Below, in pieces: positions 1 to 64,000 of a stretch of DNA of 64,000 nt (positions are counted from its first letter, which is position 1; every line of letters starts with the position of its first letter). The notes beneath the pieces are model-generated. The model saw only the letters and a list, made by a program, of their open reading frames with translations, searched no databases and was not told where the DNA came from. A program made the translations under genes and the position numbers. The stretch is taken from the NCBI GenBank assembly GCA_019623805.1, contig CP053680.1, positions 2,458,001 through 2,522,000 of the forward strand. The letters are read 5' to 3'. This stretch comes from Gammaproteobacteria bacterium (ex Lamellibrachia satsuma). Its GTDB lineage: Bacteria > Pseudomonadota > Gammaproteobacteria > Chromatiales > Chromatiaceae.

Positions 1-1047
<1,047 letters not shown>

Positions 1048-1048
<1 letters not shown>

Positions 1049-2226
1049 CAGTTCGTTCCCCAGGGGGTACAGACCAGGGTGGCGTTATGGAACATTGGAT
1101 AGTCCCACTCGCCGGTGCTGCCGATTTCGCCCAGGGAAAGTGCGCCTGCAAGATGTGCTGCACCTGTCTCCTTCAGGAGATTCGTGAGTTCCTGGAGCGA
1201 TTTTTCGCCCAAGTGCATACGGCGACCGGCACAGTAGAAGGTCAGTATACTGCGGCCCCGCATGGAGCCGTTGTTTGACTGCAGGCCGGCTGCAAGATGG
1301 TTGATGCAGTCTCCTTCACCGGCTTCTGGCGCCCGCAACAGAACCAGCATGGCGTTCTCCGGCACTTCGCCGACGCAGAACAGGGAGCCGTCTTCATTCA
1401 GGGCCACCGGAATCCGTACTACCAGATCCTCGTTGGCTCGGGGGATGCCGAAGGGAAAATGCACCGCATAGTGATAGAAGTTCTCTTGGGTCAAGGCAAT
1501 CCCGTACTCCTGCTTGATGATCTCCTGATAAACTTCGAATGCCGGACGCCAGTCGATGCTGAGAATCTGGTTTCCATTGGTGGAGGTTGCACTCATGGCA
1601 TGCTTGGGAGCCGTGTAACCGTGTTCGAGCACGGTTGCATTGTGAGCCGGAATAAGCAGACACAGAACACCGTTGCCGACAACGCGGCTTTCGTCGAACA
1701 GGCAGGGCATGGGTTGGAAAGTCTCACTTCCCGCGTTGACGCCGGCATAACTCACCCGATCAGATAGCTGTAGGTAGAGTCCGTCGAGAATGCTGGCGAT
1801 ATTCGGCAGTAAACCGTCGAATATCATATATAGCGACGGTTTGGTCGTGTCGGGACCTTCATCCTCGATTGTCGGAATGAGCGCTTGGGAGATTTTTTCC
1901 TCTGGCGGGGATTGGCCGTCATTGATCTCGGGGATCAGAAAACTGGGTACCCACTCATCGAAGCGAAACAGTAATACCCCCTCCTGGAGAAATTCGTCAC
2001 CGATCAACAGGGCAGGAAAAATAGCGCCTGCGAGGGGAATGCCCCGATCACCGCAACAGCTCTGGAGTAGGTGCAGATTATCTTTTTCGCTCTCCGGCAA
2101 TAGGGCGAGTATGCCTGAATGTGGATATTCAGCGCGCCACGTTTGCAGCAGGGCCTTGAGTGGCGCCGTATTCAATGGAAGGTGTCGGATTGCGTTGTTG
2201 CTGGAATTCATGCTATCTGATTTCAT
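1048..2226 (-). CDS. FIST N/C-domain sensory protein
   Basis: 392 residues matching the FIST-N plus FIST-C architecture: a variable N-terminal half with GAIFPALL and DGLLPNIASILDGLY segments, a Gly-rich YAGVNAGSE turn, and a C-terminal half rich in AALQSNNGSM and LAGALSLGEIG-type segments. FIST proteins are proposed small-molecule (possibly amino-acid) sensors that work with kinases or cyclases. Here the stop codon overlaps the start of a PAS histidine kinase by one base, so the pair probably forms one signalling unit. A second ATG five codons in (2211) is an alternative start. The last 20 residues include the conserved EIGSTGEWDYPMFHNATL-type end of FIST-C. Confidence 0.85.
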
Positions 2227-2589
2227 CTGGACTAACGATGCCTTTTATTGCTCTGTGTCGCCTATTGACTATAGCGACAACAGCGTTAGACCCTTTAAGG
2301 GTATTATCGCAATTCCCGTACCTGTGTAATCGTAGCAGATTCCTTAAAGCCTCAAGCGAGCTTCTCAGGATGGGCTCTATATGTGCGACAGAATGCCGGG
2401 TTGTTGTGCCTGAGATATGGGTCAAGCTCATCATATGGGACCTGTCCTGATCCCCCCTTTCCCATGCTGGTCGGATCACCGGTTCGGGTCATGGAGTCAT
2501 TGATTGAATGCAAGATGGGATTACGGGTGAGAAGCTGTCTCCTCTATATTACCTTGGTGCATACGGACGTGGAGGGTGATATGAATTAA
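2227..2589. other. intergenic region without a supported gene
   Basis: About 360 bases between the FIST gene and the AIM24-type gene. Short open frames exist on both strands but have no recognisable domain or convincing ribosome site, and they look like chance. I see no strong hairpin. Confidence 0.5.
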
Positions 2590-3342
2590 TCAATCCTCAC
2601 CCTGGTTCTTGCCGCCACCTTGTGGGGCGTGTTCCAGGATCCGGTCTGCCATGCGGGAGAATGGCAGGCTTTGGATCCAGACAGTGCCGGTGCCGGTGAG
2701 GGTGGCAAGAAATATCCCTTCCCCGCCAAAGACCATCGACTTGAGTCCACCGGACATCTCAATGCTGTAGTCAATGCCATCAGTGAAGCCTACCAGGCAA
2801 CCGGTGTCGATACGCAGGGTTTCGCCGTTGAGCTGCTTTTCCACAACCGTGCCGCCGGCCTGGATGAAGGCAAGGCCGTCTCCCTCCAGTTTCTGCAGGA
2901 TGAAACCTTCGCCGCCGAACAGTCCGGTGCCCAGTTTCTTGTTGAAGGCGATCCCCAGTTTTGTGCCCAATGCGGCGCAGAGAAAAGCATCTTTTTGACA
3001 GATAATACGTCCCCCAAGTTGGGACAGATCAAGCGGCATGACGGTGCCGGGATAGGGTGCTGAAAAAGCGACGCGCTGTTTGCCTGAGCTGCCGCTGTTG
3101 GTGAAATGGGTGGTAAAGACGGACTCGCCGGTAATCATGCGCTTGCCCGCACTGAACATCTTGCCGAAGATGCCCTGATCCGGATCAGAGCCGTCCCCCA
3201 TCTTGGTTTCGAAGCTGATCTGCTGCTCCATGTAGGTCATGGAGCCGGCCTCTGCAATGACTGTCTCTTCGGGGTCGAGTTCAATCTCCACCAGCTGCAT
3301 GTCGTGGCCGATGATTTTGTAGTCGATTTCGTGGGCTTTCAT
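2590..3342 (-). CDS. AIM24 / TIGR00266 family protein
   Basis: 250 residues of the AIM24 family, a beta-rich fold related to the tryptophan RNA-binding attenuator barrel. Typical features are the N-terminal [23 protein letters not shown]-like start (split here into [13 protein letters not shown]), the Gly-rich stretch [19 protein letters not shown], and the second repeat [20 protein letters not shown] with a final RMADRI segment. The family is widespread in bacteria, and its biochemical role is not settled; stress, membrane and multimer-binding roles have been suggested. It lies about 60 bases downstream of apaH on the same strand and may be co-transcribed. Length is normal for the family. 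Confidence 0.85.
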
Positions 3343-3404
3343 GGTGGTTTCTCCCGAGGTGTTTCAAACAGGGTGTCATGGATAGGCAGCCATTGCGGCA
3401 CTGC

Positions 3405-4244
3405 TCAGTTTTTGCCGGGTTTTAGTGCGCCTGGGCATGGCAGGTGGATAGGTTTGGGCTTTTTCTTTTTGCGCAGGCGCAGTGCGGTCAGTGCTCCACC
3501 CCAGAGGCAGCCGGTGTCCAGAGACCAGATCTGGTGCGCCTCATGGTAGCCCAGTGTCGACCAGTGGCCAAAAAGGATGCGGTCGTTTCGGCTTGCCCGC
3601 TTCGGCAGCTCATACCAGGGCAAAAGCTTGCCATGCTGGGAATCGGGAGAACCCTTCTCCTGCAGGGCGAGTCTGCCGCCGGGGGTGCAGAAGCGCAAAC
3701 GGGTGAAGCTGTTGGTGATGAAACGGTGCCGCGCCATGCCGGTCAGCTTATTGGACCAGAGGTCTGGTTCATTGCCGTACATCTGCCGGCAGAATCTGCG
3801 GAAACCAGGACCCTGTATTACTGCTTCCAACTCTCTGGCCAGGGCCAGGGCCGTGGGGATGTCCCACTGTGGTGGCAGACCGGCGTGGACCATGCTGAAG
3901 TTCTGCTTGCGGCTATGGTGCATCACCGGCCGGTGCCGCAGCCAGTGAAGCAGTTCATCGCTGTCGGGAGCCTGCAGAATCTTGTCGAGGGTGCCGTGTT
4001 TGGAGTGACGTCGATTACCCTGGGAGAGTGCCAGCAGGTGCAGGTCGTGGTTGCCCAGCACTGTGATGGCCCGTTTGCCGAGGGATTTGACGAACCGCAT
4101 CACCTCCAGGGATTTTGGGCCGCGATTGACGATGTCTCCCGCCAGCCAGAGTTTGTCCTTGGATGGATTGAATTCGATGAACTCCAGCAGGCGCTGCAGT
4201 TCATCGTAACAACCCTGTATGTCGCCAATGGCGTAGGTGGCCAA
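3405..4244 (-). CDS. apaH: symmetrical bis(5'-nucleosyl)-tetraphosphatase ApaH
   Basis: 279 residues, the usual size. ApaH splits diadenosine tetraphosphate into two ADP and also removes Np4 caps from RNA, so it affects stress and RNA turnover. The metallophosphatase motifs are visible in order: GDIQGCYDEL at the N terminus, GDIVNRGP at about residue 38, and GNHDLHLLAL at about 65, supplying the metal-binding Asp, His and Asn residues. The C terminus contains the family motif FGHWSTLGY and a basic tail KKKKPKPIH. It forms a minus-strand group with apaG and a DUF2238 gene between them, a variation on the usual adjacent apaG-apaH pair. Confidence 0.95.
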   Translation of the reverse strand: MATYAIGDIQGCYDELQRLLEFIEFNPSKDKLWLAGDIVNRGPKSLEVMRFVKSLGKRAITVLGNHDLHLLALSQGNRRHSKHGTLDKILQAPDSDELLHWLRHRPVMHHSRKQNFSMVHAGLPPQWDIPTALALARELEAVIQGPGFRRFCRQMYGNEPDLWSNKLTGMARHRFITNSFTRLRFCTPGGRLALQEKGSPDSQHGKLLPWYELPKRASRNDRILFGHWSTLGYHEAHQIWSLDTGCLWGGALTALRLRKKKKPKPIHLPCPGALKPGKN

Positions 4245-4260
4245 TTAGGATACCTCCATT

Positions 4261-4893
4261 CTACTGCCTGTTAACGCTGAGCAGATTTGCCAGCGACCGG
4301 TCGTGGACCCGCTGCAACAGCAGCAGCGCCATGATAGCGCCGATCAGTGCCAGAAACATATCTGTCTGGGTATCCCAGGGATCGCCCTGGGTGCCGAGGA
4401 AGGCTTCCGCCGCCTCACCGCTTGCCAACGCCACCCACCATTCGATCAGTTCATAGAATGCACTGAAGGCGAGGCAGATACTGATCACTATGAAGGCGAG
4501 CCAACGGCCTGCTTGTAACGACGAGCGGCGCAGCAGGATCTCTCTGGCCAGGATGGCAGGAATAAAACCCTGTGCAAAGTGGCCGATGCGATCATAGTGG
4601 TTGCGGGAGAGATCGAGGCTGTCGCGCAGCGTGTTGAAAAGCGGAACCTCTGCGTAGGTGTAGTAACCACCGATCATGAGAATGACGGCGTGCAGAGCAA
4701 GCAGACGATAGAGCAGGGGCGTGAGGGGAAAACGTTGCCAGGTAATCGTCAGCAGCACCAGCCCGATCATTACCGGCACTGTTTCCAGCAGCCAGGTCAG
4801 ACGGTCTGCAACGGGATCAAGACCGCTGAGGAAAAGGATCAGCAGAATGCCTGCTCCCAACACCAATGGTTCGTGTTGGAAAGATGTTCTCAT
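4261..4893 (-). CDS. DUF2238 (YjdF-like) inner-membrane protein
   Basis: 210 residues with about six hydrophobic helices. The family signature is seen in YDRIGHFAQGFIPAILAREIL near residue 100-120 and AFYELIEWWVAL near 150, followed by GDPWDTQTDMFLALIGA. Members are integral membrane proteins of unknown function. The gene lies between apaG (10 bases upstream) and apaH (17 bases downstream), so it should be in one transcript with them. I cannot assign a substrate. Confidence 0.85.
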   Translation of the reverse strand: MRTSFQHEPLVLGAGILLILFLSGLDPVADRLTWLLETVPVMIGLVLLTITWQRFPLTPLLYRLLALHAVILMIGGYYTYAEVPLFNTLRDSLDLSRNHYDRIGHFAQGFIPAILAREILLRRSSLQAGRWLAFIVISICLAFSAFYELIEWWVALASGEAAEAFLGTQGDPWDTQTDMFLALIGAIMALLLLQRVHDRSLANLLSVNRQ

Positions 4894-4902
4894 AAGCGGT
4901 TC

Positions 4903-5313
4903 CTAGTGCAGACTGCCAGGCCTGGCCAGAGAAAATGGGGGGATGGTCGCATCGAAGTGGTTGCCCTGACTATCCACCATGTCGTAGCTGCCCTGCATAC
5001 TGCCTGCCGGAGTGTCGAGTATGGTGCCGCTGGTGTAGCGGAAAGACTCGCCGGGGCCGAGACGGGGCTGTTCGCCAACCACTCCCTCACCGCGTACCTC
5101 CTGCACCTTGCCGTTGGCATCGCTGATGACCCAGTGCCGGTTCAGCAGACGTGCCGTCTCGGTACCATCGTTGCGGATGGTAATAGTGTAGGAGAAGACG
5201 TAACGGTTTGTCCTGGGGGTGGATTGGGACTCGACATACTCTGTCTCAACCTGGATGCCAATCTGGTGTGGATTCTTTTGAGTCATCAATTCTGCTGGTT
5301 TCATTTGGGGCAC
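4903..5313 (-). CDS. apaG: ApaG
   Basis: 136 residues covering the single fibronectin-III-like ApaG domain. Recognised by VETEYVESQSTP, YVFSYTITIRNDG, LLNRHWVISDANG and GVVGEQPRLGPGESFRYTSG, with the ending GSYDMVD. ApaG is linked genetically to cobalt and magnesium handling and binds nucleotides or pyrophosphate in some homologues; its precise activity is unsettled. The usual start is the second methionine (MTQKNPH, 5286), which gives the standard length, so the first nine residues may be untranslated. It leads the minus-strand apaG-DUF2238-apaH group. Confidence 0.93.
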   Translation of the reverse strand: MPQMKPAELMTQKNPHQIGIQVETEYVESQSTPRTNRYVFSYTITIRNDGTETARLLNRHWVISDANGKVQEVRGEGVVGEQPRLGPGESFRYTSGTILDTPAGSMQGSYDMVDSQGNHFDATIPPFSLARPGSLH

Positions 5314-5407
5314 AAAGGCGGGTAATTCAGCCAGTGTACAGTAGTGGAATCAAGATTATTGGCGTCTGGCCGATTACCTATTATAAATGGATTACAGGGT
5401 GTTTGTG

Positions 5408-5878
5408 ATGTGCAAAACGACTTTTTTTGTCCTGTTCTTTCTGCTGGTGTCCCCGGTTTTTGCGGTAGATCAGGCACAAGAGCTGGTGGCAGCCGCGATG
5501 AGTGGCCGGGTGGAGACGCTGCGTGACCTGCTGGCGCAGGGCGCAGATGCCAACAGCAAAAATGCAGCTGGTCGGCCAGCCCTGCTGTTGGCAGCTTTCA
5601 ACGGGAACCTGCACAGTGTCCGTGCACTCGTGAGCGCGGGGGCGGATGTCGATCTCGTTGACGCCAAGGGAGCCACTGCACTGATGCAGGCGGCCTCCTT
5701 CAACCACCCGAAGGTGGTTACCCTGCTGATCCAGGCGGGATCGGATGTGAATGCCAAGGACCAGGGCGGAAATACGGCTTTGAGTCTTGCCGGCAGGGGG
5801 GGGCATGGGGAGATGGTGAAGATGCTCACCGCAGCTGGCGCCGTCGAGGCCGCTGAAGAGAAGGGTGAAGAGAAATAG
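5408..5878 (+). CDS. exported ankyrin-repeat protein
   Basis: 156 residues from the ATG at 5408. I prefer this start because it opens a clean signal peptide (MCKTTFFVLFFLLVSPVFA); an in-frame ATG lies at 5387. Four ankyrin repeats follow from about residue 20: AQELVAAAMSGRVETLRDLL, then repeats beginning NAAGRPALLLAAFNG, DAKGATALMQAASFNH and DQGGNTALSLAGRGG. Small periplasmic ankyrin proteins are often protein-interaction modules, sometimes in oxidative stress defence with catalase, but no such partner is adjacent. It is divergent from apaG across a gap of about 90 bases. Confidence 0.85.
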   Translation: MCKTTFFVLFFLLVSPVFAVDQAQELVAAAMSGRVETLRDLLAQGADANSKNAAGRPALLLAAFNGNLHSVRALVSAGADVDLVDAKGATALMQAASFNHPKVVTLLIQAGSDVNAKDQGGNTALSLAGRGGHGEMVKMLTAAGAVEAAEEKGEEK

Positions 5879-6052
5879 TAGACCCCTTGTGACTTCCAGG
5901 AGTGTGAACTGGAACCATAACCGACTGTTTTTACTTCACACTTTAAACAAAGACTGTCGCCGTTCTATGGTGAATGTGACCGATTTCAAAGCGGCTGTCT
6001 ACAGACTGAACCATGCTTCGGTCAAGGCAAATGGTGTTTCAGGAATTTCGTC

Positions 6053-6217
6053 ATGCAAATACAACATCCTCATCGAAAACCCGATTTCTTCTTCGTGCTG
6101 GTCATGTTGGTCCTGCTCGGAGTCACTTCGAGCATCGCCGTGCAGATGCGTGCGGCGGATACGCCGGAGATCACGGCTGCACCGGTGGCGTCCGGGTTTA
6201 ACCTGAATCGGGGATAG
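6053..6217 (+). CDS. 54-residue single-helix membrane peptide (hypothetical)
   Basis: A short frame beginning MQIQHPHRKPDFFFVLVML. The basic N terminus (HPHRK) is followed by about 20 hydrophobic residues and a polar C-terminal tail ending in NLNRG. This is the pattern of a small type-II membrane protein. An AGGAA sequence lies eight bases before the ATG. The gene sits upstream of, and in the same direction as, the Gfo/Idh oxidoreductase. I know no family for it. The case rests on the helix, the ribosome site and the otherwise empty gap. Confidence 0.5.
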   Translation: MQIQHPHRKPDFFFVLVMLVLLGVTSSIAVQMRAADTPEITAAPVASGFNLNRG

Positions 6218-6288
6218 CCCCGTTTTCTGACAAGTTTTCTCTCTGATGTGGTAGATTGCCGCCTGTTTGGAAAACAGGGTTACAGACG

Positions 6289-7230
6289 ATGGCGGAAAAG
6301 AGACGTGTTGGCGTAGTAGGGGTGGGTTATCTTGGGCGTTTTCATGCCCTCATCTACTCCAGAATGAGTGACGTGGAACTGGTTGGCGTGGTGGATACCG
6401 ATCAGGAGACGGCTGATCGGGTGGCGCAAGAGGCCGGATGTGCCGCCTATACCGATTTTCACGAGCTGCTGGATAAGGTCGATGCGGTCAGCATCGTGGT
6501 TCCCACCTCCCTGCACCTGGACGTTGCCCGTCCCTTCCTTGAAAAAGGCATCCACATGTTGTTGGAGAAGCCGATAGCATCTACTGTCGAGGCGGGAGAA
6601 AAAATTGTGGCCTTGGCAAAGGCCTCTGGATCAGTGCTGCAGATCGGCCATCTGGAGCGTTTCAATGCAGGCGTCATGAAGCTTGCGGAGCGGATCAAGA
6701 CGCCCCGTTTCATCGAGGCCCACCGCATGGGTGAGTTCGTTGCTCGTGCAACCGATGTCGATGTGGTCTCCGATCTGATGATTCACGATATCGACATCAT
6801 CCTCTCGCTGGTGGGATCGGAGATCACCTCCATTGCAGCAGTCGGCACCCCGGTACTGACATCCCATGTGGATATAGCCAACGCCCGGCTTGAGTTTGCC
6901 AACGGCACCGTCGCAAATATCATAGCCAGTCGGGTTTCAGATAAGACGACGCGCCGTATCCGGGTGTTCGAGGAGAACCGTTACGAATCTCTCGACTTCA
7001 TCGCGCAGACCATCGATACCGCCTATCCACGACCACAGCCTGGCGAGGAGTGGCCTGAGATTGTCTCTGAGCGTCTGCAGGTGGAGCCGGTGAAACCGCT
7101 CGACACCGAGCTGCAGGCCTTTATCGATTGCATCAACAGTGACGAAGCGCCGCTGGTGGATGGGGAAGTCGGCCAAAAGGCGCTGGAAGTGGCGATGCAG
7201 GTGAAGGCGAAGATTCTGCAGCCGGGGTGA
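6289..7230 (+). CDS. Gfo/Idh/MocA-family NAD(P)-dependent oxidoreductase
   Basis: 313 residues from the ATG at 6289; an upstream in-frame start at 6256 would add 11 unlikely residues. The N-terminal Rossmann fold shows GVVGVGYLGRFHALIY, and the family motif EKPIAST stands near residue 95, where the Lys is part of the active site. The C-terminal half contains the typical HDIDIILSLVG helix and a beta-sheet domain. Family members oxidise or reduce sugar hydroxyls. Some close relatives are UDP-GlcNAc 3-dehydrogenases of the GnnA type in lipid A synthesis, which would suit a site near lptD, but no GnnB-like aminotransferase is adjacent, so the substrate remains open. Confidence 0.85.
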   Translation: MAEKRRVGVVGVGYLGRFHALIYSRMSDVELVGVVDTDQETADRVAQEAGCAAYTDFHELLDKVDAVSIVVPTSLHLDVARPFLEKGIHMLLEKPIASTVEAGEKIVALAKASGSVLQIGHLERFNAGVMKLAERIKTPRFIEAHRMGEFVARATDVDVVSDLMIHDIDIILSLVGSEITSIAAVGTPVLTSHVDIANARLEFANGTVANIIASRVSDKTTRRIRVFEENRYESLDFIAQTIDTAYPRPQPGEEWPEIVSERLQVEPVKPLDTELQAFIDCINSDEAPLVDGEVGQKALEVAMQVKAKILQPG

Positions 7231-7297
7231 TCCTCCTGTTTGCAGACGCTGTGTTTCTGGTTTTGCCGGTGATTGTTATCCGCAAATGAAGTAGGTC

Positions 7298-7388
7298 TTG
7301 TCATCTCGACCGCAGGGAGAGATCCCAGTCCGGTTTGCAATCAACGAACTACGTAGTAGGAGATTTCTCCCTACGGTCGAAATGACAG
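7298..7388. repeat. palindromic intergenic element, copy A
   Basis: Left arm TTGTCATCTCGACCGCAGGG and right arm ending CTACGGTCGAAATGACAG are inverted complements around a loop of about 35 bases. It fills the gap between the oxidoreductase and pdxA ends (convergent genes). Related copies lie at 23404, 29325 and 52426. Confidence 0.8.
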
Positions 7389-7410
7389 TTAATTAGTTGG
7401 GGCACGGCTC

Positions 7411-8388
7411 CTACACCCTGCGTTTTGCCTCAACCATCTTCCCGGCCATGGCAACAGCCGCATGCAGGCTGCCGATACCTGCCTGACCGCTCCCCGCCAG
7501 ATCGAGAGCAGTGCCGTGATCCACGGAGGTGCGGATGATGGGCAGGCCAAGTGTGACGTTGACCGCCCTGCCGAAGCCCAGGTGTTTGAGCACCGGCAGG
7601 CCCTGGTCGTGATACATGGCGAGCACGGCGTCTGCCTGTTGCAGATACTTGGGTGTGAAGAGGGTGTCGGCGGGCAGCGGTCCGGTAAGGTTTATGCCTC
7701 CCTGCCGCAGCCGCTCAAGGGTCGGCTCGATGATCTCTATCTCCTCCCGTCCAAGGTGGCCGCCCTCCCCGGCATGGGGGTTGAGGCCGCAGACCTGTAT
7801 CCGGGGATCTGTCAGGTCAAAGTGCCGGCGCAGGTCGTAATCCAGAATACGGATGACCCGCTCGAGCCGTTGGGGAGTGATCTGTTGGCTGACCTCGCTC
7901 AGTGGCAGGTGGGTGGTGACGAGAGCTACCCGCAGACCTTTGGTTGCAAGCATCATCACCGGGTGTGCCTGGGTGAGTTCAGCGAGAAATTCAGTATGTC
8001 CGGTGAATGTGTGTCCGGCATCATTGATGATGCCTTTATGCACCGGGCCGGTGACCAGTGCATCGAAGTTGCCGTTCAGGCACCCTTCGGTTGCCTGGCG
8101 CAGGGTGTCGAGAACATAATCGGCGTTGGCGGGATTGAGTCTGCCGCACTGCGCTTCGGCAGCGAGTGGAACCGGCAGGATCCGGAGACTGCCTGGTTCG
8201 GCTTCTGCGGCATCAAAGGGGATCAGCGTCAGTGGCAGCTCCAGTTGTTCGGCGCGGCGCTCCAGCAGTCCAGGATCGGCGATGACGACAACCGGGGCAG
8301 CCAGCGGCCCCTGGGCCAACATTACGCATAGATCCGGCCCGACCCCGGCGGGTTCGCCGGGGGTCAGGGCGATGCGTAACGCCGTCAA
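7411..8388 (-). CDS. pdxA: 4-hydroxythreonine-4-phosphate dehydrogenase PdxA
   Basis: 325 residues, normal length. PdxA oxidises 4-phosphohydroxy-L-threonine with NAD, giving the precursor that PdxJ condenses into pyridoxine 5'-phosphate (vitamin B6 synthesis, cytosol). The opening [14 protein letters not shown] is diagnostic. Metal and substrate residues lie in [40 protein letters not shown] and [16 protein letters not shown]. The ATG overlaps the end of surA by four bases, so translation is probably coupled. In many gammaproteobacteria rsmA (ksgA) follows; here the strand ends with a palindromic repeat instead. Confidence 0.96.
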
Positions 8389-9692
8389 CCCGGTTCCTGC
8401 TCCAGATGTATCTCTACGTAGGCCTCGTCGCGAAGGCGGCGTAACCAGAGGTCGGTGGCCTCTTCCGCCTTTTGCTTGCGGATCGCCTTGCGTGCGTTGG
8501 TGCGCACCACCTTTTCGGTGTTGTCGTGTTCGCGACGCTCCAACACCTGCACTATGTGCCAGCCGAATTGAGTCTGAAAAGGGTGGCTGATCCCGCCGGG
8601 TTCCAGGGTGTCCATCTGCTGTTCAAATTGCGGCACCATGTCACCGGGGCTGGTCCATCCCAGGTCGCCGCCCTTGATGGCGGATGCCTTGTCATCGGAA
8701 TGAGAGCGTGCCAGCGTACTGAAGTCTTCCGCGTTCTCCAGGCGGGTTCGCAGGGTCTCAAGGCTGTGGCGCGCCTCGGAATCCGAGACGATTTCATTGG
8801 TATTGACCAGGATGTGGCGGGCGTGTGTCTGGGTGATCAGATGGCGTTTGGCACCTTTTGTTTCCACCAGTTTGACGATGTGAAAACCGGAGGCGTTGCG
8901 TATCGGATCACTGATATCCCCCGACTCCATATTATCCACCACCTGAGTGAAGATGGAGGGAACACGGGCCGCTTCGATCCAGCCCAGGTCACCGCCTTCC
9001 AGTGCCTGACGTCCATCGGATTCCCGCACAGCCGCCTCGCCGAAGTCGGCACCTTCCCGCAGCTGAACGACCAGATCTTCCGACCGTTTTTTTGCCGCCT
9101 GGACATCTTCCGGTGCAGCGCCTTCCGGGGTGGCAATAAGGATATGCTGCAGAAGCAGGGCGGAGCGTTGTCGGTTTCCCCCGGCTTCGCGGGCCAGAAA
9201 GTTGCGGATGTCCTGGTCGGTGACCACGATACGATTGATCACCTCCTTCTGCTTCAGCCGGTTGATGATGATGTCTCGGCGCAGTTTCTCGCGGAAAAGG
9301 GTGAAATTGATGCCGTCCGACTCAAGGGTCTCTCTGAGTTCACCCAGGGTGATGTTGTTGCGTTTGGCGATGTTGGAAATGGTTTTCGACAGGGTGGCGT
9401 CATCAACGCTGACGCCGAGTTGCTTTGCTGCCTGCATCTGCAGACGCTTGCTTATCATGCGCTCCAACACCTGCCGCTCCAGGATATTCCGCGCCGGCAG
9501 GCCAGTGCCTTTCTCCAGCAGTTGGGTAGCGAGTTCGTGAGTGCTGCTGTCGAGTTCGCTGCGGGCGATAATGTCTTCGTTCACCACGGCCACGATTTGG
9601 TCGAGTGCCTCGACGGCGGCGCTGAGTGGCAGTGTGCTTAAGAGCAACAACAGGATGGCCAGTAGTTGCAGGGGTCTAAGGGATGACTGCAT
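8385..9692 (-). CDS. surA: periplasmic chaperone / peptidyl-prolyl isomerase SurA
   Basis: 435 residues with an N-terminal signal sequence ([20 protein letters not shown]), the SurA N-domain containing [13 protein letters not shown], and two parvulin domains at about 175-275 and 285-385. Both parvulin units end in the family phrases GFHIVKLVE and GWHIVQVLE. SurA carries unfolded outer-membrane proteins across the periplasm to the Bam machine; LptD, encoded five bases upstream, is one of its best known clients. Order lptD-surA-pdxA is conserved in the class. Confidence 0.96.
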
Positions 9693-9697
9693 GAAAT

Positions 9698-11965
9698 CTA
9701 ATTTCCCGATTGATAACCATAAATGGATTCTTCCAGGGTGTCCTGAATGTTGTCACCCAGTGCGCCCAGTCCAGTGAGTTCCAGTTGTATCATGAAACTG
9801 GTGTCCGCTTCCGCATCGGCATCTGTGACAAAACGTTGTAACAGTGCCCGCAGCTTCCAGCAACAGTGTCCGGAATACTCCATTCCCAGGATCTGGTTCA
9901 TGTCCCGTTCAAACAGCATCGAATGTTTCCAGACACCAAGCAGGGTGTATTTATGGCTGATGGGCCAATAGGCTGAGACGTTGATATCTTCAATGCTCTC
10001 GCGGGTGTAGTTGTAATCAAAATTGAGCAGTTGCCCGGCAGGCGTATTGTAGCGCAGTGCGAACTTGCCTTTGTCCATGCGCCCGCCTTCCAGATGCGGA
10101 TCCCAACGCAGGGTGGCGGAACTGCTCCAGTTGGAGTCCAGCCGGGAGGAGAGTTCCGCCACGACGGACGAGGTCGATGTTGCGGTAACGTCGGTGTCGC
10201 TGAGTTGCACCTTGCGATCTTCGAAATAGAGTATCTGACCAAGACTGGCGCGGAATCGTTCCCGGCCGCTGTCGCTCTCCAGCAAACGTGAGGTGAGTGC
10301 CAATGTGATCTGATTGGCATCGCCGATGCGGTCACGGCCACTGAACCGGTTGTCCCGGAACAGGCTGGAGAAGGTGAAGTCGAGCTCCGATGAGTCGAAA
10401 TTCGGGGTGTCGCTTTGATCCTCGTAAGGGGCGTAGAGGTAGTGGAGACGTGGCTCCAGCGTGTGGGTGGCGGCACTGCCGAACCAGTTGCTGTCCCGTT
10501 CCAGGATCAGGCCGCTGTCCAGGCTTAGGGTCGGCACCATCCGGCTTGGGGCGGAATTATCCCCCGCGTCCGTATTACTGAGCTGATAATTTGCGTAGTT
10601 GAGACCAACTCTGGGCGTCAGATGGCCCCATGAGCGCCGCAGTGGCAGACTCAGGTAGGGCGAGATGGCGACCCGGTGTCCCCGTACCTGTTCGACGTGG
10701 TCGAAATAGACATATTCAGCCTCCAGCGACAGATCGAGTCCCATCTCGTCCAGACTATGAAAATAGCCGGCCAGTAGCTGCGGCAGTCGACTGTAGGGAT
10801 AGTCGATGCGGGCGATATCCTTGTCGACGGTCTGGAAATCCTGCAGGCGGCCCAACAGCGACCAGTCGCCGATGGTGTAGTTGATATCGCCCCGCTGTTC
10901 GATATGCCGGCTGCTGGTGATGGCGAGCCCCTTGCCGAAGTCGGTCAGATACTCTTTGTCGCTCACATAACCTGCGTCGATGGTGGTGGTCAGCCCCGGG
11001 GCCAGCCAACTGTCGTGGCGGATATTGAACGCGCCGCGGGTGGAGGGGCGGTCGATGTCGGCGTCTCCATCGTTGGGCAGGATCTCACCGGCGAATATGC
11101 CTTTCTGGTTTTCGCTGAGAAAGCGGAACTCTCCCCCCAGCATCAGACCCCGTTTGCTCATCAGGCGGGGGGTGATGGTTGCATCGTAATCCGGCGCCAG
11201 GTTCAGATAGTAGGGGATGGAGAACTCACTGCCGCCGCGGCTGGATGAACCTATAGAGGGCAGCAGGAAGCCCGATTTGCGCCGGTCGTCCACCGGGAAG
11301 CTGAAGTAGGGGGTATAGAAGACCGGGACGCCGCCGAATCGCAGCTTGGCATTGCGCGCCACGCCCCAGCCTTCGTCCATATTGATATCGAGAGTCTCGG
11401 CCTCGATATTCCAGTCGTTGGCGCCAGGGCGGCAGGTGGTGTAGAAGACATCATCGTAATGGGAGAGTGTCTTCGACGCTATGTCCACCCGGCTGGCACT
11501 GCCTCTGGCGTTACGTTCCGGCAGGCGGAACTCCGTTTCCGTGAGCCAACCCCTGTTCTTGTCCAGCTCCACCTGCCCCGCTTTGCCGCTGACCCTGAGT
11601 CCCGGTTTCTCGATATAAATGTTGTCGTCGAGGTCGATCTGTCGGGTGTCCCGCTGATAATAGGCGTGATCGGCCTCAAGATAGTGTTCGTCCTGTCTGA
11701 CCTGCACGCCGCCGAAAAAATGGGTGTGGTTGTTGATCTGATCCAACACCGCTGCATCCGCTTCCACTTGGGTGCTGCCGGGTTGGCCCGCATCCAGTGG
11801 CAGGACAGGGCGTTCGTGGCTGGTGGCAGGATCGCAGTATTCCCAGTTCAATCCCCGGTCGATACGCAGGTCCTGGACGTCATTGTCGGCTGCCAGGGCC
11901 GGGGCGGCAACCAGCAGGAGGGGAACCGGCCAGATGAGAAGGTGTCGGAGACTCAGTCGATTCAT
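9698..11965 (-). CDS. lptD: LPS-assembly protein LptD
   Basis: 755 residues from the ATG at 11965. This start gives a proper signal peptide (MNRLSLRHLLIWPVPLLLVA, then APALAAD). The frame stays open far upstream, opposite the adaptor gene, but that part is a shadow. After the signal come the OstA/LptA-like jellyroll domain (about 60-180), with GGVQVRQDEHYLEADHAYY and DKNRGWLTETEFRLPERNARG segments, and then a large beta-barrel. LptD with LptE places lipopolysaccharide in the outer leaflet of the outer membrane. The barrel contains YTPYFSFPVDDRRKSGFLLP, highly typical of the family. Cysteines near the C terminus (GHCCWK) supply the usual disulfide pair. Confidence 0.95.
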   Translation of the reverse strand: MNRLSLRHLLIWPVPLLLVAAPALAADNDVQDLRIDRGLNWEYCDPATSHERPVLPLDAGQPGSTQVEADAAVLDQINNHTHFFGGVQVRQDEHYLEADHAYYQRDTRQIDLDDNIYIEKPGLRVSGKAGQVELDKNRGWLTETEFRLPERNARGSASRVDIASKTLSHYDDVFYTTCRPGANDWNIEAETLDINMDEGWGVARNAKLRFGGVPVFYTPYFSFPVDDRRKSGFLLPSIGSSSRGGSEFSIPYYLNLAPDYDATITPRLMSKRGLMLGGEFRFLSENQKGIFAGEILPNDGDADIDRPSTRGAFNIRHDSWLAPGLTTTIDAGYVSDKEYLTDFGKGLAITSSRHIEQRGDINYTIGDWSLLGRLQDFQTVDKDIARIDYPYSRLPQLLAGYFHSLDEMGLDLSLEAEYVYFDHVEQVRGHRVAISPYLSLPLRRSWGHLTPRVGLNYANYQLSNTDAGDNSAPSRMVPTLSLDSGLILERDSNWFGSAATHTLEPRLHYLYAPYEDQSDTPNFDSSELDFTFSSLFRDNRFSGRDRIGDANQITLALTSRLLESDSGRERFRASLGQILYFEDRKVQLSDTDVTATSTSSVVAELSSRLDSNWSSSATLRWDPHLEGGRMDKGKFALRYNTPAGQLLNFDYNYTRESIEDINVSAYWPISHKYTLLGVWKHSMLFERDMNQILGMEYSGHCCWKLRALLQRFVTDADAEADTSFMIQLELTGLGALGDNIQDTLEESIYGYQSGN

Positions 11966-12058
11966 GTTGTTTTTGGGGTTGTGAGGCCTTCTGGTTGGTG
12001 ACTGAGCTGTCGCGCGGCATAAAATCGCATAGAATCGTCTAATCTTCAATTCCTCTGC

Positions 12059-13255
12059 TTGCTGGAAACCATTGTGGCATCTTCTCTGCACCGTACTTTG
12101 CTGACCTTTTTGATACTGCTGCTGACTGTTTTTGTGGTGATGACACTGTGGCGTACCCGCCCACAGCCGGAAGTGGTTATGAAAAAGCCTCAGGTTACAC
12201 GGGTGGAGGTGGTGCAGGCGGTGGCCCGGGATATCAACCCCCTGGTGCGGCAGACCGGCCTGCTGCGTCCCTGGCGTGTGGCATCTCTGAGATTCGAGGT
12301 GAAAGGGGATCTGGTGGAGCGGCTGGTCGAGCCGGGGCAGAAGGTAAAACACGGTCAGTTGCTGCTGCGGCTGGACGATGCGGACTACCGGGATGCGGTA
12401 ACCGAGAACGAAGCCCGCCTCACAGAGACCCGTGCGGCTATCCGGCGTGACAGATCCCTGCTGGAGTTGGCCAAGGAGAACCGCAAGCTGGCGGAGCAGG
12501 AGTATCGGCGCCTGGTAAAACTGGGAGAGGGTTCTCTCTCCTCCGCCTCCACCCGCGACAGCGCCCGCCAGCAACTGCTCAAACTGTCGAGTGACGAGGC
12601 GCGGCTGGCCTTCAGCATCGAGAGCAGCCAGGCTAAGCTGGTTCGGGAGGAGGCGGCCCTGAAGCGGGCGCAACGTAATCTGCAACGAACCCGGTTGTCC
12701 GCGCCTTTCGATGGCCTGGTCAACCAGGTCGAGGCGGAGGTGGGCGACTATCTGCAGACCAGTACCCGTGTGGTGGAGCTGATTCAGGGTGAATTCCTCG
12801 AACTCTATGTCGAGGTGAGTGGCGACGTGGCGGCAGCCCTGACGCTTGGTCAGAAGCTGATCGTAAAGCTTGACGGTGCCGCGCAGGAGGGCGAACTGAC
12901 TGCGCTGCAGCCGGATCCTGATGCCAAGACACATACTCACCCGTTGCAGATCCGTCTCCCCGCAGATGGTCTGCTGCCAGGCATGCTGGGAGAGGTGCTG
13001 CTGCCTCTGGAACCCCGAAGCGGCGCACTGGTCGTACCGCCGGCGGCACTGCTGCGCGAAGAGGGACAGGTCTATGTCTTCGTGGTCGATGCAGGGCGGC
13101 TGCAGCGGCATGCGGTGGTGCCGGGCATTCGCTACAACGGTCAGCAGGTGATCCTCTCCGGCCTGGCTGAGGGGGAACTGCTGGTGGCACGGGATGTCGA
13201 GGTGCTGAGTGACGGGATCAAGGTAACGGCCGAGATAGTGGAGTCCGGTCGGTGA
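12059..13255 (+). CDS. RND efflux periplasmic adaptor (HlyD/MFP family)
   Basis: About 398 residues from a TTG at 12059; a GTG at 12074 is an equally plausible start and neither has a strong ribosome site. One N-terminal membrane helix (TLLTFLILLLTVFVVMTLW) anchors it. The lipoyl half-motifs GDLVERLVEPGQKVKHGQ and RTRLSAPFDGLVNQVEAEVG flank an alpha-helical hairpin at about 120-205 rich in Glu, Arg and Leu. A beta-barrel and membrane-proximal domain follow. Such adaptors link an inner-membrane RND pump to an outer-membrane TolC channel, which is not encoded here. The stop overlaps the pump start. Confidence 0.9.
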   Translation: MLETIVASSLHRTLLTFLILLLTVFVVMTLWRTRPQPEVVMKKPQVTRVEVVQAVARDINPLVRQTGLLRPWRVASLRFEVKGDLVERLVEPGQKVKHGQLLLRLDDADYRDAVTENEARLTETRAAIRRDRSLLELAKENRKLAEQEYRRLVKLGEGSLSSASTRDSARQQLLKLSSDEARLAFSIESSQAKLVREEAALKRAQRNLQRTRLSAPFDGLVNQVEAEVGDYLQTSTRVVELIQGEFLELYVEVSGDVAAALTLGQKLIVKLDGAAQEGELTALQPDPDAKTHTHPLQIRLPADGLLPGMLGEVLLPLEPRSGALVVPPAALLREEGQVYVFVVDAGRLQRHAVVPGIRYNGQQVILSGLAEGELLVARDVEVLSDGIKVTAEIVESGR

Positions 13256-16200
13256 TCGAGTTTTCCATTCGCAACCCACTGATCGTCAACCTGCTGTTGG
13301 CGATCATTCTGCTGGCCGGAGTGCTCTCCTGGTATGCCATGCCCCAGGAGATGTTTCCCACGGTGGAGCAGGACAAGGTAAATATCCGCACCACTTTTGA
13401 AGGGGCGTCACCGGAAGAGATTGAACGACAGATCACCCTGCCGATCGAACAGGAGCTGGATGGGCTGGCGGATATCGATGTCATCAGTTCCACCAGTAAT
13501 GAAGGATCGTCGAGCATCCTTATCGAACTCAAGAGTGGTGCCGATGTGGATGACTTTCTGCGCAAGGTCGACACTGCTCTGGACCAGGTGGATGACCTGC
13601 CGGACGAGGCGGAGGAGCCTGAGCTCTCCCGTCTGGAGACTCGCTTTCCGGTCATCTCGGTGAGTCTTTACGGCGATATCGCAAGGGGACGTCTCTACAG
13701 GATTGCCGAGAATCTGAAGGATGAGATGATCAAGCTGCCGGGGGTGGCGTCGGTGGGGGTGGCCGGTGACCGGGAGTGGGAGATCTGGGTAGTGGCCGAT
13801 CCCCAGGTGCTGGCGGCCCGTGGAGTCTCCCTGAAGCAGGTGGGTAAGGCGTTACGGGAAAATCTGCGGGATCTGCCCGGTGGCACTCTGAAGTCGACAG
13901 GGGGCGATATCCGCCTGCGGGGTATGGGGGTGCCGCCCGATCCTGTGCAAATGGCGGCGATCGTACTGCGCAGCAACGCTGCGGGTGGTCGCCTGCGGCT
14001 CGGTGATCTGGCGGAGGTGCAGTTGCGCCTGGAGGAGGCGCAGACCCTGGGGCGGTTCAACGGCAAGCCGTCGGTCAATCTCACCATCAACAAAACCAGT
14101 CAGGCATCCACCATCACGGTGGCAAAACAGGTGCGGGCCTATGTGGATGAGCGTCAGCTCACCCTCCCGGCAGGGGTCGAGCTGGGACTCTTCAGTGACC
14201 TCTCGGTCTATGTGAAAACCCGTCTGGAGACGGTGAAGTCCTCAGGCATGGTGGGTTTGGCTCTTGTGCTGCTGGCACTCTATCTGATGCTCAACTTCCG
14301 TGTCGCCTTCATCACTGCGCTGGGTATCCCGGTCTCCTTCCTGGTGGCGGTGGTCATCCTCTATATGCTGGATTACAGCATCAACATGGTCTCGCTGTTC
14401 GCCTTTCTCATCGCCCTGGGTCTGATCGTGGATGATGCAATCATCGTCAATGAGAATATCTACCGCCACCTGGAGATGGGGGAGGATCCGGCAGGTGCTG
14501 CCCTTATCGGCACCAAAGAGGTCTTCTGGCCGGTGGTGGCCTCGACTGCCACTACCATTGCCGCCTTTATGCCGATGTTCGCCATCGGCGGCACCATGGG
14601 GACGTTTATCGCGGTGATCCCGGTGGTGGTGAGCGCTTCCCTTTCCGGTTCGTTACTGGAGGCATTCGGCGTACTGCCCTCCCATGCCAAGGAGATGCTG
14701 ACGGTGCCGCGGCAGCGGCGCCAGGGGCGTATTGACTGGACGGCGCTGAACCGGAACTACACCCGTCTTTTGCGCTGGAGTCTCGATTACCGTTATCCCG
14801 TGGCGATGCTCTCTGTCGGTGTACTGCTCATCACCCTAACTTTTGCCGCCACCCGCGTCCCCTTCCTGCTCTTCGGGCATGTCGATGTGGGGCAGTTCTT
14901 TATCAATATCGAGACGCCCAGCACCTATAGTATCGATGAGAGTGCCCGTCTGGCGAAAAAGATCGAACAGGAGATTATCGGTTCCCTGGAAGAGGAGGAG
15001 CTCGACACACTGCTGACAAATGTCGGGGTGACGTTCATCGATTTCCATCGGGTGCGATTTGGCAGTCGCTATATTCAGTTGATCGTCGATCTCAAGAAAC
15101 AGCGGCCCCAGGGGTTTATCGAGCGTTGGATCTCCCCGGTTGTAAGCCTCAAATTTGCCCGGGAAGGGAGCCGTGACCGCAGTTCAGATCTGGTGATAGA
15201 GGCACTGAGGGAACAGTTGGCGCCCATCTCCGGGATCCAGCGGCTGTCGATCCTGCGGCCCCAGGGTGGACCGGCGGGGGCGGATATCGAGATCGGCGTT
15301 ATTGGCGATTCTGTGGACCAACTGCGTTTACAGGCGGAAAGGGTACGGGGGTTCGTGCAGCGCCTGCCGGGTACGTCGGACGTGCGTCAGGATATGGATC
15401 CCGGCAAGCTGGAGTATCGCTATGAACTTAACGAAAGGGGGCGTCAGCTTGGTCTGACCCAGATGCAACTGTCGGACGTGGTGCGCACCGGTTTCCTGGG
15501 TCTTGAAGTGGTGCATGTCAGTTGGCAGGATAAACGTATCCCGGTGCGGCTGATCTTTCCTGACCGACTGCGTCACGATGCCGGTGCTTTGGAACGACTG
15601 CCGATTACCCTGGAGGATGGTCAGACAGTCTATCTTGGGGATGTCGCCCATGTGCAGGAGGCGCGGGGCTTCAACAGCATCAATCGGCGGGATCTGCAGC
15701 GGCTTGCTACCATCACAGCGGAGGTTGATTCGGATATCACCACACCGAATGATGTGATCGAAAAAGTAAAGCAGACGTTTGATGACCTACCGCAGGGTTA
15801 TGAGTTGCTTTTTCTCGGTGAAAAAAAGAAGACTGAAGAGTCGATTGCCGGTATGAAACGGGCGACCATAATTGCCCTGGCGATTATCTTCGTTATCCTT
15901 GCCGCCTTGTTCAAATCACTGCTCGATCCACTGGTGGTGATGTTCGCCATTCCGTTTGGTTTAATCGGTGTCGTGGTGGGACATCTACTGTTCGACTACC
16001 ATCTGCAGTTCCTCTCCCTGATCGGCTTTCTGGCACTGACCGGTATCGTAGTCAATGATTCCCTTATCCTGGTCGACTTTACCAAACGCATGCGTCGGGA
16101 AGGCATGGAGCGTAAAGCGGCAATGGTGGAAGCGGGCCGTGTACGTATTCGTCCGATCCTACTCACCAGTATCACTACCTTTTTAGGTATCTCGCCGTTG

Positions 16201-16392
16201 ATCTTCTTCGCAACCGGGCAGACTGCTTTTCTTTCACCGATGGCAGTCAGTCTTGGGTTCGGATTGCTCTTTGCCACCGTTCTCATCCTGTTGGCGCTGC
16301 CCTGTTTCTATCTGATCGCGGATGATCTGCGTTGCGGATTCACCAGGTTGGTTCGCAGTGATGCCAGTCGTGAAAATTCAACTCCTGCATAA
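13252..16392 (+). CDS. RND-family efflux pump permease
   Basis: 1046 residues, typical of the AcrB/HAE1 family of proton-driven exporters. It starts at a GTG inside GTGA, overlapping the adaptor by four bases. TM1 begins MIEFSIRNPLIVNLLLAIIL, and the porter-domain motif EGASPEEIERQITLPIEQEL follows. TM4 carries the proton-relay aspartates in GLIVDDAIIVNENIYRHLEMG, and later GIVVNDSLILVDFTKRMR marks TM10. The two large periplasmic loops lie at about 40-330 and 560-860. Substrate cannot be deduced. The genes sit between lptD and the amgK-like gene, which are neighbours in Pseudomonas, so they may be a later insertion. Confidence 0.93.
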   Translation: MIEFSIRNPLIVNLLLAIILLAGVLSWYAMPQEMFPTVEQDKVNIRTTFEGASPEEIERQITLPIEQELDGLADIDVISSTSNEGSSSILIELKSGADVDDFLRKVDTALDQVDDLPDEAEEPELSRLETRFPVISVSLYGDIARGRLYRIAENLKDEMIKLPGVASVGVAGDREWEIWVVADPQVLAARGVSLKQVGKALRENLRDLPGGTLKSTGGDIRLRGMGVPPDPVQMAAIVLRSNAAGGRLRLGDLAEVQLRLEEAQTLGRFNGKPSVNLTINKTSQASTITVAKQVRAYVDERQLTLPAGVELGLFSDLSVYVKTRLETVKSSGMVGLALVLLALYLMLNFRVAFITALGIPVSFLVAVVILYMLDYSINMVSLFAFLIALGLIVDDAIIVNENIYRHLEMGEDPAGAALIGTKEVFWPVVASTATTIAAFMPMFAIGGTMGTFIAVIPVVVSASLSGSLLEAFGVLPSHAKEMLTVPRQRRQGRIDWTALNRNYTRLLRWSLDYRYPVAMLSVGVLLITLTFAATRVPFLLFGHVDVGQFFINIETPSTYSIDESARLAKKIEQEIIGSLEEEELDTLLTNVGVTFIDFHRVRFGSRYIQLIVDLKKQRPQGFIERWISPVVSLKFAREGSRDRSSDLVIEALREQLAPISGIQRLSILRPQGGPAGADIEIGVIGDSVDQLRLQAERVRGFVQRLPGTSDVRQDMDPGKLEYRYELNERGRQLGLTQMQLSDVVRTGFLGLEVVHVSWQDKRIPVRLIFPDRLRHDAGALERLPITLEDGQTVYLGDVAHVQEARGFNSINRRDLQRLATITAEVDSDITTPNDVIEKVKQTFDDLPQGYELLFLGEKKKTEESIAGMKRATIIALAIIFVILAALFKSLLDPLVVMFAIPFGLIGVVVGHLLFDYHLQFLSLIGFLALTGIVVNDSLILVDFTKRMRREGMERKAAMVEAGRVRIRPILLTSITTFLGISPLIFFATGQTAFLSPMAVSLGFGLLFATVLILLALPCFYLIADDLRCGFTRLVRSDASRENSTPA

Positions 16393-16510
16393 ATTCATGA
16401 TAGGAGATAAAAGTCTTCGTCGTTAGCCGTTGTTCCTATTGCGATGGTAGCTTTGAGACTATATTCGTTTAGAGTACAAACCAATTCAAGTATGAGAAGA
16501 AGCAAGTGTT

Positions 16511-16678
16511 ATGAATTGGAAAGGTGTTTTAGCTCATATATTGATTTTGCGGCCTTGTTCTGATTTGAGCGAAGAGAAGGATGCTAAAACCTATGACCAA
16601 AGAGCTCCGGAGATGATGATTAAGGTTCAAAAGAGATTTCAAGCCCTCGGTTATGACCGTGGTTTAGTAAATGGTTAA
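16511..16678 (+). pseudogene. fragment of a peptidoglycan-binding domain protein
   Basis: A 55-residue frame whose C-terminal part, IKVQKRFQALGYDRGLVNG, resembles the start of a peptidoglycan-binding (PGBD_1) repeat, which normally continues for 40 more residues. The N-terminal part matches nothing I know. It is followed two bases later by the PqiA-like gene. It probably is a remnant, although an expressed small protein cannot be excluded. Base composition is A+T-rich like the genes after it. Confidence 0.4.
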
Positions 16679-16680
16679 TT

Positions 16681-17166
16681 ATGAACAATAAAATTGTACC
16701 AACGGATTATCTATTATGGGCCGTATCTTGTGTTTCTCTGATCGCTGGGATGATCTTGCCGATGTTCTCTTTTCAGAAATTCTATATATTGAATGATACC
16801 TTCTCCCTATTATCAGGAGTCATGTATTTATTTAGAGAAGGTGAGTTATTCCTGTTTTTAATAATAACGCTATTTAGTATTGTCACTCCTGTTTACAAAT
16901 TAAGCCTTACTCATAAGCTTGTAAAAAACAAAATCCCTACAATCAAGGAAAAATTGTTAATAGTAAAGCGTCTTTCAATTATTGGAAAATGGTCAATGGC
17001 AGATGTATTTGTAATTTCTGTCATGGCAGCTACTGTAAAACTTGGGGCTTTTGCCAGCGTGCAAATCCACACGGGTCTTTTTGTATTTGGTTTTGGAGTA
17101 ATCATGAGCATGATTTTAGTCCACAGGCAGTTGTCAGGATATGAATTATTGCCAAAGAAAGAATAA
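16681..17166 (+). CDS. PqiA-like (paraquat-inducible protein A) membrane protein
   Basis: 161 residues with four predicted membrane helices. Recognised by the PqiA motif SIIGKWSMADVFVISVMAATVKLGAFASV and the preceding YKLSLTHKL (here given in pieces). PqiA proteins act with MCE-domain PqiB in lipid transport between membranes. A single-domain, stand-alone copy such as this has no established role. The gene is A+T-rich and stands out from the G+C-richer neighbours on both sides, which suggests recent acquisition. A hairpin resembling an integron attC site follows it. Confidence 0.7.
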   Translation: MNNKIVPTDYLLWAVSCVSLIAGMILPMFSFQKFYILNDTFSLLSGVMYLFREGELFLFLIITLFSIVTPVYKLSLTHKLVKNKIPTIKEKLLIVKRLSIIGKWSMADVFVISVMAATVKLGAFASVQIHTGLFVFGFGVIMSMILVHRQLSGYELLPKKE

Positions 17167-17167
17167 T

Positions 17168-17248
17168 TTAACGTGTAGCTCAAGCGTGCCTTATAACCCA
17201 TGCGCTCATTGCCGCCCTGTTTATTCTGTCCTGTGCATGGTGTTAGCG
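17168..17248. other. attC-like imperfect palindrome (tentative)
   Basis: TAACCCATGC (17194-17203) can pair with GCATGGTGTTA (17235-17245), leaving one unpaired base, and the element ends in GTTAGCG. Another TTTAAC-containing arm starts it. A short imperfect palindrome ending in GTTAGNN between small same-strand genes is what integron cassette recombination sites look like, but spacing of the inner boxes is not clearly canonical. Confidence 0.3.
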
Positions 17249-17279
17249 TAAACATGAGAAATACTGGTACTCAAGCCTA

Positions 17280-17597
17280 ATGGATTTCCTTACCTTTAAA
17301 AGCTTTATCAGTACAACGGCGCTTATTGCGTTTTATTATATTGGAGCGGTTATATTACCTGTCGGAATATGGTTCTTTTCAATTTGGATAATAAAAAAAT
17401 ATAAGTTTATTGATGATGCGTACAACAAAGGAAAAGAAGAAATCTGGGGCTTGTTAAATAAAAAGCAACAAGTGAAATTGGTTCTGTTAGCCATGACTTT
17501 TTTTCTGTTCATGGAGTTGTTTTGGAGAATGCTCTTTGAGTTCTTGATTGCCTATATGCAAATACGTGATGCACTTTTGCAGTCACAATCTTTCTGA
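17280..17597 (+). CDS. small membrane protein, possibly DUF4282-like
   Basis: 105 residues with two strong hydrophobic stretches: ALIAFYYIGAVILPVGIWFFSIWI at about 14-38 and LVLLAMTFFLFMELFWRMLF at about 68-88. The ending FEFLIAYMQIRDALLQ resembles the C-terminal helix of DUF4282 proteins, which have the same two-helix plan; I am not certain of the assignment. It starts at ATG 17280 on the same strand as the PqiA-like gene. No function is known. Confidence 0.55.
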   Translation: MDFLTFKSFISTTALIAFYYIGAVILPVGIWFFSIWIIKKYKFIDDAYNKGKEEIWGLLNKKQQVKLVLLAMTFFLFMELFWRMLFEFLIAYMQIRDALLQSQSF

Positions 17598-17696
17598 GTG
17601 TTTATTGTCGAAACCGGTTAAGCTTTCCGGCGCGAAGCTTAGTTGTTTAGTGGTTCCTCGGTCTAAGCATTAAGGAAAAATCTAAATGAGGTCTAT

Positions 17697-18287
17697 ATGA
17701 AAAAAGTATTACTAATCAACGCGCATCAGTTTTATGAAGGATTTGCTGAAGGCAAACTGAACAAAACCATGGTTGGTGTAATAAAAGAAGAAATGGAGCA
17801 AAAAGGCTGTGCGGTAAAGCTGACTTATATTGAAAAAGGCTATGATATTAACGAAGAAGTGGAAAAGCATATTTGGGCTGATATTATCATCACTCAATCT
17901 CCTGTTTATTGGTTCGGTACTCCATGGATTTACAAAAAATATATCGATGAAGTATTTACCACAGCCCTTGTTCAGCAAAGCTTGGTAGTTGACGACGGAA
18001 GGACGCGCAAAGACCCTAATAAGCAGTATGGAACTGGCGGAAAAATGCAAGGTAAACAATACATGCTTTCGTTAACATGGAATGCACCTTCACAAGCCTT
18101 TGGCAATAAAGGGCAAAATCTATTTGAAGGCAAAACTGTTGACGATATATTTATTGGTAATACCGCCGCATATAAATTTTGTGGCGCAGAAATCTTACCT
18201 TCTTTTTCCTGTTACGATGTCATGAAAGATCCAGATGTGGAAAGCGATATTGAACGACTCAAGCAGCATCTGATTAGCGTTTGTTAA
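17697..18287 (+). CDS. NAD(P)H quinone oxidoreductase, MdaB/flavodoxin-like fold
   Basis: 196 residues. The flavodoxin-like fold is shown by KKVLLINAHQFYEGFAEGKL at the N terminus, the IITQSPVYWFGTPWIYKKYIDEVF segment in the middle (FMN/FAD and quinone contact region), and LSLTWNAPSQAF. Members of the MdaB (modulator of drug activity B) family reduce quinones by two electrons in the cytosol and protect against oxidative stress. The gene is A+T-rich like the two before it. A small stem (TAAGCTT/AAGCTTA, 17619-17641) lies in the gap upstream. Confidence 0.85.
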   Translation: MKKVLLINAHQFYEGFAEGKLNKTMVGVIKEEMEQKGCAVKLTYIEKGYDINEEVEKHIWADIIITQSPVYWFGTPWIYKKYIDEVFTTALVQQSLVVDDGRTRKDPNKQYGTGGKMQGKQYMLSLTWNAPSQAFGNKGQNLFEGKTVDDIFIGNTAAYKFCGAEILPSFSCYDVMKDPDVESDIERLKQHLISVC

Positions 18288-18481
18288 TTCAAGAAGCCTT
18301 AATGTATTTTACAATATCTGATTCTCTATGATCGCTGTGCACTTTGTGTTTTGCAGAAACTTTTCTGACTGGATTCAAGTTAAGAATGCTGCAGAATACT
18401 AATGAATAAGGCATGCACTTAGAGATCTGTATAAAATACGGCAAGATCATATACCATTGGCTCCAAAGCTGAAGAGAATCC

Positions 18482-19144
18482 ATGAAAAACATCATCCATT
18501 CCGTGGCGCTATTGTCTCTCCTTGCAGTGTGCATCCCTGAAGTGTCAGCCAGCCCCCCCCCAGCTTATGAGGGGAGAGGACTCTATGTATCTTACTGCCA
18601 GTTGTGTCATGGGACGGGTGGCAAGGGTGATGGTCCTCTCGCAAAGGCGATGAAGATCAGTCCGGCGGATCTGACCACAACGGTACGCTCAAGGAGCGAT
18701 ACCATCCTCATGAAGATTATTACAGGGGAAGGTCGGCAGACCATAACGGGCAGGGATCGTCACAATCTGCTTAGTGATGCCATGCCGGAATGGAAGGATG
18801 TATTCAGCGAGCCTCAGGTCAAGTCATTGATCGCATACCTTCGCTTTCTGGGCACCACTAAGCATGATCTGATGGGAGATCCCAAGGTGGGCCAGCAACT
18901 CTATCAGGAGTATTGCCAGGTTTGTCACGGCGTGGAGGGTGATGGTGATGGCATCATGACGAAACTCATGGGAATTATGCCGATGGATCATACAAATCCC
19001 AACGTGACCAACCCTCTCGATAATATAGAACTGGTCAGTAGCATCCTTGATGGAAAAGGGAGGTTTATGCCGGCTTGGCGCGGTATCCTCAGTCAGAGTA
19101 ATGTCGAGGCACTGGTCAGTTATATTCGACTGCTCTCTCACTGA
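18482..19144 (+). CDS. exported dihaem cytochrome c
   Basis: 220 residues with a signal peptide (cleavage near SASPPP) and two haem-binding motifs, CQLCH at 39-43 and CQVCH at 145-149. Each is followed by a Gly-rich segment (HGTGGKGDGP, HGVEGDGDG) and by a Met-containing loop (DAMPEWKDVF, RFMPAWRGIL) that can supply the sixth ligand. It is therefore a tandem class-I cytochrome c for periplasmic electron transfer. No oxidase or dehydrogenase is directly adjacent; the PQQ-type sugar dehydrogenase lies 2 kb downstream. A weak AGAGAA ribosome site precedes the ATG. Confidence 0.9.
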   Translation: MKNIIHSVALLSLLAVCIPEVSASPPPAYEGRGLYVSYCQLCHGTGGKGDGPLAKAMKISPADLTTTVRSRSDTILMKIITGEGRQTITGRDRHNLLSDAMPEWKDVFSEPQVKSLIAYLRFLGTTKHDLMGDPKVGQQLYQEYCQVCHGVEGDGDGIMTKLMGIMPMDHTNPNVTNPLDNIELVSSILDGKGRFMPAWRGILSQSNVEALVSYIRLLSH

Positions 19145-19421
19145 TAGCACTGCGATCAGATCTCGCGTTTTGATTTAGGTGCTAGGAGATGATCAAAGAT
19201 TAGGTGATGCCTGTAAGAAATGTGCCCCACGGCAGTGCTTCTACAGGGACCAAGTCCACTCCTATTTCGCCTGTCCTGTGTGCTTTATAGAGATCAGCGC
19301 ACACTTGCCATGCATTCTGTGCAGTATTTTATTGGGCGATTTATTCCTGCCATCACCAGTATTCCTCCACTTGAGCTAAGCTTCAATTGAAAGGTAACAG
19401 CCTTGAGTGGAGGTTCGTACC

Positions 19422-19952
19422 ATGACGACACCCATCACTTCCTCTGGTGTGAAGATCTCAGATTCACACCAGCCACAGTCGCTGAACGTCCAGGCGCAGC
19501 GTATGCAGCTGAACGCGCAGATCGTCTCCGCGTCGGCTGAGTTCAAGTCTGACACTGCGGGCCAGCCGCAGGCGCTCTTGTTTCGTTCTGCTATCGAAAA
19601 GCTCAACGAATTGCTGCTTCCTGAATTGGGGGAAAATGCGGTTCAACAGGCTGCAGACTCCGGTATCGATTTTTCGCCGGAGGCCACGGCGGAACGTATC
19701 GTCGGTTTTGCCACCGGTTTCCTCCCTGTCTTTCTTGACACTCATGCAAATGAGGATCCTCAGGCGGCATTGGATGAGTTCATGCAAATCATCCGTGATG
19801 CAATCGAGCAGGGCTTTTCCGAGGCGAGGGAGATTCTTGATGGCCTGAGTGTGTTGGAAGGGGATATCGCTGCCAATATCGATACCACTTTTGAGCTTGT
19901 GCTTGAAGGGTTGGAGCGATTTGAGATCGAGATGGCACCTGAGGATCTCTGA
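19422..19952 (+). CDS. DUF5610 protein
   Basis: 176 residues from the ATG at 19422, chosen because GTGGAGG lies just upstream; a GTG at 19407 is less likely. The family phrases NAQIVSASAEF, ALLFRSAIEKLNELLLPELG, SPEATAERIVGFATGFLPVF and EQGFSEAREILDGLSVLEGDIA are all present. DUF5610 proteins are soluble helical proteins found in several gammaproteobacteria; no function is established. No signal peptide is seen. The gene stands alone between the cytochrome and the repeat pair upstream of the amgK-like gene. Confidence 0.75.
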   Translation: MTTPITSSGVKISDSHQPQSLNVQAQRMQLNAQIVSASAEFKSDTAGQPQALLFRSAIEKLNELLLPELGENAVQQAADSGIDFSPEATAERIVGFATGFLPVFLDTHANEDPQAALDEFMQIIRDAIEQGFSEAREILDGLSVLEGDIAANIDTTFELVLEGLERFEIEMAPEDL

Positions 19953-19979
19953 CAACTATCTTGACCAGATCTGAGTAGA

Positions 19980-20058
19980 CCGGTTCAAGCGTAGCGGAAC
20001 CGGCAGCCTCATGGGTCATGTCAATACCAGCGCGCCTGATCCGCTGCGCTTGATCGGG
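19980..20058. repeat. pair of REP-like hairpins in inverse orientation
   Basis: CCGGTTCAAGCGTAGCGGAA (19980) folds as a stem GGTTC/GAACC with AAGCGTAGCG as loop. The opposite-strand reading of 20035-20058 gives GATC, AAGCGCAGCG, GATC, the same plan with a different stem. Two head-to-head units of this kind are typical of REP/BIME elements. Confidence 0.65.
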
Positions 20059-20145
20059 CCTACACCTTCCTTCCAAATCAAAATATACTCTGCGGACTTT
20101 GCGCTTTTTCAGCCTGTCCCACCACTCAACCACTGTGTCTAAAAA

Positions 20146-21114
20146 ATGCCTCAACGAATCGAACAATTGAAAAACTGGCTCTCTTCCTTGCCGGAAATCG
20201 ACAATTACACCTTCGCGCCAGCCTCTGGTGATGCCAGTTTTCGCCGCTACTTTCGTATCGAAACCGGTGACAAGAGCTATATTGCTATGGATGCCCCACC
20301 GGAGAAAGAGGATACCAAACCGTTTATCCGGATGGCAGAGGCCCTTGAGTCGATTGGGCTCAAGGTGCCTCATATTTTTGCCCGCAATCAGGCGGAGGGT
20401 TATCTGCTGTTAAGTGATTTGGGAAAGACCCTCTATCTTGATCGGCTTGATGAGACGAATGTGGATCGACTCTATGGCGACGCCTTAGGGGCGTTGGTGG
20501 TGATTCAGGCCTGTGGCCCCGTCGAGGGGCTTCCGGACTATGACCGAACGCTGCTGCTGCAGGAGATGGAACTGTTTCGTAAATGGTTGTTGGAGCGGCA
20601 TCACGGTCTTAGCCTCACCGACGATGATCAGTCCATGCTGGATGCCACCTTTGACTTCCTGGCCGGCAATGCGCTGGATCAGCCACAAGTCTGTGTACAC
20701 CGTGATTACCACTCCCGCAATCTGATGGTGACGGATCAGTCGAACCCAGGCATTATCGATTTTCAGGACGCAGTGGTTGGGCCAGTGACCTACGATCTGG
20801 TTTCCCTGCTGCGGGACTGTTATATCCATTGGCCCAAGGCCCGCATCGAGGCTTGGGTGATGGGTTACTATGAGCTGGCGGTGCAGTCAGGCGTTTTGCG
20901 CAGTGAGCATGAGGATCAATTCCTGCGCTGGTTTGACCTGATGGGAGTGCAGCGTCATCTGAAGGCCAGCGGGATCTTTGCACGTCTCAATATTCGTGAC
21001 GGCAAACCCGGCTATCTGCAGGATATTCCGCGCACACTCAACTATATTCTTGAAGTGGCACCTGACTATCCTGAGCTGGAGGGGCTGGCAAAGCTGATCC
21101 GCAGGATTATCTGA
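20146..21114 (+). CDS. amgK: AmgK-like N-acetylmuramate/N-acetylglucosamine kinase
   Basis: 322 residues of the aminoglycoside-phosphotransferase fold. Visible are ASGDASFRRYFRIE near the N terminus, the catalytic loop VCVHRDYHSRNLMV at about 182-195 (Asp is the base), and the metal-binding GIIDFQDAVVGPVTYDLVSL. AmgK phosphorylates MurNAc or GlcNAc at the anomeric position in the cell-wall recycling route that bypasses MurA (fosfomycin target). In Pseudomonas amgK is divergent from lptD and followed by murU, which makes UDP-MurNAc. Here lptD is 8 kb away and murU does not follow. No ribosome site is clear. Confidence 0.85.
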   Translation: MPQRIEQLKNWLSSLPEIDNYTFAPASGDASFRRYFRIETGDKSYIAMDAPPEKEDTKPFIRMAEALESIGLKVPHIFARNQAEGYLLLSDLGKTLYLDRLDETNVDRLYGDALGALVVIQACGPVEGLPDYDRTLLLQEMELFRKWLLERHHGLSLTDDDQSMLDATFDFLAGNALDQPQVCVHRDYHSRNLMVTDQSNPGIIDFQDAVVGPVTYDLVSLLRDCYIHWPKARIEAWVMGYYELAVQSGVLRSEHEDQFLRWFDLMGVQRHLKASGIFARLNIRDGKPGYLQDIPRTLNYILEVAPDYPELEGLAKLIRRII

Positions 21115-21223
21115 TTACCCGCTGGACTGTCCGTGCGGGAGTGGGCTTCACGCATTCTGTTGCTCCCCTGGCGGGTTATAATGAACTGACTCTGCACTTG
21201 CAGGGTTCCAAGCCGAATCGATT

Positions 21224-22444
21224 ATGAATCTGCACAGGTTTTTCTCTCTTCTGGCCGTACTCTTGTGGTGTGGCGATGCACTGTCGGATGTACAGGGTTT
21301 TGCCTCGCTGTTCGGTGGCAAACCTGTTTGTGCCGCCAATGAAACCAAGGGTATGCGGCTTGCTGCACCCTTCCCCTCTCTTCCTGAGCTGAACCGCCCC
21401 GTGGCCATGTTGATGGCGCCCGGTGACGATTCCAGCTGGTATCTGGTGCAACAGCCTGGACAGGTTGTCCGCTTTGAAAACAGTTCCCGGGCCAATCGTG
21501 TGACAGAGTTTGTCGATATCAGTGAGCGGGTGGCTGGCGGCAGAAATGGCGGGGATGAACGGGGGCTGTTGGGTATGGCCTTTCACCCCGATTATTCCCG
21601 CAATGGTTATCTCTACCTCTCCTATACCGGCAGGGACAAGCGGAAGGGGCTGGTTTCCCGCATCTCCCGCTTTCAGTTGAAATCTGGCGCAGGAATGGTC
21701 GATCCCGTGTCTGAGCGAATTCTGCTCTCGGTTTCACAATCCTACAGCAATCACAATGGTGGGCAGATTGCCTTTGGGCCGGATGGTTATCTCTATTTCG
21801 GCCTGGGTGATGGTGGGGCAGGTGGCGACCCGCATGGCCATGGTCAGAATGTCGGGACACTGCTGGGTGCAATGCTGCGGATCGATGTGGGTGACGGCAG
21901 TTCAGGGCGTTACACTATTCCAACGGACAACCCCTTTGCGGCAAGTGGCGGCCGGGAAGAGATCTTTGCCTGGGGTCTGCGCAACCCCTGGCGCTGGAGT
22001 TTCGACCGGGAGAACGGTGACCTGTGGGTTGGGGATGTGGGACAGAACCGTTACGAGGAGATCAACCTGCTGGTCAAGGGCGGCAACTATGGCTGGAACA
22101 GAATGGAAGGGGCTCATTGCTTTGAACCTGCTACGGGTTGCCGGACACAAGATTTGGAGATGCCGGTAGAGGCGTATGGCCGAAACGAGGGGATTGCGGT
22201 TACCGGGGGGTATGTCTATCGGGGCCGGAAGATAACGGGACTGCAGGGACAGTATCTCTATGCCGATTACGGTTCCGGCAGGATCTGGCAACTTTCAGCC
22301 AGCGCTGAAACGGGTTATGTGGGTTCGGAGTTATTCAAGACTGATTTGAACATCAGCAGCTTTGCAGAGGCACACGACGGCGAGCTTTTTGTCCTGGGAT
22401 TGGGCGGGGAGATCTGTCAGATTATCAATGCACCGGCAAAGTGA
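21224..22444 (+). CDS. exported PQQ-dependent sugar dehydrogenase (sorbosone/glucose type)
   Basis: 406 residues with a signal peptide (FFSLLAVLLWCGDALSD) and the six-bladed propeller of the soluble glucose/sorbosone dehydrogenase family. Signature segments are GLLGMAFHPDYSRNGYLYL, GQIAFGPDGYLYFGLGDGG, WGLRNPWRWSFDRENGDLW and GDVGQNRYEEIN; the last parts contain Arg and Asp/Asn contacts for PQQ and calcium in known members. Cysteines 292 and 299 or so (AHCFEPATGC) may form a disulfide. Many homologues are annotated as aldose dehydrogenases, and substrate and real PQQ dependence are unproven here. Confidence 0.85.
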   Translation: MNLHRFFSLLAVLLWCGDALSDVQGFASLFGGKPVCAANETKGMRLAAPFPSLPELNRPVAMLMAPGDDSSWYLVQQPGQVVRFENSSRANRVTEFVDISERVAGGRNGGDERGLLGMAFHPDYSRNGYLYLSYTGRDKRKGLVSRISRFQLKSGAGMVDPVSERILLSVSQSYSNHNGGQIAFGPDGYLYFGLGDGGAGGDPHGHGQNVGTLLGAMLRIDVGDGSSGRYTIPTDNPFAASGGREEIFAWGLRNPWRWSFDRENGDLWVGDVGQNRYEEINLLVKGGNYGWNRMEGAHCFEPATGCRTQDLEMPVEAYGRNEGIAVTGGYVYRGRKITGLQGQYLYADYGSGRIWQLSASAETGYVGSELFKTDLNISSFAEAHDGELFVLGLGGEICQIINAPAK

Positions 22445-22481
22445 GTGCTGTTTCCCAGGATGAACGAAAATCGATACGTCC

Positions 22482-23384
22482 CTATCCCTTCAGCCTGTAC
22501 TCAATCTCTGGGAGCATGCGTTTTACACAGTTTTTACCCTCCTTGATCGCCTCTTTTCCCCGGTGAAATTCCAACAGTTCGATGTGGGACAACCTGGGTG
22601 AGAGCATGATGTCCGGCGGGTCGCCGGCCATGCGGCTGCGGGTGATTCGATCCTGAGTGATATTGATGGAGCCGGCAATGGCGTCAAACAGACTGGGCGC
22701 CGGGTCTTTGCTGGGAAAGAGGGTGTCCGAGTAGGCGCGGATACTGCGGGAGACACTGTCGAGCAGGCCTTCATCCTCTGGTGGCTCCACACTGGTTTTT
22801 TGTCTCTGATGCTTGCCCAGGATGTCGCCGTTCAGATTGACTGCAATCACGATATCTGCGCCGAGGGCGCGGCAGATAGAGACAGGTACAGGATTCACCA
22901 GGCCTCCATCCACCAGCCAGCTGCCCTGATGCCGCACCGGCGGGAACAGACCCGGCAGTGAAATCGATGCACGGACTGCATCGAGGGCGAGACCTTCAGT
23001 GAACCAGACTTCGCGCCCGCTCTTAAGATCGGTGGAGACAGAGGCGAAGGTCTTGGGTAGCTGTTCGATCTGAACCGCTTCATCGCAGACGCACTCGTCG
23101 AGAAAAGCGTGGAACCGCTCGGCATTGACAAAGCCGTTGAGAGAGAGATTAAGCTCAAAGAAGCGGGTGACCGTTCGCTTGGAGAGCGACCTGACCCAGG
23201 TTTCGAGTGCCTCCAGATTGCCGGCGGCATGGGATGCTCCGACAATAGAACCGATGGAGCAGCCACAGATGATGTCAGGCTCGATGCCGTTTTTTGCCAG
23301 CTCCTTGATGATGCCGATATGTGCCCAGCCTCGTGAAGAGCCGCTGCCAAGGGCCAGGCCGATGCTCTCTTTTGCCTTATCCAT
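22482..23384 (-). CDS. patatin-like phospholipase, RssA family
   Basis: 300 residues. The oxyanion-hole segment GLALGSGSSRGWAHIG is at 9-24, the lipase nucleophile Ser43 is in GCSIGS, and the catalytic Asp is in DGGLVNPVP near 160. The layout is that of bacterial patatins of the RssA/YchK type, serine acyl hydrolases of the cytosol or inner membrane face. The C-terminal quarter (PDIMLSPRLSHIELLEFHRG) is also typical. The natural substrate is unknown. It is followed downstream (lower coordinates) by the convergent sugar dehydrogenase gene. Confidence 0.9.
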   Translation of the reverse strand: MDKAKESIGLALGSGSSRGWAHIGIIKELAKNGIEPDIICGCSIGSIVGASHAAGNLEALETWVRSLSKRTVTRFFELNLSLNGFVNAERFHAFLDECVCDEAVQIEQLPKTFASVSTDLKSGREVWFTEGLALDAVRASISLPGLFPPVRHQGSWLVDGGLVNPVPVSICRALGADIVIAVNLNGDILGKHQRQKTSVEPPEDEGLLDSVSRSIRAYSDTLFPSKDPAPSLFDAIAGSINITQDRITRSRMAGDPPDIMLSPRLSHIELLEFHRGKEAIKEGKNCVKRMLPEIEYRLKG

Positions 23385-23403
23385 CTCTTTCCAGGATCGG
23401 TTG

Positions 23404-23499
23404 CGTCATTCTCGTCTTGACAGGTGGGAGAGATCTCAAGCCACTGTGCTATCAATGCGTTACGGTCACGAGATCTCTCCCTGCAGTCGGGATGACAGT
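23404..23499. repeat. palindromic intergenic element, copy B
   Basis: Arms GTCATTCTCGTCTTGACAGG and CCTGCAGTCGGGATGACAG face each other; both carry GAGAGATCTC-like inner parts. It lies between the patatin start and the glgP stop. Confidence 0.75.
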
Positions 23500-23518
23500 A
23501 ACTCAATTAGTCAGAGGT

Positions 23519-25990
23519 TCAACGGGACACCGGTTCGACCCCCCATATTTTTTCGGCATACTCTTTGATTGTCCTGTCACTGGAGAAGTGTCCCATCATA
23601 GCGGTGTTCATCACCGCCATGCGGTTCCATATCTCCGGGGTGCGATAGCAGGTATCCGCATTGTCACTGGTTTCGATATAGTCCTGAAAATCGGCCAACA
23701 CCAGGAACGGGTCGCTGTTGAGCAGGGTCTCCGAGATGACTTTGTAGCGGTTTGGATTTGTCGGTGAAAAGAAGCCGTTGCCGATCATATCCACCACCCG
23801 TTTCAGCTCCGGGTTGGTCTCATAGTAGTGGCGGGGATGATAGCCTTTCCGCTTTAGCTTTTCGATGCCATCGGTAGTCATGCCAAAGATGAAGATATTC
23901 TCATCGCCGACCTTCTCGCGAATCTCCACATTGGCGCCATCCATGGTGCCGATGGTCAGTGCACCATTCAGGGCCAGCTTCATATTACCTGTGCCAGAGG
24001 CCTCCATGCCTGCTGTGGATATCTGCTGGGAGAGTTCCGCAGCCGGGATTATGTCGGAGGCGGTGGTGACATCGTAGTTTGGGATGAACACCACCTTCAG
24101 CCGATCATTGACCGCAGGATCGTTATCGATGACGTCCGCAACATCGTTGATCAGGCGGATAATCAGTTTTGCCATGAAATAACCGGGCGCCGCCTTGCCG
24201 CCGAAGATGACGGTCCGCGGCACGAAGTCGGCATGCGGATCGTCCAGCAGCCGATTATAGAGGGTGATCACCCGCATCACATTGAGCAGTTGGCGTTTGT
24301 ATTCGTGGATGCGTTTCACCTGCACGTCAAACAGCGTATGGGGATCGATCCCCTGATTGAGATAGTGCTTCACCAGCCCGGCAAGCCGCGTTTTATTGGC
24401 CTGTTTGGCGGCACGAAAACGTTCCTGAAATGCCGTGTCGTCCGCCAGCGGAACGAGATCCTCGAGTCTGTCCAGATCCCGCACCCAGTCATGGCCGATC
24501 GCATCGCAGATCAATTTTGAGAGCGGCCGATTGGAAAGCAGCAGCCAGCGGCGGGGGGTGATGCCGTTGGTGATATTGATGAGTTTGTCGGGATAGAATT
24601 CGTGAAAGTCTTTACAGGTTCCGCTTCGCAGCAGCTCGGAGTGCAGTGCCGAAACGCCATTGACCTTGTGGCTGCCGATAACCGCCAGATGTGCCATGCG
24701 TATGCGCCGTTCCCCCTTTTCGTCGAAGATGGAGAGGCGTCGTTGGATCTCGCGGTCATCAGGATGCAGATTTCCCACCATCAGCAGAAAGCGCCGGTTG
24801 ATTTCGTAGATGATCTGCAGATGCCGCGGCAGCAGTTTTTCGAACAGCTGTATCGGCCAGGTCTCCAGTGCTTCCGGCAACAAGGTGTGGTTGGTATAGG
24901 AGAAGACCTGGGTGGTGATGTTCCAGGCCAACTGCCACTGCAACTTCTCCTTGTCGAGCAGGATGCGCATCAGTTCGGGGATGGCGATGGACGGGTGGGT
25001 GTCGTTGAGTTGGATGGCGACCTTATCCGGCAGCTCCTGCAGGTCATCGTGATCGATGGAGAAGCGGCGCAGGATATCCTTCAGGGAGGCGCTGACGAAG
25101 AAATACTGCTGCTTCAGACGCAGTGCCTGGTTTCTGGTGCTGCTGTCGTCCGGATAGAGTACCTTGGAGATGTTTTCAGATTGGGTCTTCTCCTCCACCG
25201 CATGGGTGTACTCCCCCATGTTAAAACAGGCCAGGTCAAAATCCTCGTAGGCCTTGGCGCTCCAGAGACGCAGATTATTGACGGTGTCGTTGTGGTAGCC
25301 GGGGATTGGGGTGTCGTATGCCTGGGCGACGACTACATCCCCGTCGATCCAGTCAAAATGACGGCGGCCGTCCGGGCCAAGGTATTCCATGACACGACCG
25401 CCAAAGCGGATCCTGTAGGAGACTTCGGGGCGGGGGAACTCCCAGGGATTTCCGTGGGCAAGCCAGTTTTCCGGTAGCTCTACCTGACGCCCATCCTCCA
25501 GTTTCTGCCGGAACATGCCGTACTCGAAACGGATCCCGTAGCCGTAACCGGGAATGTTGAGCGTCGCCATGGAGTCCAGAAAACAGGCGGCCAGCCGTCC
25601 CAGTCCGCCATTGCCGAGGGCGGCGTCGTGTTCCAGGCTGCGCAACTTCTCCAGTTCGACGCCGAGTTTATGCAGTGCCTTGCTGCACTCGTCATGGATG
25701 TCCATATTGAGCAGGCTGTTGACCAGGCTGCGACCGATGAGGAACTCCATCGAAAGATAGTAGATCCGTTTGGCATCGTGACGGTAGTAGTTGCGCTGGG
25801 TCTCCATCCAACGCTCGATGAGTCGGTCCCGGACCACATGGCTGAAGGCCATCATCCAGTCGTGATCGGTGGCGGTGAAAGGATCCTTGCCAATGGTGTA
25901 GACGAGATGATTTGAGACCGAACGTTGGATCGCCTTGGGGTCGGAGCCGAGATAGTCGTATTTGAAAGCGCTTTTTTTTCCGTCGCTCAT
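23519..25990 (-). CDS. glgP: glycogen/starch/alpha-glucan phosphorylase
   Basis: 823 residues, the standard size. The enzyme releases glucose 1-phosphate from alpha-1,4-glucan ends with inorganic phosphate and pyridoxal phosphate. The N-terminal YYLSMEFLIGRSLVNSL, the DAALGNGGLGRLAACFLDS segment and the cofactor-site EASGTGNMKLALNGALTIG (Lys at about 670) followed by TMDGANVEI are all diagnostic. Complete and with no oddities. Other glycogen genes are not adjacent; the gene starts away from the VanZ-like gene by only about 35 bases and might share its transcript with purD. Confidence 0.97.
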   Translation of the reverse strand: MSDGKKSAFKYDYLGSDPKAIQRSVSNHLVYTIGKDPFTATDHDWMMAFSHVVRDRLIERWMETQRNYYRHDAKRIYYLSMEFLIGRSLVNSLLNMDIHDECSKALHKLGVELEKLRSLEHDAALGNGGLGRLAACFLDSMATLNIPGYGYGIRFEYGMFRQKLEDGRQVELPENWLAHGNPWEFPRPEVSYRIRFGGRVMEYLGPDGRRHFDWIDGDVVVAQAYDTPIPGYHNDTVNNLRLWSAKAYEDFDLACFNMGEYTHAVEEKTQSENISKVLYPDDSSTRNQALRLKQQYFFVSASLKDILRRFSIDHDDLQELPDKVAIQLNDTHPSIAIPELMRILLDKEKLQWQLAWNITTQVFSYTNHTLLPEALETWPIQLFEKLLPRHLQIIYEINRRFLLMVGNLHPDDREIQRRLSIFDEKGERRIRMAHLAVIGSHKVNGVSALHSELLRSGTCKDFHEFYPDKLINITNGITPRRWLLLSNRPLSKLICDAIGHDWVRDLDRLEDLVPLADDTAFQERFRAAKQANKTRLAGLVKHYLNQGIDPHTLFDVQVKRIHEYKRQLLNVMRVITLYNRLLDDPHADFVPRTVIFGGKAAPGYFMAKLIIRLINDVADVIDNDPAVNDRLKVVFIPNYDVTTASDIIPAAELSQQISTAGMEASGTGNMKLALNGALTIGTMDGANVEIREKVGDENIFIFGMTTDGIEKLKRKGYHPRHYYETNPELKRVVDMIGNGFFSPTNPNRYKVISETLLNSDPFLVLADFQDYIETSDNADTCYRTPEIWNRMAVMNTAMMGHFSSDRTIKEYAEKIWGVEPVSR

Positions 25991-26024
25991 GGCGGATACC
26001 TTTATCGTTCTCCGGCGGAAGCTA

Positions 26025-26438
26025 TCACCCAGTATGCCAGCGTGGCGCCAGCAGGGGTATCTGTTTCAGTATCGGCAGGAGCAGTGGATAGCAGACCAGG
26101 CCCAGGGCGTCCGCACCCAGATCCCAAAGGGAGAATAGCCGATGGGGCAGGAAGTACTGAATAATCTCAATGGCCAGGCCGTAACTCAGCAGGGGCAGGA
26201 ATTTTTTCCAGTTCCAGGTGGTGTTGGGAAAAGCGAAGTCGGTAAGAAAGGCAAGCACCAGAAAGGCGGTGAAATGTTCCCATTTGTCGTTAAGGTCAGA
26301 TACCACCGGGTAATCCAGCGTCGTGGTGGCCAGATGAGTGATGATCACCAGGGTGACCGCCAAGGTGAAACGAAAGAGTTGTGTCAGCGGCAGAGTGGCC
26401 GCTGGCAGCAGTCTCTGTTTGTTGTCAGGCTTCTTCAC
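26025..26438 (-). CDS. VanZ-like small membrane protein
   Basis: 137 residues from a GTG at 26438, which overlaps the last codons of purD by 14 bases. The frame extends further upstream but only opposite purD codons, so this GTG is the best start. Four hydrophobic helices are seen. The VanZ-like signature is VSDLNDKWEHFTAFLVLAFL (Asp-Lys-x-x-His) followed by YGLAIEIIQYFLPHRLFSLW and DLGADALGL. Such proteins are common in bacteria and mostly uncharacterised; teicoplanin resistance applies only to the founding VanZ. Cotranscription with purD is likely. Confidence 0.8.
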   Translation of the reverse strand: MKKPDNKQRLLPAATLPLTQLFRFTLAVTLVIITHLATTTLDYPVVSDLNDKWEHFTAFLVLAFLTDFAFPNTTWNWKKFLPLLSYGLAIEIIQYFLPHRLFSLWDLGADALGLVCYPLLLPILKQIPLLAPRWHTG

Positions 26439-27711
26439 GAGCCACGGCGCGATAACCGATGTCGGTGCGGTAGTAGAGCCTGTCCCAGTGGATGCGTCTG
26501 GCCAATTCGTAGGCTTTCCGCTGGGCCTGCGCGGCCGTATCCCCAAGTGCAGTGGCGCAGAGCACCCGTCCGCCTGCGGTAACCACCTGGCCCGCGTTTT
26601 CGGCTGTTCCTGCGTGGAAGACCTTTTCACCTTCGGTCTCTGTTTCAGGCAGGCCGGATATGGCATCACCGCCGGTATAACTCCCGGGATAACCGCCGGC
26701 GGCCAGTACCACCCCCAGTGAGACGCGGGGATCCCAGGCGGTGGTTTCGGTGTCCAGTCTGCCCTCGATGGCGGCAAGGCAGTGGGCAACCAGATCCGAC
26801 TGCATGCGCATCATGATGGGCTGGGTTTCAGGGTCTCCGAAACGACAATTGTACTCGATCACCTTTGGTGTGCCGTCAGCTGCGATCATCAGGCCGGCGT
26901 AGAGAAAACCGGTGTAGGGCAGGCCTTCCTTCGCCATGCCGGACACGGTGGGTTTGATTACCTCGTCCATGATGCGTTGATAAATCCGTTCGTCGACAAC
27001 CGGGGCGGGAGAGTAAGCCCCCATGCCGCCGGTATTCAGACCGGTATCGCCATCCCCAACGCGTTTGTGATCCTGGCTGGTGGCCATCGGCAGGATGTGT
27101 TCCCCATCCGCCATGACGATGAAGCTGGCCTCTTCACCCTCCAGGAACTCTTCGATCACTACCCGATGACCCGCCTCGCCGAAAGCGTTGCCGGCGAGCA
27201 TGTCGGACACGGCGGCTTTGGCTTCCGCTTCAGTCATGGCTACGATCACCCCCTTGCCGGCGGCCAGGCCATCGGCCTTGACTACGATCGGTGCGCCTTT
27301 CTCTGCAACATAGGCGAGAGCCGGTTCCACCTCGGTGAAGGTTTGGTACTCTCCGGTGGGAATATTGTGACGGGCGAGGAAGACCTTGGTGAAGGTCTTG
27401 GAACCCTCAAGTTGGGCTGCACCCCGAGTTGGACCGAAACAGTTGAGTCCGGCTGCGGTAAAGGCATCCACCACTCCGATCACCAGCGGAGCCTCGGGGC
27501 CCACGATGGTGAGTCCGATATCATTCTCTTGTGCGAATGCGATCAACTCATCAATGGCATTAACCCCAAGTGGAATATTCTCCAGTTTGGGCTCCAGCGC
27601 AGTGCCTGCGTTGCCGGGGGCAACGAAGATGCGTTCTGCCAGCGGAGATTGGGCTGCTTTCCAGGCCAGCGCATGTTCGCGGCCGCCGGAGCCGATAATA
27701 AGAATGTTCAT
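26425..27711 (-). CDS. purD: phosphoribosylamine-glycine ligase PurD
   Basis: 428 residues from ATG 27711 (MNILIIGSGGREHALAWK, the universal N terminus). The frame continues 28 codons upstream but that start is not credible. PurD is an ATP-grasp ligase and makes glycinamide ribonucleotide in purine synthesis. Visible are the ATP-binding stretch GAPIVVKADGLAAGKGVIVA, EFLEGEEASFIVMADG and the metal-binding NCRFGDPETQP. In related genomes purD directly follows purH; here about 1.8 kb with a DUF4332 gene and an LpxA-like gene separate them. Confidence 0.97.
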   Translation of the reverse strand: MNILIIGSGGREHALAWKAAQSPLAERIFVAPGNAGTALEPKLENIPLGVNAIDELIAFAQENDIGLTIVGPEAPLVIGVVDAFTAAGLNCFGPTRGAAQLEGSKTFTKVFLARHNIPTGEYQTFTEVEPALAYVAEKGAPIVVKADGLAAGKGVIVAMTEAEAKAAVSDMLAGNAFGEAGHRVVIEEFLEGEEASFIVMADGEHILPMATSQDHKRVGDGDTGLNTGGMGAYSPAPVVDERIYQRIMDEVIKPTVSGMAKEGLPYTGFLYAGLMIAADGTPKVIEYNCRFGDPETQPIMMRMQSDLVAHCLAAIEGRLDTETTAWDPRVSLGVVLAAGGYPGSYTGGDAISGLPETETEGEKVFHAGTAENAGQVVTAGGRVLCATALGDTAAQAQRKAYELARRIHWDRLYYRTDIGYRAVAREEA

Positions 27712-27985
27712 GCTGATATGTCTGTGATCCTGTTGGGGTGGGGGATATAGCTTATAAATATGCCGATGAATCGAATTGTAAATTTTCACCCGCAAGATGC
27801 AAGGGTGAATCCTGGGCTGTGGTTATCGTTTTAATTGTTAAATATTGTCAACAGCTATTTCCCGGTCATTAGTTACGCGATCTAATCAGAAGACTAACAG
27901 GCTTCAGGCAAGCGCTTATCGTGTTTCCCGTGGTCTGTTGAGTTGTTTAAATAAATTTGAAAACAAATTATCCGGAGGATGCGCC

Positions 27986-28393
27986 ATGGTGACATCAGTA
28001 AAAGATCTACAGGGCAGTACGGCAGAAATGGTCGCCAAGCTGAAAGAGAAGGGAATCGGGGGCAATGAGGCATTGCTTGCTGCGGCCGCTGCCCCTGCGC
28101 AACGAAAAGAGTTGGCGGCCCATTGTGGCTGCGATACCCGGGATATCCTGGAGTTGGCAAATCGTGCGGATCTGGCGCGCGTTAAAGGTGTCTCCGGCGT
28201 CTACAGTGATCTGCTCGAAAAGGCGGGTGTTGATACGGTGAAGGAACTCGCGACTCGCCGCCCGGACAATCTGCACGCGAAAATCGTCGAGACCAATGAC
28301 AAAGAGGGATTGACCAAGCAGCCACCGGCGCTGAGCAAGGTCGAAGACTGGGTCGGCCAGGCCAAGGATCTGCCGAAACTTCTGACCTATTGA
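27986..28393 (+). CDS. DUF4332 helix-hairpin-helix protein
   Basis: 135 residues from ATG 27986, which has a strong CCGGAGG ribosome site eight bases upstream; the frame is open further 5' but without such a site. The family signature is LARVKGVSGVYSDLLEKAGVDTVKEL, a helix-hairpin-helix like that of DNA repair and polymerase proteins, followed by RPDNLHAKIVE and a C-terminal VEDWVGQAKDLPKLLTY. The protein is soluble and Cys-poor except CGCD at about 50. DUF4332 function is unknown. It is transcribed against purD and lpxA on both sides. Confidence 0.8.
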   Translation: MVTSVKDLQGSTAEMVAKLKEKGIGGNEALLAAAAAPAQRKELAAHCGCDTRDILELANRADLARVKGVSGVYSDLLEKAGVDTVKELATRRPDNLHAKIVETNDKEGLTKQPPALSKVEDWVGQAKDLPKLLTY

Positions 28394-28433
28394 TTGACTG
28401 AGTTCCGGCGACTATCTGTCGCAGTGAATGCCT

Positions 28434-28462
28434 ATCCCCGTTCGCTAGCGGCGGGGATGGGT
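28434..28462 (+). terminator. hairpin terminator after the DUF4332 gene
   Basis: A seven-base stem ATCCCCG/CGGGGAT with an 11-base loop, followed by GGGTCTTTAAG. The T-run is short, so termination may be weak. It lies between convergent genes. Confidence 0.5.
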
Positions 28463-28489
28463 CTTTAAGACGGTGTTTCTGGATGGACA

Positions 28490-29269
28490 CTATTTATGAC
28501 CGGTCACACCCCGGTCGCTTTTTTCAATGAAGCGGACGAGTTTTTCCACCTCTTCAATTAATTCCTCTCCCTTAAGCTGTTCCACTGCTTGTGAGATATT
28601 CAGGCCGGAGAGAAACAGCGTTTTGTAGGCCTGTTTGATTGCCGCCCGTGTCTTGGGGTCGAAACCACTGCGTTTTAGGCCGGTTGCGTTGAGACCGACC
28701 AGTCGCGCTGGATTACCGTCGCAGGTGGCGTAGGGCGGTACATCCTTTACAACCTTTGAGCAGCCGCCGAGCATGGCATGGTCCCCGATGAAGGTGAACT
28801 GGTGGATCCCCACCAGGCCGGAGACGAATACCTTGTCACCGATGCCGACATGACCTGCGATGGTGCTGTTGGGGCCGAAGATATTGTTGTTGCCGAAGCG
28901 GCAGTCGTGTCCCGCATGGAATCCGCACATGAAGTAGTTGCCGTTGCCGATGAGGGTTCCCTCTTCGGTTTTCACTCCGCGGCTGATGTTCACCCCCTCC
29001 TTGATGTGATTGTTTTCTCCAATGACGAGTGGCTTGCTGTTGGCGGGATCGAAGGTGAGATCCTGGGGTTCGCAGCCCAGCATGGCGCCGCTACCGACCC
29101 GGTTGTTTCTGCCCAGACTTGTGCCGCGAAAGATACGCACACTGCTGTCGATGACACAGCCCTCGCCGATTTTTACATCGGATTCGATGATGGAGAAGGG
29201 ACCGACAGTGACCGATTTATGCAGTTCTGCGCCATCCTCGATGATGGCGGTGGGGTGGATTTGTTTCAT
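28490..29269 (-). CDS. LpxA-like acyl-[ACP]-UDP-GlcNAc O-acyltransferase
   Basis: 259 residues built on left-handed beta-helix hexapeptide repeats (KQIHPTAIIEDGAELHKSVTVG onward) with the LpxA C-terminal helical domain (GLNATGLKRSGFDPKTRAAI). The catalytic His is in GFHAGHDC near residue 125, and TIAGHVGIGD and GIHQFTFIGDHAMLGG match LpxA. LpxA adds a 3-hydroxyacyl chain to UDP-GlcNAc, step one of lipid A. It is not in the normal lpxD-fabZ-lpxA-lpxB cluster, so this may be a second, diverged copy. Substitutions such as NISRG for the usual HRGT stretch support divergence. Function on a different sugar nucleotide is possible. Confidence 0.8.
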   Translation of the reverse strand: MKQIHPTAIIEDGAELHKSVTVGPFSIIESDVKIGEGCVIDSSVRIFRGTSLGRNNRVGSGAMLGCEPQDLTFDPANSKPLVIGENNHIKEGVNISRGVKTEEGTLIGNGNYFMCGFHAGHDCRFGNNNIFGPNSTIAGHVGIGDKVFVSGLVGIHQFTFIGDHAMLGGCSKVVKDVPPYATCDGNPARLVGLNATGLKRSGFDPKTRAAIKQAYKTLFLSGLNISQAVEQLKGEELIEEVEKLVRFIEKSDRGVTGHK

Positions 29270-29281
29270 GAAATCAATGTT

Positions 29282-29467
29282 TAACCACGAAGGGCACGAA
29301 AGGCATTAAGCAGCTCAGAGCCATTGTCATTTCGAGTGTAGCGAGAAATCTCGACCTCGTAGCTTATTATTATCGCTGCGGATGGAGATCTCTCCCTACG
29401 GTCGAGATGACAAGAAAACAATCTATCAGACCCAAGGCATCTATCCTTAATGTCCTTCGTGGTAAAG
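29282..29467. repeat. nested inverted repeats between lpxA-like gene and purH
   Basis: An outer pair, ACCACGAAGGGCACGAAAGG with CATTAAG (29284-29310) and CTTAATGTCCTTCGTGGT (29446-29463), encloses the palindromic element copy C. Both pairs can fold into one long stem. Confidence 0.6.
29325..29413. repeat. palindromic intergenic element, copy C
   Basis: Left arm TTGTCATTTCGAGTGTAGCG with AGAAATCTCGACC, right arm GAGATCTCTCCCTACGGTCG followed by AGATGACA. Same family as copies at 7298, 23404 and 52426. Confidence 0.8.
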
Positions 29468-29471
29468 TCGA

Positions 29472-31031
29472 TCAGTGACGGAAGTGGCGCATGCCGGTAA
29501 AGACCATGGCCATGCCGTGTTCGTTCGCGGCAGCGATCGCCTCGTCATCGCGCATGGAGCCACCGGGTTGGATCACTGCGGCGATACCTGCCTCTGCTGC
29601 GCTGTCGATGCCGTCTCGGAAGGGGAAGAAGGCGTCTGATGCCATCACGGAACCCTTCACTTCCAGGCCTGCATGTTCCGCTTTGATGCCGGCGATGCGG
29701 GCGGAGTTGATGCGGCTCATCTGGCCGGCGCCGACACCGATGGTCATACCGTCCCTGCCGTAGACGATGGCGTTGGACTTGACGAACTTGGCGACGCGCC
29801 AGGTAAAGAGCAGGTCGCGCATCTCTTCATCGGTGGGCTGGCGTTCGGTGACGACCTTGATCTCGTTGGTGAGTTGCAGGTCGGCATCCTGTACCAGAAG
29901 ACCGCCGTTGACGCGCTTGAACTCGGTGCGGTGCATTGCTTCGACATTCCACTCACCGCACTCCAGCAGGCGCACATTCTTCTTGCTGCTGACCGCTTCG
30001 ATGGCTGCGGCGGAGAGTTTGGGCGCGATGATCACCTCGACGAACTGCCGGTCGACGATGGCTTGGGCAGTCTCGCCGTCCAGTTCACCGTTGAAGGCGA
30101 TGATGCCGCCGAAGGCGGATTCCGGATCGGTACTGTAGGCGCGATCATAGGCTTCGAGCAGATTGTCGCCGAAGGCCACGCCGCAGGGGTTGGCGTGCTT
30201 GACGATGACGCAGGCAGGGCCCTCGTCAAAGTTCTTTACGCACTCCAGGGCCGCATCGGTATCACCGATATTGTTGTAGGAGAGCTCCTTGCCCTGGATC
30301 TGTTTGGCGGTGGCGATACACGCCTCGTCGACCTTGTGTTCAACGAAAAAGGCCGCCTTTTGGTGCGGATTCTCGCCGTAACGCATGGTCTGCACCTGCT
30401 TGAACTGCATGGAGAAGGTGCGGGGAAAGTCTGCCACCTCTTCGCCGGTGCGGGCGCCCAGATAGTTGGCGATGGCCGCGTCGTACCGGGCGGTGTGTTC
30501 GAAGGTTTTTACCGCCAGATCAAAGCGGGTGGCCGCGGAGATATCGCCGTCGTTGCCGTCCATCTCCTCCAGAACCCGCGCATAGTCTGCGGCATCCACC
30601 ACCACGGTGACGTCCTTGTGGTTCTTGGCTGCGGCACGAAGCATGGTGGGGCCACCGATGTCGATATTCTCGATTGCGGTCGGCAGATCGCAGTCGGGAT
30701 TGGCCACGGTCTGCTCAAAGGGGTAGAGGTTGACCACGATCAGATCGATATTGCCGATACCGTTCTCTTTCATTACCAGGTCGTCGGTGCCCCGCCGGCC
30801 GAGAATGCCGCCGTGAATCTTGGGGTGCAGGGTCTTGACCCGTCCATCCATCATCTCCGGGAAACCGGTGTATTCGGAGACCTCGATGACTGGGACATTG
30901 TTGTCGGTAAGCAGCTTGGCAGTGCCGCCGGTGGAGAGGATTTCAACGTTTTTTTCGGCCAGGCTGCGGGCGAACTCCACGATGCCGGTCTTATCGGAAA
31001 CGCTGATCAGGGCGCGGGTAATCGAAGACAT
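29472..31031 (-). CDS. purH: bifunctional AICAR transformylase / IMP cyclohydrolase PurH
   Basis: 519 residues. It carries out the last two steps of IMP synthesis. The N-terminal cyclohydrolase domain starts [20 protein letters not shown] and includes [20 protein letters not shown]; the transformylase domain holds [11 protein letters not shown] (His and Cys region), [11 protein letters not shown] and the C-terminal [20 protein letters not shown], then [10 protein letters not shown]. Complete and normal length. It lies about 120 bases downstream of fis on the same strand, consistent with the usual dusB-fis-purH order of the class. Confidence 0.97.
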
Positions 31032-31149
31032 GATAGGTCTATCCGTTTGTTTGGAGGGATTAATGAGATGTTATGTTTGCTAGAGCACAATATATAGTGC
31101 CGAAAGCGTCCGTGGTGAAATAGTCTAGGGACGGATTTCGACAGCAGGT

Positions 31150-31446
31150 TCAATCCAGGTCGTAGAGCGAGAGTTTTTTGCGTAACGTGCTGCGGCTGAT
31201 ACCGAGAATAGCGGCTGCGCGGGTCTGGTTGCCACCGGCATATTCCATGACGCTCTCCAACAGAGGCGCCTCGACTTCATTCATTACCATGCGGTAGAGG
31301 TTGCTTGTGCCGTGCCCGTCAAGATGGCTGAAATAGCGTTGCATCGCATCCTGCACACATTGACGCAGAGGCTCGCTTTTTTTGCTGTGCGTGACTGTCA
31401 GTGTGGAATCACCGTCACTCCGGAACATACCTGCTTCCATATTCAT
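31150..31446 (-). CDS. fis: nucleoid-associated regulator Fis
   Basis: 98 residues, the usual size. The C-terminal helix-turn-helix GNQTRAAAILGISRSTLRKK is nearly identical to that of known Fis proteins, and a dimer-forming segment with LYRMVMNEVEAPLLESVMEY precedes it. Fis bends DNA and controls rRNA, recombination and many growth-phase genes. The start overlaps the dusB stop by four bases, the typical dusB-fis arrangement, so expression depends on the dusB promoter. Confidence 0.95.
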   Translation of the reverse strand: MNMEAGMFRSDGDSTLTVTHSKKSEPLRQCVQDAMQRYFSHLDGHGTSNLYRMVMNEVEAPLLESVMEYAGGNQTRAAAILGISRSTLRKKLSLYDLD

Positions 31447-32429
31447 GCCGCCAAGCTCCCCGTGCTTGTCTTACTATCGAAAAAACCGTGGATAAGCTGC
31501 ATTTGCTCATCCGCTGATTCCGAGTCATTTATCGTTTTTCTGAACTCCGCGCCGCCTCTTTGGGCTTTGCTGTACCACGCAATATGCTTGCGGGCAATGC
31601 GAACACCCTGATGTTCCCCATAGAAATCATAGAGTGTCTGCAGATGTTCCAACAGTAACGCCTTCACCCAAGAGGGGGAGGGCTCGGCCAGCTTTTCGCC
31701 GGTCTTCAAATAGTGATCGATCTCGCGAAAGATCCAGGGTCTTCCCTGAGCCGCCCGGCCGATCATGATTCCGTCAGCACCGGTTGCCTCAAGCACTTTA
31801 TGTGCTTTCTCCGGTGTTCTAATATCCCCATTCGCAATCACCGGGATGGTGACTGACTCTTTGATGGCGCGGATGGTTTCATATTCCGCATCACCCGAAA
31901 ATTTGCAGGCCCTGGTACGGCCATGGACCGCCAGCGCCTGTATGCCCGCCGCTTCAGCGATCTGAGCAATGCGCACCCCGTTTCGGTTCTGCTGATCCCA
32001 TCCGGTGCGGATCTTCAGCGTTACCGGCACCTCGACGGCAGCAACCGTTGCCTGCAGTATGTCATCGACCAGGGCCTCATCCTGAAGCAGAGCCGAACCC
32101 GCCGACGCCTTACAAACCTTTTTTGCCGGGCAACCCATGTTGATATCGATGATCTGGGCGCCATTGGCGACGTTTGCCCGCGCCGCCTTTGCCATCGTTT
32201 GTGGGTCAGATCCGAGGATCTGCACCGCAATGGGGCCGGTCTCCCCCTCGTGATCGAGTCGCCGCAGCGTTTTACGACTGCCCCAGAGCGATGAGTCGGC
32301 TGAAACCATCTCGGAAACAGCAAGCCCTGCGCCATGCCGCCGGCAAAGCTGGCGGAAGGGTCGATCAGTCACTCCGGCCATCGGCGCCAACAGGAGATTG
32401 TTTTCCAGCCTGTAGGGTCCGATGCGCAT
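31443..32429 (-). CDS. dusB: tRNA-dihydrouridine synthase B
   Basis: 328 residues. DusB uses FMN and NADPH to reduce uridine 17 in tRNA. The TIM-barrel start is NNLLLAPMAGVTDRPFRQLC, the catalytic Cys is in NMGCPAKKVCK at about 100, and later phrases VHGRTRACKFSG, VIANGDIRTPE and GADGIMIGRAAQGRPWIF are typical. It is the first gene of the dusB-fis pair. Upstream, where the DUF3426 gene would be expected, the sequence turns into transposase remnants and the 33-43 kb island. Confidence 0.96.
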   Translation of the reverse strand: MRIGPYRLENNLLLAPMAGVTDRPFRQLCRRHGAGLAVSEMVSADSSLWGSRKTLRRLDHEGETGPIAVQILGSDPQTMAKAARANVANGAQIIDINMGCPAKKVCKASAGSALLQDEALVDDILQATVAAVEVPVTLKIRTGWDQQNRNGVRIAQIAEAAGIQALAVHGRTRACKFSGDAEYETIRAIKESVTIPVIANGDIRTPEKAHKVLEATGADGIMIGRAAQGRPWIFREIDHYLKTGEKLAEPSPSWVKALLLEHLQTLYDFYGEHQGVRIARKHIAWYSKAQRGGAEFRKTINDSESADEQMQLIHGFFDSKTSTGSLAA

Positions 32430-32736
32430 ATCGACGACGAGATCGAGTCCGAAAATCGAGGGGAAAGGCGATAGATAATAACGCCATTTTCAGGGTGAAT
32501 CAAAGGTTCATGCTCATTTTTTTGATTATTGCTACAGTGGTAAAAATGCAACAAAGTTGGCTGTGATCGATTTTCTGCGTCATAATTTACCAGGCCTGTT
32601 AACACTATACGGATGCCCGGTAGTTTATTAGCGCGATAGCTCTGCTCTTTGTCCGCAGCGGGTTGACATGTAGGGGTTAAATTCATACTCTGAACCGCGT
32701 CATGTAATACACACCTGGGAAGCATTCTTCCCTCAA

Positions 32737-33068
32737 TTGAAATGGATGAAGCGCTTCGTCAGCGGGCGCGCAAGGAGCATAAATTACTCATCGAGTCGCG
32801 CTGCAATCCCCCCCAAACCAGTCAAGTGGAACAAGATCGAACATCGCTTGTTCTGCCACATCACGCGCAGCTGGCAAGGCGTTTCGCTGAATAATCACGA
32901 GACCGTAGTTAATTTTATTGGTCCTATGAAAACCAAAAATGGTTAGGAAATTCACGCCGGATTTGGCAAAAGCCGGTTACGAAAAATCGAAGAGGACCAG
33001 TGATGGCTGATATACAGAAGCACGAATTAAATGCAGTACATTTCATCACGAATGGGATTGCCAAATAG
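32737..33068 (+). pseudogene. decayed ISAzo13-type transposase remnant
   Basis: The frame at 32737 contains KWNKIEHRLFCHITRSWQG and later NNHETVVNFIG, the C-terminal hallmark of ISAzo13-family DDE transposases. The expected preceding Pro-Pro-x-Thr motif (NPPQTS) appears in a different frame just upstream, and after a TAG at about 32946 a third frame (MADIQKHEL to 33068) resembles the final residues. Two or more frameshifts and a stop show the gene is dead. The rest of the element is missing. It marks the dusB-side edge of the island. Confidence 0.7.
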
Positions 33069-33119
33069 TGTCTATAGAAAAACTAACAATTCAGTAACTT
33101 AACTTTTTGCAGGTTCTTC

Positions 33120-34559
33120 ATGGTTAATGTCCGCATCTCCCGGCATCCGGTAAAAGCGTTGTTGTGTCTCTTGGTACTGATGGCCGGGACTCTCCCGAGC
33201 ATGTCATCCTGGGGAGCCTTGACCGTCGAAGCACCGAAACCGGGGCAGTTTCGCGCGCCGTTCGACAAGCGTCGCGGAATTCACAGCTATGCCGATCTTG
33301 TGGACGCAACGGTTGGCGCCATTGTCCGTATCAACAATTGGCAGAAGGTTGAACACAAAGATAAAAAGACAAAGAAGAAAGAGTATCGTCTAGAAGCGAC
33401 GAGTCTTGGCTCCGGGGCATTCTTCGATGCAAAGCGCCGTCTGGCGGTCACCAACCACCACGTGGTCGAAGGCGCCGAAAAGCTGACCGTGCTTCTATCC
33501 GACGGACGCGAGGTTCCGGCACACCTGGTCGGTGCCGACAAGATGACGGATATCGCCGTCGTGCAACTCAATGAGTCCCCCGCGCAGGCGCTGAATTTCG
33601 TCGATTCCTCGACCGTCAGGACGGGCGATGTGGTGTTCGCGGCCGGCTCACCCGTCGGACTCGATTTCTCGTACTCCATGGGAATCGTCAGTGCGACCCA
33701 GAGAAGCCTGGGAAAAGGCGGAGTCGAGGCGTTCATTCAAACGGACGCGGCAATCAACGGGGGAAACAGCGGGGGACCGCTGCTGGATACGGCTGGTCGC
33801 ATTGTTGGGATCAACACACTGGAGCTCGCGAAAAAAGGGAAACGCACTATCGATGGCATCGGTTTTGCGGTGCCCTCCGATATCGTGGTCCGGGTGATTG
33901 AGCGTTTGATCGAGAACGGGCGTCTGCGCCGGGCCTACCATGGGTTGGAGAAAGGCGCCTCCCTCGCCAAGTTGATGGCTGATAAATCTGTTCGCAAAAT
34001 ACTGCTTAAAGAGTTGAAGGTGTCCGTCGACAGTGGTGTTTTAGTCATGGAGATCAAGCCCGGCTCGCCGTTCTTCAATGCGGGAATCCGAAAAGGCGAT
34101 ATCATCACGGGAGCCGGGGAAGAGCGCATCGATAAGCTCCATGATATTGTGAATTTCGTGTCTATGGTCGAGGTCGACAACCGTTATCCGCTGGTCTTCA
34201 TGCGCGATGGCGCTCCCCACCGTGCATACCTCTCGTTTTCAGCCAGGCACGAGTTGAAACCGAAAGGGAAGACGAAACAGTACCTCCAGTTCGCCCACCA
34301 CTTTCATGCAGTCTTCACCGAGCAACCGAAACGCTTCGACGGAGGTGATACATGCAGGGGCGTCTCGGTCGCCTACGTCGACGAAAAGAAGGCGGTCGGG
34401 AAGAACCGGCTTCAGGTTGGGGATATCGTCACGGCCGTGGACAGTAAAGGAATCAACGATCTTCTGACCCTGGACAAGAGCTTGAACGGCCGGCGGCTCG
34501 AGGTTCCGGTCGTCCTTTGCCGCAAAGATCGAAAGATGACTCTTTCCCTCGTCCCGTGA
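33120..34559 (+). CDS. exported HtrA-like serine protease with PDZ regions
   Basis: 479 residues with a signal sequence (ALLCLLVLMAGTLPSMSSWG). The trypsin-like domain runs about 50-275. The catalytic triad is visible: His in VTNHHVVEGAEKL, Asp in GADKMTDIAVVQL, and Ser in INGGNSGGPLLDTAG. A PDZ domain covers about 295-375 (SPFFNAGIRKGDIITGAGEE) and a second, shorter one about 405-479 (NRLQVGDIVTAVDSKG). Unlike DegP/DegQ it has a lysine-rich loop (KDKKTKKKEY) before the His. It leads the Tag-like set on the island and starts about 50 bases after the dead transposase. A role in cutting or checking the exported neighbours is plausible but inferred. Confidence 0.85.
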   Translation: MVNVRISRHPVKALLCLLVLMAGTLPSMSSWGALTVEAPKPGQFRAPFDKRRGIHSYADLVDATVGAIVRINNWQKVEHKDKKTKKKEYRLEATSLGSGAFFDAKRRLAVTNHHVVEGAEKLTVLLSDGREVPAHLVGADKMTDIAVVQLNESPAQALNFVDSSTVRTGDVVFAAGSPVGLDFSYSMGIVSATQRSLGKGGVEAFIQTDAAINGGNSGGPLLDTAGRIVGINTLELAKKGKRTIDGIGFAVPSDIVVRVIERLIENGRLRRAYHGLEKGASLAKLMADKSVRKILLKELKVSVDSGVLVMEIKPGSPFFNAGIRKGDIITGAGEERIDKLHDIVNFVSMVEVDNRYPLVFMRDGAPHRAYLSFSARHELKPKGKTKQYLQFAHHFHAVFTEQPKRFDGGDTCRGVSVAYVDEKKAVGKNRLQVGDIVTAVDSKGINDLLTLDKSLNGRRLEVPVVLCRKDRKMTLSLVP

Positions 34560-34654
34560 AACCCGCTGGTCGGGGCAGGATGATTCAGGTGTTTGGAATC
34601 AGGGGGTTAGAGGTTTATGCGCGTTACAAAATTATTTCAAATCGGGGAGATACA

Positions 34655-37066
34655 ATGCGAAGGATATCGAAAGCAGAGGGGAAGGGCGTGGCCTGGCTGA
34701 GGTCCGTTGCCGTCGCGGCCGTCCTGGTGTTTTTCGTTGGCGGGACGAGTCTTGCTGCGGAAAAGGAGGACCACGCGGGCGCGCAGACTGCACCGTCGAC
34801 CCCGCAATCAGGGGAAACTTTGAAGGAGCCGGCGCTACCGAGCGAAACAGCCCCGGAGAACGGCGCCTCGGCACCTGAGCAGCTCCCGCCGAAGGAGCCT
34901 GTCCCCCCGCTTGGCGGTACCGCCAACTCCGGACAAGACGGGGCGGAAGCGGCGCCTGGAGATACGGATGTGCAACGGAAACCCGAAACCGGTGGTGACG
35001 CGGCTGAGAGCCAGAAGCGCATGGCCGGCGACGATCCGACTTTCGTGCCGTCCGGCATTACCTGCGCGGGTGGACGCACGCCCTGCATCGTCGATCAGAC
35101 GGCTCAGCCGCTGAGAATCATCACGCGAACCGCAACGCCTCTTTATGCTGATGCGGACGAGAAGGGGACGATCCGCTCCGACGCCGTCGCGGCCTTCCAG
35201 CCGGCGTTTGTCTTTGAGCGCAAGGATCTCGATTTCTCCGATCCGGTCGCGCCGAAGGGATGGTATCGGGTCGGCTACACTGCGACAACCCCGATCGGCT
35301 GGATGAAAGCGGCCGACGTTATGGAATGGCGTCAGGCGCTGCTTGTTGCCTTCCTGCATCCGGGCACGGGGACCGATCGCCGCATGCCGGTCCTGCAATT
35401 CGAAACCAGGGAGGCTCTCAAGGAAGGAGTGGTGCGGGCGAATGACCGCGTGGGCCGGGCCAAAGCGCTCTACGACACTCTGTCGGCGTCGAAGAAACCA
35501 GCCGGCGTGATCGCCACGGAGCCCCCTGAGTTCATCGATATCGATGATAGGTTCTACCTCATGCCCATCCTGGAATGGGAGGCGGAACCCCGCTATGAGG
35601 ATTCCCACTATCTTCGTATCATGAACGCTGTGCCGGGCAGCCGCGCAGAGCCGGGTGAAGGGACCCTTGAAGATTCCGAGGTCTTGAAAGAACCTCTTCG
35701 CCGGGATGGTCGCGACATCAAGGACCTGCGGGTCGATATCAAGTTTGTGATCGATATGACCGGCAGTATGCAACCTTATATCGATCAGGTTGCCGAAGCA
35801 GCGGGCAAATTGGCGAGTAGGATCGAGAATGGCAGTCCCGGCGACTTCGCCAAGTTCGGTCTGATCGGGTTCCGGGACAGTGTGGAGATAAGCCCTGGTT
35901 TGAAGTGGACGACCAAGAACTTTACCCCGGAACTGGTCGATGCGGGCGGGCTGCGCGACTTGCTGAAAAACGGAGGCCAACCGCTGGCGGCCGATGTGAC
36001 GAGCGACGAATGGCGCGAGGATGTTTTTGCGGGCGTACGGCTGGCCTTGCAAAGCCCTTGGTCGACCGAGTCCAACGAGGACGGCAATGTGCGCCGGGTG
36101 GTCGTGTTGATCGGTGACGCGAGCGGCCATGAAGCCGATTCTGCGAAGAGTTCCACAGGCATGACGCCCGAACACCTTCGGCAAATTGCCAACCAGTCGA
36201 ACACGCTGATATCGACCTACTACCTCAAGGACGGTGTAGCCGCTGCCGATTGGCCGGTGGGAATCGAGCAGTTCTCCATCCTGGGCCGCAACCAGTCAAG
36301 CGAGGCTGACGGGAAGCTAGGCTCCCACGAGATCGAGGTCACCCGGATAGGGGAGCTTTCCTTTCAGTTCGACAGCATTGCAAAAGTCGTCGAGGAGCTG
36401 GGTAAACTCGTTGCCACCGGCAACAACAGAGGCGCCAAGGGGTTCGCCAAGGATGGCCAGACGCTGCCCCGCAGCGAGGTTCCCAAAGGCGTCGACAAGG
36501 ACTCAGCCGAGGCCGGCGTTGCGGTGATTGAGAATGTCTTCCGGGCCGCTGTGATCGAATATCTTGGGTCCGATGGTGCTCCCGGCAAGGATTTCATGGC
36601 TTGGGTTCATGACTTCGATCTTCAGGATTCGTTCACGCAACGCCTTGAAATCCGCGTCCTCGTATCCCGGCAGATCATGGACAACATCATCCGGCAGACA
36701 CAAACCATCTACGATGCGATGGTCACCGCGAAACAAGCCCGGATGGATTTCTACACCGCGCTGCAATCTGTGTCGGCACAAACCGCGCTCGGGCAGGATG
36801 TCACTGCGGATGCCACGCTCGGCGAACAGGGTTTTCTGCCTAAATGGGTGTCGGCTCTTCCCTATCGAAGCGAGGTTCTCGGCTTGAAGCCCAGGGCATT
36901 GGCTGAAATGTCGGAGACGGACAAACACCTGTTCGAAGCGCGTTTAAAATCCAAGTTGAAGAGTTACCAGGACATTTTCAATAACTCCGGACGTTGGATC
37001 AAACTGGACGAAGGCGGAGATGACCTTCAGAAGGTGACTGCCCTGCCCTTGACATTACTGCCGTGA
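34655..37066 (+). CDS. exported SH3-like / vWA-domain protein resembling the PpkA ectodomain
   Basis: 803 residues from ATG 34655 (GGGGAGA upstream; signal peptide ending at SLAAEKED). After it lie a Pro/Glu-rich low-complexity linker (about 40-140), an SH3-like region at about 150-228 (RTATPLYADADEKG to GWMKAADVMEWRQ), a middle domain with RFYLMPILEWE, and a von Willebrand A domain starting near 360 with the metal-site motif VDIKFVIDMTGSMQPYI. The order SH3-like plus linker plus vWA strongly recalls the periplasmic half of PpkA, the type VI secretion threonine kinase. No kinase domain or membrane anchor is present. It is followed 10 bases later by the ATPase gene. Assignment to PpkA relatives is from memory of the family. 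Confidence 0.75.
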   Translation: MRRISKAEGKGVAWLRSVAVAAVLVFFVGGTSLAAEKEDHAGAQTAPSTPQSGETLKEPALPSETAPENGASAPEQLPPKEPVPPLGGTANSGQDGAEAAPGDTDVQRKPETGGDAAESQKRMAGDDPTFVPSGITCAGGRTPCIVDQTAQPLRIITRTATPLYADADEKGTIRSDAVAAFQPAFVFERKDLDFSDPVAPKGWYRVGYTATTPIGWMKAADVMEWRQALLVAFLHPGTGTDRRMPVLQFETREALKEGVVRANDRVGRAKALYDTLSASKKPAGVIATEPPEFIDIDDRFYLMPILEWEAEPRYEDSHYLRIMNAVPGSRAEPGEGTLEDSEVLKEPLRRDGRDIKDLRVDIKFVIDMTGSMQPYIDQVAEAAGKLASRIENGSPGDFAKFGLIGFRDSVEISPGLKWTTKNFTPELVDAGGLRDLLKNGGQPLAADVTSDEWREDVFAGVRLALQSPWSTESNEDGNVRRVVVLIGDASGHEADSAKSSTGMTPEHLRQIANQSNTLISTYYLKDGVAAADWPVGIEQFSILGRNQSSEADGKLGSHEIEVTRIGELSFQFDSIAKVVEELGKLVATGNNRGAKGFAKDGQTLPRSEVPKGVDKDSAEAGVAVIENVFRAAVIEYLGSDGAPGKDFMAWVHDFDLQDSFTQRLEIRVLVSRQIMDNIIRQTQTIYDAMVTAKQARMDFYTALQSVSAQTALGQDVTADATLGEQGFLPKWVSALPYRSEVLGLKPRALAEMSETDKHLFEARLKSKLKSYQDIFNNSGRWIKLDEGGDDLQKVTALPLTLLP

Positions 37067-37076
37067 TTACGGGGCC

Positions 37077-37838
37077 ATGACTTCGGACATCGTCAGGCTT
37101 CGCGATGTAAAACGGTACCGGGGAGGCGGCGAGCGGACCTTCGAGCTGGTCGTCCCAGAACTGCGTATCGAACGTGGCCGCTTCGTGGCCCTGGTCGGAG
37201 CGAGCGGTTCGGGCAAGAGTACGCTCCTGGATCTGTTGGGCCTCGTCCTAAGGCCCAGCGCGGGCGGGACGTTCCTGTTCTCGCCGGATGGAGAGGGTGT
37301 CGACACTGTCGATATCGTCGAAACCTGGCGGCAGGGTAACGACGATCCGCTGGCCGCCTTGCGTCGACGCTCTATCGGCTACGTTTTGCAAACCGGGGGC
37401 CTGATCCCGTTCCTGGATGTGTCCCACAATATCGGGCTGCCGCTGCGCCTGCTTGGGCGGAAACCCGAGGGCCGGACGATCTCCGCAGCCCTTGAGCGCT
37501 TAGGCCTTGGGGGGTACGAAGAGAAGATGCCGTCAACGCTTTCCGGCGGCGAGCGTCAACGGGTGGCGATCCTGCGTGCCTTGTCTCATGGTCCTGCGAT
37601 GGTGTTGGCCGATGAGCCGACGGCCGCCCTTGACCGGGAACGGGCCCGGCATGTGGTCGAGCATTTTCGTGAACTGGCGCAAGCTCAAGGGACCGCGATC
37701 GTGATGGTGACCCATGACGAGCAACTGGTGTCGGGCCTCGCTGATATGGTGGTGCGTTTCAATCGTGTCTCGACACCCGATCACGCCGGCACTATTCGTT
37801 ATATCAGCGATGTGACGGCAGGAGACTTCGTGCAGTGA
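37077..37838 (+). CDS. LolD/TagT-like ABC transporter ATPase
   Basis: 253 residues. Walker A is GASGSGKST at about 41-49, the signature LSGGERQRV at about 155, Walker B MVLADEPTAALD at about 175 and the switch His in VTHDE at about 211. It belongs to the LolD/MacB/FtsE class of ATPases that drive mechanical change across the membrane and do not move a bulk solute. An insert rich in charged and Gly residues (FSPDGEGVDTVDIVETWRQ) after Walker A is unusual. The stop overlaps the permease start by four bases. By neighbours it corresponds to TagT of the TagQRST envelope sensor. Confidence 0.88.
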   Translation: MTSDIVRLRDVKRYRGGGERTFELVVPELRIERGRFVALVGASGSGKSTLLDLLGLVLRPSAGGTFLFSPDGEGVDTVDIVETWRQGNDDPLAALRRRSIGYVLQTGGLIPFLDVSHNIGLPLRLLGRKPEGRTISAALERLGLGGYEEKMPSTLSGGERQRVAILRALSHGPAMVLADEPTAALDRERARHVVEHFRELAQAQGTAIVMVTHDEQLVSGLADMVVRFNRVSTPDHAGTIRYISDVTAGDFVQ

Positions 37839-39688
37839 CCGGGTCTACTTCACCTGTTTCCAGGATGGAGATCCTGAGATTGGCGATTGCCGATCTCCGG
37901 GCCGAGACATTATTGACTTTCTGTCTGATCGGGTCGCTCGCGGCAATCGGCGCACCGCTACTCATCCTGGACGGGTTGCGGACAGGAATCGTGGAATCGT
38001 TGCGCCAGGACTTGGTCGGTGATCCCGTCTTCCGCGAGGTGCGCCCGGCCGAGACACGACCCTACGACGAAACCTTCTTCGCTGCCCTAAGGGCGCGATC
38101 CGACGTTGATTTCGTCATGGAGGGAATCACCCGTGGAGCGAGTTCGATCATTGTTTCTGCCAGCGACGCAGCAAGTTCGGAAGCGCGCCCAAGGGTGGAG
38201 AGCGAGACCATACTGGATATGCTGCCGACCGCCCCCGGCGATCCGCTGCTGACTTCTTACGACGCGCAGGTCCCGGCTGCGGGGGGAGCGGTTTTGTCGG
38301 CCGAGGCAGCGGTGCAACTGAAGGTGAAGCTGGATGACCGATTGACGCTGGAAATCGGGCGTCAGCGCGCCAGTGCCCGCGAGGTCGAGACCGTCGAGGC
38401 GTGGGTGAAAGGCGTTTTGCCGGCAAGGGCCGATCCGCTGCCCAGGATCTACCTCCCCTTCGCTTTAGTGCGTGACATCGAAACCTACCGCGAGGGATAT
38501 GCGGTGTCGGAGCGGGACTGGCCGGGGTCGCCACCCGACGTCGCTCCCGGCTTCGACGGGCTCTATATCCTGTCCGAGCGGCCGCTGAAAGCCACCGTGC
38601 AAAGCCGCCTGCAAACCTTGACAGGCTTTTTTATCGGCGAACCCGGGGAACCGGATGGTTTCGAGAAACGTCTCGGCATGACTTTTCCCGAAGAGCAATC
38701 GGTGTTCCGGTTGTCGGCGATCGAACGCCTGGCGGGTCCGGAGGTGTTGCGCCGGGTGATCAGCGTTCTTCGCGGGCAGAATTACGACGTGTTTCCCTAT
38801 GTCGACCATCTGGTGGTTACGATCGAAGGTTCCGGTGGGGAGATGAGCCCGGCGCTGCCTGTCCGAACCTCCGACAATCTACGTCACCTGTTTGAGTCGC
38901 CTGTCGCTGAGATAAACCGGATCCAGGTTCCGGCCGGCCTCGGATACCGGGTTGGAGAGACGATCACGCTGATAGCGGCGACCGACGGGGATCCGGTCAG
39001 GGTGCCGGCAGTGATTGCGGGTCTGTCGGAAAATCCGTCGGTGCAATTCGTCGAGCTTTCGGCGGCACTCGGCGGCATGCTGCGGCGCGGCCAGAAGCAA
39101 CGGGTGCGGTATGATTCTCTGACAGATCGGCTGCGGGTCGAACGAACCAGTTTCCGGGGCTTTCGTCTCTATACCGAGACCATCGATCAAGTGCCGGCAC
39201 TCGTGCGTCATATGCAAGGGCTTGGGATTGATATGGTGGCCCAGGTCGGTACGATCGAGCGGATCCTGCTCCTCGATCAGGGGCTGATGCGCCTTTTTCT
39301 GATCATCGCGATCATTGGTGGCGCAGGTGCTTCGGTGGTGCTCTTGACCAGTCTCTATGCAGCGGTCGAGCGCAAGCAGGCCAGCCTCGGTCATCTCCGC
39401 ATTCTCGGTATCAGCAGAGGCGATATTTTCGTTTTTCCTGTTTACCAGGCCTTGATCATGGCCCTGATTGCCGTCGCCGCCGCGGCCCTTTCGGCTCATA
39501 TCATCGCGGCACTGATCAATACGTTCCAGGCTGAACAACTCGGATTAAAGGGGGATATCTGCCGGATCACGTTGGACGCACACGTCTACGCCTGCCTGAT
39601 TGCGCTGGGGCTCTCCTTCACCTCGTCATTCTTTGCGGCCTTGCGCGCGACCCGAATCGATCCCGCCGATGCGATGCGTCAGGAGTGA
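37835..39688 (+). CDS. FtsX/LolE-type ABC permease (TagS-like)
   Basis: 617 residues. One N-terminal membrane helix (LTFCLIGSLAAIGAPLLIL, about 28-48) is followed by a periplasmic region of some 430 residues, then three more helices near 490-610 (LFLIIAIIGGAGASVVLLTS and later LIMALIAVAAAALSAHIIAA). The coupling helix near ERKQASLGHLRILGISRGDI is typical of the MacB/LolE family. This four-helix plan with a large outer domain belongs to mechanotransmission ABC systems. GTG 37835 overlaps the ATPase stop; ATG 37865 is an alternative. Beside the SUMF1-fold gene it matches TagS. Confidence 0.85.
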   Translation: MTGSTSPVSRMEILRLAIADLRAETLLTFCLIGSLAAIGAPLLILDGLRTGIVESLRQDLVGDPVFREVRPAETRPYDETFFAALRARSDVDFVMEGITRGASSIIVSASDAASSEARPRVESETILDMLPTAPGDPLLTSYDAQVPAAGGAVLSAEAAVQLKVKLDDRLTLEIGRQRASAREVETVEAWVKGVLPARADPLPRIYLPFALVRDIETYREGYAVSERDWPGSPPDVAPGFDGLYILSERPLKATVQSRLQTLTGFFIGEPGEPDGFEKRLGMTFPEEQSVFRLSAIERLAGPEVLRRVISVLRGQNYDVFPYVDHLVVTIEGSGGEMSPALPVRTSDNLRHLFESPVAEINRIQVPAGLGYRVGETITLIAATDGDPVRVPAVIAGLSENPSVQFVELSAALGGMLRRGQKQRVRYDSLTDRLRVERTSFRGFRLYTETIDQVPALVRHMQGLGIDMVAQVGTIERILLLDQGLMRLFLIIAIIGGAGASVVLLTSLYAAVERKQASLGHLRILGISRGDIFVFPVYQALIMALIAVAAAALSAHIIAALINTFQAEQLGLKGDICRITLDAHVYACLIALGLSFTSSFFAALRATRIDPADAMRQE

Positions 39689-39693
39689 CCCGA

Positions 39694-41415
39694 ATGAAGA
39701 CCTCTGCCAAAGTGACGTCCTTGCAACCGCCGACCGTGTGGCGCGTACTGTTATTGTGTCTTGGTCTCTGCTTCGGTTGGGCGCTGGATATGTCCGGGGC
39801 TATCGCGCAGTATCGCTGCCACGGCCAGTTGGCCGAAGGGGCCACGCCGAATGCCCTCGACAATCCCTGTCCCGATCCTGCGGGGGATCTGGTCATGCCG
39901 ATGCCGGGTGGACTGTCGATGGTATTTCGAACGGTGGCGGTGCCTGGCAAGAATTATTGGGGGGCTGCCGATCGCAACATCGTCCTGGGCCATCCCGAGG
40001 CACCGATTTTCGAAGCTCAGCAAGGGGTCACTGTCGCCGGGTCGTTCAAGGCAGAAGACGGAACCTGGCGCATCGTCCTCGGTAAATATGAGGTGACGAC
40101 CGCTCAGTTTGCCGCAGTCCTCGGTCAAGGGGATATCGCGGTCGGGATCGCCTATCTCGTGCGGTCCAGCGGCGGACTCGAAGAATATACCGCCCTTCAG
40201 AAGCAGGGGATTGATCCGTTCGATCGCGAACGGTTACTCGCAAAGCCGGTCTCCGGCATTCCGTTGCGGGACTACCAGGCGTTTATCGAAGCCTATACCG
40301 CCTGGTGTTATGACGATGCCGTCTGCCGGGCTGCGATGCCGAAATTTGGCTCGATGCCGGGTTTCTTTCGATTGCCGACCGAGATCGAATGGGAATACGC
40401 GGCCCGGAACAACGATGATCAGTATTCCGACAGGTTGCCGTTTCCCCTGGAAAAAACCACGGAATTCGGGCGTATTTCGTCAGGGCGGCGGATCCATTCG
40501 GAAACCACGCTCATCGGCCGACAATGGGCGATCAACGGTTTCTACGACCTGTTCGGCAATGTCGAGGAGTTGTCCGATGACCGTTTCGTGACGGAACTGG
40601 CCGGAGGAAAGTCCGGCTCCCGGGTCGGACGTGGCGGTAACTTCACCGACACTGCGAAAGACTTGCGGTTGTCCATGCGCCGGGAAATTCCGGTTTGGCG
40701 GGCCGATGGGGATCGATTGGTCGAAACGCGCAGCCCGCGCGTCGGGATCCGCCTTGCCATCGGCAGTCCTAACATCCCGGACCGAGTGGTTTTCGATCAG
40801 ATCGAAAGGGAGTACGAGACATGGCGTGGTTCGCTGGCGAAAATGCAGAGTGCATCGGGCCGCAGCACCCAGGCGAGCCTGCTTGGTGCTGATGAACCAC
40901 TGCGCCGCATCGAGGCGCTTCTGCCAGATCTCGTCCGCCGCAATCCCAGTCTGGCGGAGGATGTTCGGAGGATCAACGCGCAGGTGGTTGAAGCGCGTGT
41001 CCAGCTGGTCCGCACGACCGAGGACCTCGTTAAGCAACTGACGGAGAATACGGTCAAGGCTGCCGCCGAAGTTGGCCGGACCTTGTCAGAGTTGGGGAGG
41101 ACTAAGCGCTCCCTCAAGCTTATCAGGAAATCGAAAGAGTCACTGGCCAGTGCCGGGCGGCTTGAACGTCGCCTCTCCTATTTACAGGAACAGTACAGCG
41201 CGTTGTTCAAGGCCTATTCCGACCAGGTCCAGACGCTGGCCAGCTATCGCGACTTTGCAGGGGAACGCCTTGCCGTCATGGCGAAAGCACGGAACACGCG
41301 CTACGTTGTGCTTGGTCTCGAGCTATCGACGCGCCACGTCGGGGATGTCCTCAATGGGACTGTCGATCTGGATCGCTGGCAGGATGACATACGCACCGGC
41401 TTCGGTGCAAAATAA
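39694..41415 (+). CDS. SUMF1-fold periplasmic protein with C-terminal coiled coil (TagR-like)
   Basis: 573 residues from ATG 39694, which has AGGAG eight bases upstream; a GTG at 39685 overlaps the permease stop. A signal sequence (WRVLLLCLGLCFGWALDMSG) precedes a formylglycine-generating-enzyme-like fold at about 60-350: GKYEVTTAQFAAVLG, FRLPTEIEWEYAARN, LFGNVEELSDDRF, VGRGGNF and PRVGIRLA. The catalytic cysteines that follow RGGSF in true enzymes are absent (FTDTAKDLRL), so it is probably a binding protein. The last 200 residues are predicted coiled coil (Arg, Glu, Leu rich). TagR of Pseudomonas has the same SUMF1 fold; the coiled tail here is extra. Confidence 0.8.
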   Translation: MKTSAKVTSLQPPTVWRVLLLCLGLCFGWALDMSGAIAQYRCHGQLAEGATPNALDNPCPDPAGDLVMPMPGGLSMVFRTVAVPGKNYWGAADRNIVLGHPEAPIFEAQQGVTVAGSFKAEDGTWRIVLGKYEVTTAQFAAVLGQGDIAVGIAYLVRSSGGLEEYTALQKQGIDPFDRERLLAKPVSGIPLRDYQAFIEAYTAWCYDDAVCRAAMPKFGSMPGFFRLPTEIEWEYAARNNDDQYSDRLPFPLEKTTEFGRISSGRRIHSETTLIGRQWAINGFYDLFGNVEELSDDRFVTELAGGKSGSRVGRGGNFTDTAKDLRLSMRREIPVWRADGDRLVETRSPRVGIRLAIGSPNIPDRVVFDQIEREYETWRGSLAKMQSASGRSTQASLLGADEPLRRIEALLPDLVRRNPSLAEDVRRINAQVVEARVQLVRTTEDLVKQLTENTVKAAAEVGRTLSELGRTKRSLKLIRKSKESLASAGRLERRLSYLQEQYSALFKAYSDQVQTLASYRDFAGERLAVMAKARNTRYVVLGLELSTRHVGDVLNGTVDLDRWQDDIRTGFGAK

Positions 41416-41450
41416 TTGCTATCCAACAAAAATGAAGAAGGAGTTGAGAG

Positions 41451-42242
41451 ATGACGATACAAAAGACGCGGCTCACGGGCGGTATATCGAAAACCATGGC
41501 AGTCTTGATTGCGACGTCCTCCCTTTTGGGGCCGACGGCGGTGACCGCAGCTTGGTCCTTTGACGACCTCACAAAAGGTGCTGGCGATATGTTCGATTCA
41601 GCGAAGGGCGCTTTCGATGGTGGGAATGACGGAAACGCGGAGAGTGGCGAGCCGACCCTGTCGCGGACTACGCTTCAGGGTTGCGCCGCTGGAGGGGTCA
41701 CAGCCGCACTCTTGGATAAATTTGACTTTCTCGGCGACGGCAATCCGTTGCTGAAAGTTGGTATAGGAACCTTGGTCGGTTGTGCTGCCGGTGAGTTGCT
41801 CAATCAGCGTCGCGATGAGTATGCGAATAAGGCCGATTTCTACGATGCACAGATTGAACAGAGCGAGAAAAACAACGAATCCCTTGCGAAGTTCAACGAC
41901 GAGGTCGAGAAGGAAATCGTGCGCAACAAGGGGATCATCAAAGGTTTGAAGAGCCAGAAGACGCGTTCCAGCGCTGCGAAGAAGAAGGCGAAGGAGAGCC
42001 ATGCGCGAACCAAGGCGAATGCCGAAATCGCCGAGAAGGAGCTCGCCTTAGCCCGCAAGGAGGCTGAGACCCAGAATGAAGTGTTGAAGGAGATGCGTGC
42101 CGTTCCTGCTCCCAAGGCCGATGCCGGGAGAATCCGGGATCTTCAGGCAGAAGTCGATACACTCAACAGTCATGTCTCCGATCTCGAGGCTATGGTTGCC
42201 GAAATCGCCGACCAACGGGATGTTATCGGGACCTATGGTTGA
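41451..42242 (+). CDS. exported glycine-zipper / coiled-coil protein (hypothetical)
   Basis: 263 residues. A signal peptide (MAVLIATSSLLGPTAVTAAW) is followed by a Gly-rich patch (FDSAKGAFDGGNDGNAESG) and a glycine-zipper-like pair of helices, CAAGGVTAALLDKF and KVGIGTLVGCAAGELLNQ, at about 75-115. Such zippers insert into or lie on membranes. From about 120 to 260 the chain is a long charged coiled coil (DAQIEQSEKNNESLAKF onward). No named family is recognised. AAGGAG precedes the ATG. It belongs to the same operon as the Tag-like genes and could connect the outer-membrane lipoprotein with the SUMF1 protein through coiled coils. Confidence 0.65.
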   Translation: MTIQKTRLTGGISKTMAVLIATSSLLGPTAVTAAWSFDDLTKGAGDMFDSAKGAFDGGNDGNAESGEPTLSRTTLQGCAAGGVTAALLDKFDFLGDGNPLLKVGIGTLVGCAAGELLNQRRDEYANKADFYDAQIEQSEKNNESLAKFNDEVEKEIVRNKGIIKGLKSQKTRSSAAKKKAKESHARTKANAEIAEKELALARKEAETQNEVLKEMRAVPAPKADAGRIRDLQAEVDTLNSHVSDLEAMVAEIADQRDVIGTYG

Positions 42243-42271
42243 ATTACCTGTTTTAGGACGAGGAGGTCCAT

Positions 42272-42817
42272 ATGTGTGATTGCATAAGGATGGCGATACC
42301 CAATGGTAAGAGCGCCAGGTTGTTATTGCCGGTCGGATTCGTTGTCGTGTTCCTTGCCGGTTGCGCAACAACCGACCCCCGGGAGGACAATATAGTATCG
42401 GCGATAGCCGGCGCGGGTGGCGGACACGAAAAGTATATCGACAATCAGAAAACCCGTCTCGGTCAATCCAAGCTGCAGGTCGAGCAGCAGGAGAGTCAGA
42501 AACAGACGAATGTGGCGCTCCTGACGGCGACGGAGGCCGAGATCGCCGAGTTGCGCAAGGACATCGGCAACCTGGAGAAAGACATAGCGTCCTATCAGGC
42601 GCGGGTGGAATTGGCGCGCAGAAAAGGTACGGCTGATCGAAAGAAACTGGCCGATCTCGAGCAGAAGTTCCGTCAACTGCAGGACGACACGAAACGCCTC
42701 GATCGGGACGCCGAGATGATGCACAAGAGCGAAGCGATCCTGCGGGAGCGACTCGGTTCGTTGGAGGTGAAAAGGAAAGAACTGCTGACAATTCTGGATA
42801 TGCTATCGGGTGGGTAG
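42272..42817 (+). CDS. coiled-coil lipoprotein (TagQ-position, hypothetical)
   Basis: 181 residues. A long N-terminal region with hydrophobic core LLLPVGFVVVFLAGC ends in a lipobox, so Cys near residue 31 should be lipid-modified. After CATTDPREDN there is a short Gly-rich spot (AGAGGGHEKYID) and then about 120 residues of coiled coil (QESQKQTNVALL, ATEAEIAELRKDIGNLEKD and similar heptads). The +2 residue is Ala, not Asp, which permits transport to the outer membrane. TagQ in Pseudomonas is an outer-membrane lipoprotein at the end of the same gene set; I see no proof of homology beyond position and type. Ribosome site GAGGAGG upstream. Confidence 0.6.
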   Translation: MCDCIRMAIPNGKSARLLLPVGFVVVFLAGCATTDPREDNIVSAIAGAGGGHEKYIDNQKTRLGQSKLQVEQQESQKQTNVALLTATEAEIAELRKDIGNLEKDIASYQARVELARRKGTADRKKLADLEQKFRQLQDDTKRLDRDAEMMHKSEAILRERLGSLEVKRKELLTILDMLSGG

Positions 42818-42870
42818 CCCGGTTCGTAGCAGCAGCGCCCCACCGCACCTGGGATTATGGCTGAGGATCG

Positions 42871-43893
42871 CTATAGGAAATCGAACTTGAAACCGGTGAC
42901 GTCTTCACCTGGATCAACCAACTCCATCATGACCTCGATGAGGCGAAAGCGCGGCATGGGTGAATTGGCGGAGATCCCGGCGGGCAGGTATTCCGATGGT
43001 TCGAAGAGACGGGTTGCAAGTAGCTTTCCGGCGTCATTGAAAAGACTGAGTTGAAGTTGGGGATAGGGCTGTTTGAAAGAGGCATTGTTTGTCATGTTGA
43101 GCTGTAATGACAGTGCCTGAGGATGCTCGGGGTGGAGGCGCAGATCCCGATGTTCTATCTCTATTCGGGAGAGGTCACGGCGTTGCGGTGGTGTACAGTT
43201 GAGTGCCTGGCACATCACCGAGAGAAGTTGCCTGCCACTTTCGTAGTGAATGGCCTCGCTGCGGAACTGCCAGATCAATTGCAGTCCCAGGATCAGAAGA
43301 AGTCCAATGGCACCTGACCCCCAGAGCATGCCTGAAAAGGGCTTGGGGGGTTCGATAAACTGCACCTCTGGGTAGTTGGCGGCTGTTTGTTGTTCCGTTG
43401 CCGTTATTTCATCCAAATCGTTTGTGATCGATAGCTCATCGGTTTCAGAGATGAGCACGGACTCGAGCTCATCCAGTGGTTCGTCAGCGATATCCTCCAG
43501 CACAAAATTGTTTTTATGTTCGACATTGTCGACGAGAGGCGTATCTTTTTTCTCGGGGATCAGAAAGTGCTCGGATGGCAGTTCGCCTTCGAGCAGATCG
43601 ATCATTTGCGACTCACCGCCCGATGCATAGTAGTCGGGTTCGACCGCTAGTCCGTCGTTCTGTTCTTCGATCTCTGTTTCGGTGAGTGGTGGAGCCTGGC
43701 TGCTTTCAGCCAAAGTGGTTTCTTTGGTCTCTGTAGAGGTGGGTTCTTCAGCGGTGGAGGGCAGCTCCCGCAAATTTTCTTCCGCATTGAAGACTGATTT
43801 GCACTGGCAGCAACGGGCCATGCCGGCGGCAACGGTCAACTGTGCGGCGCTGATGCGGAACAGTGTCTGGCAATGGGGGCATTGGGTATACAT
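42871..43893 (-). CDS. MJ0042 zinc-ribbon / DUF3426 membrane protein
   Basis: 340 residues. The N-terminal zinc ribbon has CPHCQTLF and CCQCKSVF (two Cys-x-x-Cys pairs), followed by an acidic low-complexity region (about 40-165), one membrane helix near 190-210 (SGAIGLLLILGLQLIWQF), and the DUF3426 beta domain (LRLHPEHPQALSLQLNMTNNA, YLPAGISANSPMP). The family sits after prmA and before dusB in many gammaproteobacteria. Here prmA's native end lies 56 bases upstream, but dusB is 10.4 kb away because of the island. Function is not established. Confidence 0.88.
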   Translation of the reverse strand: MYTQCPHCQTLFRISAAQLTVAAGMARCCQCKSVFNAEENLRELPSTAEEPTSTETKETTLAESSQAPPLTETEIEEQNDGLAVEPDYYASGGESQMIDLLEGELPSEHFLIPEKKDTPLVDNVEHKNNFVLEDIADEPLDELESVLISETDELSITNDLDEITATEQQTAANYPEVQFIEPPKPFSGMLWGSGAIGLLLILGLQLIWQFRSEAIHYESGRQLLSVMCQALNCTPPQRRDLSRIEIEHRDLRLHPEHPQALSLQLNMTNNASFKQPYPQLQLSLFNDAGKLLATRLFEPSEYLPAGISANSPMPRFRLIEVMMELVDPGEDVTGFKFDFL

Positions 43894-43948
43894 GGATTAC
43901 GGCAGTCAATGGACTCAGATATGAACAACGTTAGCCCCAAGCGGCGTT

Positions 43949-43974
43949 TCAGGCAATAGTTTTTCTACCCCTAA
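43949..43974 (-). pseudogene. prmA: stranded native 3' end of prmA
   Basis: Read on the minus strand and joined through the single target site TTAG to the main body, these bases give the codons for LLRGRKTIA and a TGA stop. That is a normal PrmA C terminus. The IS701-type element separates it from the rest of the gene. Confidence 0.85.
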
Positions 43975-45498
43975 TTCTACTTTGTCAGATTAGATCTATA
44001 AGTAACTCACTGAATAATATAAAATATATGCTGTGAATTTCTTGGCAATCATCGTAAGGAAGAGCATCAAATGACAAGCACCAAGGTCATTTGAATTACC
44101 TGATACGCGCATAAGTAGAATCGATCGCATAGCGGAGCGATTCCAACGTTTCCAGTACCGCTTTGAATCCCATTTTCGAAGCAAGACGAGGTCGGTGTTT
44201 CAACCGGTCACACACTATCTCAAAGGCCTGATGCAAGCGCAGAGAAAGAACATGGAACGCATGGAAGAGGTGGTTGCAGGCGCAGATGATCAGCGTCTCC
44301 AGCATATGCTCACCGAGTCCCCGTGGGATCATCGTGCGGTGTTAGACCAAGTGGCGCTGGAAGCCGATCAATGGCTGGGTGGAACCGCGGATACCTGTCT
44401 GTTGCTCGATGAGAGTGGCCTTGCCAAGAAGGGTAAACATTCAGTGGGGGTTAAACGCCAATGGAATGGCCGCCAGGGCAAGGTGGATAACTGCCAGGTT
44501 GGTGTATTCGCAGCACTGGGTAAAGGGCACTTGTCCACGCTGATAGATGAACGTCTCTATCTACCCAAAGAGTGGGTATCGAACCCGGCTCGCTGTCGCA
44601 AGGCGGGTATCCCGGAAGTTGAACGGAAACATCAAAGCAAGTCAGAGTTGGCGCTGGAGATGGTGCGTCATCAGAGGACGCTTGGCCTGCGTTTTGCCTG
44701 GGTGGGTGCAGATGGGGGATACGGGAAGGATCCGGCTTTTCTGAGGGGTTTGGAGGCGATGGGTGAAACCTTTGTGGTGGACATCCACAAAGACCAACAG
44801 GTCTACCTGGAAGATCCACAGCCGTTCATACCGGAGAGCACGACAACGCGCGGTCGTCGTCGAAGTCGTCTGCAAGCCCAGGCAGCCCGTCTGCGCGTTG
44901 ACCAGTGGCTCAATGAGCAACGGGACAGCGAGTGGCAGCAAGTGGTATTACGGGATAGCAGCAAGGGCAAACTGCGCGTCGAGATCCTGCATCATCGGGT
45001 TTGGCTTTGGGATGGAAAAGAAGCCCAGGCACATCAATGGCACCTGATTGTACGACGAGAGGTCAATTCACCGGAGACGATTAAATACACCTTGTCGAAT
45101 GCACCGGAAGAAACGCCATCCCATTGTCTTGCAAAGATGCAGGCGCAGCGGTTCTGGGTTGAGCGTTCGTTCCAGGATGGTAAGAGTGAATCAGGTCTTG
45201 CTGATTATCAGGCCCGTAAATGGAAATCCTGGCATCACCATATGGCCTTGGTCATGATGGCGATGTTATTCATGCTCGAAGAGCGAATTGTGCAAAAAGA
45301 TGATCACCCCTTACTCAGTTGTTCAGACATCGAATCGCTATTGCGTGCCTTCCTGCCACGGCGAGATATTGAACGCGATGAAATACTACGGCAAATGACG
45401 AAACGGCATCGTAAACGACAAGCGGCTATCGACTCCCAATATCGAAAACAGACGCTGGAACAGTCGGTTGCCGGGTGATGGAATCTGACAAAGTAGAA
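43975..45498 (+). mobile_element. IS701-type insertion sequence, complete
   Basis: 1524 bases bounded by perfect 17-base inverted repeats (TTCTACTTTGTCAGATT on the left, its complement at 45482-45498). Direct repeats CTAA flank it at 43971-43974 and 45499-45502, agreeing with the YTAR target of the IS701 family. Perfect repeats suggest recent insertion. It carries one transposase gene and lies in prmA in the opposite orientation. Confidence 0.93.
44195..45478 (+). CDS. IS701-family transposase
   Basis: 427 residues from GTG 44195. The DDE transposase core is seen as LLDESGLAKKGKHSVGVKRQW (first Asp), FAWVGADGGYGKDPAFL (second Asp) and QRFWVERSFQDGKSESGLADY (Glu), with the family phrase KVDNCQVGVFAAL. 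The same frame remains open back to about 44075 and encodes plausible IS701 N-terminal sequence (RIAERFQRFQYRFESHF), but has no ATG, GTG or TTG there. So either a rare start (ATA or ATC) is used or a single-base change removed the original start. The C-terminal end encodes a basic tail (RHRKRQAAID). Confidence 0.88.
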   Translation: MFQPVTHYLKGLMQAQRKNMERMEEVVAGADDQRLQHMLTESPWDHRAVLDQVALEADQWLGGTADTCLLLDESGLAKKGKHSVGVKRQWNGRQGKVDNCQVGVFAALGKGHLSTLIDERLYLPKEWVSNPARCRKAGIPEVERKHQSKSELALEMVRHQRTLGLRFAWVGADGGYGKDPAFLRGLEAMGETFVVDIHKDQQVYLEDPQPFIPESTTTRGRRRSRLQAQAARLRVDQWLNEQRDSEWQQVVLRDSSKGKLRVEILHHRVWLWDGKEAQAHQWHLIVRREVNSPETIKYTLSNAPEETPSHCLAKMQAQRFWVERSFQDGKSESGLADYQARKWKSWHHHMALVMMAMLFMLEERIVQKDDHPLLSCSDIESLLRAFLPRRDIERDEILRQMTKRHRKRQAAIDSQYRKQTLEQSVAG

Positions 45499-46364
45499 CT
45501 AAGCAGTATCCACTCCTCTTTCTGTTGAGGGGAGTCCATCGTTGCGAATGATGCGTAGGCTTGGCTCACCATTGCGGCCTGCTCCTGCAGAATGCCGGAG
45601 AGGGCAAAAGGTGTGTTTGGTTTCATCAATGTGCCGAGTTGAGGGGCGAGTTCAACAAGAGGTCCGGCCAGGATGTTGGCGATGAGCAGATCCGCCTGTG
45701 TCTCTGGGGTATCTTCAGGCAGGTGGATCGATAATCTGTCTGCGACGCTGTTTTTTTGTGCGTTATCTTTTGTCGCCTGCAGTGCCTGCGGATCGTAATC
45801 TATTGCGATGGCAGCCGCAGCCCCCAGACGAAGGGCGGCAATGGCAAGGATGCCGGAGCCGCAGCCGTAGTCGATGATGGTTTTGCCCTTGAGGTCTTGT
45901 CCATCAAGCCAGGCCAGGCAGAGCGCTGTAGTGGGGTGGGTGCCGGTGCCGAAGGCAAGCCCAGGGTCCAGTTCCACCACGGCAGCTTCGGGGGCGTCCG
46001 GCAGTTGTCCATCGGGGCATACCCAGAGCCTGTGACCGAATTTCATCGGCCGAAACTGATCGAGCCAGACCCGTTCCCAGGCCCTGTCCTCCAATCGTTC
46101 CACCTGTAGATTACGGGTGATCTCTTCCTTTAGCGTTCGATTGATTTCAGCGCGCAGCTGATCGGTATCATGAGTTTCCTCGAAAAGTGCAGTGACCCGG
46201 GTGTTTTTCCACAATTTTTCTTCGCCGGGTTTGGGTTCCAGCAGCGGCTGATCACCTGCGTCACCCAGGGTAACAGAGAGTGCGCCAAGCGCCTCGAAGA
46301 GAATTTCCAGCAGAGGCGCTTTGGATGCGTCGGTTTCGATGGAGAGTTGGAGCCAGGAGGACAT
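45426..46364 (-). CDS. prmA: ribosomal protein L11 methyltransferase PrmA, C terminus altered by IS
   Basis: 312 residues as it now reads. PrmA trimethylates ribosomal protein L11. The SAM site IIDYGCGSGILAIAALRLGA and LLIANILAGPLVELAP, along with PGLAFGTGTHPTTALCL, are intact. The last native residues were LLRGRKTIA; the insertion replaces everything after EEWILL by about 25 residues read out of the IS end (STLSDSITRQPTVPASV and on), stopping at 45426. Since the catalytic core is complete, activity may survive, although the conserved final strand is changed. Downstream genes now lie behind a 1.5-kb element. Confidence 0.93.
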   Translation of the reverse strand: MSSWLQLSIETDASKAPLLEILFEALGALSVTLGDAGDQPLLEPKPGEEKLWKNTRVTALFEETHDTDQLRAEINRTLKEEITRNLQVERLEDRAWERVWLDQFRPMKFGHRLWVCPDGQLPDAPEAAVVELDPGLAFGTGTHPTTALCLAWLDGQDLKGKTIIDYGCGSGILAIAALRLGAAAAIAIDYDPQALQATKDNAQKNSVADRLSIHLPEDTPETQADLLIANILAGPLVELAPQLGTLMKPNTPFALSGILQEQAAMVSQAYASFATMDSPQQKEEWILLSSTLSDSITRQPTVPASVFDIGSR

Positions 46365-46376
46365 GAGGGGTATTTA

Positions 46377-46536
46377 GGTTACAGGTGCCAGGTTACAGGT
46401 ATCAGGATCGTTTTGAGTTCCTCTCCCCGTGTGGCGTAATGAAAAATATGATAATTTCTTCTTGACACGAAAAATGCTCCCAAAATAATTCCGCTGTCAC
46501 CTGTCACCTGTCACCTGTCACCTGTCACCTGTCACC
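46377..46536. repeat. short tandem repeat TGTCACC x6 with inverted partners
   Basis: Six perfect copies of TGTCACC occupy 46495-46536 and abut the accC stop codon. About 100 bases away (46378-46406) GGTTACAGGTGCCAGG and TTACAGGTATCAGG are complements of the same unit. The stretch between prmA and accC holds no gene. Confidence 0.8.
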
Positions 46537-47877
46537 TTAAAGCCCAAGCTTCTTTTCCAGGTAGTGGATGTTGGCGCCACCGGCCTGGAATGCGGCGTCC
46601 TTCATGATCTCCTGCTGTAACGGTATGTTGCACTTGATGCCGCCGATTACCATCTCGCTCAGGGCAATGCGCATGCGGGCGATAGCCGAGTCACGGGTAT
46701 CACCGTGAGTGATCAATTTGCCGATCATCGAATCGTAGTGGGGCGGCACCCGGTAACCGTTATAGATGTGGCTTTCAAAACGTACGCCCATGCCGCCGGG
46801 GATATGCAGTTGGGTGATGGTGCCTGGACTCGGCATGAAGTTGACCGGATCTTCCGCGTTGAGCCGACACTCTACTGCATGCCCTCTGATGGTGACGTCA
46901 TCCTGGGTAAAACTGAGGGGTTCACCGGCTGCGATCTTGATCTGTTCCCGCAGGATGTCGATACCGGTGACCATTTCGGTGACCGGGTGCTCAACCTGTA
47001 CGCGGGTGTTCATCTCGATGAAATAGAACTCACCGTCCTCGAAAAGGAACTCGAAGGTGCCGGCACCGCGATAACCGATCTGGCGGCAGGCCTCGGCGCA
47101 GCGCCCCCCCACTTCTGCGCGCTGTTCAGGGGTGATGCCGGGGGCGGGAGCCTCTTCAACCACCTTCTGATGGCGGCGTTGCATGGAGCAGTCGCGCTCC
47201 CCCAGATGCACTGCGTTGCCGTGAGTGTCTGCCAGCACCTGGAACTCCACATGACGGGGGTTTTCCAGGAACTTCTCCATGTAGAGCGTGCCGTTGCCGA
47301 AGGCCGCCACAGCTTCTGCCTTGGTCATGGCCACCGAGTTGAGCAGGCTTGCTTCGGAGTGAACCACCCGCATGCCACGCCCACCACCGCCACCTGAGGC
47401 TTTGATGATCACCGGGTAGCCGATCTCTTTGGCCAGTCGTTTGGTGCGGGCGGCATCGCCATCCAGCGGGCCGTCGGAACCGGGTACGGTTGGTACCCCT
47501 GCCTTCTTCATCGCCGCGATGGCGGCCACCTTGTCTCCCATGATGCGGATGGTGTCGGCGGTGGGGCCGATGAAGATGAAGCCGGAGTTCTCCACCCGCT
47601 CGGCGAAGTCGGCATTCTCGGAGAGAAAACCGTAACCGGGGTGAATCGCCATGGAGTCGGTGACCTCGGCGGCACTGATCAGTGCCGGGATGTTGAGGTA
47701 ACTCTCAGCCGAAGGCGCCGGACCGATGCAGACTGACTCGTCGGCCAGCAGGACGTGTTTCAGATCCCGGTCTGCCTCTGAGTGCACGGCAACAGTTTTG
47801 ATGTCCAGCTCTTTACAGGCGCGCAGGATACGCAGTGCTATCTCGCCGCGATTGGCGATAACGATCTTGTCTATCAT
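46537..47877 (-). CDS. accC: acetyl-CoA carboxylase biotin carboxylase subunit AccC
   Basis: 446 residues, standard. AccC carboxylates the biotin carried by AccB, using ATP and bicarbonate, at the start of fatty acid synthesis. Signatures: [20 protein letters not shown] at the N terminus, the Gly-rich ATP lid [35 protein letters not shown] and the active-site Arg in it, then [11 protein letters not shown]. It is nine bases downstream of accB. Upstream position of accB and downstream prmA follow the class pattern. Confidence 0.97.
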
Positions 47878-47885
47878 GGCTGCGC

Positions 47886-48335
47886 TCAGTCTATGATGAA
47901 CAGGGGTTCGTTGTATTCGACCGGCTGGCCGTTCTCAACGAGGATCTTTTTGACCGTACCGGCCTTGTCACACTCTATCTGGTTGAGGATCTTCATCGCC
48001 TCGATGATGCAGAGGGTGTCACCGACTGCCACCTGCTGGCCCTCCTCCACGAAGGATTTGCTGCCTGGTGAGGGGGAGCGATAGAAAGTGCCGACCATGG
48101 GAGACTTCACGGCGTGGCCCTGAATCTCTTCCGGTGCTTCTTCAGCTGGCGGGGCTGCTGCAGGGGCTGGTGTTGCGGCAACCGCCGGCTGTGCGGCGGG
48201 CATAGGTGCAAATGCTGCGGGAAAGGAGCTCTGGCGGCTGATGCGAACCGACTCCTCTCCCTCATGAATCTCAATTTCTGCGATATCGGACTCTTCGAGC
48301 AGTTCGATCAGTTTCTTTACTTTGCGGATATCCAT
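47886..48335 (-). CDS. accB: biotin carboxyl carrier protein AccB
   Basis: 149 residues. The N-terminal [20 protein letters not shown] and the Ala/Pro-rich linker (about 50-75) are followed by the biotinyl domain with the modified Lys in [10 protein letters not shown] and the preceding [18 protein letters not shown] thumb region. Carries carboxybiotin between AccC and the carboxyltransferase AccAD. Co-transcribed with aroQ (14 bases upstream) and accC (9 bases downstream). Confidence 0.97.
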
Positions 48336-48349
48336 GGTTGTCGATCTCG

Positions 48350-48799
48350 TCAGTTGTCGCTGTGGTCTAAGCGGTGGATGGCGGCCTGCAGGGCAAGTTC
48401 ATATCCCTGGGCGCCGAGTCCGGCGATGGTGCCGACAGCAATATCTGAAAGGTAGGAGTGGGTGCGGAACGGTTCCCTGGCATGTACGTTCGAGAGATGT
48501 ACTTCGATGAAAGGGATCCTGGTGCCCGCAAAGGCGTCCCGCAGGGCGATGCTGGTGTGTGTAAACGCGGCTGGGTTGATAAGGATGAACTCGGTCCCTT
48601 CCTTGTAAGCCTCGTGAATCCAATCCACCAGTTCATGTTCTGCATTGCTTTGGTGAAAGTTCAGCCGGTGTCCGGCGCTTTCCGCCTGCTGTTCCAGTCG
48701 AGTACGGATATCATCGAGGGTGTCGCGTCCATAGTGCTCCGGCTCACGAGTACCCAGCAGGTTCAGGTTGGGGCCGTTGAGTACCAGAATGGTCGCCAT
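48350..48799 (-). CDS. aroQ: type II 3-dehydroquinate dehydratase AroQ
   Basis: 149 residues. Removes water from 3-dehydroquinate in the shikimate route. The flavodoxin-like fold starts [21 protein letters not shown] (Tyr as base), and the lid and substrate residues are in [33 protein letters not shown] and [20 protein letters not shown]. First gene of the aroQ-accB-accC unit. The upstream 400 bases carry no gene but hold the miniature element. Confidence 0.97.
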
Positions 48800-49033
48800 G
48801 GTATTGAAAATCCGGGGCTGGAAGGCGGAGATTTAAGAACCTCGCCGAAGCTATGGCCCACCGCGCTAGTCGGTGGTTCGGGATGGTTCCGTGAATGACG
48901 AGCCGATTTTGCAAGATCCTGGGGGTTTTGTCCAGTTTCAATGCAGAATTCGCCATGATCGTTACAATTTGAGGTGGCAGACTTGAGCAATTCTCTCTCC
49001 TGCTGACATTTTTTGCGGGGCTGTCCCAATGAT
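48800..49033. promoter_or_regulatory. upstream region of aroQ-accBC
   Basis: No supported gene. It must hold the promoter for aroQ-accB-accC unless transcription comes through from dsbD. I see no clear -35/-10 pair on the minus strand that I would defend. Confidence 0.35.
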
Positions 49034-49202
49034 CTAGGAGACTGTCGGGTTTATCCGTTTGAAGCGAAAATCACTGGGGGCGAATCAAATCAGTTTATCG
49101 AACGAGGCGAATAGTGGACCTATTTAACGAGTTCGATAAGCTGAGTTGATCGCCATCCAGGGATTTGCAGCCAAACAGTGTTAAATCCGACAGTCTCACT
49201 AG
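49034..49202. mobile_element. 161-bp miniature inverted-repeat element with CTAG duplications
   Basis: Inverted ends GAGACTGTCGGGTTTA (49038) and TAAATCCGACAGTCTC (to 49197) differ at one position. CTAG occurs directly outside on both sides (49034-49037 and 49199-49202; one extra base on the right). Inside, CAGTTTATCGAACGAGG and GTTCGATAAGCTGA form a second inverted pair, so most of the element can fold. No coding frame. The right CTAG contains the stop codon of the tlpA-like gene. Confidence 0.75.
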
Positions 49203-49735
49203 AGTAGGGGCTCGATATGCTTGCGCAGGCTTGCGGCCGAAATTGCGCCTGCCTGGACAAAGATGAGTTGACCATCACGCCTGAAGGCGGCAGTGAATGG
49301 GAGTTCAAGTAGTCGGTTGCCCATGCGCCTGGAGAGTTTGGCCTCTGTCATACCGCCTCTGAAGAGCGGATAGCTGACCGGGTGTGAAACGCTAAATGTC
49401 TTAGCGTCATCCACTTTGTCGATGGCGATGCCCAGTATCTGCAGGCCGTGATGGCCCCACTCATCCTGAAGATCGGAGAGGGCCGGCATCTCAGCTTGAC
49501 AGGGCGGGCACCATGAAGCCCAAAAGTTGAGAATCACCACCTTATCGGACCATTGACTGGTGTGGTGGGCCTTGCCTGCCAGATCAACCAGTCTGTATGC
49601 CGGTAAACTGGCAATCGGTGAAGATGTACTGGTCCTGTCTGCATGGCTGTGCTTTGAATTTATCACGTGACCAGCGAACCAGACACCAGCAAGCAGGGAT
49701 CCGATCAGGAGGATCTGCAGGACCCTTTTAATCAC
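49199..49735 (-). CDS. TlpA/ResA-like thiol-disulfide oxidoreductase
   Basis: 178 residues. An N-terminal helix (VLQILLIGSLLAGVWFAGHV) exports or anchors it, and a thioredoxin fold follows with the redox site NFWASWCPPCQAEMP near residue 75 and the cis-Pro region LPFTAAFRRDG. TlpA-type proteins keep periplasmic thiols, such as apo-cytochromes, reduced. The start overlaps the dsbD stop by four bases, so DsbD is likely its electron donor. The stop codon TAG is formed inside the CTAG duplication of the miniature element and is unaffected by the insertion. Confidence 0.9.
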   Translation of the reverse strand: MIKRVLQILLIGSLLAGVWFAGHVINSKHSHADRTSTSSPIASLPAYRLVDLAGKAHHTSQWSDKVVILNFWASWCPPCQAEMPALSDLQDEWGHHGLQILGIAIDKVDDAKTFSVSHPVSYPLFRGGMTEAKLSRRMGNRLLELPFTAAFRRDGQLIFVQAGAISAASLRKHIEPLL

Positions 49736-52035
49736 CGGACGGCATTCCTGACGTGGGCGGCAAACACCTCAGCCTCTTGATAGCCGACGACCCGATAGGC
49801 CTTGCGTTCCCTGCCGTCACTGCCGTAGAAGAAAATGGCCGGTGGTCCCGGCAGGCCGAAATGTCCCTGCAGCAACGCTTTGTCCTGTTCGTCATTGGCG
49901 GTGACATCTGCCTGCAGCAGGACGGTATCCTTCAGCGCAGATATTACCTCAGGGTCGGAGAAGGTGTACTTCTCCATCTCCTTGCATGAGATGCACCAGT
50001 CGGCGTAGAAATCGAGCATCACTGATTTGCCCGCGGTGCTGGCGACGCTGACCTCCCGTTGCAGATCGTCCAGGTTCTTGATGCGTTTGAAGGTCAGTTC
50101 GTGGGCTGCCTGCCCGCCGCTGCTGCCAAAGCCCAGGTTGCGTAGTGGCTGCAGGGTATCCTTGCCACCGGCGGCGGCGCCGACCAGCATCAGTGCGCCG
50201 TAGATCAAAAAGACCACGCCGAGCCCTTTCCAGAGTTTTTGCCAGCCACCCGCCTCGATCTCCAGGTGACGCAGGGCGCCCATGTAGATGGCGGAGACGA
50301 CCAGCAGCATGCCCCAGAGGAACATGGCGATGTCCGCTGGAATGATGCGTTCCAGCATGATGATGGCGACACCCAACATGGCGACGCCAAAGACCGCCTT
50401 GACCGCATCCATCCAGCTTCCGGCTCTTGGCAGCAGCTTGCCTGCAGAGGCGCCGATGGCGATCAGTGGTGCGCCCATGCCGAGGCTCAGGGCGAACAGG
50501 GCCAGGCCACCGAGTACGGCGTCGCCGGTTTGACCGATATAGATCAATGCACCCGCCAGGGGCGGCGCAACACAGGGACCGACGATCAGGGCTGAGAGAA
50601 AACCCATGATGGCGACGCCGGTGAGGGAGCCCCCCTGCTGTTTGTTGCTGACGTCGGTGAGTTTGCTCTGCAGGCTGCTGGGCAGCTGCAGTTCATAGAA
50701 ACCGAACATGGAGAGGGCGAGCAGGACGAAGACCAGAGCGAAGATGCTGAGGATCCAGGGATTCTGGAAAGCGGCCTGCAGATTTTCTCCAAACAGTCCG
50801 GCCAGCACTCCGGCCGCAGTATAGGTGAGCGCCATGGCCAGCACATAGACCACTGATAGGGTGAGCGCCTTGCGGGTGGTGATGTGCTTACCCTGTCCGG
50901 CGATGATGCCGGAGAGGATCGGGATCATGGGAAAGATGCAGGGAGTAAAGGCGAGTCCCAGCCCCAGCATGAAGAAGACCCCGACCACCACCAGTGTGCT
51001 GCTGCCCTCAAGGGTGGCAGCTATCTCGTCCAGTTCAGAAACCGGCTGGTTCTCAGCTGTGGTGGTTGGGGGCGACATGCTTGCCGCCTGCACCGGGGTG
51101 GCTACTGCGGTTGAGGCGAGGGTCGGCAGCGCGAGATCGAAAGTTTTGCGTATTGGCGGATAACAGACCCCGATTTCGGCACAGCCCTGGTAAGCAACCT
51201 CAAGGGTGACGCTTTCGGCGGTACTACTGCCGCGAATCAGCGGCAGGGAGAGGTCGATGCCATCGTGGTAGACCGGCACATCGCCGATCTTGCCCTCTGG
51301 AGTAATGGTGTCTTTTTTGATCTCCGGTTCCGGCAGGGTGTAACTTCCCAGCACCACATTGTCATTGTCGGTCAGTTGCAGCTTGATCTTGTCGTAATAG
51401 AGGTAGGTGCCGTCGGCGATGCTCCATAGCAGGCGCAGATGAGTGCCGTCCTCCACCGTTACCACCAGTTTATAGGCCTTTTCCGGTGCGAGCAGCTCTC
51501 CTTCATCGTTGGCAAAGAGTGGGGTGCTGTTGTCGATCAGACTTGAAGTGCGGTTGGCGCTGGTGGTCAGGGGGTCGCCGGCAATCAACATCGGTTCAAG
51601 CTTGAGCTGGACCTCCTGGAGGTGTGGCGGGTAGCAGATGCCCTGGTCGGCGCAGCCCTGGGAGCGGGCTTGCAGATTGAGCGTGTCCGGAGAACCCTGG
51701 CCGCGTTTGATGGGTAAGCGAACAGTGACGGGGCCGCGATAGACGTGGAGGTCGCCGAAGAACTCGTCGTGTTTGAGTTTTGCCGTAGGCAGTTCCGGCT
51801 CATCGAGTTCGATGCCGACGGCGTCGGTTTCAAAGCGAATCTTGTCCCGATACAGGTAGTAACCGTCTGCGATGTTCCACTTCACCAGCAGATGGTCCGG
51901 GCCGTCGGTTGTTACCTGGATCGGGAAAACCTGATCCGGTGGCGGCGGCTCCTCATTTGCATTGGCATTGGTCAGCAGAAGTGCCAGGCTCGCAAATAAA
52001 AGAGACAGTGAAATCAGGAATTTGTTGTTGTGCAT
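49732..52035 (-). CDS. dsbD: thiol:disulfide interchange protein DsbD with duplicated alpha domain
   Basis: 767 residues against 560-600 usual. DsbD takes electrons from cytosolic thioredoxin to periplasmic partners. After the signal peptide there are two alpha domains, at about 27-150 and 180-315, each with the redox Cys pair (GCADQGICYPP and GCAEIGVCYPP). Then come eight membrane helices (about 345-600) with Cys in TPCIFPMIPIL and VGPCVAPPLAG, and the thioredoxin-like gamma domain with DFYADWCISCKEMEKYTF. The second alpha explains the extra length. Overlaps cutA upstream by 22 bases and the tlpA-like gene downstream by 4. Confidence 0.94.
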   Translation of the reverse strand: MHNNKFLISLSLLFASLALLLTNANANEEPPPPDQVFPIQVTTDGPDHLLVKWNIADGYYLYRDKIRFETDAVGIELDEPELPTAKLKHDEFFGDLHVYRGPVTVRLPIKRGQGSPDTLNLQARSQGCADQGICYPPHLQEVQLKLEPMLIAGDPLTTSANRTSSLIDNSTPLFANDEGELLAPEKAYKLVVTVEDGTHLRLLWSIADGTYLYYDKIKLQLTDNDNVVLGSYTLPEPEIKKDTITPEGKIGDVPVYHDGIDLSLPLIRGSSTAESVTLEVAYQGCAEIGVCYPPIRKTFDLALPTLASTAVATPVQAASMSPPTTTAENQPVSELDEIAATLEGSSTLVVVGVFFMLGLGLAFTPCIFPMIPILSGIIAGQGKHITTRKALTLSVVYVLAMALTYTAAGVLAGLFGENLQAAFQNPWILSIFALVFVLLALSMFGFYELQLPSSLQSKLTDVSNKQQGGSLTGVAIMGFLSALIVGPCVAPPLAGALIYIGQTGDAVLGGLALFALSLGMGAPLIAIGASAGKLLPRAGSWMDAVKAVFGVAMLGVAIIMLERIIPADIAMFLWGMLLVVSAIYMGALRHLEIEAGGWQKLWKGLGVVFLIYGALMLVGAAAGGKDTLQPLRNLGFGSSGGQAAHELTFKRIKNLDDLQREVSVASTAGKSVMLDFYADWCISCKEMEKYTFSDPEVISALKDTVLLQADVTANDEQDKALLQGHFGLPGPPAIFFYGSDGRERKAYRVVGYQEAEVFAAHVRNAVR

Positions 52036-52361
52036 TTTTCCACCCAGTCGAGGTAACCATTGAGGCCCTGTTCTACAGGGACTGCAATGATCTCTGGAAG
52101 TTCATAGGGATGTTGTGCCCGGATTTGTGCTTCCAGTGCGTCATAATGTTGTTTTGTGGTCTTGATCAACAGCAGGTGTTCATTCGCCGATTCCAGCTTG
52201 TCCTCCCATCGGTAGACCGATGTGACAGGTGCTGTGATGTTGACGCAGGCTGCCAGACCTTGGGAAACCAGGGATTGGGCAAGCCGGACACCAGTCTGGT
52301 GGTCGGGGACGGTGCAGTGGACCAGAAGCAGTTTCGTCGGCATTGGGGAAAGATACTCCAT
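52014..52361 (-). CDS. cutA: CutA-family divalent-cation tolerance protein
   Basis: 115 residues. CutA forms a compact trimer; genetically tied to copper tolerance, its function is unsettled. Signatures are LLLVHCTVPDHQTGVRLAQSL, GLAACVNITAPVTSVYRWEDKLE and HPYELPEIIAVPVEQG. The last 22 bases overlap the beginning of dsbD, a common pairing in the class. ATG 52361 gives a normal N terminus, though MPTKL at 52343 is the shorter option. Confidence 0.93.
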   Translation of the reverse strand: MEYLSPMPTKLLLVHCTVPDHQTGVRLAQSLVSQGLAACVNITAPVTSVYRWEDKLESANEHLLLIKTTKQHYDALEAQIRAQHPYELPEIIAVPVEQGLNGYLDWVEKCTTTNS

Positions 52362-52425
52362 TAGAGGATCAGTCTCCAGATGTGCATTCAGAGGCTCTTT
52401 ATGGAAGCGCTGATTAATTGGGTTA

Positions 52426-52524
52426 TTGTCATCTCGACCGTAAGGAGAGATCTCGAACTACAGAGTCCAAAACTGTTTTGAGGTATGAAATTTTTCACTA
52501 AGTTCGACAATGACAATTAATCAG
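52426..52524. repeat. palindromic intergenic element, copy D (degenerate right arm)
   Basis: Left arm TTGTCATCTCGACCGTAAGG with AGAGATCTCG is well kept; the right arm (GTTCGACAATGACAATTAAT) has several changes. CTGATTAATTG occurs outside both arms in inverse orientation. Confidence 0.7.
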
Positions 52525-52577
52525 GGCTTCTATTGCAGCGTTGAATCCGATAGCCACCTAAGGGTAAGCTGCGCTGG

Positions 52578-52985
52578 ATGAAATATAGTGCAATTCTATT
52601 TGGCGTTCTGCTGCTCGTCGTTCTCACCTTCAGCCTGATTCTGCTGGGTATCCTCGTTGGTGCCCAAACTGCGACAGGGCCGCAGATCCTTACAGCCACC
52701 TCGCTCTGGATAGCAGTGGGGCTGGTTACTGCCCGCAACGCAGAGGAGGCCGGAATTCTGCATGGGTTGTTGGCAGGGTTTCTTGGGGCTTTGATGGTGG
52801 GACTCAGTCTGCCGTCAGTTGCAGCGTCCTGGTCTTACCCGCTGCTTGCCCAGCTAGCTGAAAAGCCGCTTTTTTTAAGCGCCCTGTTGGGTGCTTTCTG
52901 GGGTTCGGTGGGTGGCATGATCGGGGATACCGTACGCGTGATCAAGGCTAAGCGCGCCAGACGCAAAGCGGGGGAGCAGGCATGA
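52578..52985 (+). CDS. small four-helix membrane protein (hypothetical)
   Basis: 135 residues with four hydrophobic stretches: AILFGVLLLVVLTFSLILLG, ILTATSLWIAVGLVTA, GLLAGFLGALMVGLSL and LSALLGAFWGSVGGMIG. The end is basic (KAKRARRKAGEQA). The plan resembles the small DUF5518-type membrane proteins, but I do not recognise a definite family. The stop overlaps the fxsA start by four bases, so the two are one unit. Confidence 0.7.
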   Translation: MKYSAILFGVLLLVVLTFSLILLGILVGAQTATGPQILTATSLWIAVGLVTARNAEEAGILHGLLAGFLGALMVGLSLPSVAASWSYPLLAQLAEKPLFLSALLGAFWGSVGGMIGDTVRVIKAKRARRKAGEQA

Positions 52986-53443
52986 ATCCTCTCTTTCTTT
53001 TCCTCCTGCTGTTTGTCGGAATTCCTCTGGTTGAACTCTACTTCCTGATTCAGGTGGGTTCGCAGATCGGCGCCTTTTCGACGATCTTTCTGACGGTATT
53101 TACCGCCCTGCTTGGGGGTTGGATGGTCCGTGCGCAGGGATTCTCGACTTTAGGCAAGGTGCAGCAGGCAATGAACCACAATGAGGTGCCGGCACTGGAG
53201 ATGATGGAGGGGGCGGTACTGCTGGTGTGTGGGATTCTGCTGCTGTTGCCGGGTTTTATCACCGATGCCGTGGGTTTCCTCTTTCTGGTGCCGCCACTCA
53301 GACGCTGGCTGCTCACTGCAGGACTGAAAGGGGCCGGTATCATGCGCCCGGTTTCCACTACGAAAACCGAAAATAGAGAGCAGGCTCACCGGATCATCGA
53401 AGGTGAATGCCGTCGGGAAGACGATGATCCAGAACGTCGCTGA
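52982..53443 (+). CDS. fxsA: FxsA-family membrane protein
   Basis: 153 residues. The first ~110 residues contain three to four hydrophobic segments, with the family phrases FVGIPLVELYFLIQVGSQIGA, GGWMVRAQGFSTLGKVQQAM and EMMEGAVLLVCGILLLLPGFITD, followed by PLRRWL. FxsA (suppressor of F exclusion of phage T7) is an inner-membrane protein of unclear action. In E. coli fxsA precedes groES; here a minus-strand gene stands between. The polar tail is charged (EGECRREDDDPERR). Confidence 0.92.
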   Translation: MNPLFLFLLLFVGIPLVELYFLIQVGSQIGAFSTIFLTVFTALLGGWMVRAQGFSTLGKVQQAMNHNEVPALEMMEGAVLLVCGILLLLPGFITDAVGFLFLVPPLRRWLLTAGLKGAGIMRPVSTTKTENREQAHRIIEGECRREDDDPERR

Positions 53444-53466
53444 TCGCAGTCTGTAATATCAATACA

Positions 53467-54804
53467 TCAAAGCGGTTTCGAATAGACTGGCAGCGCCTCG
53501 ATTCGTTTGCCGATCATCTCAAGCATAGCGTGGTAGCGCGGGTCGTCGAGACTGCCATATTCGGCTTCGAAACGGGTGTGAGGGATTCCGTCCTGAAGGC
53601 CCTCGATCGACGGAAAGAAGGCCTGTTCATCGGTCGCTTTCGACAGCACAGACTGTGCGTGGCGGGCGCTCTCTTTTGAGGTGAGGAGTTGGTCGGTGAG
53701 TTTGATTCCGACTTGGTCGGCGGCCAGGTCGCTGAAACTGAATCCGCTGCCGAGGTTGTCGGCATCGAGAATCTCCTTGTACTCCCCTAGTGCAAAGCTC
53801 ATGCCGCTGTCGGTGATTAACTTCAATGTTGAGCTGACGAAGACATGCCGCACCAGGTCATGACGCCCACCCAACACCACGTTCGGTGGTTCATCGCGGC
53901 AACTCTCCTTTGTGACCGATCGGATGTCGCCGATCAGCGGTTCAAAACGGCTGCTGCCGAGAAAGATGCCAATCGCAAGTAATGCTGCACGGTTCTCTTT
54001 TCGCGCCGACATGCCGAGTTGGGTGCGTTTATGCACCAACTCGAAAGTGGGGGCGATGTACTGAATGGCGGAAATTTTTAGGTCGTGGCTATAGAGCCGA
54101 TCCAGTTCACAGAGTCTGCTGTAGTAAGCCCTTACCCGCTTGGGATCGCCCAATAATTTCAGGTTATCCCTCACCTCCGCTACCCGGTGCGCGGCAGTTT
54201 TCAGGCGTGCCTTGATATCGGGAATGGGTTTGAAAGTGACCGAGATCTTATCCCCTTCGGTCTTCACGCTCTGCACTGCCTCGATAAAACGGCTGCCCAG
54301 CGCTTCACCCATAAACTGGTTGAGCGCGCTTTCCACGAATCCCATGGCGATACCGCCTGGAATCTTCAGATTGCCGACGCTGACTTGTGAGAGGCGCAGG
54401 CCATATTCCGATGGAGCAACCCCGATCTGCAGATTGAGATAGTCCCCAAACGGGTTTTCCGGTATGAAAAGTGAGAAGGAGCCTTGGGCCTCCCAAGGGG
54501 TGATGTTGGCGTGACCGTGCAGGCGGCCTATACCACGGGTAGCCAGGGCGATCAGCCCGTTTATATCCTTTTGGGTGATAGTGATGCTGGCAATTTCGTC
54601 GTCTGACTGAATCTTATGCCGTATCTCCTGAGCCAGTTTTTTGACCCTCACGGCGGCATCTGTATTCAGTTGCTGTGACTCAATAACCAGGGGTTGGTTC
54701 TCGCTGGCGCGATAGGCGAAAAAAACCACGGCCAGCGTCAGGATGAGGACGGCAAGCAGTAGATATCTGCCCCAGCGAAAAGGTTTTTTCTCTCTTTTAG
54801 ACAT
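53467..54804 (-). CDS. membrane-anchored protein of unknown function
   Basis: 445 residues from ATG 54804 (MSKREKKPFRWGRYLLLAV); the frame is open upstream but that extension lacks a plausible N terminus. A basic N terminus and one membrane helix (YLLLAVLILTLAVVFFAYRA) point to an inner-membrane anchor with a large periplasmic part. From 50 to 160 it contains AVRVKKLAQEIRHKI, ITITQKDINGLIALATRG and repeated beta strands that suggest a lipid-binding-like fold. Two Cys near 245 and 320 could pair. The second half has a helical region including SGMSFALGEYKEILDADNLGSGFSF, similar in style to secreted peptidases of unclear class, which I cannot confirm. It lies between fxsA and groES, opposite to both. 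Confidence 0.7.
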   Translation of the reverse strand: MSKREKKPFRWGRYLLLAVLILTLAVVFFAYRASENQPLVIESQQLNTDAAVRVKKLAQEIRHKIQSDDEIASITITQKDINGLIALATRGIGRLHGHANITPWEAQGSFSLFIPENPFGDYLNLQIGVAPSEYGLRLSQVSVGNLKIPGGIAMGFVESALNQFMGEALGSRFIEAVQSVKTEGDKISVTFKPIPDIKARLKTAAHRVAEVRDNLKLLGDPKRVRAYYSRLCELDRLYSHDLKISAIQYIAPTFELVHKRTQLGMSARKENRAALLAIGIFLGSSRFEPLIGDIRSVTKESCRDEPPNVVLGGRHDLVRHVFVSSTLKLITDSGMSFALGEYKEILDADNLGSGFSFSDLAADQVGIKLTDQLLTSKESARHAQSVLSKATDEQAFFPSIEGLQDGIPHTRFEAEYGSLDDPRYHAMLEMIGKRIEALPVYSKPL

Positions 54805-54984
54805 ATCGCTACCCGGTTCTATGTAGGGATAATGGCATGGATCCTCCTCACGATGGAAATCTACAGCATAAGATATTTCTGCTTTGACGCTGGATTTCAG
54901 GATCAAAATGGGTGATGGGAACCCCATTAAGGATGTAAAGGTATCGTAACTATTCAGCTTGACCCTGAATATGTGCCTTTTTTG

Positions 54985-55059
54985 TAGGTTGAGTTAGATG
55001 CGAATGACTCCAAACTTTCGTTTTGCCGCGAAGCTTTGCACGCATCGTAACCCAACCTA
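54985..55059. repeat. inverted repeat, TAGGTTGGGTTA family
   Basis: TAGGTTGAGTTAGATGCG (54985) and CGCATCGTAACCCAACCTA (55041-55059) are inverted complements with small differences, separated by about 38 bases. A common type of extragenic palindrome in proteobacteria; different from the four-copy family of this window. Confidence 0.65.
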
Positions 55060-55095
55060 TGTTGCTCTCAAACACTAGAGGCCTGTGCGCCTCCC

Positions 55096-55124
55096 CTTGA
55101 CTCTCTGTTTTTTGCCCCTATTAT
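55096..55124 (+). promoter_or_regulatory. groES-groEL promoter, heat-shock and housekeeping types overlapping
   Basis: A sigma-32-like pair CTTGAC (55096-55101) and CCCCTATTA (55115-55123) are 13 bases apart. TTGACT and TATTAT, 16 bases apart and shifted by one, also fit a sigma-70 promoter. The start would fall near the CIRCE operator. Confidence 0.75.
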
Positions 55125-55150
55125 TAGCACTCAGTTCGGGTGAGTGCTAA
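55124..55150 (+). promoter_or_regulatory. CIRCE operator (HrcA site) of groES-groEL
   Basis: TTAGCACTC, nine bases, GAGTGCTAA: a perfect CIRCE element. HrcA binds it as a repressor and is released when GroEL is busy with unfolded protein. It begins at the -10 box and covers the presumed start of transcription, so binding would block transcription. Confidence 0.95.
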
Positions 55151-55213
55151 TAAAGCATATCCCGAAAATTGAAGATTAATCATTTTGCACCCCAATTCAG
55201 GAGAATTCAGTAG

Positions 55214-55504
55214 ATGAATATTCGTCCGCTGCACGATCGTCTGATCGTCCGCCGTATGGAAGAAGAACGCACCAGCCCCGGTGGCATCGTGCTCCCCGAC
55301 TCAGCTGCCGAGAAGCCCATGCAGGGTGAGGTACTGGCAGTTGGCAAAGGCAAGGTCGACAAAAAAGGCAAGGCGTACCCCCTTGAAGTCAAGGTTGGTG
55401 ACAGGGTGTTGTTCGGAAAGTACTCCGGCACTGAGGTCAAGATCGGTGGTGACGAGGTTCTCGTCATGCGCGAAGAAGACATCATGGGTGTGATCGAGGG
55501 TTAA
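55214..55504 (+). CDS. groES: co-chaperonin GroES
   Basis: 96 residues, standard. The seven-subunit lid of Gro[22 protein letters not shown], the mobile loop [15 protein letters not shown], then [30 protein letters not shown] lies upstream. Cotranscribed with groEL, 64 bases downstream, from the CIRCE-controlled promoter. Confidence 0.98.
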
Positions 55505-55556
55505 TCCGCACCAGCTGCCGGAACCGATCGCTACTTAGAAATATATCTACTTTTAG

Positions 55557-57224
<1,668 letters not shown>

Positions 57225-57259
57225 GCCTCTCCAACCTCCCTGCTCAATAGAGCTGGAAA

Positions 57260-57292
57260 TGCCCTGCGCCGTGAGGCGCGGGGCTTTTTTTT
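57260..57292 (+). terminator. rho-independent terminator of groES-groEL
   Basis: TGCCCTGCGCC, loop GTGA, GGCGCGGGGC, then eight T residues. A strong G+C stem directly downstream of the groEL stop. Confidence 0.9.
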
Positions 57293-57509
57293 GCGCTAAC
57301 TAAATTATCTCTCCTGGAGGTCGCTATACAAGCATTGAGCAGTGACTGGTGGGTGGCGCAGGTATTCAATCTGTTCGCCGATATAATCGAGCAACTGGCG
57401 GGGCAGGTTTCAGGTGTTGCGGCTGATCTGTGTCATCTTGTGTTCATCTATACCTGCTATTATGTTTCTTGTACACGGTCGTCGGGCTTAGTTACAGCAA
57501 AGATAGATA

Positions 57510-58034
57510 ATGGATAACATTTCCAGGGAACCCCCTCTCACTCTGCCGCACTATCTGTTCATATTTGCCACGGTCTATCTGCTCTGGTTGTTGCTGGTGG
57601 GTGAGCTTTCACGACATGAGCTGATATTAGGCGGCCTGGTCTCTCTTGTCGTGACGCTGGTGTCTGCGCCCCATCTGCTGATTTTCGGCGGGGTGAAACT
57701 GCGTATCGATGCACCGCTTCATCTGCTGCGCTATCTCGGCTATTTTTTTGTTGCGTTGATACGTGCCAACCTGGATATGGCGCGCCGAATCCTCTCCCCC
57801 TCCCTGCCGATCAATCCCAGCATGGTGGCGGTAGAGACCGGATTGCGCTCAACCCTGGGCCGCCTGATGCTGGCCAACAGCATCACCCTGACACCCGGTA
57901 CGCTCTCTGTCGATGTTAAAGGCAATCGTATCCTGGTCCATTGGGTGGATGCCTCTCCCGGTGTTGATCTCGAGGCAGCGACACGAGAGATTGCGGCAGG
58001 ATTTGAACGTCACCTGGGTGGTTTTCTGCGATGA
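57510..58034 (+). CDS. mnhE: MnhE/MrpE-family subunit
   Basis: 174 residues with two or three helices at the N terminus (HYLFIFATVYLLWLLLVGELS) and a soluble C-terminal half. The family phrase NPSMVAVETGLRSTLGRLMLANSITLTPGTLSVDV is diagnostic. MnhE occurs in Mrp-type sodium/proton antiporters and in Mbh/Mbx complexes (subunit A). First gene of a chain in which every following start overlaps the preceding stop. Confidence 0.93.
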   Translation: MDNISREPPLTLPHYLFIFATVYLLWLLLVGELSRHELILGGLVSLVVTLVSAPHLLIFGGVKLRIDAPLHLLRYLGYFFVALIRANLDMARRILSPSLPINPSMVAVETGLRSTLGRLMLANSITLTPGTLSVDVKGNRILVHWVDASPGVDLEAATREIAAGFERHLGGFLR

Positions 58035-58297
58035 CACTCAATTCACTGGAACTGATCGTTGCAGCAATGCTTGGTGTTGCTGTTCTGCTGGGTCTGTTGC
58101 GTCTGGTTCTCGGCCCCACAGCGCCTGACCGCATTGTCAGTGCCGATACGATTTCCGTAATCATCACCGCCGGTCTGACTGGTCTTGCGGCCTGGTTCGG
58201 CAGTGCCCTCTATCTCTATGTGGCGCTGATCTACGGCATTCTTGCCTTCGTCGGTGTGGTTGCGCTGGCAAGAACAATTGAGGGAGGCCGTCAATGA
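58031..58297 (+). CDS. mnhF: MnhF/MrpF-family subunit
   Basis: 88 residues, three helices. Typical are the GPTAPDRIVSADTIS stretch after the first helix and GSALYLYVALIYGILAFVGVVALAR. Corresponds to subunit B in Mbh/Mbx numbering. ATGA overlap with mnhE. Confidence 0.92.
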   Translation: MTLNSLELIVAAMLGVAVLLGLLRLVLGPTAPDRIVSADTISVIITAGLTGLAAWFGSALYLYVALIYGILAFVGVVALARTIEGGRQ

Positions 58298-58629
58298 GAT
58301 TGCTGGCGGATCTGTTTCTTCTGATTGGTGCGGCGTTTGCCTTGTTGAGTGCGTTGGGATTGCTGCGCATGCCGGACACCTATAACCGCATCCAGGCAGG
58401 TACCAAGGCAGTTACACTGGGCGCGCTATCATTCATTCTGGGAATAGGATTGCTCTACCCTGAATGGTGGGCCAAGCTGCTGGTCATCGCCGGTTTTATC
58501 CTTTTCACCAATCCAGTGGGTTCGTCCTCAATCGCCCGTGCCATCCACTTGGCAGGGATTCAGTCCTGGCAGCGAGCCGCTTCGGATCCACAGGCCCTGA
58601 AAGCCCCTCAAGAGGATAAGTCGGCATGA
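58294..58629 (+). CDS. mnhG: MnhG/MrpG-family subunit
   Basis: 111 residues, three helices. LLIGAAFALLSALGLLRMPDTYNRIQAGTKAVTLG is the family hallmark, followed by FTNPVGSSSIARAIHLAGI. Corresponds to subunit C of Mbh/Mbx. ATGA overlap with mnhF; the stop runs into the DUF4040 gene. Confidence 0.92.
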   Translation: MRLLADLFLLIGAAFALLSALGLLRMPDTYNRIQAGTKAVTLGALSFILGIGLLYPEWWAKLLVIAGFILFTNPVGSSSIARAIHLAGIQSWQRAASDPQALKAPQEDKSA

Positions 58630-58874
58630 TCTGGGTGGCTGCGTTGATTGTCATCATGATGTTGGTCGCAGCGGTGACAGTGCTGCTGGTGCGTAATCAT
58701 ATTGCGGCGGTGGCTGCTGCATCCCTGGTCTCGCTGCTGCTCTCGGTGCTGTTCGTATTGTTGAGGGCGCCGGATGTGGCGATGACGGAGGCTGCAGTTG
58801 GCGCAGGTCTCAGTAGTGTGATCCTGGCGCTGGCCTTGCGTCGCCTTGGACTGGGGCGAGTGAAAGATGCGTAA
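58626..58874 (+). CDS. DUF4040 / MbhD-like subunit
   Basis: 82 residues, two to three helices. LVSLLLSVLFVLLRAPDVAMTEAAVGAGLSSVILALALRRL is the DUF4040 pattern, found as the C-terminal region of MrpA but as a separate protein (MbhD/MbxD) in membrane-bound hydrogenase and sulfane reductase complexes. Its separate existence here is one of the arguments for an Mbh/Mbx-like complex. Confidence 0.9.
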   Translation: MIWVAALIVIMMLVAAVTVLLVRNHIAAVAAASLVSLLLSVLFVLLRAPDVAMTEAAVGAGLSSVILALALRRLGLGRVKDA

Positions 58875-59556
58875 TCTGGCAGCCCTGGTCTTTGTCGGCG
58901 GACTGGCCTTTCTGCTGTTGGTCATCTTCAATCAGTTTGATTTTGCCCAGGCACCCATGATCGTCGGGCAGGGTATTCTGACGGATGCGCCGGACCGGGT
59001 GGGTGCGGCCAACATCGTGACTGCGGTGGTGCTCGGCTATCGCGGCATCGATACCCTGGGGGAGATATCGATACTGTTTGCCGCCTCGGTTGCGGCGGGT
59101 CTGGTGTTAGGCAGGCGCAGGACCGATGTACGCCGCGATCCCCCCGGCGGTTTTATACTGCGCAGTGGTGTCGCGCTGCTCTTCCCACTGATGTTGGTGG
59201 TGGGTTTCTATATCATCCTGCACGGTCATCTTACCCCTGGTGGTGGTTTCCAGGGAGGCGTAATACTCGCGGCCGCATTTTTTCTGCCGCTTCTGGCGCG
59301 TCCTGAGACCCCGGTCAATCATGCCGGACTCAGCATTGTGGAGGGTGGGGCCGGAGCGGTCTTTATCCTGACGGGTTTGGCAGCCCTGCTGCAGGGCGGC
59401 GAGTTTCTCCAGCCACTGCTGGATAACGGCGTATTGGGTGAACTGGTCTCTGCCGGAACCCTGCCGCTGCTCTATCTGGCGGTGGGTCTCAAGGTGGGGG
59501 CGGAACTGGCCGGATTGATGGCCCGTCTCGCGGATGTAGAGGTTGATGAGCCATGA
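58867..59556 (+). CDS. MbhE-MnhB fusion subunit
   Basis: 229 residues. The N-terminal 80 residues, with GAANIVTAVVLGYRGIDTLGEISILFAASV, match the small MbhE/MrpA-end domain. From about 90 on, the MnhB domain is clear: RSGVALLFPLMLVVGFYIILHGHLTPGGGFQGGVILAAAF. The two units, which are separate in Pyrococcus Mbh, are joined here. ATG overlaps the DUF4040 stop by eight bases. Confidence 0.88.
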   Translation: MRNLAALVFVGGLAFLLLVIFNQFDFAQAPMIVGQGILTDAPDRVGAANIVTAVVLGYRGIDTLGEISILFAASVAAGLVLGRRRTDVRRDPPGGFILRSGVALLFPLMLVVGFYIILHGHLTPGGGFQGGVILAAAFFLPLLARPETPVNHAGLSIVEGGAGAVFILTGLAALLQGGEFLQPLLDNGVLGELVSAGTLPLLYLAVGLKVGAELAGLMARLADVEVDEP

Positions 59557-60008
59557 TGCCGATCGAGATAGGAACGGTGCTGTATGCCGGGGCCATCGGT
59601 CTGGTGGTGATCGGGATTGCCGGCATTGTGCTGTCGCACCATCTGTTTCGCATCATCCTGGCGTTGGTGATTGCCGAGGCGGGCGCCAATCTTCTGCTGG
59701 TGCTCTCCGGTTTTCGTTGGGAGGCCATTGCGCCGATTATTAGCGGCGGTGGTGCAACGCCAACCATGGTTGATCCTGTGCCTCAGGCGATGGTGCTTAC
59801 CTCGATCGTGATCGGTGTCGGCGTACAGGCACTGGCGTTGAGTCTGACGCTACGCGCCTACGGAGCCTATAAAACCCTGGATATCAGGGAGCTGCAACGG
59901 CGCATGAGTGCCGATCTGGCAGGAGAGGCGGGAACGCCGCTGCCGCTGAGTCTGGAAGAACCGGTGGGCGGGCGGCCTCTGCCTGCGGCTGAGGGTGACG
60001 GCAGATGA
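59553..60008 (+). CDS. mnhC: MnhC/NuoK-like subunit
   Basis: 151 residues with three helices; IGTVLYAGAIGLVVIGIAGIVLSHHLFRIILALVIAEAGANLLLVL contains the Glu in helix 2 typical of NuoK/MrpC. PTMVDPVPQAMVLTSIVIGV is the other family block. A 40-residue polar tail is longer than usual. ATGA overlap with the preceding gene. Confidence 0.92.
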   Translation: MMPIEIGTVLYAGAIGLVVIGIAGIVLSHHLFRIILALVIAEAGANLLLVLSGFRWEAIAPIISGGGATPTMVDPVPQAMVLTSIVIGVGVQALALSLTLRAYGAYKTLDIRELQRRMSADLAGEAGTPLPLSLEEPVGGRPLPAAEGDGR

Positions 60009-61465
60009 ACACGATTGTGCTGACCGTGGTGTTGCCCCTGCTTGCAGCATTCGTCGTTCCGGCTTTGTCGCGGGTCTCTCCGTTGCTTGGGCGGCTGCTG
60101 GGGCCGCTCACCCTTGCCTATGCCATCCTGCTGACCCTGCAGATTTGGCTGGGAATGGAGGGCAAGCCTTACTCCGTTGCGCTGGGTGGTTTTCAACCAC
60201 CGCTGGGGATCAATTTCTATGTGGACCAGCTGAGCCTGCTGTTCACTTTTCTGACGCTGGTGACGAGCCTGCTGTTGTGGCCCTGGCGGAATGAAACGGA
60301 ACCGCGCCAATACGCCTTGACGCTGCTGCTCGCAGCATCCGCCTGCGGTCTGGCGCTCTCCGGCGATCTGTTCAATATCTATGTCTTCTATGAGCTGATC
60401 TCGGTTGCCTCCTTTGGTCTGGCGGCGGCCACCCGCAGTGGCGCATCATTTGCCGCCAGTCTGCGCTACCTGATCCTCAGTGGCCTGGGCAGCGTACTGG
60501 CGCTTTGCGGCATCGCAATTGTCTATCTTCAGAGCGGTACCCTGAATCTGGCGCAACTCTCCCAGTTGGCTCCGGAGACCCTGAATACCCCCCTGGGAAT
60601 GTCTGCCTTTGCCTTGATTCTGTTGGGTGTCGGGGTGAAGGGTGAACTCTTTCCGGTCAACAGCTGGGTGCCGGAGGTCTACGCTGCCGCTTCGAGCCGG
60701 GTGTCTGGATTATTGGCGGGACTGGTCTCCAAGCTGGCGGTGTTGGTGATCGTGCGCCTGCTGGTGCTGCTGTTTCAACAGGAATCTGCGTTGCAGCTGA
60801 TGCTGATACTGGGACTGTTGGGAACGATCAGTGGCGAATTGGCTGCCTGGCGGGCGAAGGATATGAATCGCATGCTGGCCTTCTCGTCCATCGGACAGTT
60901 GGGGGTCATCTTTATTGCCTTCTCCATTCCCGGTGAAACCGGTCTGTTTGCAGGTCTGGCACTCTCGCTGCACCACCTGCTGGTCAAGCCCGCGCTGTTC
61001 CTGCTGGCCGAGCGCTGGCGGGGCTCGCTGGCGGGTTTGCGGGGAGCCGGACTCGCCTCTCCCGTTGCCGGCGGGATGTTTGTGTTGCTTGCGCTCTCTC
61101 TGGTGGGGATGCCTCCGCTGCCCGGCTTCTGGGCAAAGTTTCTCCTCTTTACCGGTCTTGCGGCACAGCAGTCAGTGATCTACCAGGTTGCCCTCGGGGT
61201 GGTGTTGCTGTCGATTGTGATCGAAGCCAACTATCTGTTCCGGGTGGTGATGAACCTGTTCCAACCGGCCGGGGATAATAGTGTGGCGGTCACCAGCGAT
61301 CACGGCTGGTTGAATCTCGGTACGACTTTTCTGCTCTCCGCATTGCTGATTGCGGGCATGCTGTTTATGGGGCCGCTTGGGGCTTGGCTTGAAGAGGTGG
61401 CGATACAGGCGGCTGACCCGGTGCTCTATTTCGACACAGTCTTTTCTGTTTCGGCCATCCACTGA
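60005..61465 (+). CDS. mnhD: MnhD/NuoN-like antiporter subunit
   Basis: 486 residues with about 14 helices, of the proton-pumping subunit family. Key residues are the Glu in NIYVFYELISVASFGLAAATRS, the Lys in GVGVKGELFPVNSWVPEVYAAASS, and the His in ALSLHHLLVKPALFLLAE. Corresponds to Mbh/Mbx subunit H. ATG overlaps the mnhC stop by four bases. Confidence 0.93.
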   Translation: MNTIVLTVVLPLLAAFVVPALSRVSPLLGRLLGPLTLAYAILLTLQIWLGMEGKPYSVALGGFQPPLGINFYVDQLSLLFTFLTLVTSLLLWPWRNETEPRQYALTLLLAASACGLALSGDLFNIYVFYELISVASFGLAAATRSGASFAASLRYLILSGLGSVLALCGIAIVYLQSGTLNLAQLSQLAPETLNTPLGMSAFALILLGVGVKGELFPVNSWVPEVYAAASSRVSGLLAGLVSKLAVLVIVRLLVLLFQQESALQLMLILGLLGTISGELAAWRAKDMNRMLAFSSIGQLGVIFIAFSIPGETGLFAGLALSLHHLLVKPALFLLAERWRGSLAGLRGAGLASPVAGGMFVLLALSLVGMPPLPGFWAKFLLFTGLAAQQSVIYQVALGVVLLSIVIEANYLFRVVMNLFQPAGDNSVAVTSDHGWLNLGTTFLLSALLIAGMLFMGPLGAWLEEVAIQAADPVLYFDTVFSVSAIH

Positions 61466-61475
61466 GGGGTTTGCT

Positions 61476-63347
61476 GTGACGCCATTGGATGAACTGCTGC
61501 TCTTCTCCGGCCTGACTCTGGTGCTGATGCTGGTATTGGGACGCTTCAGTTACGCGGGCAAGGTTGCCACTGTGTTTTACGGTGGGCAGTTGCTGTTTCT
61601 GGCGAAGATGGCGGATCGGATCGCCGATGGCGCGATTGTGACTTTCTCGTTGCAGGTTGAGCTGTTCGGCTTGCAGATGAGTTGGCGTTTCGACGCCCTA
61701 TCCTGGTTTTTTGCAGTTATCACTCTGGGCGCAGGCCTTCTCAGCAGCTGGTACGCCAGCGGTAAGTGGGGAGAGCGTTTTCGCCGGCGTGGCGGCAATC
61801 TCTGGCTGTTGCATGTTGCCTTGGCAGCGAATGTCTTTTCCATGCTGATCCTGTTGGGTAGCGGTGATCTGCTGGCGCTATTCATCGGCTGGGAGTTGGT
61901 CAGTTGGGCCAGTTTTCTTTTGATGACCGTGGCGGGTGGCCGCGCGATTCAGGCAGCTATGCGCTACATCACCTACGCCATGAGTGGCGCAATGGCGATC
62001 CTGGCGGGAATCGTTCTGCTCTGGTCCCATGCTGGTGGCCTGCAGTACGCACAGATCATCGATGTGATGCCGCAATTATCCCAAGCACAGGTCTGGCTAC
62101 TGGTGGCGCTGTTTGGCTCAGGTTTTGCGGTCAAGATGGGACTGTTGCCGCTCCATCTTTGGCAGGCGGCGGCGTATGCCGAGACGCCGGGACCGGGGGC
62201 TGCCTTCTTCGGCGCCATCTCTGCCCGCATGGGGCTCTACGCCATCATCCTGGTGCTGGTGCAGTTGATCGGTTTGGCACGGTTGAGTGAGTTGACGATC
62301 CCCTTCACCTTTCTTGATATGCGCGACCTCTGGGCCTGGATTGCAGTGCTGACCATTATCCTGCCGACCTATACCGCGCTGCGCCAGACCGATGCCCGCT
62401 ACCTGCTTGCCTGGCACGGCATCGGCCAGGGCGGCTACATGCTGCTTGGGGTGGTGTTGGGGGATGCCCTGGGTAGTGCCGGCGGGTTGCTGCACGTCTT
62501 CAACTATGCGACCAATCAGGCCGTGCTCTTTTTCGCGGTATTTGCCGTGATGTTTCGTACGGGGACTGCTGACCTGAACAAGCTTGGTGGATTGATCACC
62601 CGCATGCCGATCTCCTTTTTTGCCATGTTGGTGGGCATTATCGGGCTGGCCGGGTTACCGCCGATGAATGGCTTTGTCTCCAAGTGGTTCGTCTATCGCT
62701 CATTGATGATTGAAGGCGAGCCTCTGCTCTTCCTGGGGGCGATAATCGGCACCCTGGGCACTATCCTGTCGGTCTACAAGCTGATTCATAACACGTTTCT
62801 GGGACAGTTGCGGGTGGAACATGTTGAAGTGCGCGAGGCGCCCTGGAGCATGGTGGCACCGATGATTATTCTCATGTTGCTGATCTTCGCGACCGGCGTG
62901 GCACCGGGCCTGGTTTTGGATTGGGTGGCGCTGGTGCAGTCGGCTGTCGGCCTGCCGGTGGTTGAGAACACGCTTGGCGGTGTCGAGCTGGCAAGTGGTT
63001 CCCTGGATATGCTCTGGGTGGTGGGGGTGTTGTTTGCCGGTTTCGGTATTGGTGCGCTGCTCTTCTACTCCGGCGGTCGCACCCGGCAGGTCCATCAACT
63101 GGACAACTATGCGGGTGGACACTTTCTGACGGCCGAAACCCGCTACCACTACAGCGACAATTTCTATGCTGGCCTGATGCACCTGATAAGACCCTGGTAT
63201 CGGGGGAGTTTCGTCTGGCTTGAGTCGACCCTGGGATCCCTGCTGGGAATCGCCGCGAGTCTTATGCAACGGCTTTACGGCGCGCGGCATCCCTCCATCT
63301 ATCTGCTGGTCACTGTCGTTGCAACACTGACCTGGGTATTGCTGTGA
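61476..63347 (+). CDS. second NuoL/MnhD-like antiporter subunit (H'-like)
   Basis: 623 residues from GTG 61476, with GAGGGG six bases upstream; the frame is open earlier but only inside mnhD. About 16 helices. LFIGWELVSWASFLLMT holds the essential Glu and GFAVKMGLLPLHLWQAAAYAETPGPGAAFF the Lys. The C-terminal third continues past the antiporter core, with a final amphipathic region (AETRYHYSDNFYAG). An extra large antiporter subunit after the D-type one is a property of Mbx (H'). Stop overlaps the next start (TGATG). Confidence 0.9.
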   Translation: MTPLDELLLFSGLTLVLMLVLGRFSYAGKVATVFYGGQLLFLAKMADRIADGAIVTFSLQVELFGLQMSWRFDALSWFFAVITLGAGLLSSWYASGKWGERFRRRGGNLWLLHVALAANVFSMLILLGSGDLLALFIGWELVSWASFLLMTVAGGRAIQAAMRYITYAMSGAMAILAGIVLLWSHAGGLQYAQIIDVMPQLSQAQVWLLVALFGSGFAVKMGLLPLHLWQAAAYAETPGPGAAFFGAISARMGLYAIILVLVQLIGLARLSELTIPFTFLDMRDLWAWIAVLTIILPTYTALRQTDARYLLAWHGIGQGGYMLLGVVLGDALGSAGGLLHVFNYATNQAVLFFAVFAVMFRTGTADLNKLGGLITRMPISFFAMLVGIIGLAGLPPMNGFVSKWFVYRSLMIEGEPLLFLGAIIGTLGTILSVYKLIHNTFLGQLRVEHVEVREAPWSMVAPMIILMLLIFATGVAPGLVLDWVALVQSAVGLPVVENTLGGVELASGSLDMLWVVGVLFAGFGIGALLFYSGGRTRQVHQLDNYAGGHFLTAETRYHYSDNFYAGLMHLIRPWYRGSFVWLESTLGSLLGIAASLMQRLYGARHPSIYLLVTVVATLTWVLL

Positions 63348-64000
63348 TGAGTATTCAAACCCTGCTGATGGAACTGGTTTTGATGCCGTTGGTAGCCTTT
63401 GTTGTCGGTCTCTTTATGGTGCTGATGCTGCGCAGGATTGGCGCCAAACTGCAACGTCGGGTTGGTCCACCTATGATGCAGCCGCTCTATGACATCGTAA
63501 AACTCTACGGCAAAAAGACCCAGATCTCCCATGGCTGGATGCACGATATCGGTATTGTCATGGCCGTGGGTGGATATGTGGCGGCGGAGACCCTGCTGCC
63601 GGTGCCGGGCATGGACGGCATCGCTGACAAAGGCGGCCTGGTGACCCTGGTCTACGTGATGATGATCCCCTCGCTGGGTCTGGCGCTCGGCGTGGGCCAG
63701 TGTGCCAATCCCAACGGCTCCATCGGTATTGCCCGGGCGTTGACGGCGATGCTTGCCTACGATGTGCCGTTTGTCATCGTGGTTTTCGGCGTGGCCTGGT
63801 ATTTCGGCACCACCAATCTGGTCGACATCATTGCGATACAACAGGCAGGTGGGGTTGCGGGATGGGGGGCGATAGCGATGCCGCTGCTGGCTATAGCCGG
63901 ACTGTTTGCCCTGCAGGGCATGTTAGGCAAGCAGCCTTTTGAGATCTATATCGCCCCGGCGGAGATCGCCACTGGTCCAATGGTGGAGATGAGCGGTAAA
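63347..64000 (+). CDS. NuoH/MbhM-like membrane subunit (partial, 3' end outside window)
   Basis: 218 residues before the window ends. The family motif is RRIGAKLQRRVGPPMMQPLYDIVKLYGKK near the N terminus, followed by GSIGIARALTAMLAYDVPF and LLGKQPFEIYIAPAEIATGP (read as LGKQPFEI and following), the quinone/coupling loop of NuoH, HycD and EchB. It starts one base inside the previous stop. This gene ties the antiporter set to a redox module expected further on (NuoB, C, D, I-like genes). Confidence 0.9.
   Translation, partial: MSIQTLLMELVLMPLVAFVVGLFMVLMLRRIGAKLQRRVGPPMMQPLYDIVKLYGKKTQISHGWMHDIGIVMAVGGYVAAETLLPVPGMDGIADKGGLVTLVYVMMIPSLGLALGVGQCANPNGSIGIARALTAMLAYDVPFVIVVFGVAWYFGTTNLVDIIAIQQAGGVAGWGAIAMPLLAIAGLFALQGMLGKQPFEIYIAPAEIATGPMVEMSGK

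Follow-up and report, generated by a model that had tools for sequence, protein, structure and literature searches.

A kinase-free homologue of the PpkA ectodomain and TagQRST set on an acquired island with an HtrA-type protease gene

Positions 33120 to 42817 of the 64,000-nucleotide stretch analyzed here (the window) are filled by seven intact open reading frames, all on the plus strand (Table 1). The earlier note had described seven closely spaced plus-strand genes at this place; every one of these frames is present, and their folds were assigned with Pfam/NCBIfam and with AlphaFold models searched by Foldseek. Genes 2 to 5 are separated by a 10-bp gap or overlap by 4 bp (ATPase/permease and permease/SUMF1), the gaps between genes 5 and 7 are ~30 bp, and the HtrA gene lies ~95 bp upstream of the vWA gene in the same direction. 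The start of the vWA protein is ATG 34655, not TTG 34517. Neither RNA elements nor tRNA genes were found in the window. A role in anti-phage defense was considered and rejected, as PADLOC gave no specific match, just generic ATPase, protease, and coiled-coil ones.

Table 1. Features of the locus, in positions of the window.
Feature	Coordinates	Strand	Remarks
Acquired island	32554..42868		Absent from other species of the genus, which have ~160 bp instead
ISAzo13-type transposase remnant, left edge of the island	32840..32965 (approximate)	+	PF07592, E 3.6e-15
HtrA/Deg-type serine protease, 479 aa	33120..34559	+	Pfam Trypsin_2 and PDZ; part of the inserted unit
Exported vWA protein, 803 aa	34655..37066	+	Kinase-free homologue of the PpkA ectodomain
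ABC ATPase, 253 aa, TagT/LolD/DevA-like	37077..37838	+	Pfam ABC_tran
Type VII (MacB/LolE/FtsX) permease, 617 aa, TagS homologue	37835..39688	+	Pfam FtsX
Exported SUMF1/FGE-fold protein, 576 aa, TagR homologue, C-terminal coiled coil	39685..41415	+	Pfam FGE-sulfatase
Glycine-zipper/coiled-coil protein, 263 aa	41451..42242	+	TagQ homologue by family profile
Coiled-coil lipoprotein, 181 aa	42272..42817	+	Lipobox LAGC-ATTDPR

The HtrA protein has a signal peptide, a trypsin domain, and PDZ domains, with the triad motifs TNHHV at 111, TDIAV at 143, and GNSGGP at 215; carrying both a trypsin-fold His-Asp-Ser triad and a PDZ domain, it belongs to the HtrA/Deg proteases. It is the third copy in the genome, where two other HtrA-type genes (35 to 39% identity) lie elsewhere. 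The Pfam match of the vWA protein is weak, below the cut-off; the vWA fold is clear in the AlphaFold model and in the PDB matches of that model (Foldseek). A MIDAS-type motif is conserved (D368-x-T370-x-S372 and D489, numbered as in the alignments, one residue ahead of the ATG start), and Pfam/NCBIfam searches found no kinase domain in the 803 residues. As read from its sequence, the ATPase retains the Walker A, signature (LSGGE), and Walker B motifs intact.

The permease has four transmembrane segments, one N-terminal helix and three C-terminal helices around a periplasmic domain. Its predicted structure matches LolE (Z 23.5), MacB, and FtsX (Z 18.9), and on this model it is a member of the type VII ABC (MacB/LolCDE/FtsEX) fold. 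An extra periplasmic segment of ~200 residues (about residues 240 to 439) is specific to the branch of the family that holds the window (the long branch, described below), and because of this insertion the permease measures ~610 aa in that branch versus ~407 aa elsewhere, TagS included. An origin of the insert by internal duplication of the periplasmic domain was rejected by a profile-profile test (probability 1%). In the SUMF1 domain, the FGE-site cysteine is absent from all 23 aligned homologues, TagR included, at the alignment positions that we take, from established knowledge of FGE, to be those of the copper-binding catalytic pair; this absence indicates that the SUMF1 protein is probably a binding domain rather than an enzyme. 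The glycine-zipper protein has a signal peptide and, unlike its relatives and TagQ, lacks a lipobox cysteine. In the 181-aa lipoprotein, the alanine at position +2 suggests an outer membrane location. Relatives of this lipoprotein occupy the same position in long-branch loci and a similar lipoprotein occurs in Srf loci, with no counterpart detected in T6SS loci.

Comparison with related genomes defined the island. In four congener genomes, dusB directly adjoins the DUF3426 gene, and three aligned empty sites have ~140 to 160 bp where the window has 32554 to ~42868, an island of ~10.3 kb. Because the empty sites span the whole unit, the HtrA gene lies inside what was inserted. An endosymbiont of Escarpia spicata, which belongs to the same genus as the genome of the window, carries the closest copy (97% identity), and the bacterium of the window is accordingly most likely a symbiont of a vestimentiferan tubeworm. 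Against this sister copy, all seven genes have dN/dS values of 0.03 to 0.21 and no indels, with dS similar to that of the flanking genes; the low dN/dS and the lack of indels show that the seven-gene set is maintained by purifying selection. Within the survey, HtrA stands beside the module in two near-identical genomes only. Outside the island, a DDE_5-type transposase (44195-45478) is inserted beside prmA, its frame overlapping the end of prmA, and the prmA frame is 312 aa in the window and 300 in the sister genome.

To relate these genes to PpkA and TagQRST, authentic T6SS loci were needed. An initial search of 17 genomes, most of them Pseudomonas, brought up one match in each (a Srf-type locus) and no PpkA, for which reason FGE matches in Pseudomonas genomes were used as the route; these led to four T6SS loci (L202, L203, L210, and L213). 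In L202, the order is TssM-like, TagF, a 239-aa gene (called PppA by position and size), PpkA, TagT, TagS, TagR, and TagQ; PpkA has its Pkinase domain at 13-255, and TagQ has Gly-zipper domains. Whole-family profiles matched PpkA, TagT, TagS, TagR, and TagQ of this locus one to one and in the same order, positions 36-690 of the 690 in the vWA HMM covering PpkA residues 364-987. Since these profiles contained Srf-linked members, the test was repeated with HMMs built from the long branch only, which again matched the Pseudomonas T6SS locus (PpkA, 1.2e-114; TagT, 3e-82; TagS, 1.1e-90; TagR, 9e-72; TagQ, 2.8e-14). Single sequences from the window alone also matched (vWA versus PpkA, 2e-45; ATPase, 2e-54; permease, 1e-33; SUMF1, 8e-21), except for the glycine-zipper protein and the lipoprotein, which had no match to the T6SS locus, so that the link to TagQ is one of family profile. 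We conclude that the core proteins are homologues of the PpkA ectodomain, TagT, TagS, TagR, and TagQ and that their genes keep that order. The kinship with the outer part of PpkA and with TagQRST that the earlier note had drawn, and for which it had proposed this profile search, is thus borne out (E values of 3e-14 to 1e-114 in the same order), and its vWA and SUMF1 proteins fall by profile in the families of the PpkA ectodomain and TagR rather than in unrelated ones. The locus lacks what marks the T6SS threonine phosphorylation pathway, namely, a kinase fused to the vWA part, PppA, and T6SS genes, and the kinase query found no match there. The claim that the set stands without any type VI gene accordingly holds for the locus (no T6SS gene, kinase, or phosphatase) and fails for the genome, which has a T6SS elsewhere.

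How widely the set occurs was examined in 288 related genomes, 96 of which contain the vWA protein. The protein was also found in 80 named loci and matches 126 plasmid records (114 of them Klebsiella). Four layouts can be told apart among the gene neighborhoods: T6SS-linked (PpkA-TagTSRQ), Srf-linked, minimal three-gene, and that of the window. In the vWA tree, a long branch of 39 rows that includes the window is set apart from a short branch of 58 rows (PpkA ectodomains, Srf-linked forms, and minimal forms). The main grouping is recovered in the permease tree as well, where TagS is sister to the minimal form (98/94) and, as an exception, two Verrucomicrobial long-branch permeases (L105 and L106) fall closer to the short branch. 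Neither tree is rooted, and the age order of the forms is not readable from either. Gene order is conserved across phyla. Queries for T6SS components and PppA found no match in the surveyed long-branch and Srf neighborhoods, save one DotU-query match in L050/L095, which are the same contig, the DotU query also carrying an OmpA domain; the few kinase-query matches near these loci all lie outside the operon. The gene set therefore usually occurs without type VI genes, not always beside complete type VI loci, and is no orphan, as the earlier note had called it: it forms one of two deep branches in a large family whose members mostly have no kinase. The same genome also holds a minimal paralogous module (L003 7043-11793; genome 2.933-2.938 Mb) composed of a 235-aa Sel1/TPR-like gene, vWA, ATPase, and short permease genes.

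A periplasmic peptidase adjoins the module in 21 of 39 long-branch loci and in 0 of 54 surveyed short-branch loci (Fisher p ~1e-9 with 46 short-branch loci, a descriptive value that ignores shared ancestry). It is S41 in 16 of the 39 rows, M23-type in three, and HtrA in the window pair; S41 lies just downstream of the last lipoprotein on the same strand, and M23 or HtrA lies upstream. The other 18 long-branch loci have no peptidase in the DNA examined, and several of these loci are incomplete. An HtrA-like gene is also present in L113, a locus that yielded no vWA frame and that the tree does not include. The presence of S41 in outlying Desulfarculaceae (L104) and Acetobacteraceae (L090) rows suggests that S41 may be ancestral in the long branch and HtrA a replacement. 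The correlation is partly phylogenetic, as related rows share ancestry. In Sedimenticola-type loci (L043-L046; e.g., L045 395-9717), genes for two large proteins precede the module, one of 1,000 aa that matches nothing in Pfam and one of 2,105 aa that has Ig-like and carboxypeptidase-regulatory domains; these proteins are possible clients of the S41 peptidase. We found no description of the peptidase-linked branch in the literature searched.

TagQ, TagR, TagS, and TagT act upstream of PpkA and sense membrane damage (PMC10482370, PMC6657622). For the set in the window, we are slightly more inclined to accept than to doubt that the island encodes a kinase-free, T6SS-independent PpkA-ectodomain/TagQRST complex that couples envelope status to a periplasmic peptidase. 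Two inner membrane permeases and two ATPases would form a mechanotransmission engine, with the periplasmic vWA and nonenzymatic SUMF1 proteins docking on the enlarged periplasmic domain of the permease. Coiled coils would extend the vWA and SUMF1 proteins to the outer membrane lipoprotein and the glycine-zipper protein, and a change in the state of the outer membrane, such as damage or contact, would alter this bridge. Useful work or a signal would end in the periplasm, the most economical place for an output because the kinase is absent and the ATPase is the sole cytoplasmic enzyme. The ATPase cycle would then recruit or allosterically switch a periplasmic peptidase, perhaps S41 ancestrally and HtrA here. 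Whereas the family placement is a matter of observation, the coupling to a protease is what we infer; the recurrence of peptidases beside the long branch lends more support to the earlier suggestion that a protease may be the output. Against such coupling, the HtrA gene, with ~95 bp between it and the vWA gene, could have its own promoter; and since the TagQ homologue lacks a lipobox, the link to the outer membrane may be different. More broadly, and with rather more doubt than belief, the kinase-free branch can be read as an ATP-driven envelope machine whose output peptidase is swapped among S41, M23, and HtrA, with the T6SS sensor a later kinase-vWA fusion that re-used an older, general transducer of envelope status.

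It is unlikely, in our judgment, that the module is as described and the protease is not its output, HtrA being a cotransferred quality-control neighbor and the module a sensor for another output, for example, the remote T6SS of the genome or the regulation of envelope stress. HtrA adjoins the module in this lineage only, and the same genome has a T6SS at 3.73-3.80 Mb, 1.27 Mb from the island, with an FGE-carrying Ser/Thr kinase: the cluster (L071 8441-14710) encodes a 1439-aa protein with Pkinase and FGE domains beside an FGE-SPOR protein. However, no vWA homologue or motif was found in this cluster near the kinase, including by a simple pattern search, the branch of the module is deeply separate from PpkA, and other periplasmic peptidases replace HtrA in other long-branch loci. 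A relationship between the module and this T6SS kinase was itself considered and rejected, as the kinase has Pkinase and FGE domains and no vWA match was found there; because the kinase has an FGE domain of its own, a functional link between the two may nevertheless exist. Less probable still is a LolCDE- or MacB-like machine that extracts or positions the lipoproteins of the cluster or large exported proteins, the SUMF1 and vWA proteins serving as chaperones and the peptidase as a processing enzyme. The closest permease structures are of LolE bound to lipoprotein, the cluster encodes lipoproteins, and Sedimenticola loci add the two large proteins; yet type VII permeases have this fold regardless of function, TagQRST homologues act in signaling (PMC6657622, PMC10482370), and the large proteins are missing from most loci, the window included. 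The commonness of each fold by itself and the IS remnant at the island edge might point to a nonfunctional remnant or to common envelope genes that came together by chance; given the gene order conserved across phyla, the purifying selection on all seven genes, and the intact frames and motifs, this is extremely improbable.

To our knowledge, neither the way in which TagQRST senses envelope damage nor the purpose of its ABC transporter, which has no known cargo, is settled for the T6SS. That a kinase-free branch is widespread shows that the kinase is an output the family can do without and suggests a general-purpose sensor able to drive different outputs; it also leads us to expect that the core acts in the periplasm through type VII ABC mechanics. 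Kinase-free loci would offer simple systems with a measurable enzyme, the protease, as the read-out.

Compared with PpkA/TagQRST of the Pseudomonas H1-type T6SS, the locus in the window has in common the vWA ectodomain, ATPase, permease, SUMF1 protein, glycine-zipper protein, and their order. It differs in lacking a kinase domain, PppA, and any T6SS gene, in a TagQ homologue without a lipobox, in the added ~200-aa permease segment, extra lipoprotein, and HtrA, and in its placement in a separate tree branch.

T6SS-free TagQRST/ppkA-like genes beside srfABC have been known since 2013, when Campbell et al. (PMC3608642) described tagQRST and "ppkA" beside srfABC in oral/host-associated Deltaproteobacteria, for the most part lacking a T6SS, and the same srf neighborhood was noted in Xenorhabdus (PMC6950479). 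This Srf-linked module shares with the window the order vWA-ATPase-permease-SUMF1-glycine zipper-lipoprotein and the lack of a T6SS and a kinase. In contrast to the window, SrfA, SrfB, SrfC, and a ~340-aa protein precede the vWA gene, a second vWA protein often follows the lipoprotein, the permease is short, and no peptidase was found. SrfA-SrfB-SrfC are absent from the locus in the window; an SrfB profile had no match in its genome either, a weaker result for the genome as a whole because control genomes were silent too, though the Klebsiella SrfB protein matched. Hosts of the Srf-linked module include Klebsiella plasmids, Pseudomonas, Gilliamella, Pasteurellaceae, and others, and one complete copy is on Klebsiella plasmid NZ_CP138739.1 (L039 4077-21447). 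Because the vWA protein in the surveyed Srf-linked loci is about 650 to 730 aa long and the kinase query found no match in them, the "ppkA" label there may be a misnomer. Annotations of "PpkA" or "TagQRST" beside srfABC should not be taken as evidence of a T6SS.

The long-branch loci with S41 (Sedimenticola, Ectothiorhodospira, Allochromatium, Desulfopila, and others) share the branch, the long permease, and the six-gene core with the window. They differ in having S41 downstream instead of HtrA upstream, a PDZ-like segment being detected in one (L097), and some add the 1,000- and 2,105-aa proteins, which the window is without.

Beyond the family, the coupling proposed here would parallel FtsEX driving EnvC and amidases and YbbAP working with TesA. 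In the published type VII ABC systems FtsEX-EnvC (PMC7668044) and YbbAP-TesA (PMC12646458), ATP cycles drive conformational work in the periplasm, and periplasmic hydrolases act with the transporter. Both do without vWA, SUMF1, and lipoprotein partners and hydrolyze peptidoglycan or lipid, not protein; what they have in common with the proposed complex is a type VII ABC permease and ATPase coupled to a periplasmic hydrolase.

Follow-up and report, generated by a model that had tools for sequence, protein, structure and literature searches.

Nine open reading frames lie in tandem on the plus strand at positions 57510-64000 of a 64,000-nt stretch of contig CP053680.1 (positions 2,458,001-2,522,000, forward strand; hereafter the window). 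Most of them overlap, and the ninth, which is NuoH-like, is interrupted by the window end (Table 1). The contig is the only one in the 4.32 Mb genome of Gammaproteobacteria bacterium (ex Lamellibrachia satsuma) (GCA_019623805.1), a deep-sea tubeworm symbiont. Each of the nine products is confirmed by Pfam above the curated cut-off, with the exception of the MbhE match, which reaches 24.6 against a cut-off of 27 bits. Beyond the window the complete unit comprises 14 consecutive genes on one strand, in the order A-B-C-D-(E)F-G-H-H'-M, NuoB, NuoC, NuoD, a NuoI fusion and rubrerythrin, and it ends at 69243 in extended window coordinates. The same gene order is kept in tens of other genomes and is therefore not a chance arrangement, and a search for conserved genes outside the A-to-rubrerythrin unit returned lineage-specific neighbours only. 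Between M and J lies an inverted repeat that is left out of the unit because it is single-copy in the genome and inconstant across relatives. The 64-kb window contains no Rfam families.

Table 1. Genes of the unit. Positions above 64000 are extended window coordinates on the same strand.
Feature	Position	Strand	Basis or remark
MbxA (MrpE-like)	57510-58034	+	PF01899, E 7.7e-37
MbxB (MrpF-like)	58031-58297	+	PF04066
MbxC (MrpG-like)	58294-58629	+	PF03334; TIGR01300 over cut-off
MbxD (MbhD/DUF4040)	58626-58874	+	PF13244
MbxEF (MbhE-like part fused to MrpB/MnhB)	58867-59556	+	PF20501 (sub-cut-off) and PF04039
MbxG (MrpC/NuoK-like)	59553-60008	+	PF00420
MbxH (MrpD/NuoN-like antiporter subunit)	60005-61465	+	PF00361; top NCBIfam match PRK08377
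MbxH' (second antiporter-like subunit, 623 aa, GTG start)	61476-63347	+	top PDB match MBS 6u8y_X
MbxM (NuoH-like, 300 codons)	63344-64246	+	PF00146; 219 codons inside window, rest past 64000
MbxJ/NuoB	64474-65208	+	past window end
MbxK/NuoC	65201-65764	+	past window end
MbxL/NuoD	65761-66903	+	past window end
MbxN-NfnL fusion (NuoI-like N)	66903-68741	+	past window end
Rubrerythrin-like	68710-69243	+	past window end

A sequence-only reading of the window had equated the order E, F, G, DUF4040, (E-like)-B, C, D, second antiporter and NuoH with that of Mbx/Mbs complexes, and all nine frames are present with Pfam backing. It had also proposed looking for NuoB-, NuoC-, NuoD- and NuoI-like genes past 64000, and all four follow on the same strand. 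A plain Mrp antiporter, which that reading had set aside, is ruled out by the occurrence of NuoH, B, C, D and I homologues in one unit. Formate hydrogenlyase genes, which would have spoken against it, do not follow in the unit, and formate hydrogenlyase is ruled out by the lack of FDH genes together with the incomplete nickel cysteines. The proposed check of the four nickel-binding cysteines of the NuoD-like subunit L placed it on the Mbx side: two are missing, as in MBS. One cysteine per pair is kept (C77 and C374, corresponding to C85 and C385 of MbsL) and the second of each CxxC pair is gone, which rules out a group 4 [NiFe] hydrogenase (MBH). A quinone-reducing complex I is likewise ruled out, as the unit has no NuoEFG and the quinone-site residues H38 and Y87 of Nqo4 are replaced in L by E29 and V78, the same letters as in MbsL.

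The MBS subunit order is A-B-C-D-EF-G-H-H'-M-J-K-L-N. When five subunits (EF, H', M, J and L) were compared with solved PDB structures, all scored highest, by a wide margin, against MBS, the membrane-bound sulfane reductase of Pyrococcus furiosus. The scores were 410 bits for L (258 for Nqo4), 237 against 124 bits for J, 179 bits for MbxM with 6u8y_M (72 for MBH and 41 for bacterial complex I NuoH) and 175 bits for H' with 6u8y_X (125 for MBH H), and MbxEF gave a near full-length match to 6u8y_E at 157 versus 55 bits. E and F are fused here and in MBS, whereas in MBH they are separate chains. The cluster motif of J, CTGCG, is identical to that of 6u8y_J in a gap-free alignment, and this shortened motif is predicted to leave one cluster iron without a cysteine, as in MBS. 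In a tree of L, MBS and these loci split from complex I with support of 100/100. MBS itself is described as lacking H38 and Y87 and retaining two of the four cysteines (PMC7684303). The best reading of these sequences is that they encode a membrane-located bacterial MBS/MBX, a member of the complex I superfamily.

A feature that the sequence-only reading did not foresee is the fusion of the NuoI-like subunit N to an FAD protein of the NfnL/DsrL type. Residues 152-605 match the NfnL fold with Z up to 44.9; NfnL is the nearest fold, and the sequence is also close. The cluster cysteines (eight of NuoI type and eight of NfnL type) are invariant in 68 homologues, and in 68/68 the NfnL glutamate cluster ligand is replaced by a lysine (Lys264) and a new cysteine (Cys237) is present. 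In place of the NADP motif YRR stands A-L-E here, and A-L-E/D in most of the 68 homologues; three of them keep YRR. In the related DsrL, a YRR replacement of this kind marks NAD(H) use (PMC7596348); from this one motif and an argument from homology, the fused flavin module is predicted to use NAD(H). No report of such a fused NAD(H) module was found in searchable papers, and an earlier mention in subscription papers is possible. The fusion bears directly on the electron donor. The earlier proposal of an Mbx-like complex holds, but the donor need not be ferredoxin, since the NuoI-like subunit is fused to a flavoprotein of predicted NAD(H) specificity. Ferredoxin may nonetheless dock on the NuoI part of the fusion.

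The unit was found in 13 of 274 sampled gammaproteobacterial genomes, with the fusion and J in the identical 13. That such complexes are unusual in gammaproteobacteria is thus borne out for the class as a whole, but not among dsr-type sulfur oxidisers, where the unit is widespread. All 13 carriers have dsrA, compared with about 94 of the 274 genomes overall (p 5e-7, uncorrected for common descent, with the carriers spanning 13 families), and RuBisCO, matched in 11 of the 13, is a weaker correlate. The unit is also carried by Spirochaetes, where rubrerythrin is fused on as well.

From the genes, the fusion, the motifs and their conservation, all read directly from sequence, we infer an ion-pumping, reversible NADH:sulfane-sulfur oxidoreductase, a function that seems moderately probable. 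An MBS-type sulfur-reducing site combined with a built-in NADH flavoprotein would probably link NADH to stored sulfur with ion pumping. NADH would exchange electrons with the FAD in the NfnL-like module, and these would pass through the module's two [4Fe-4S] clusters, the two of the NuoI-like part and then the proximal [4Fe-4S] cluster in J. With one iron lacking a cysteine ligand as in MBS, this last cluster would reduce (or oxidise) sulfane sulfur, for example polysulfide, in a chamber formed by J, L and M. Through M and H', this chamber would be coupled to a pair of antiporter-type proton channels as well as to an integral Mrp-like part for Na+/H+ exchange, such that the reaction would move ions. 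The enzyme would work near equilibrium and is probably reversible. By our own figure, electron transfer from NADH to polysulfide yields little energy, about 60 mV; at normal membrane voltage this would suffice to move less than one ion for each NADH, and net pumping in that direction would therefore be marginal. The likeliest main use in the symbiont would be the disposal of NADH electrons on stored sulfur during a shortage of oxygen or nitrate, with part of the energy conserved in an ion gradient, and the rubrerythrin probably shields an oxygen-sensitive cluster. Beggiatoaceae are known to respire the sulfur that they store (PMC4959497).

The same machine could run mainly in reverse. In sulfur oxidisers it would then be a reversible, gradient-driven persulfide:NAD+ oxidoreductase, in which the ion gradient drives electrons from persulfide or sulfide sulfur to NAD+, bypassing quinone and feeding CO2 fixation; we regard this as possible but distinctly less likely. 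The carriers are mostly related to lithoautotrophic sulfur oxidisers and their dsrA and RuBisCO complements fit such a role, as does the bias of the related DsrL-1A, in the oxidative pathway, towards NAD+ reduction (PMC7596348). Moving electrons from sulfane sulfur to NAD+ would cost, on our own estimate, about 60 mV, as against about 400 mV from ubiquinol. However, two carriers, one of them only 88% complete, have no RuBisCO match, and the unit also occurs in Spirochaetes, which are mainly fermentative. If true, this reading would supply dsr-type lithotrophs with a reverse electron transport route that has been missing, and would add to a complex I-type machine a second NADH port that was built independently.

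Alternatively, the complex could be an ion-pumping ferredoxin:NAD+ oxidoreductase, in which the NuoI part receives electrons from ferredoxin, the NfnL part passes them to NAD+ and the J/L chamber serves solely for coupling. An earlier account assigned P. furiosus Mbx a ferredoxin:NADP+ oxidoreductase function (PMC6349859), the rTCA cycle of these symbionts uses ferredoxin (PMC6315080) and ferredoxin exchanges electrons with NfnL modules (PMC6405883). Yet the MBS-type motif of J and the chamber residues of L, needless for a mere coupling site, are conserved, and the genus has Rnf for the same reaction (PMC6315080), which makes this alternative rather improbable. A bifurcating Nfn transhydrogenase is ruled out by the absence of NfnS from the unit and the replacement of YRR and of the proximal-cluster glutamate (criteria from PMC7596348 and PMC6405883); an Nfn-kind bifurcating or confurcating enzyme built into the membrane complex, to which the kinship of the flavin module with NfnL might point, is very improbable given that missing partner, the altered low-potential proximal cluster and an electron chain with a single exit path.

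MBS has attracted study as an intermediate between hydrogenase and complex I, and its biochemistry is known from heat-loving archaea. On the NADH:sulfane-sulfur reading, its conserved counterpart in mesophilic sulfur oxidisers would represent a second way of feeding NADH into such a machine, wired directly onto NuoI and distinct from NuoEFG. It would also offer sulfur-storing bacteria and animal symbionts a candidate enzyme both for the anoxic respiration of their own stored sulfur and for NADH production from sulfur compounds. As strain-named carriers exist (among them Parasulfuritortus cantonensis LSR1, Lamprocystis purpurea DSM 4197 and Rectinema subterraneum SURF-ANA1), both roles are testable.

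Several known systems resemble the unit. The source genus includes tubeworm symbionts, and a "putative Mrp-Mbx complex" has been named in Ca. Endoriftia, the Riftia symbiont (Nat Microbiol 2024; PMC11636981). This is very likely an ortholog, given in the accessible text of that paper by name only, without function, direction or NfnL fusion; the same text reports co-expression in which Mrp-Mbx and sulfur globule proteins share first neighbours with the rTCA cycle. Thermotoga maritima likewise has an MBX, of 13 subunits, whose mbxA is up-regulated by sulfur (PMC9431562). A separate complex I (Nuo) copy near 3.10 Mb in the same genome shares NuoH, B, C, D and I homologues with the unit, but has NuoEFG for NADH and the quinone His/Tyr in NuoD, neither of which occurs in the Mbx-type unit. 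With NfnL/NfnB (5jca_L, 4ylf_B), GltD and DsrL the flavin module has in common the fold, two [4Fe-4S] clusters and FAD and NAD(P) sites; it differs from NfnL/NfnB in the swapped YRR, the exchange of the glutamate ligand for lysine plus a new cysteine, the lack of NfnS and the fusion to NuoI. The closest relative is P. furiosus MBS (formerly MBX; PDB 6u8y), which shares the subunit set and order, the EF fusion, the J motif, the L chamber residues and the two kept cysteines. The rubrerythrin gene is an addition here, and whereas N of archaeal MBS is a stand-alone ferredoxin-type subunit that accepts electrons from ferredoxin, N here bears a 460-residue flavoprotein module of predicted NAD(H) specificity, making the complex a variant of MBS rather than a standard one.

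Each of the nine genes that a sequence-only reading had assigned to an Mbx/Mbh-like complex (mbxA, B, C, D, EF, G, H, H' and M) is confirmed; they form a tandem series in which most neighbours overlap, and their subunit assignments agree with Pfam and NCBIfam. The proposed fusion of an E-like to a B-like subunit in EF is genuine, with residues 12-83 resembling MbhE (just under the Pfam cut-off) and residues 97-214 corresponding to MnhB. The genome is a single contig of 4.32 Mb (the window being G000:C1:2458001-2522000), from which 20 kb across the window edge was taken (L003; window coordinate = L003 coordinate + 53999). All four gene types expected past 64000, NuoB-, NuoC-, NuoD- and NuoI-like, follow on the same strand, and the ordinary complex I operon is separate, at about C1:3.10 Mb. 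Between groEL and mbxA a GC-rich hairpin with eight T after it resembles an intrinsic terminator setting groESL apart from the complex. The 227-bp mbxM-mbxJ gap contains a 24-bp perfect inverted repeat (GGGTCTGGTATCTCCTGCTGTGGG) that folds into a strong hairpin; the repeat has one copy in the genome, and the same gap in sister symbionts has other repeats or none. A row of three frames lies downstream of the complex: by eye, one for a TIR-like domain protein, a small one, and one for a protein with an ABC-type ATPase domain. The row is a possible defence or signalling cluster.

Features of the Mbx locus and related genes (window coordinates, extended on the same strand, unless prefixed)
Feature	Coordinates	Strand	Remark
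groEL	55569-57224
Hairpin and eight T	57261-57293
mbxA to mbxM, nine genes	57510-64000	+
Rest of NuoH (M)	to 64246	+
Inverted repeat	64274-64374		L003 10275-10375, just past window end
NuoB-like (J)	64474-65208	+	start set by homologues
NuoC-like (K)	65201-65764	+
NuoD-like (L)	65761-66903	+
612-aa protein	66903-68741	+	NuoI-like domain first
Rubrerythrin-like gene	68710-69243	+
TIR-like to ABC-type row	L003 17293-19849
First dsrA, full-length	G000:C1:484081-485286
DsrL-like frame	C1:995558-996850
Second dsrA, full-length	C1:1002196-1003398

Compared with all PDB chains by sequence, L, J, M, H' and EF each have the Pyrococcus furiosus sulfane reductase MBS (6u8y) as best match, well over the hydrogenase MBH or complex I, and an L-subunit tree separates MBS and all these loci from complex I (support 100/100, with long branches to the two references). 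The MBS chamber has neither His38 nor Tyr87 of Nqo4 and retains C85 and C385 of the four Ni cysteines; because the J motif is shortened, one iron of the proximal cluster has no Cys, and this iron does the chemistry (PMC7684303). The symbiont L has E29 and V78 at the His38/Tyr87 positions, the same letters as MbsL, whereas its own NuoD has His and Tyr; Val78 is invariant across 82 loci, none of which has His at position 29. The proposed Ni-cysteine check gave two of four, C77 and C374 matching the MbsL pair, and the J motif is YCTGCGAIELPP against FCTGCGGIEMPP in MBS. By these residues the catalytic site is of MBS type, which rules out both a hydrogenase and, with His38/Tyr87 replaced, a quinone-type complex I.

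The N subunit continues, in one fused protein, into a flavoprotein of the NfnL/GltD/DsrL type (PRK13984 match). In an AlphaFold model built from 56 aligned sequences (mean pLDDT 88.8), residues 152-605 match NfnL (Z 44-45, 36% identity). None of the eight NuoI cluster cysteines varies across 68 homologues, nor do eight cysteines of the NfnL part. All 68 also have Lys264 where NfnB has a Glu at its proximal cluster (Glu117 in T. maritima; PMC7596348), together with an extra Cys237, a concerted ligand swap from which we infer probable loss of the bifurcation-type cluster. The symbiont fusion has A456-L457-E458 at the position of the NADP motif YRR, which is kept in three homologues of another gammaproteobacterial branch (L126, L133, L134). 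In DsrL, NAD(H) use accompanies YRR loss, according to kinetics on model proteins (PMC7596348).

We infer that electrons would pass from NADH through FAD, two clusters, two further clusters and the J cluster to sulfane sulfur, with H, H' and the Mrp part moving ions. The potentials of NADH (about -320 mV) and polysulfide (about -260 mV) are nearly level, so the enzyme is probably reversible. A serious rival reading is that the complex runs in reverse for NADH supply. Sulfur reduction when oxygen is short is favoured as the direction of use because Beggiatoaceae respire stored sulfur anoxically (PMC4959497), the trophosome may be hypoxic (PMC6918071), and co-expression in the Riftia symbiont points the same way: there the Mrp-Mbx genes have neighbours in common with the rTCA cycle, as is also the case for dissimilatory nitrate reduction and sulfur globule proteins, and not with sulfide oxidation and the CBB cycle (PMC11636981).

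The complex occurs throughout the symbiont's genus (its own genome and 5/5 relatives), the matching named records being tubeworm endosymbionts of Escarpia and Lamellibrachia. A scan of species genomes yielded 541 relatives, and the best 80, which were retrieved, include Thiodiazotropha, Chromatiaceae, Sedimenticola, Thiolapillus, Parasulfuritortus, Gallionellaceae, Beggiatoaceae and Spirochaetes. Wherever the contig is long enough, non-Beggiatoaceae loci have the full gene order through the fusion, completed in proteobacteria by rubrerythrin. Unlike these, Beggiatoaceae loci (L099-L105, L109, L117; mostly Parabeggiatoa and Thiomargarita) have J, K and L apart from most membrane genes and the N-NfnL fusion. 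The end region of the spirochaete N-NfnL protein, judged by eye, resembles a fused-on rubrerythrin-like domain, which suggests that rubrerythrin belongs to the complex. H and H' share one frame of about 1050 codons in the second gammaproteobacterial branch (L126, L133, L134), and the NfnL part is absent from two loci, L127 and L131.

Of 274 genomes sampled from the class, 13 have J, each from a different family, and the fusion is in those 13 plus one cut-off copy. dsrA occurs in all 13 carriers (above cut-off in 12, truncated in one) against about 94/274 overall (hypergeometric p 5e-7, shared descent ignored), compared with RuBisCO in 11/13 against 133/274; the complex is thus tied more closely to dsr-type sulfur chemistry than to autotrophy. 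The symbiont genome itself holds two different dsrA genes, with a DsrL-like frame near the second.

Among known systems, the EF fusion is common to MBS and the symbiont complex, the two parts being separate chains in MBH. For the Riftia symbiont, PMC11636981 (2024) lists a 'putative Mrp-Mbx complex' whose function and direction it gives as unknown; a fused NAD(H) module is mentioned neither in its accessible text nor elsewhere in the searchable literature. Within that literature, then, the complex itself is already on record and the fused NAD(H) module is the new part.
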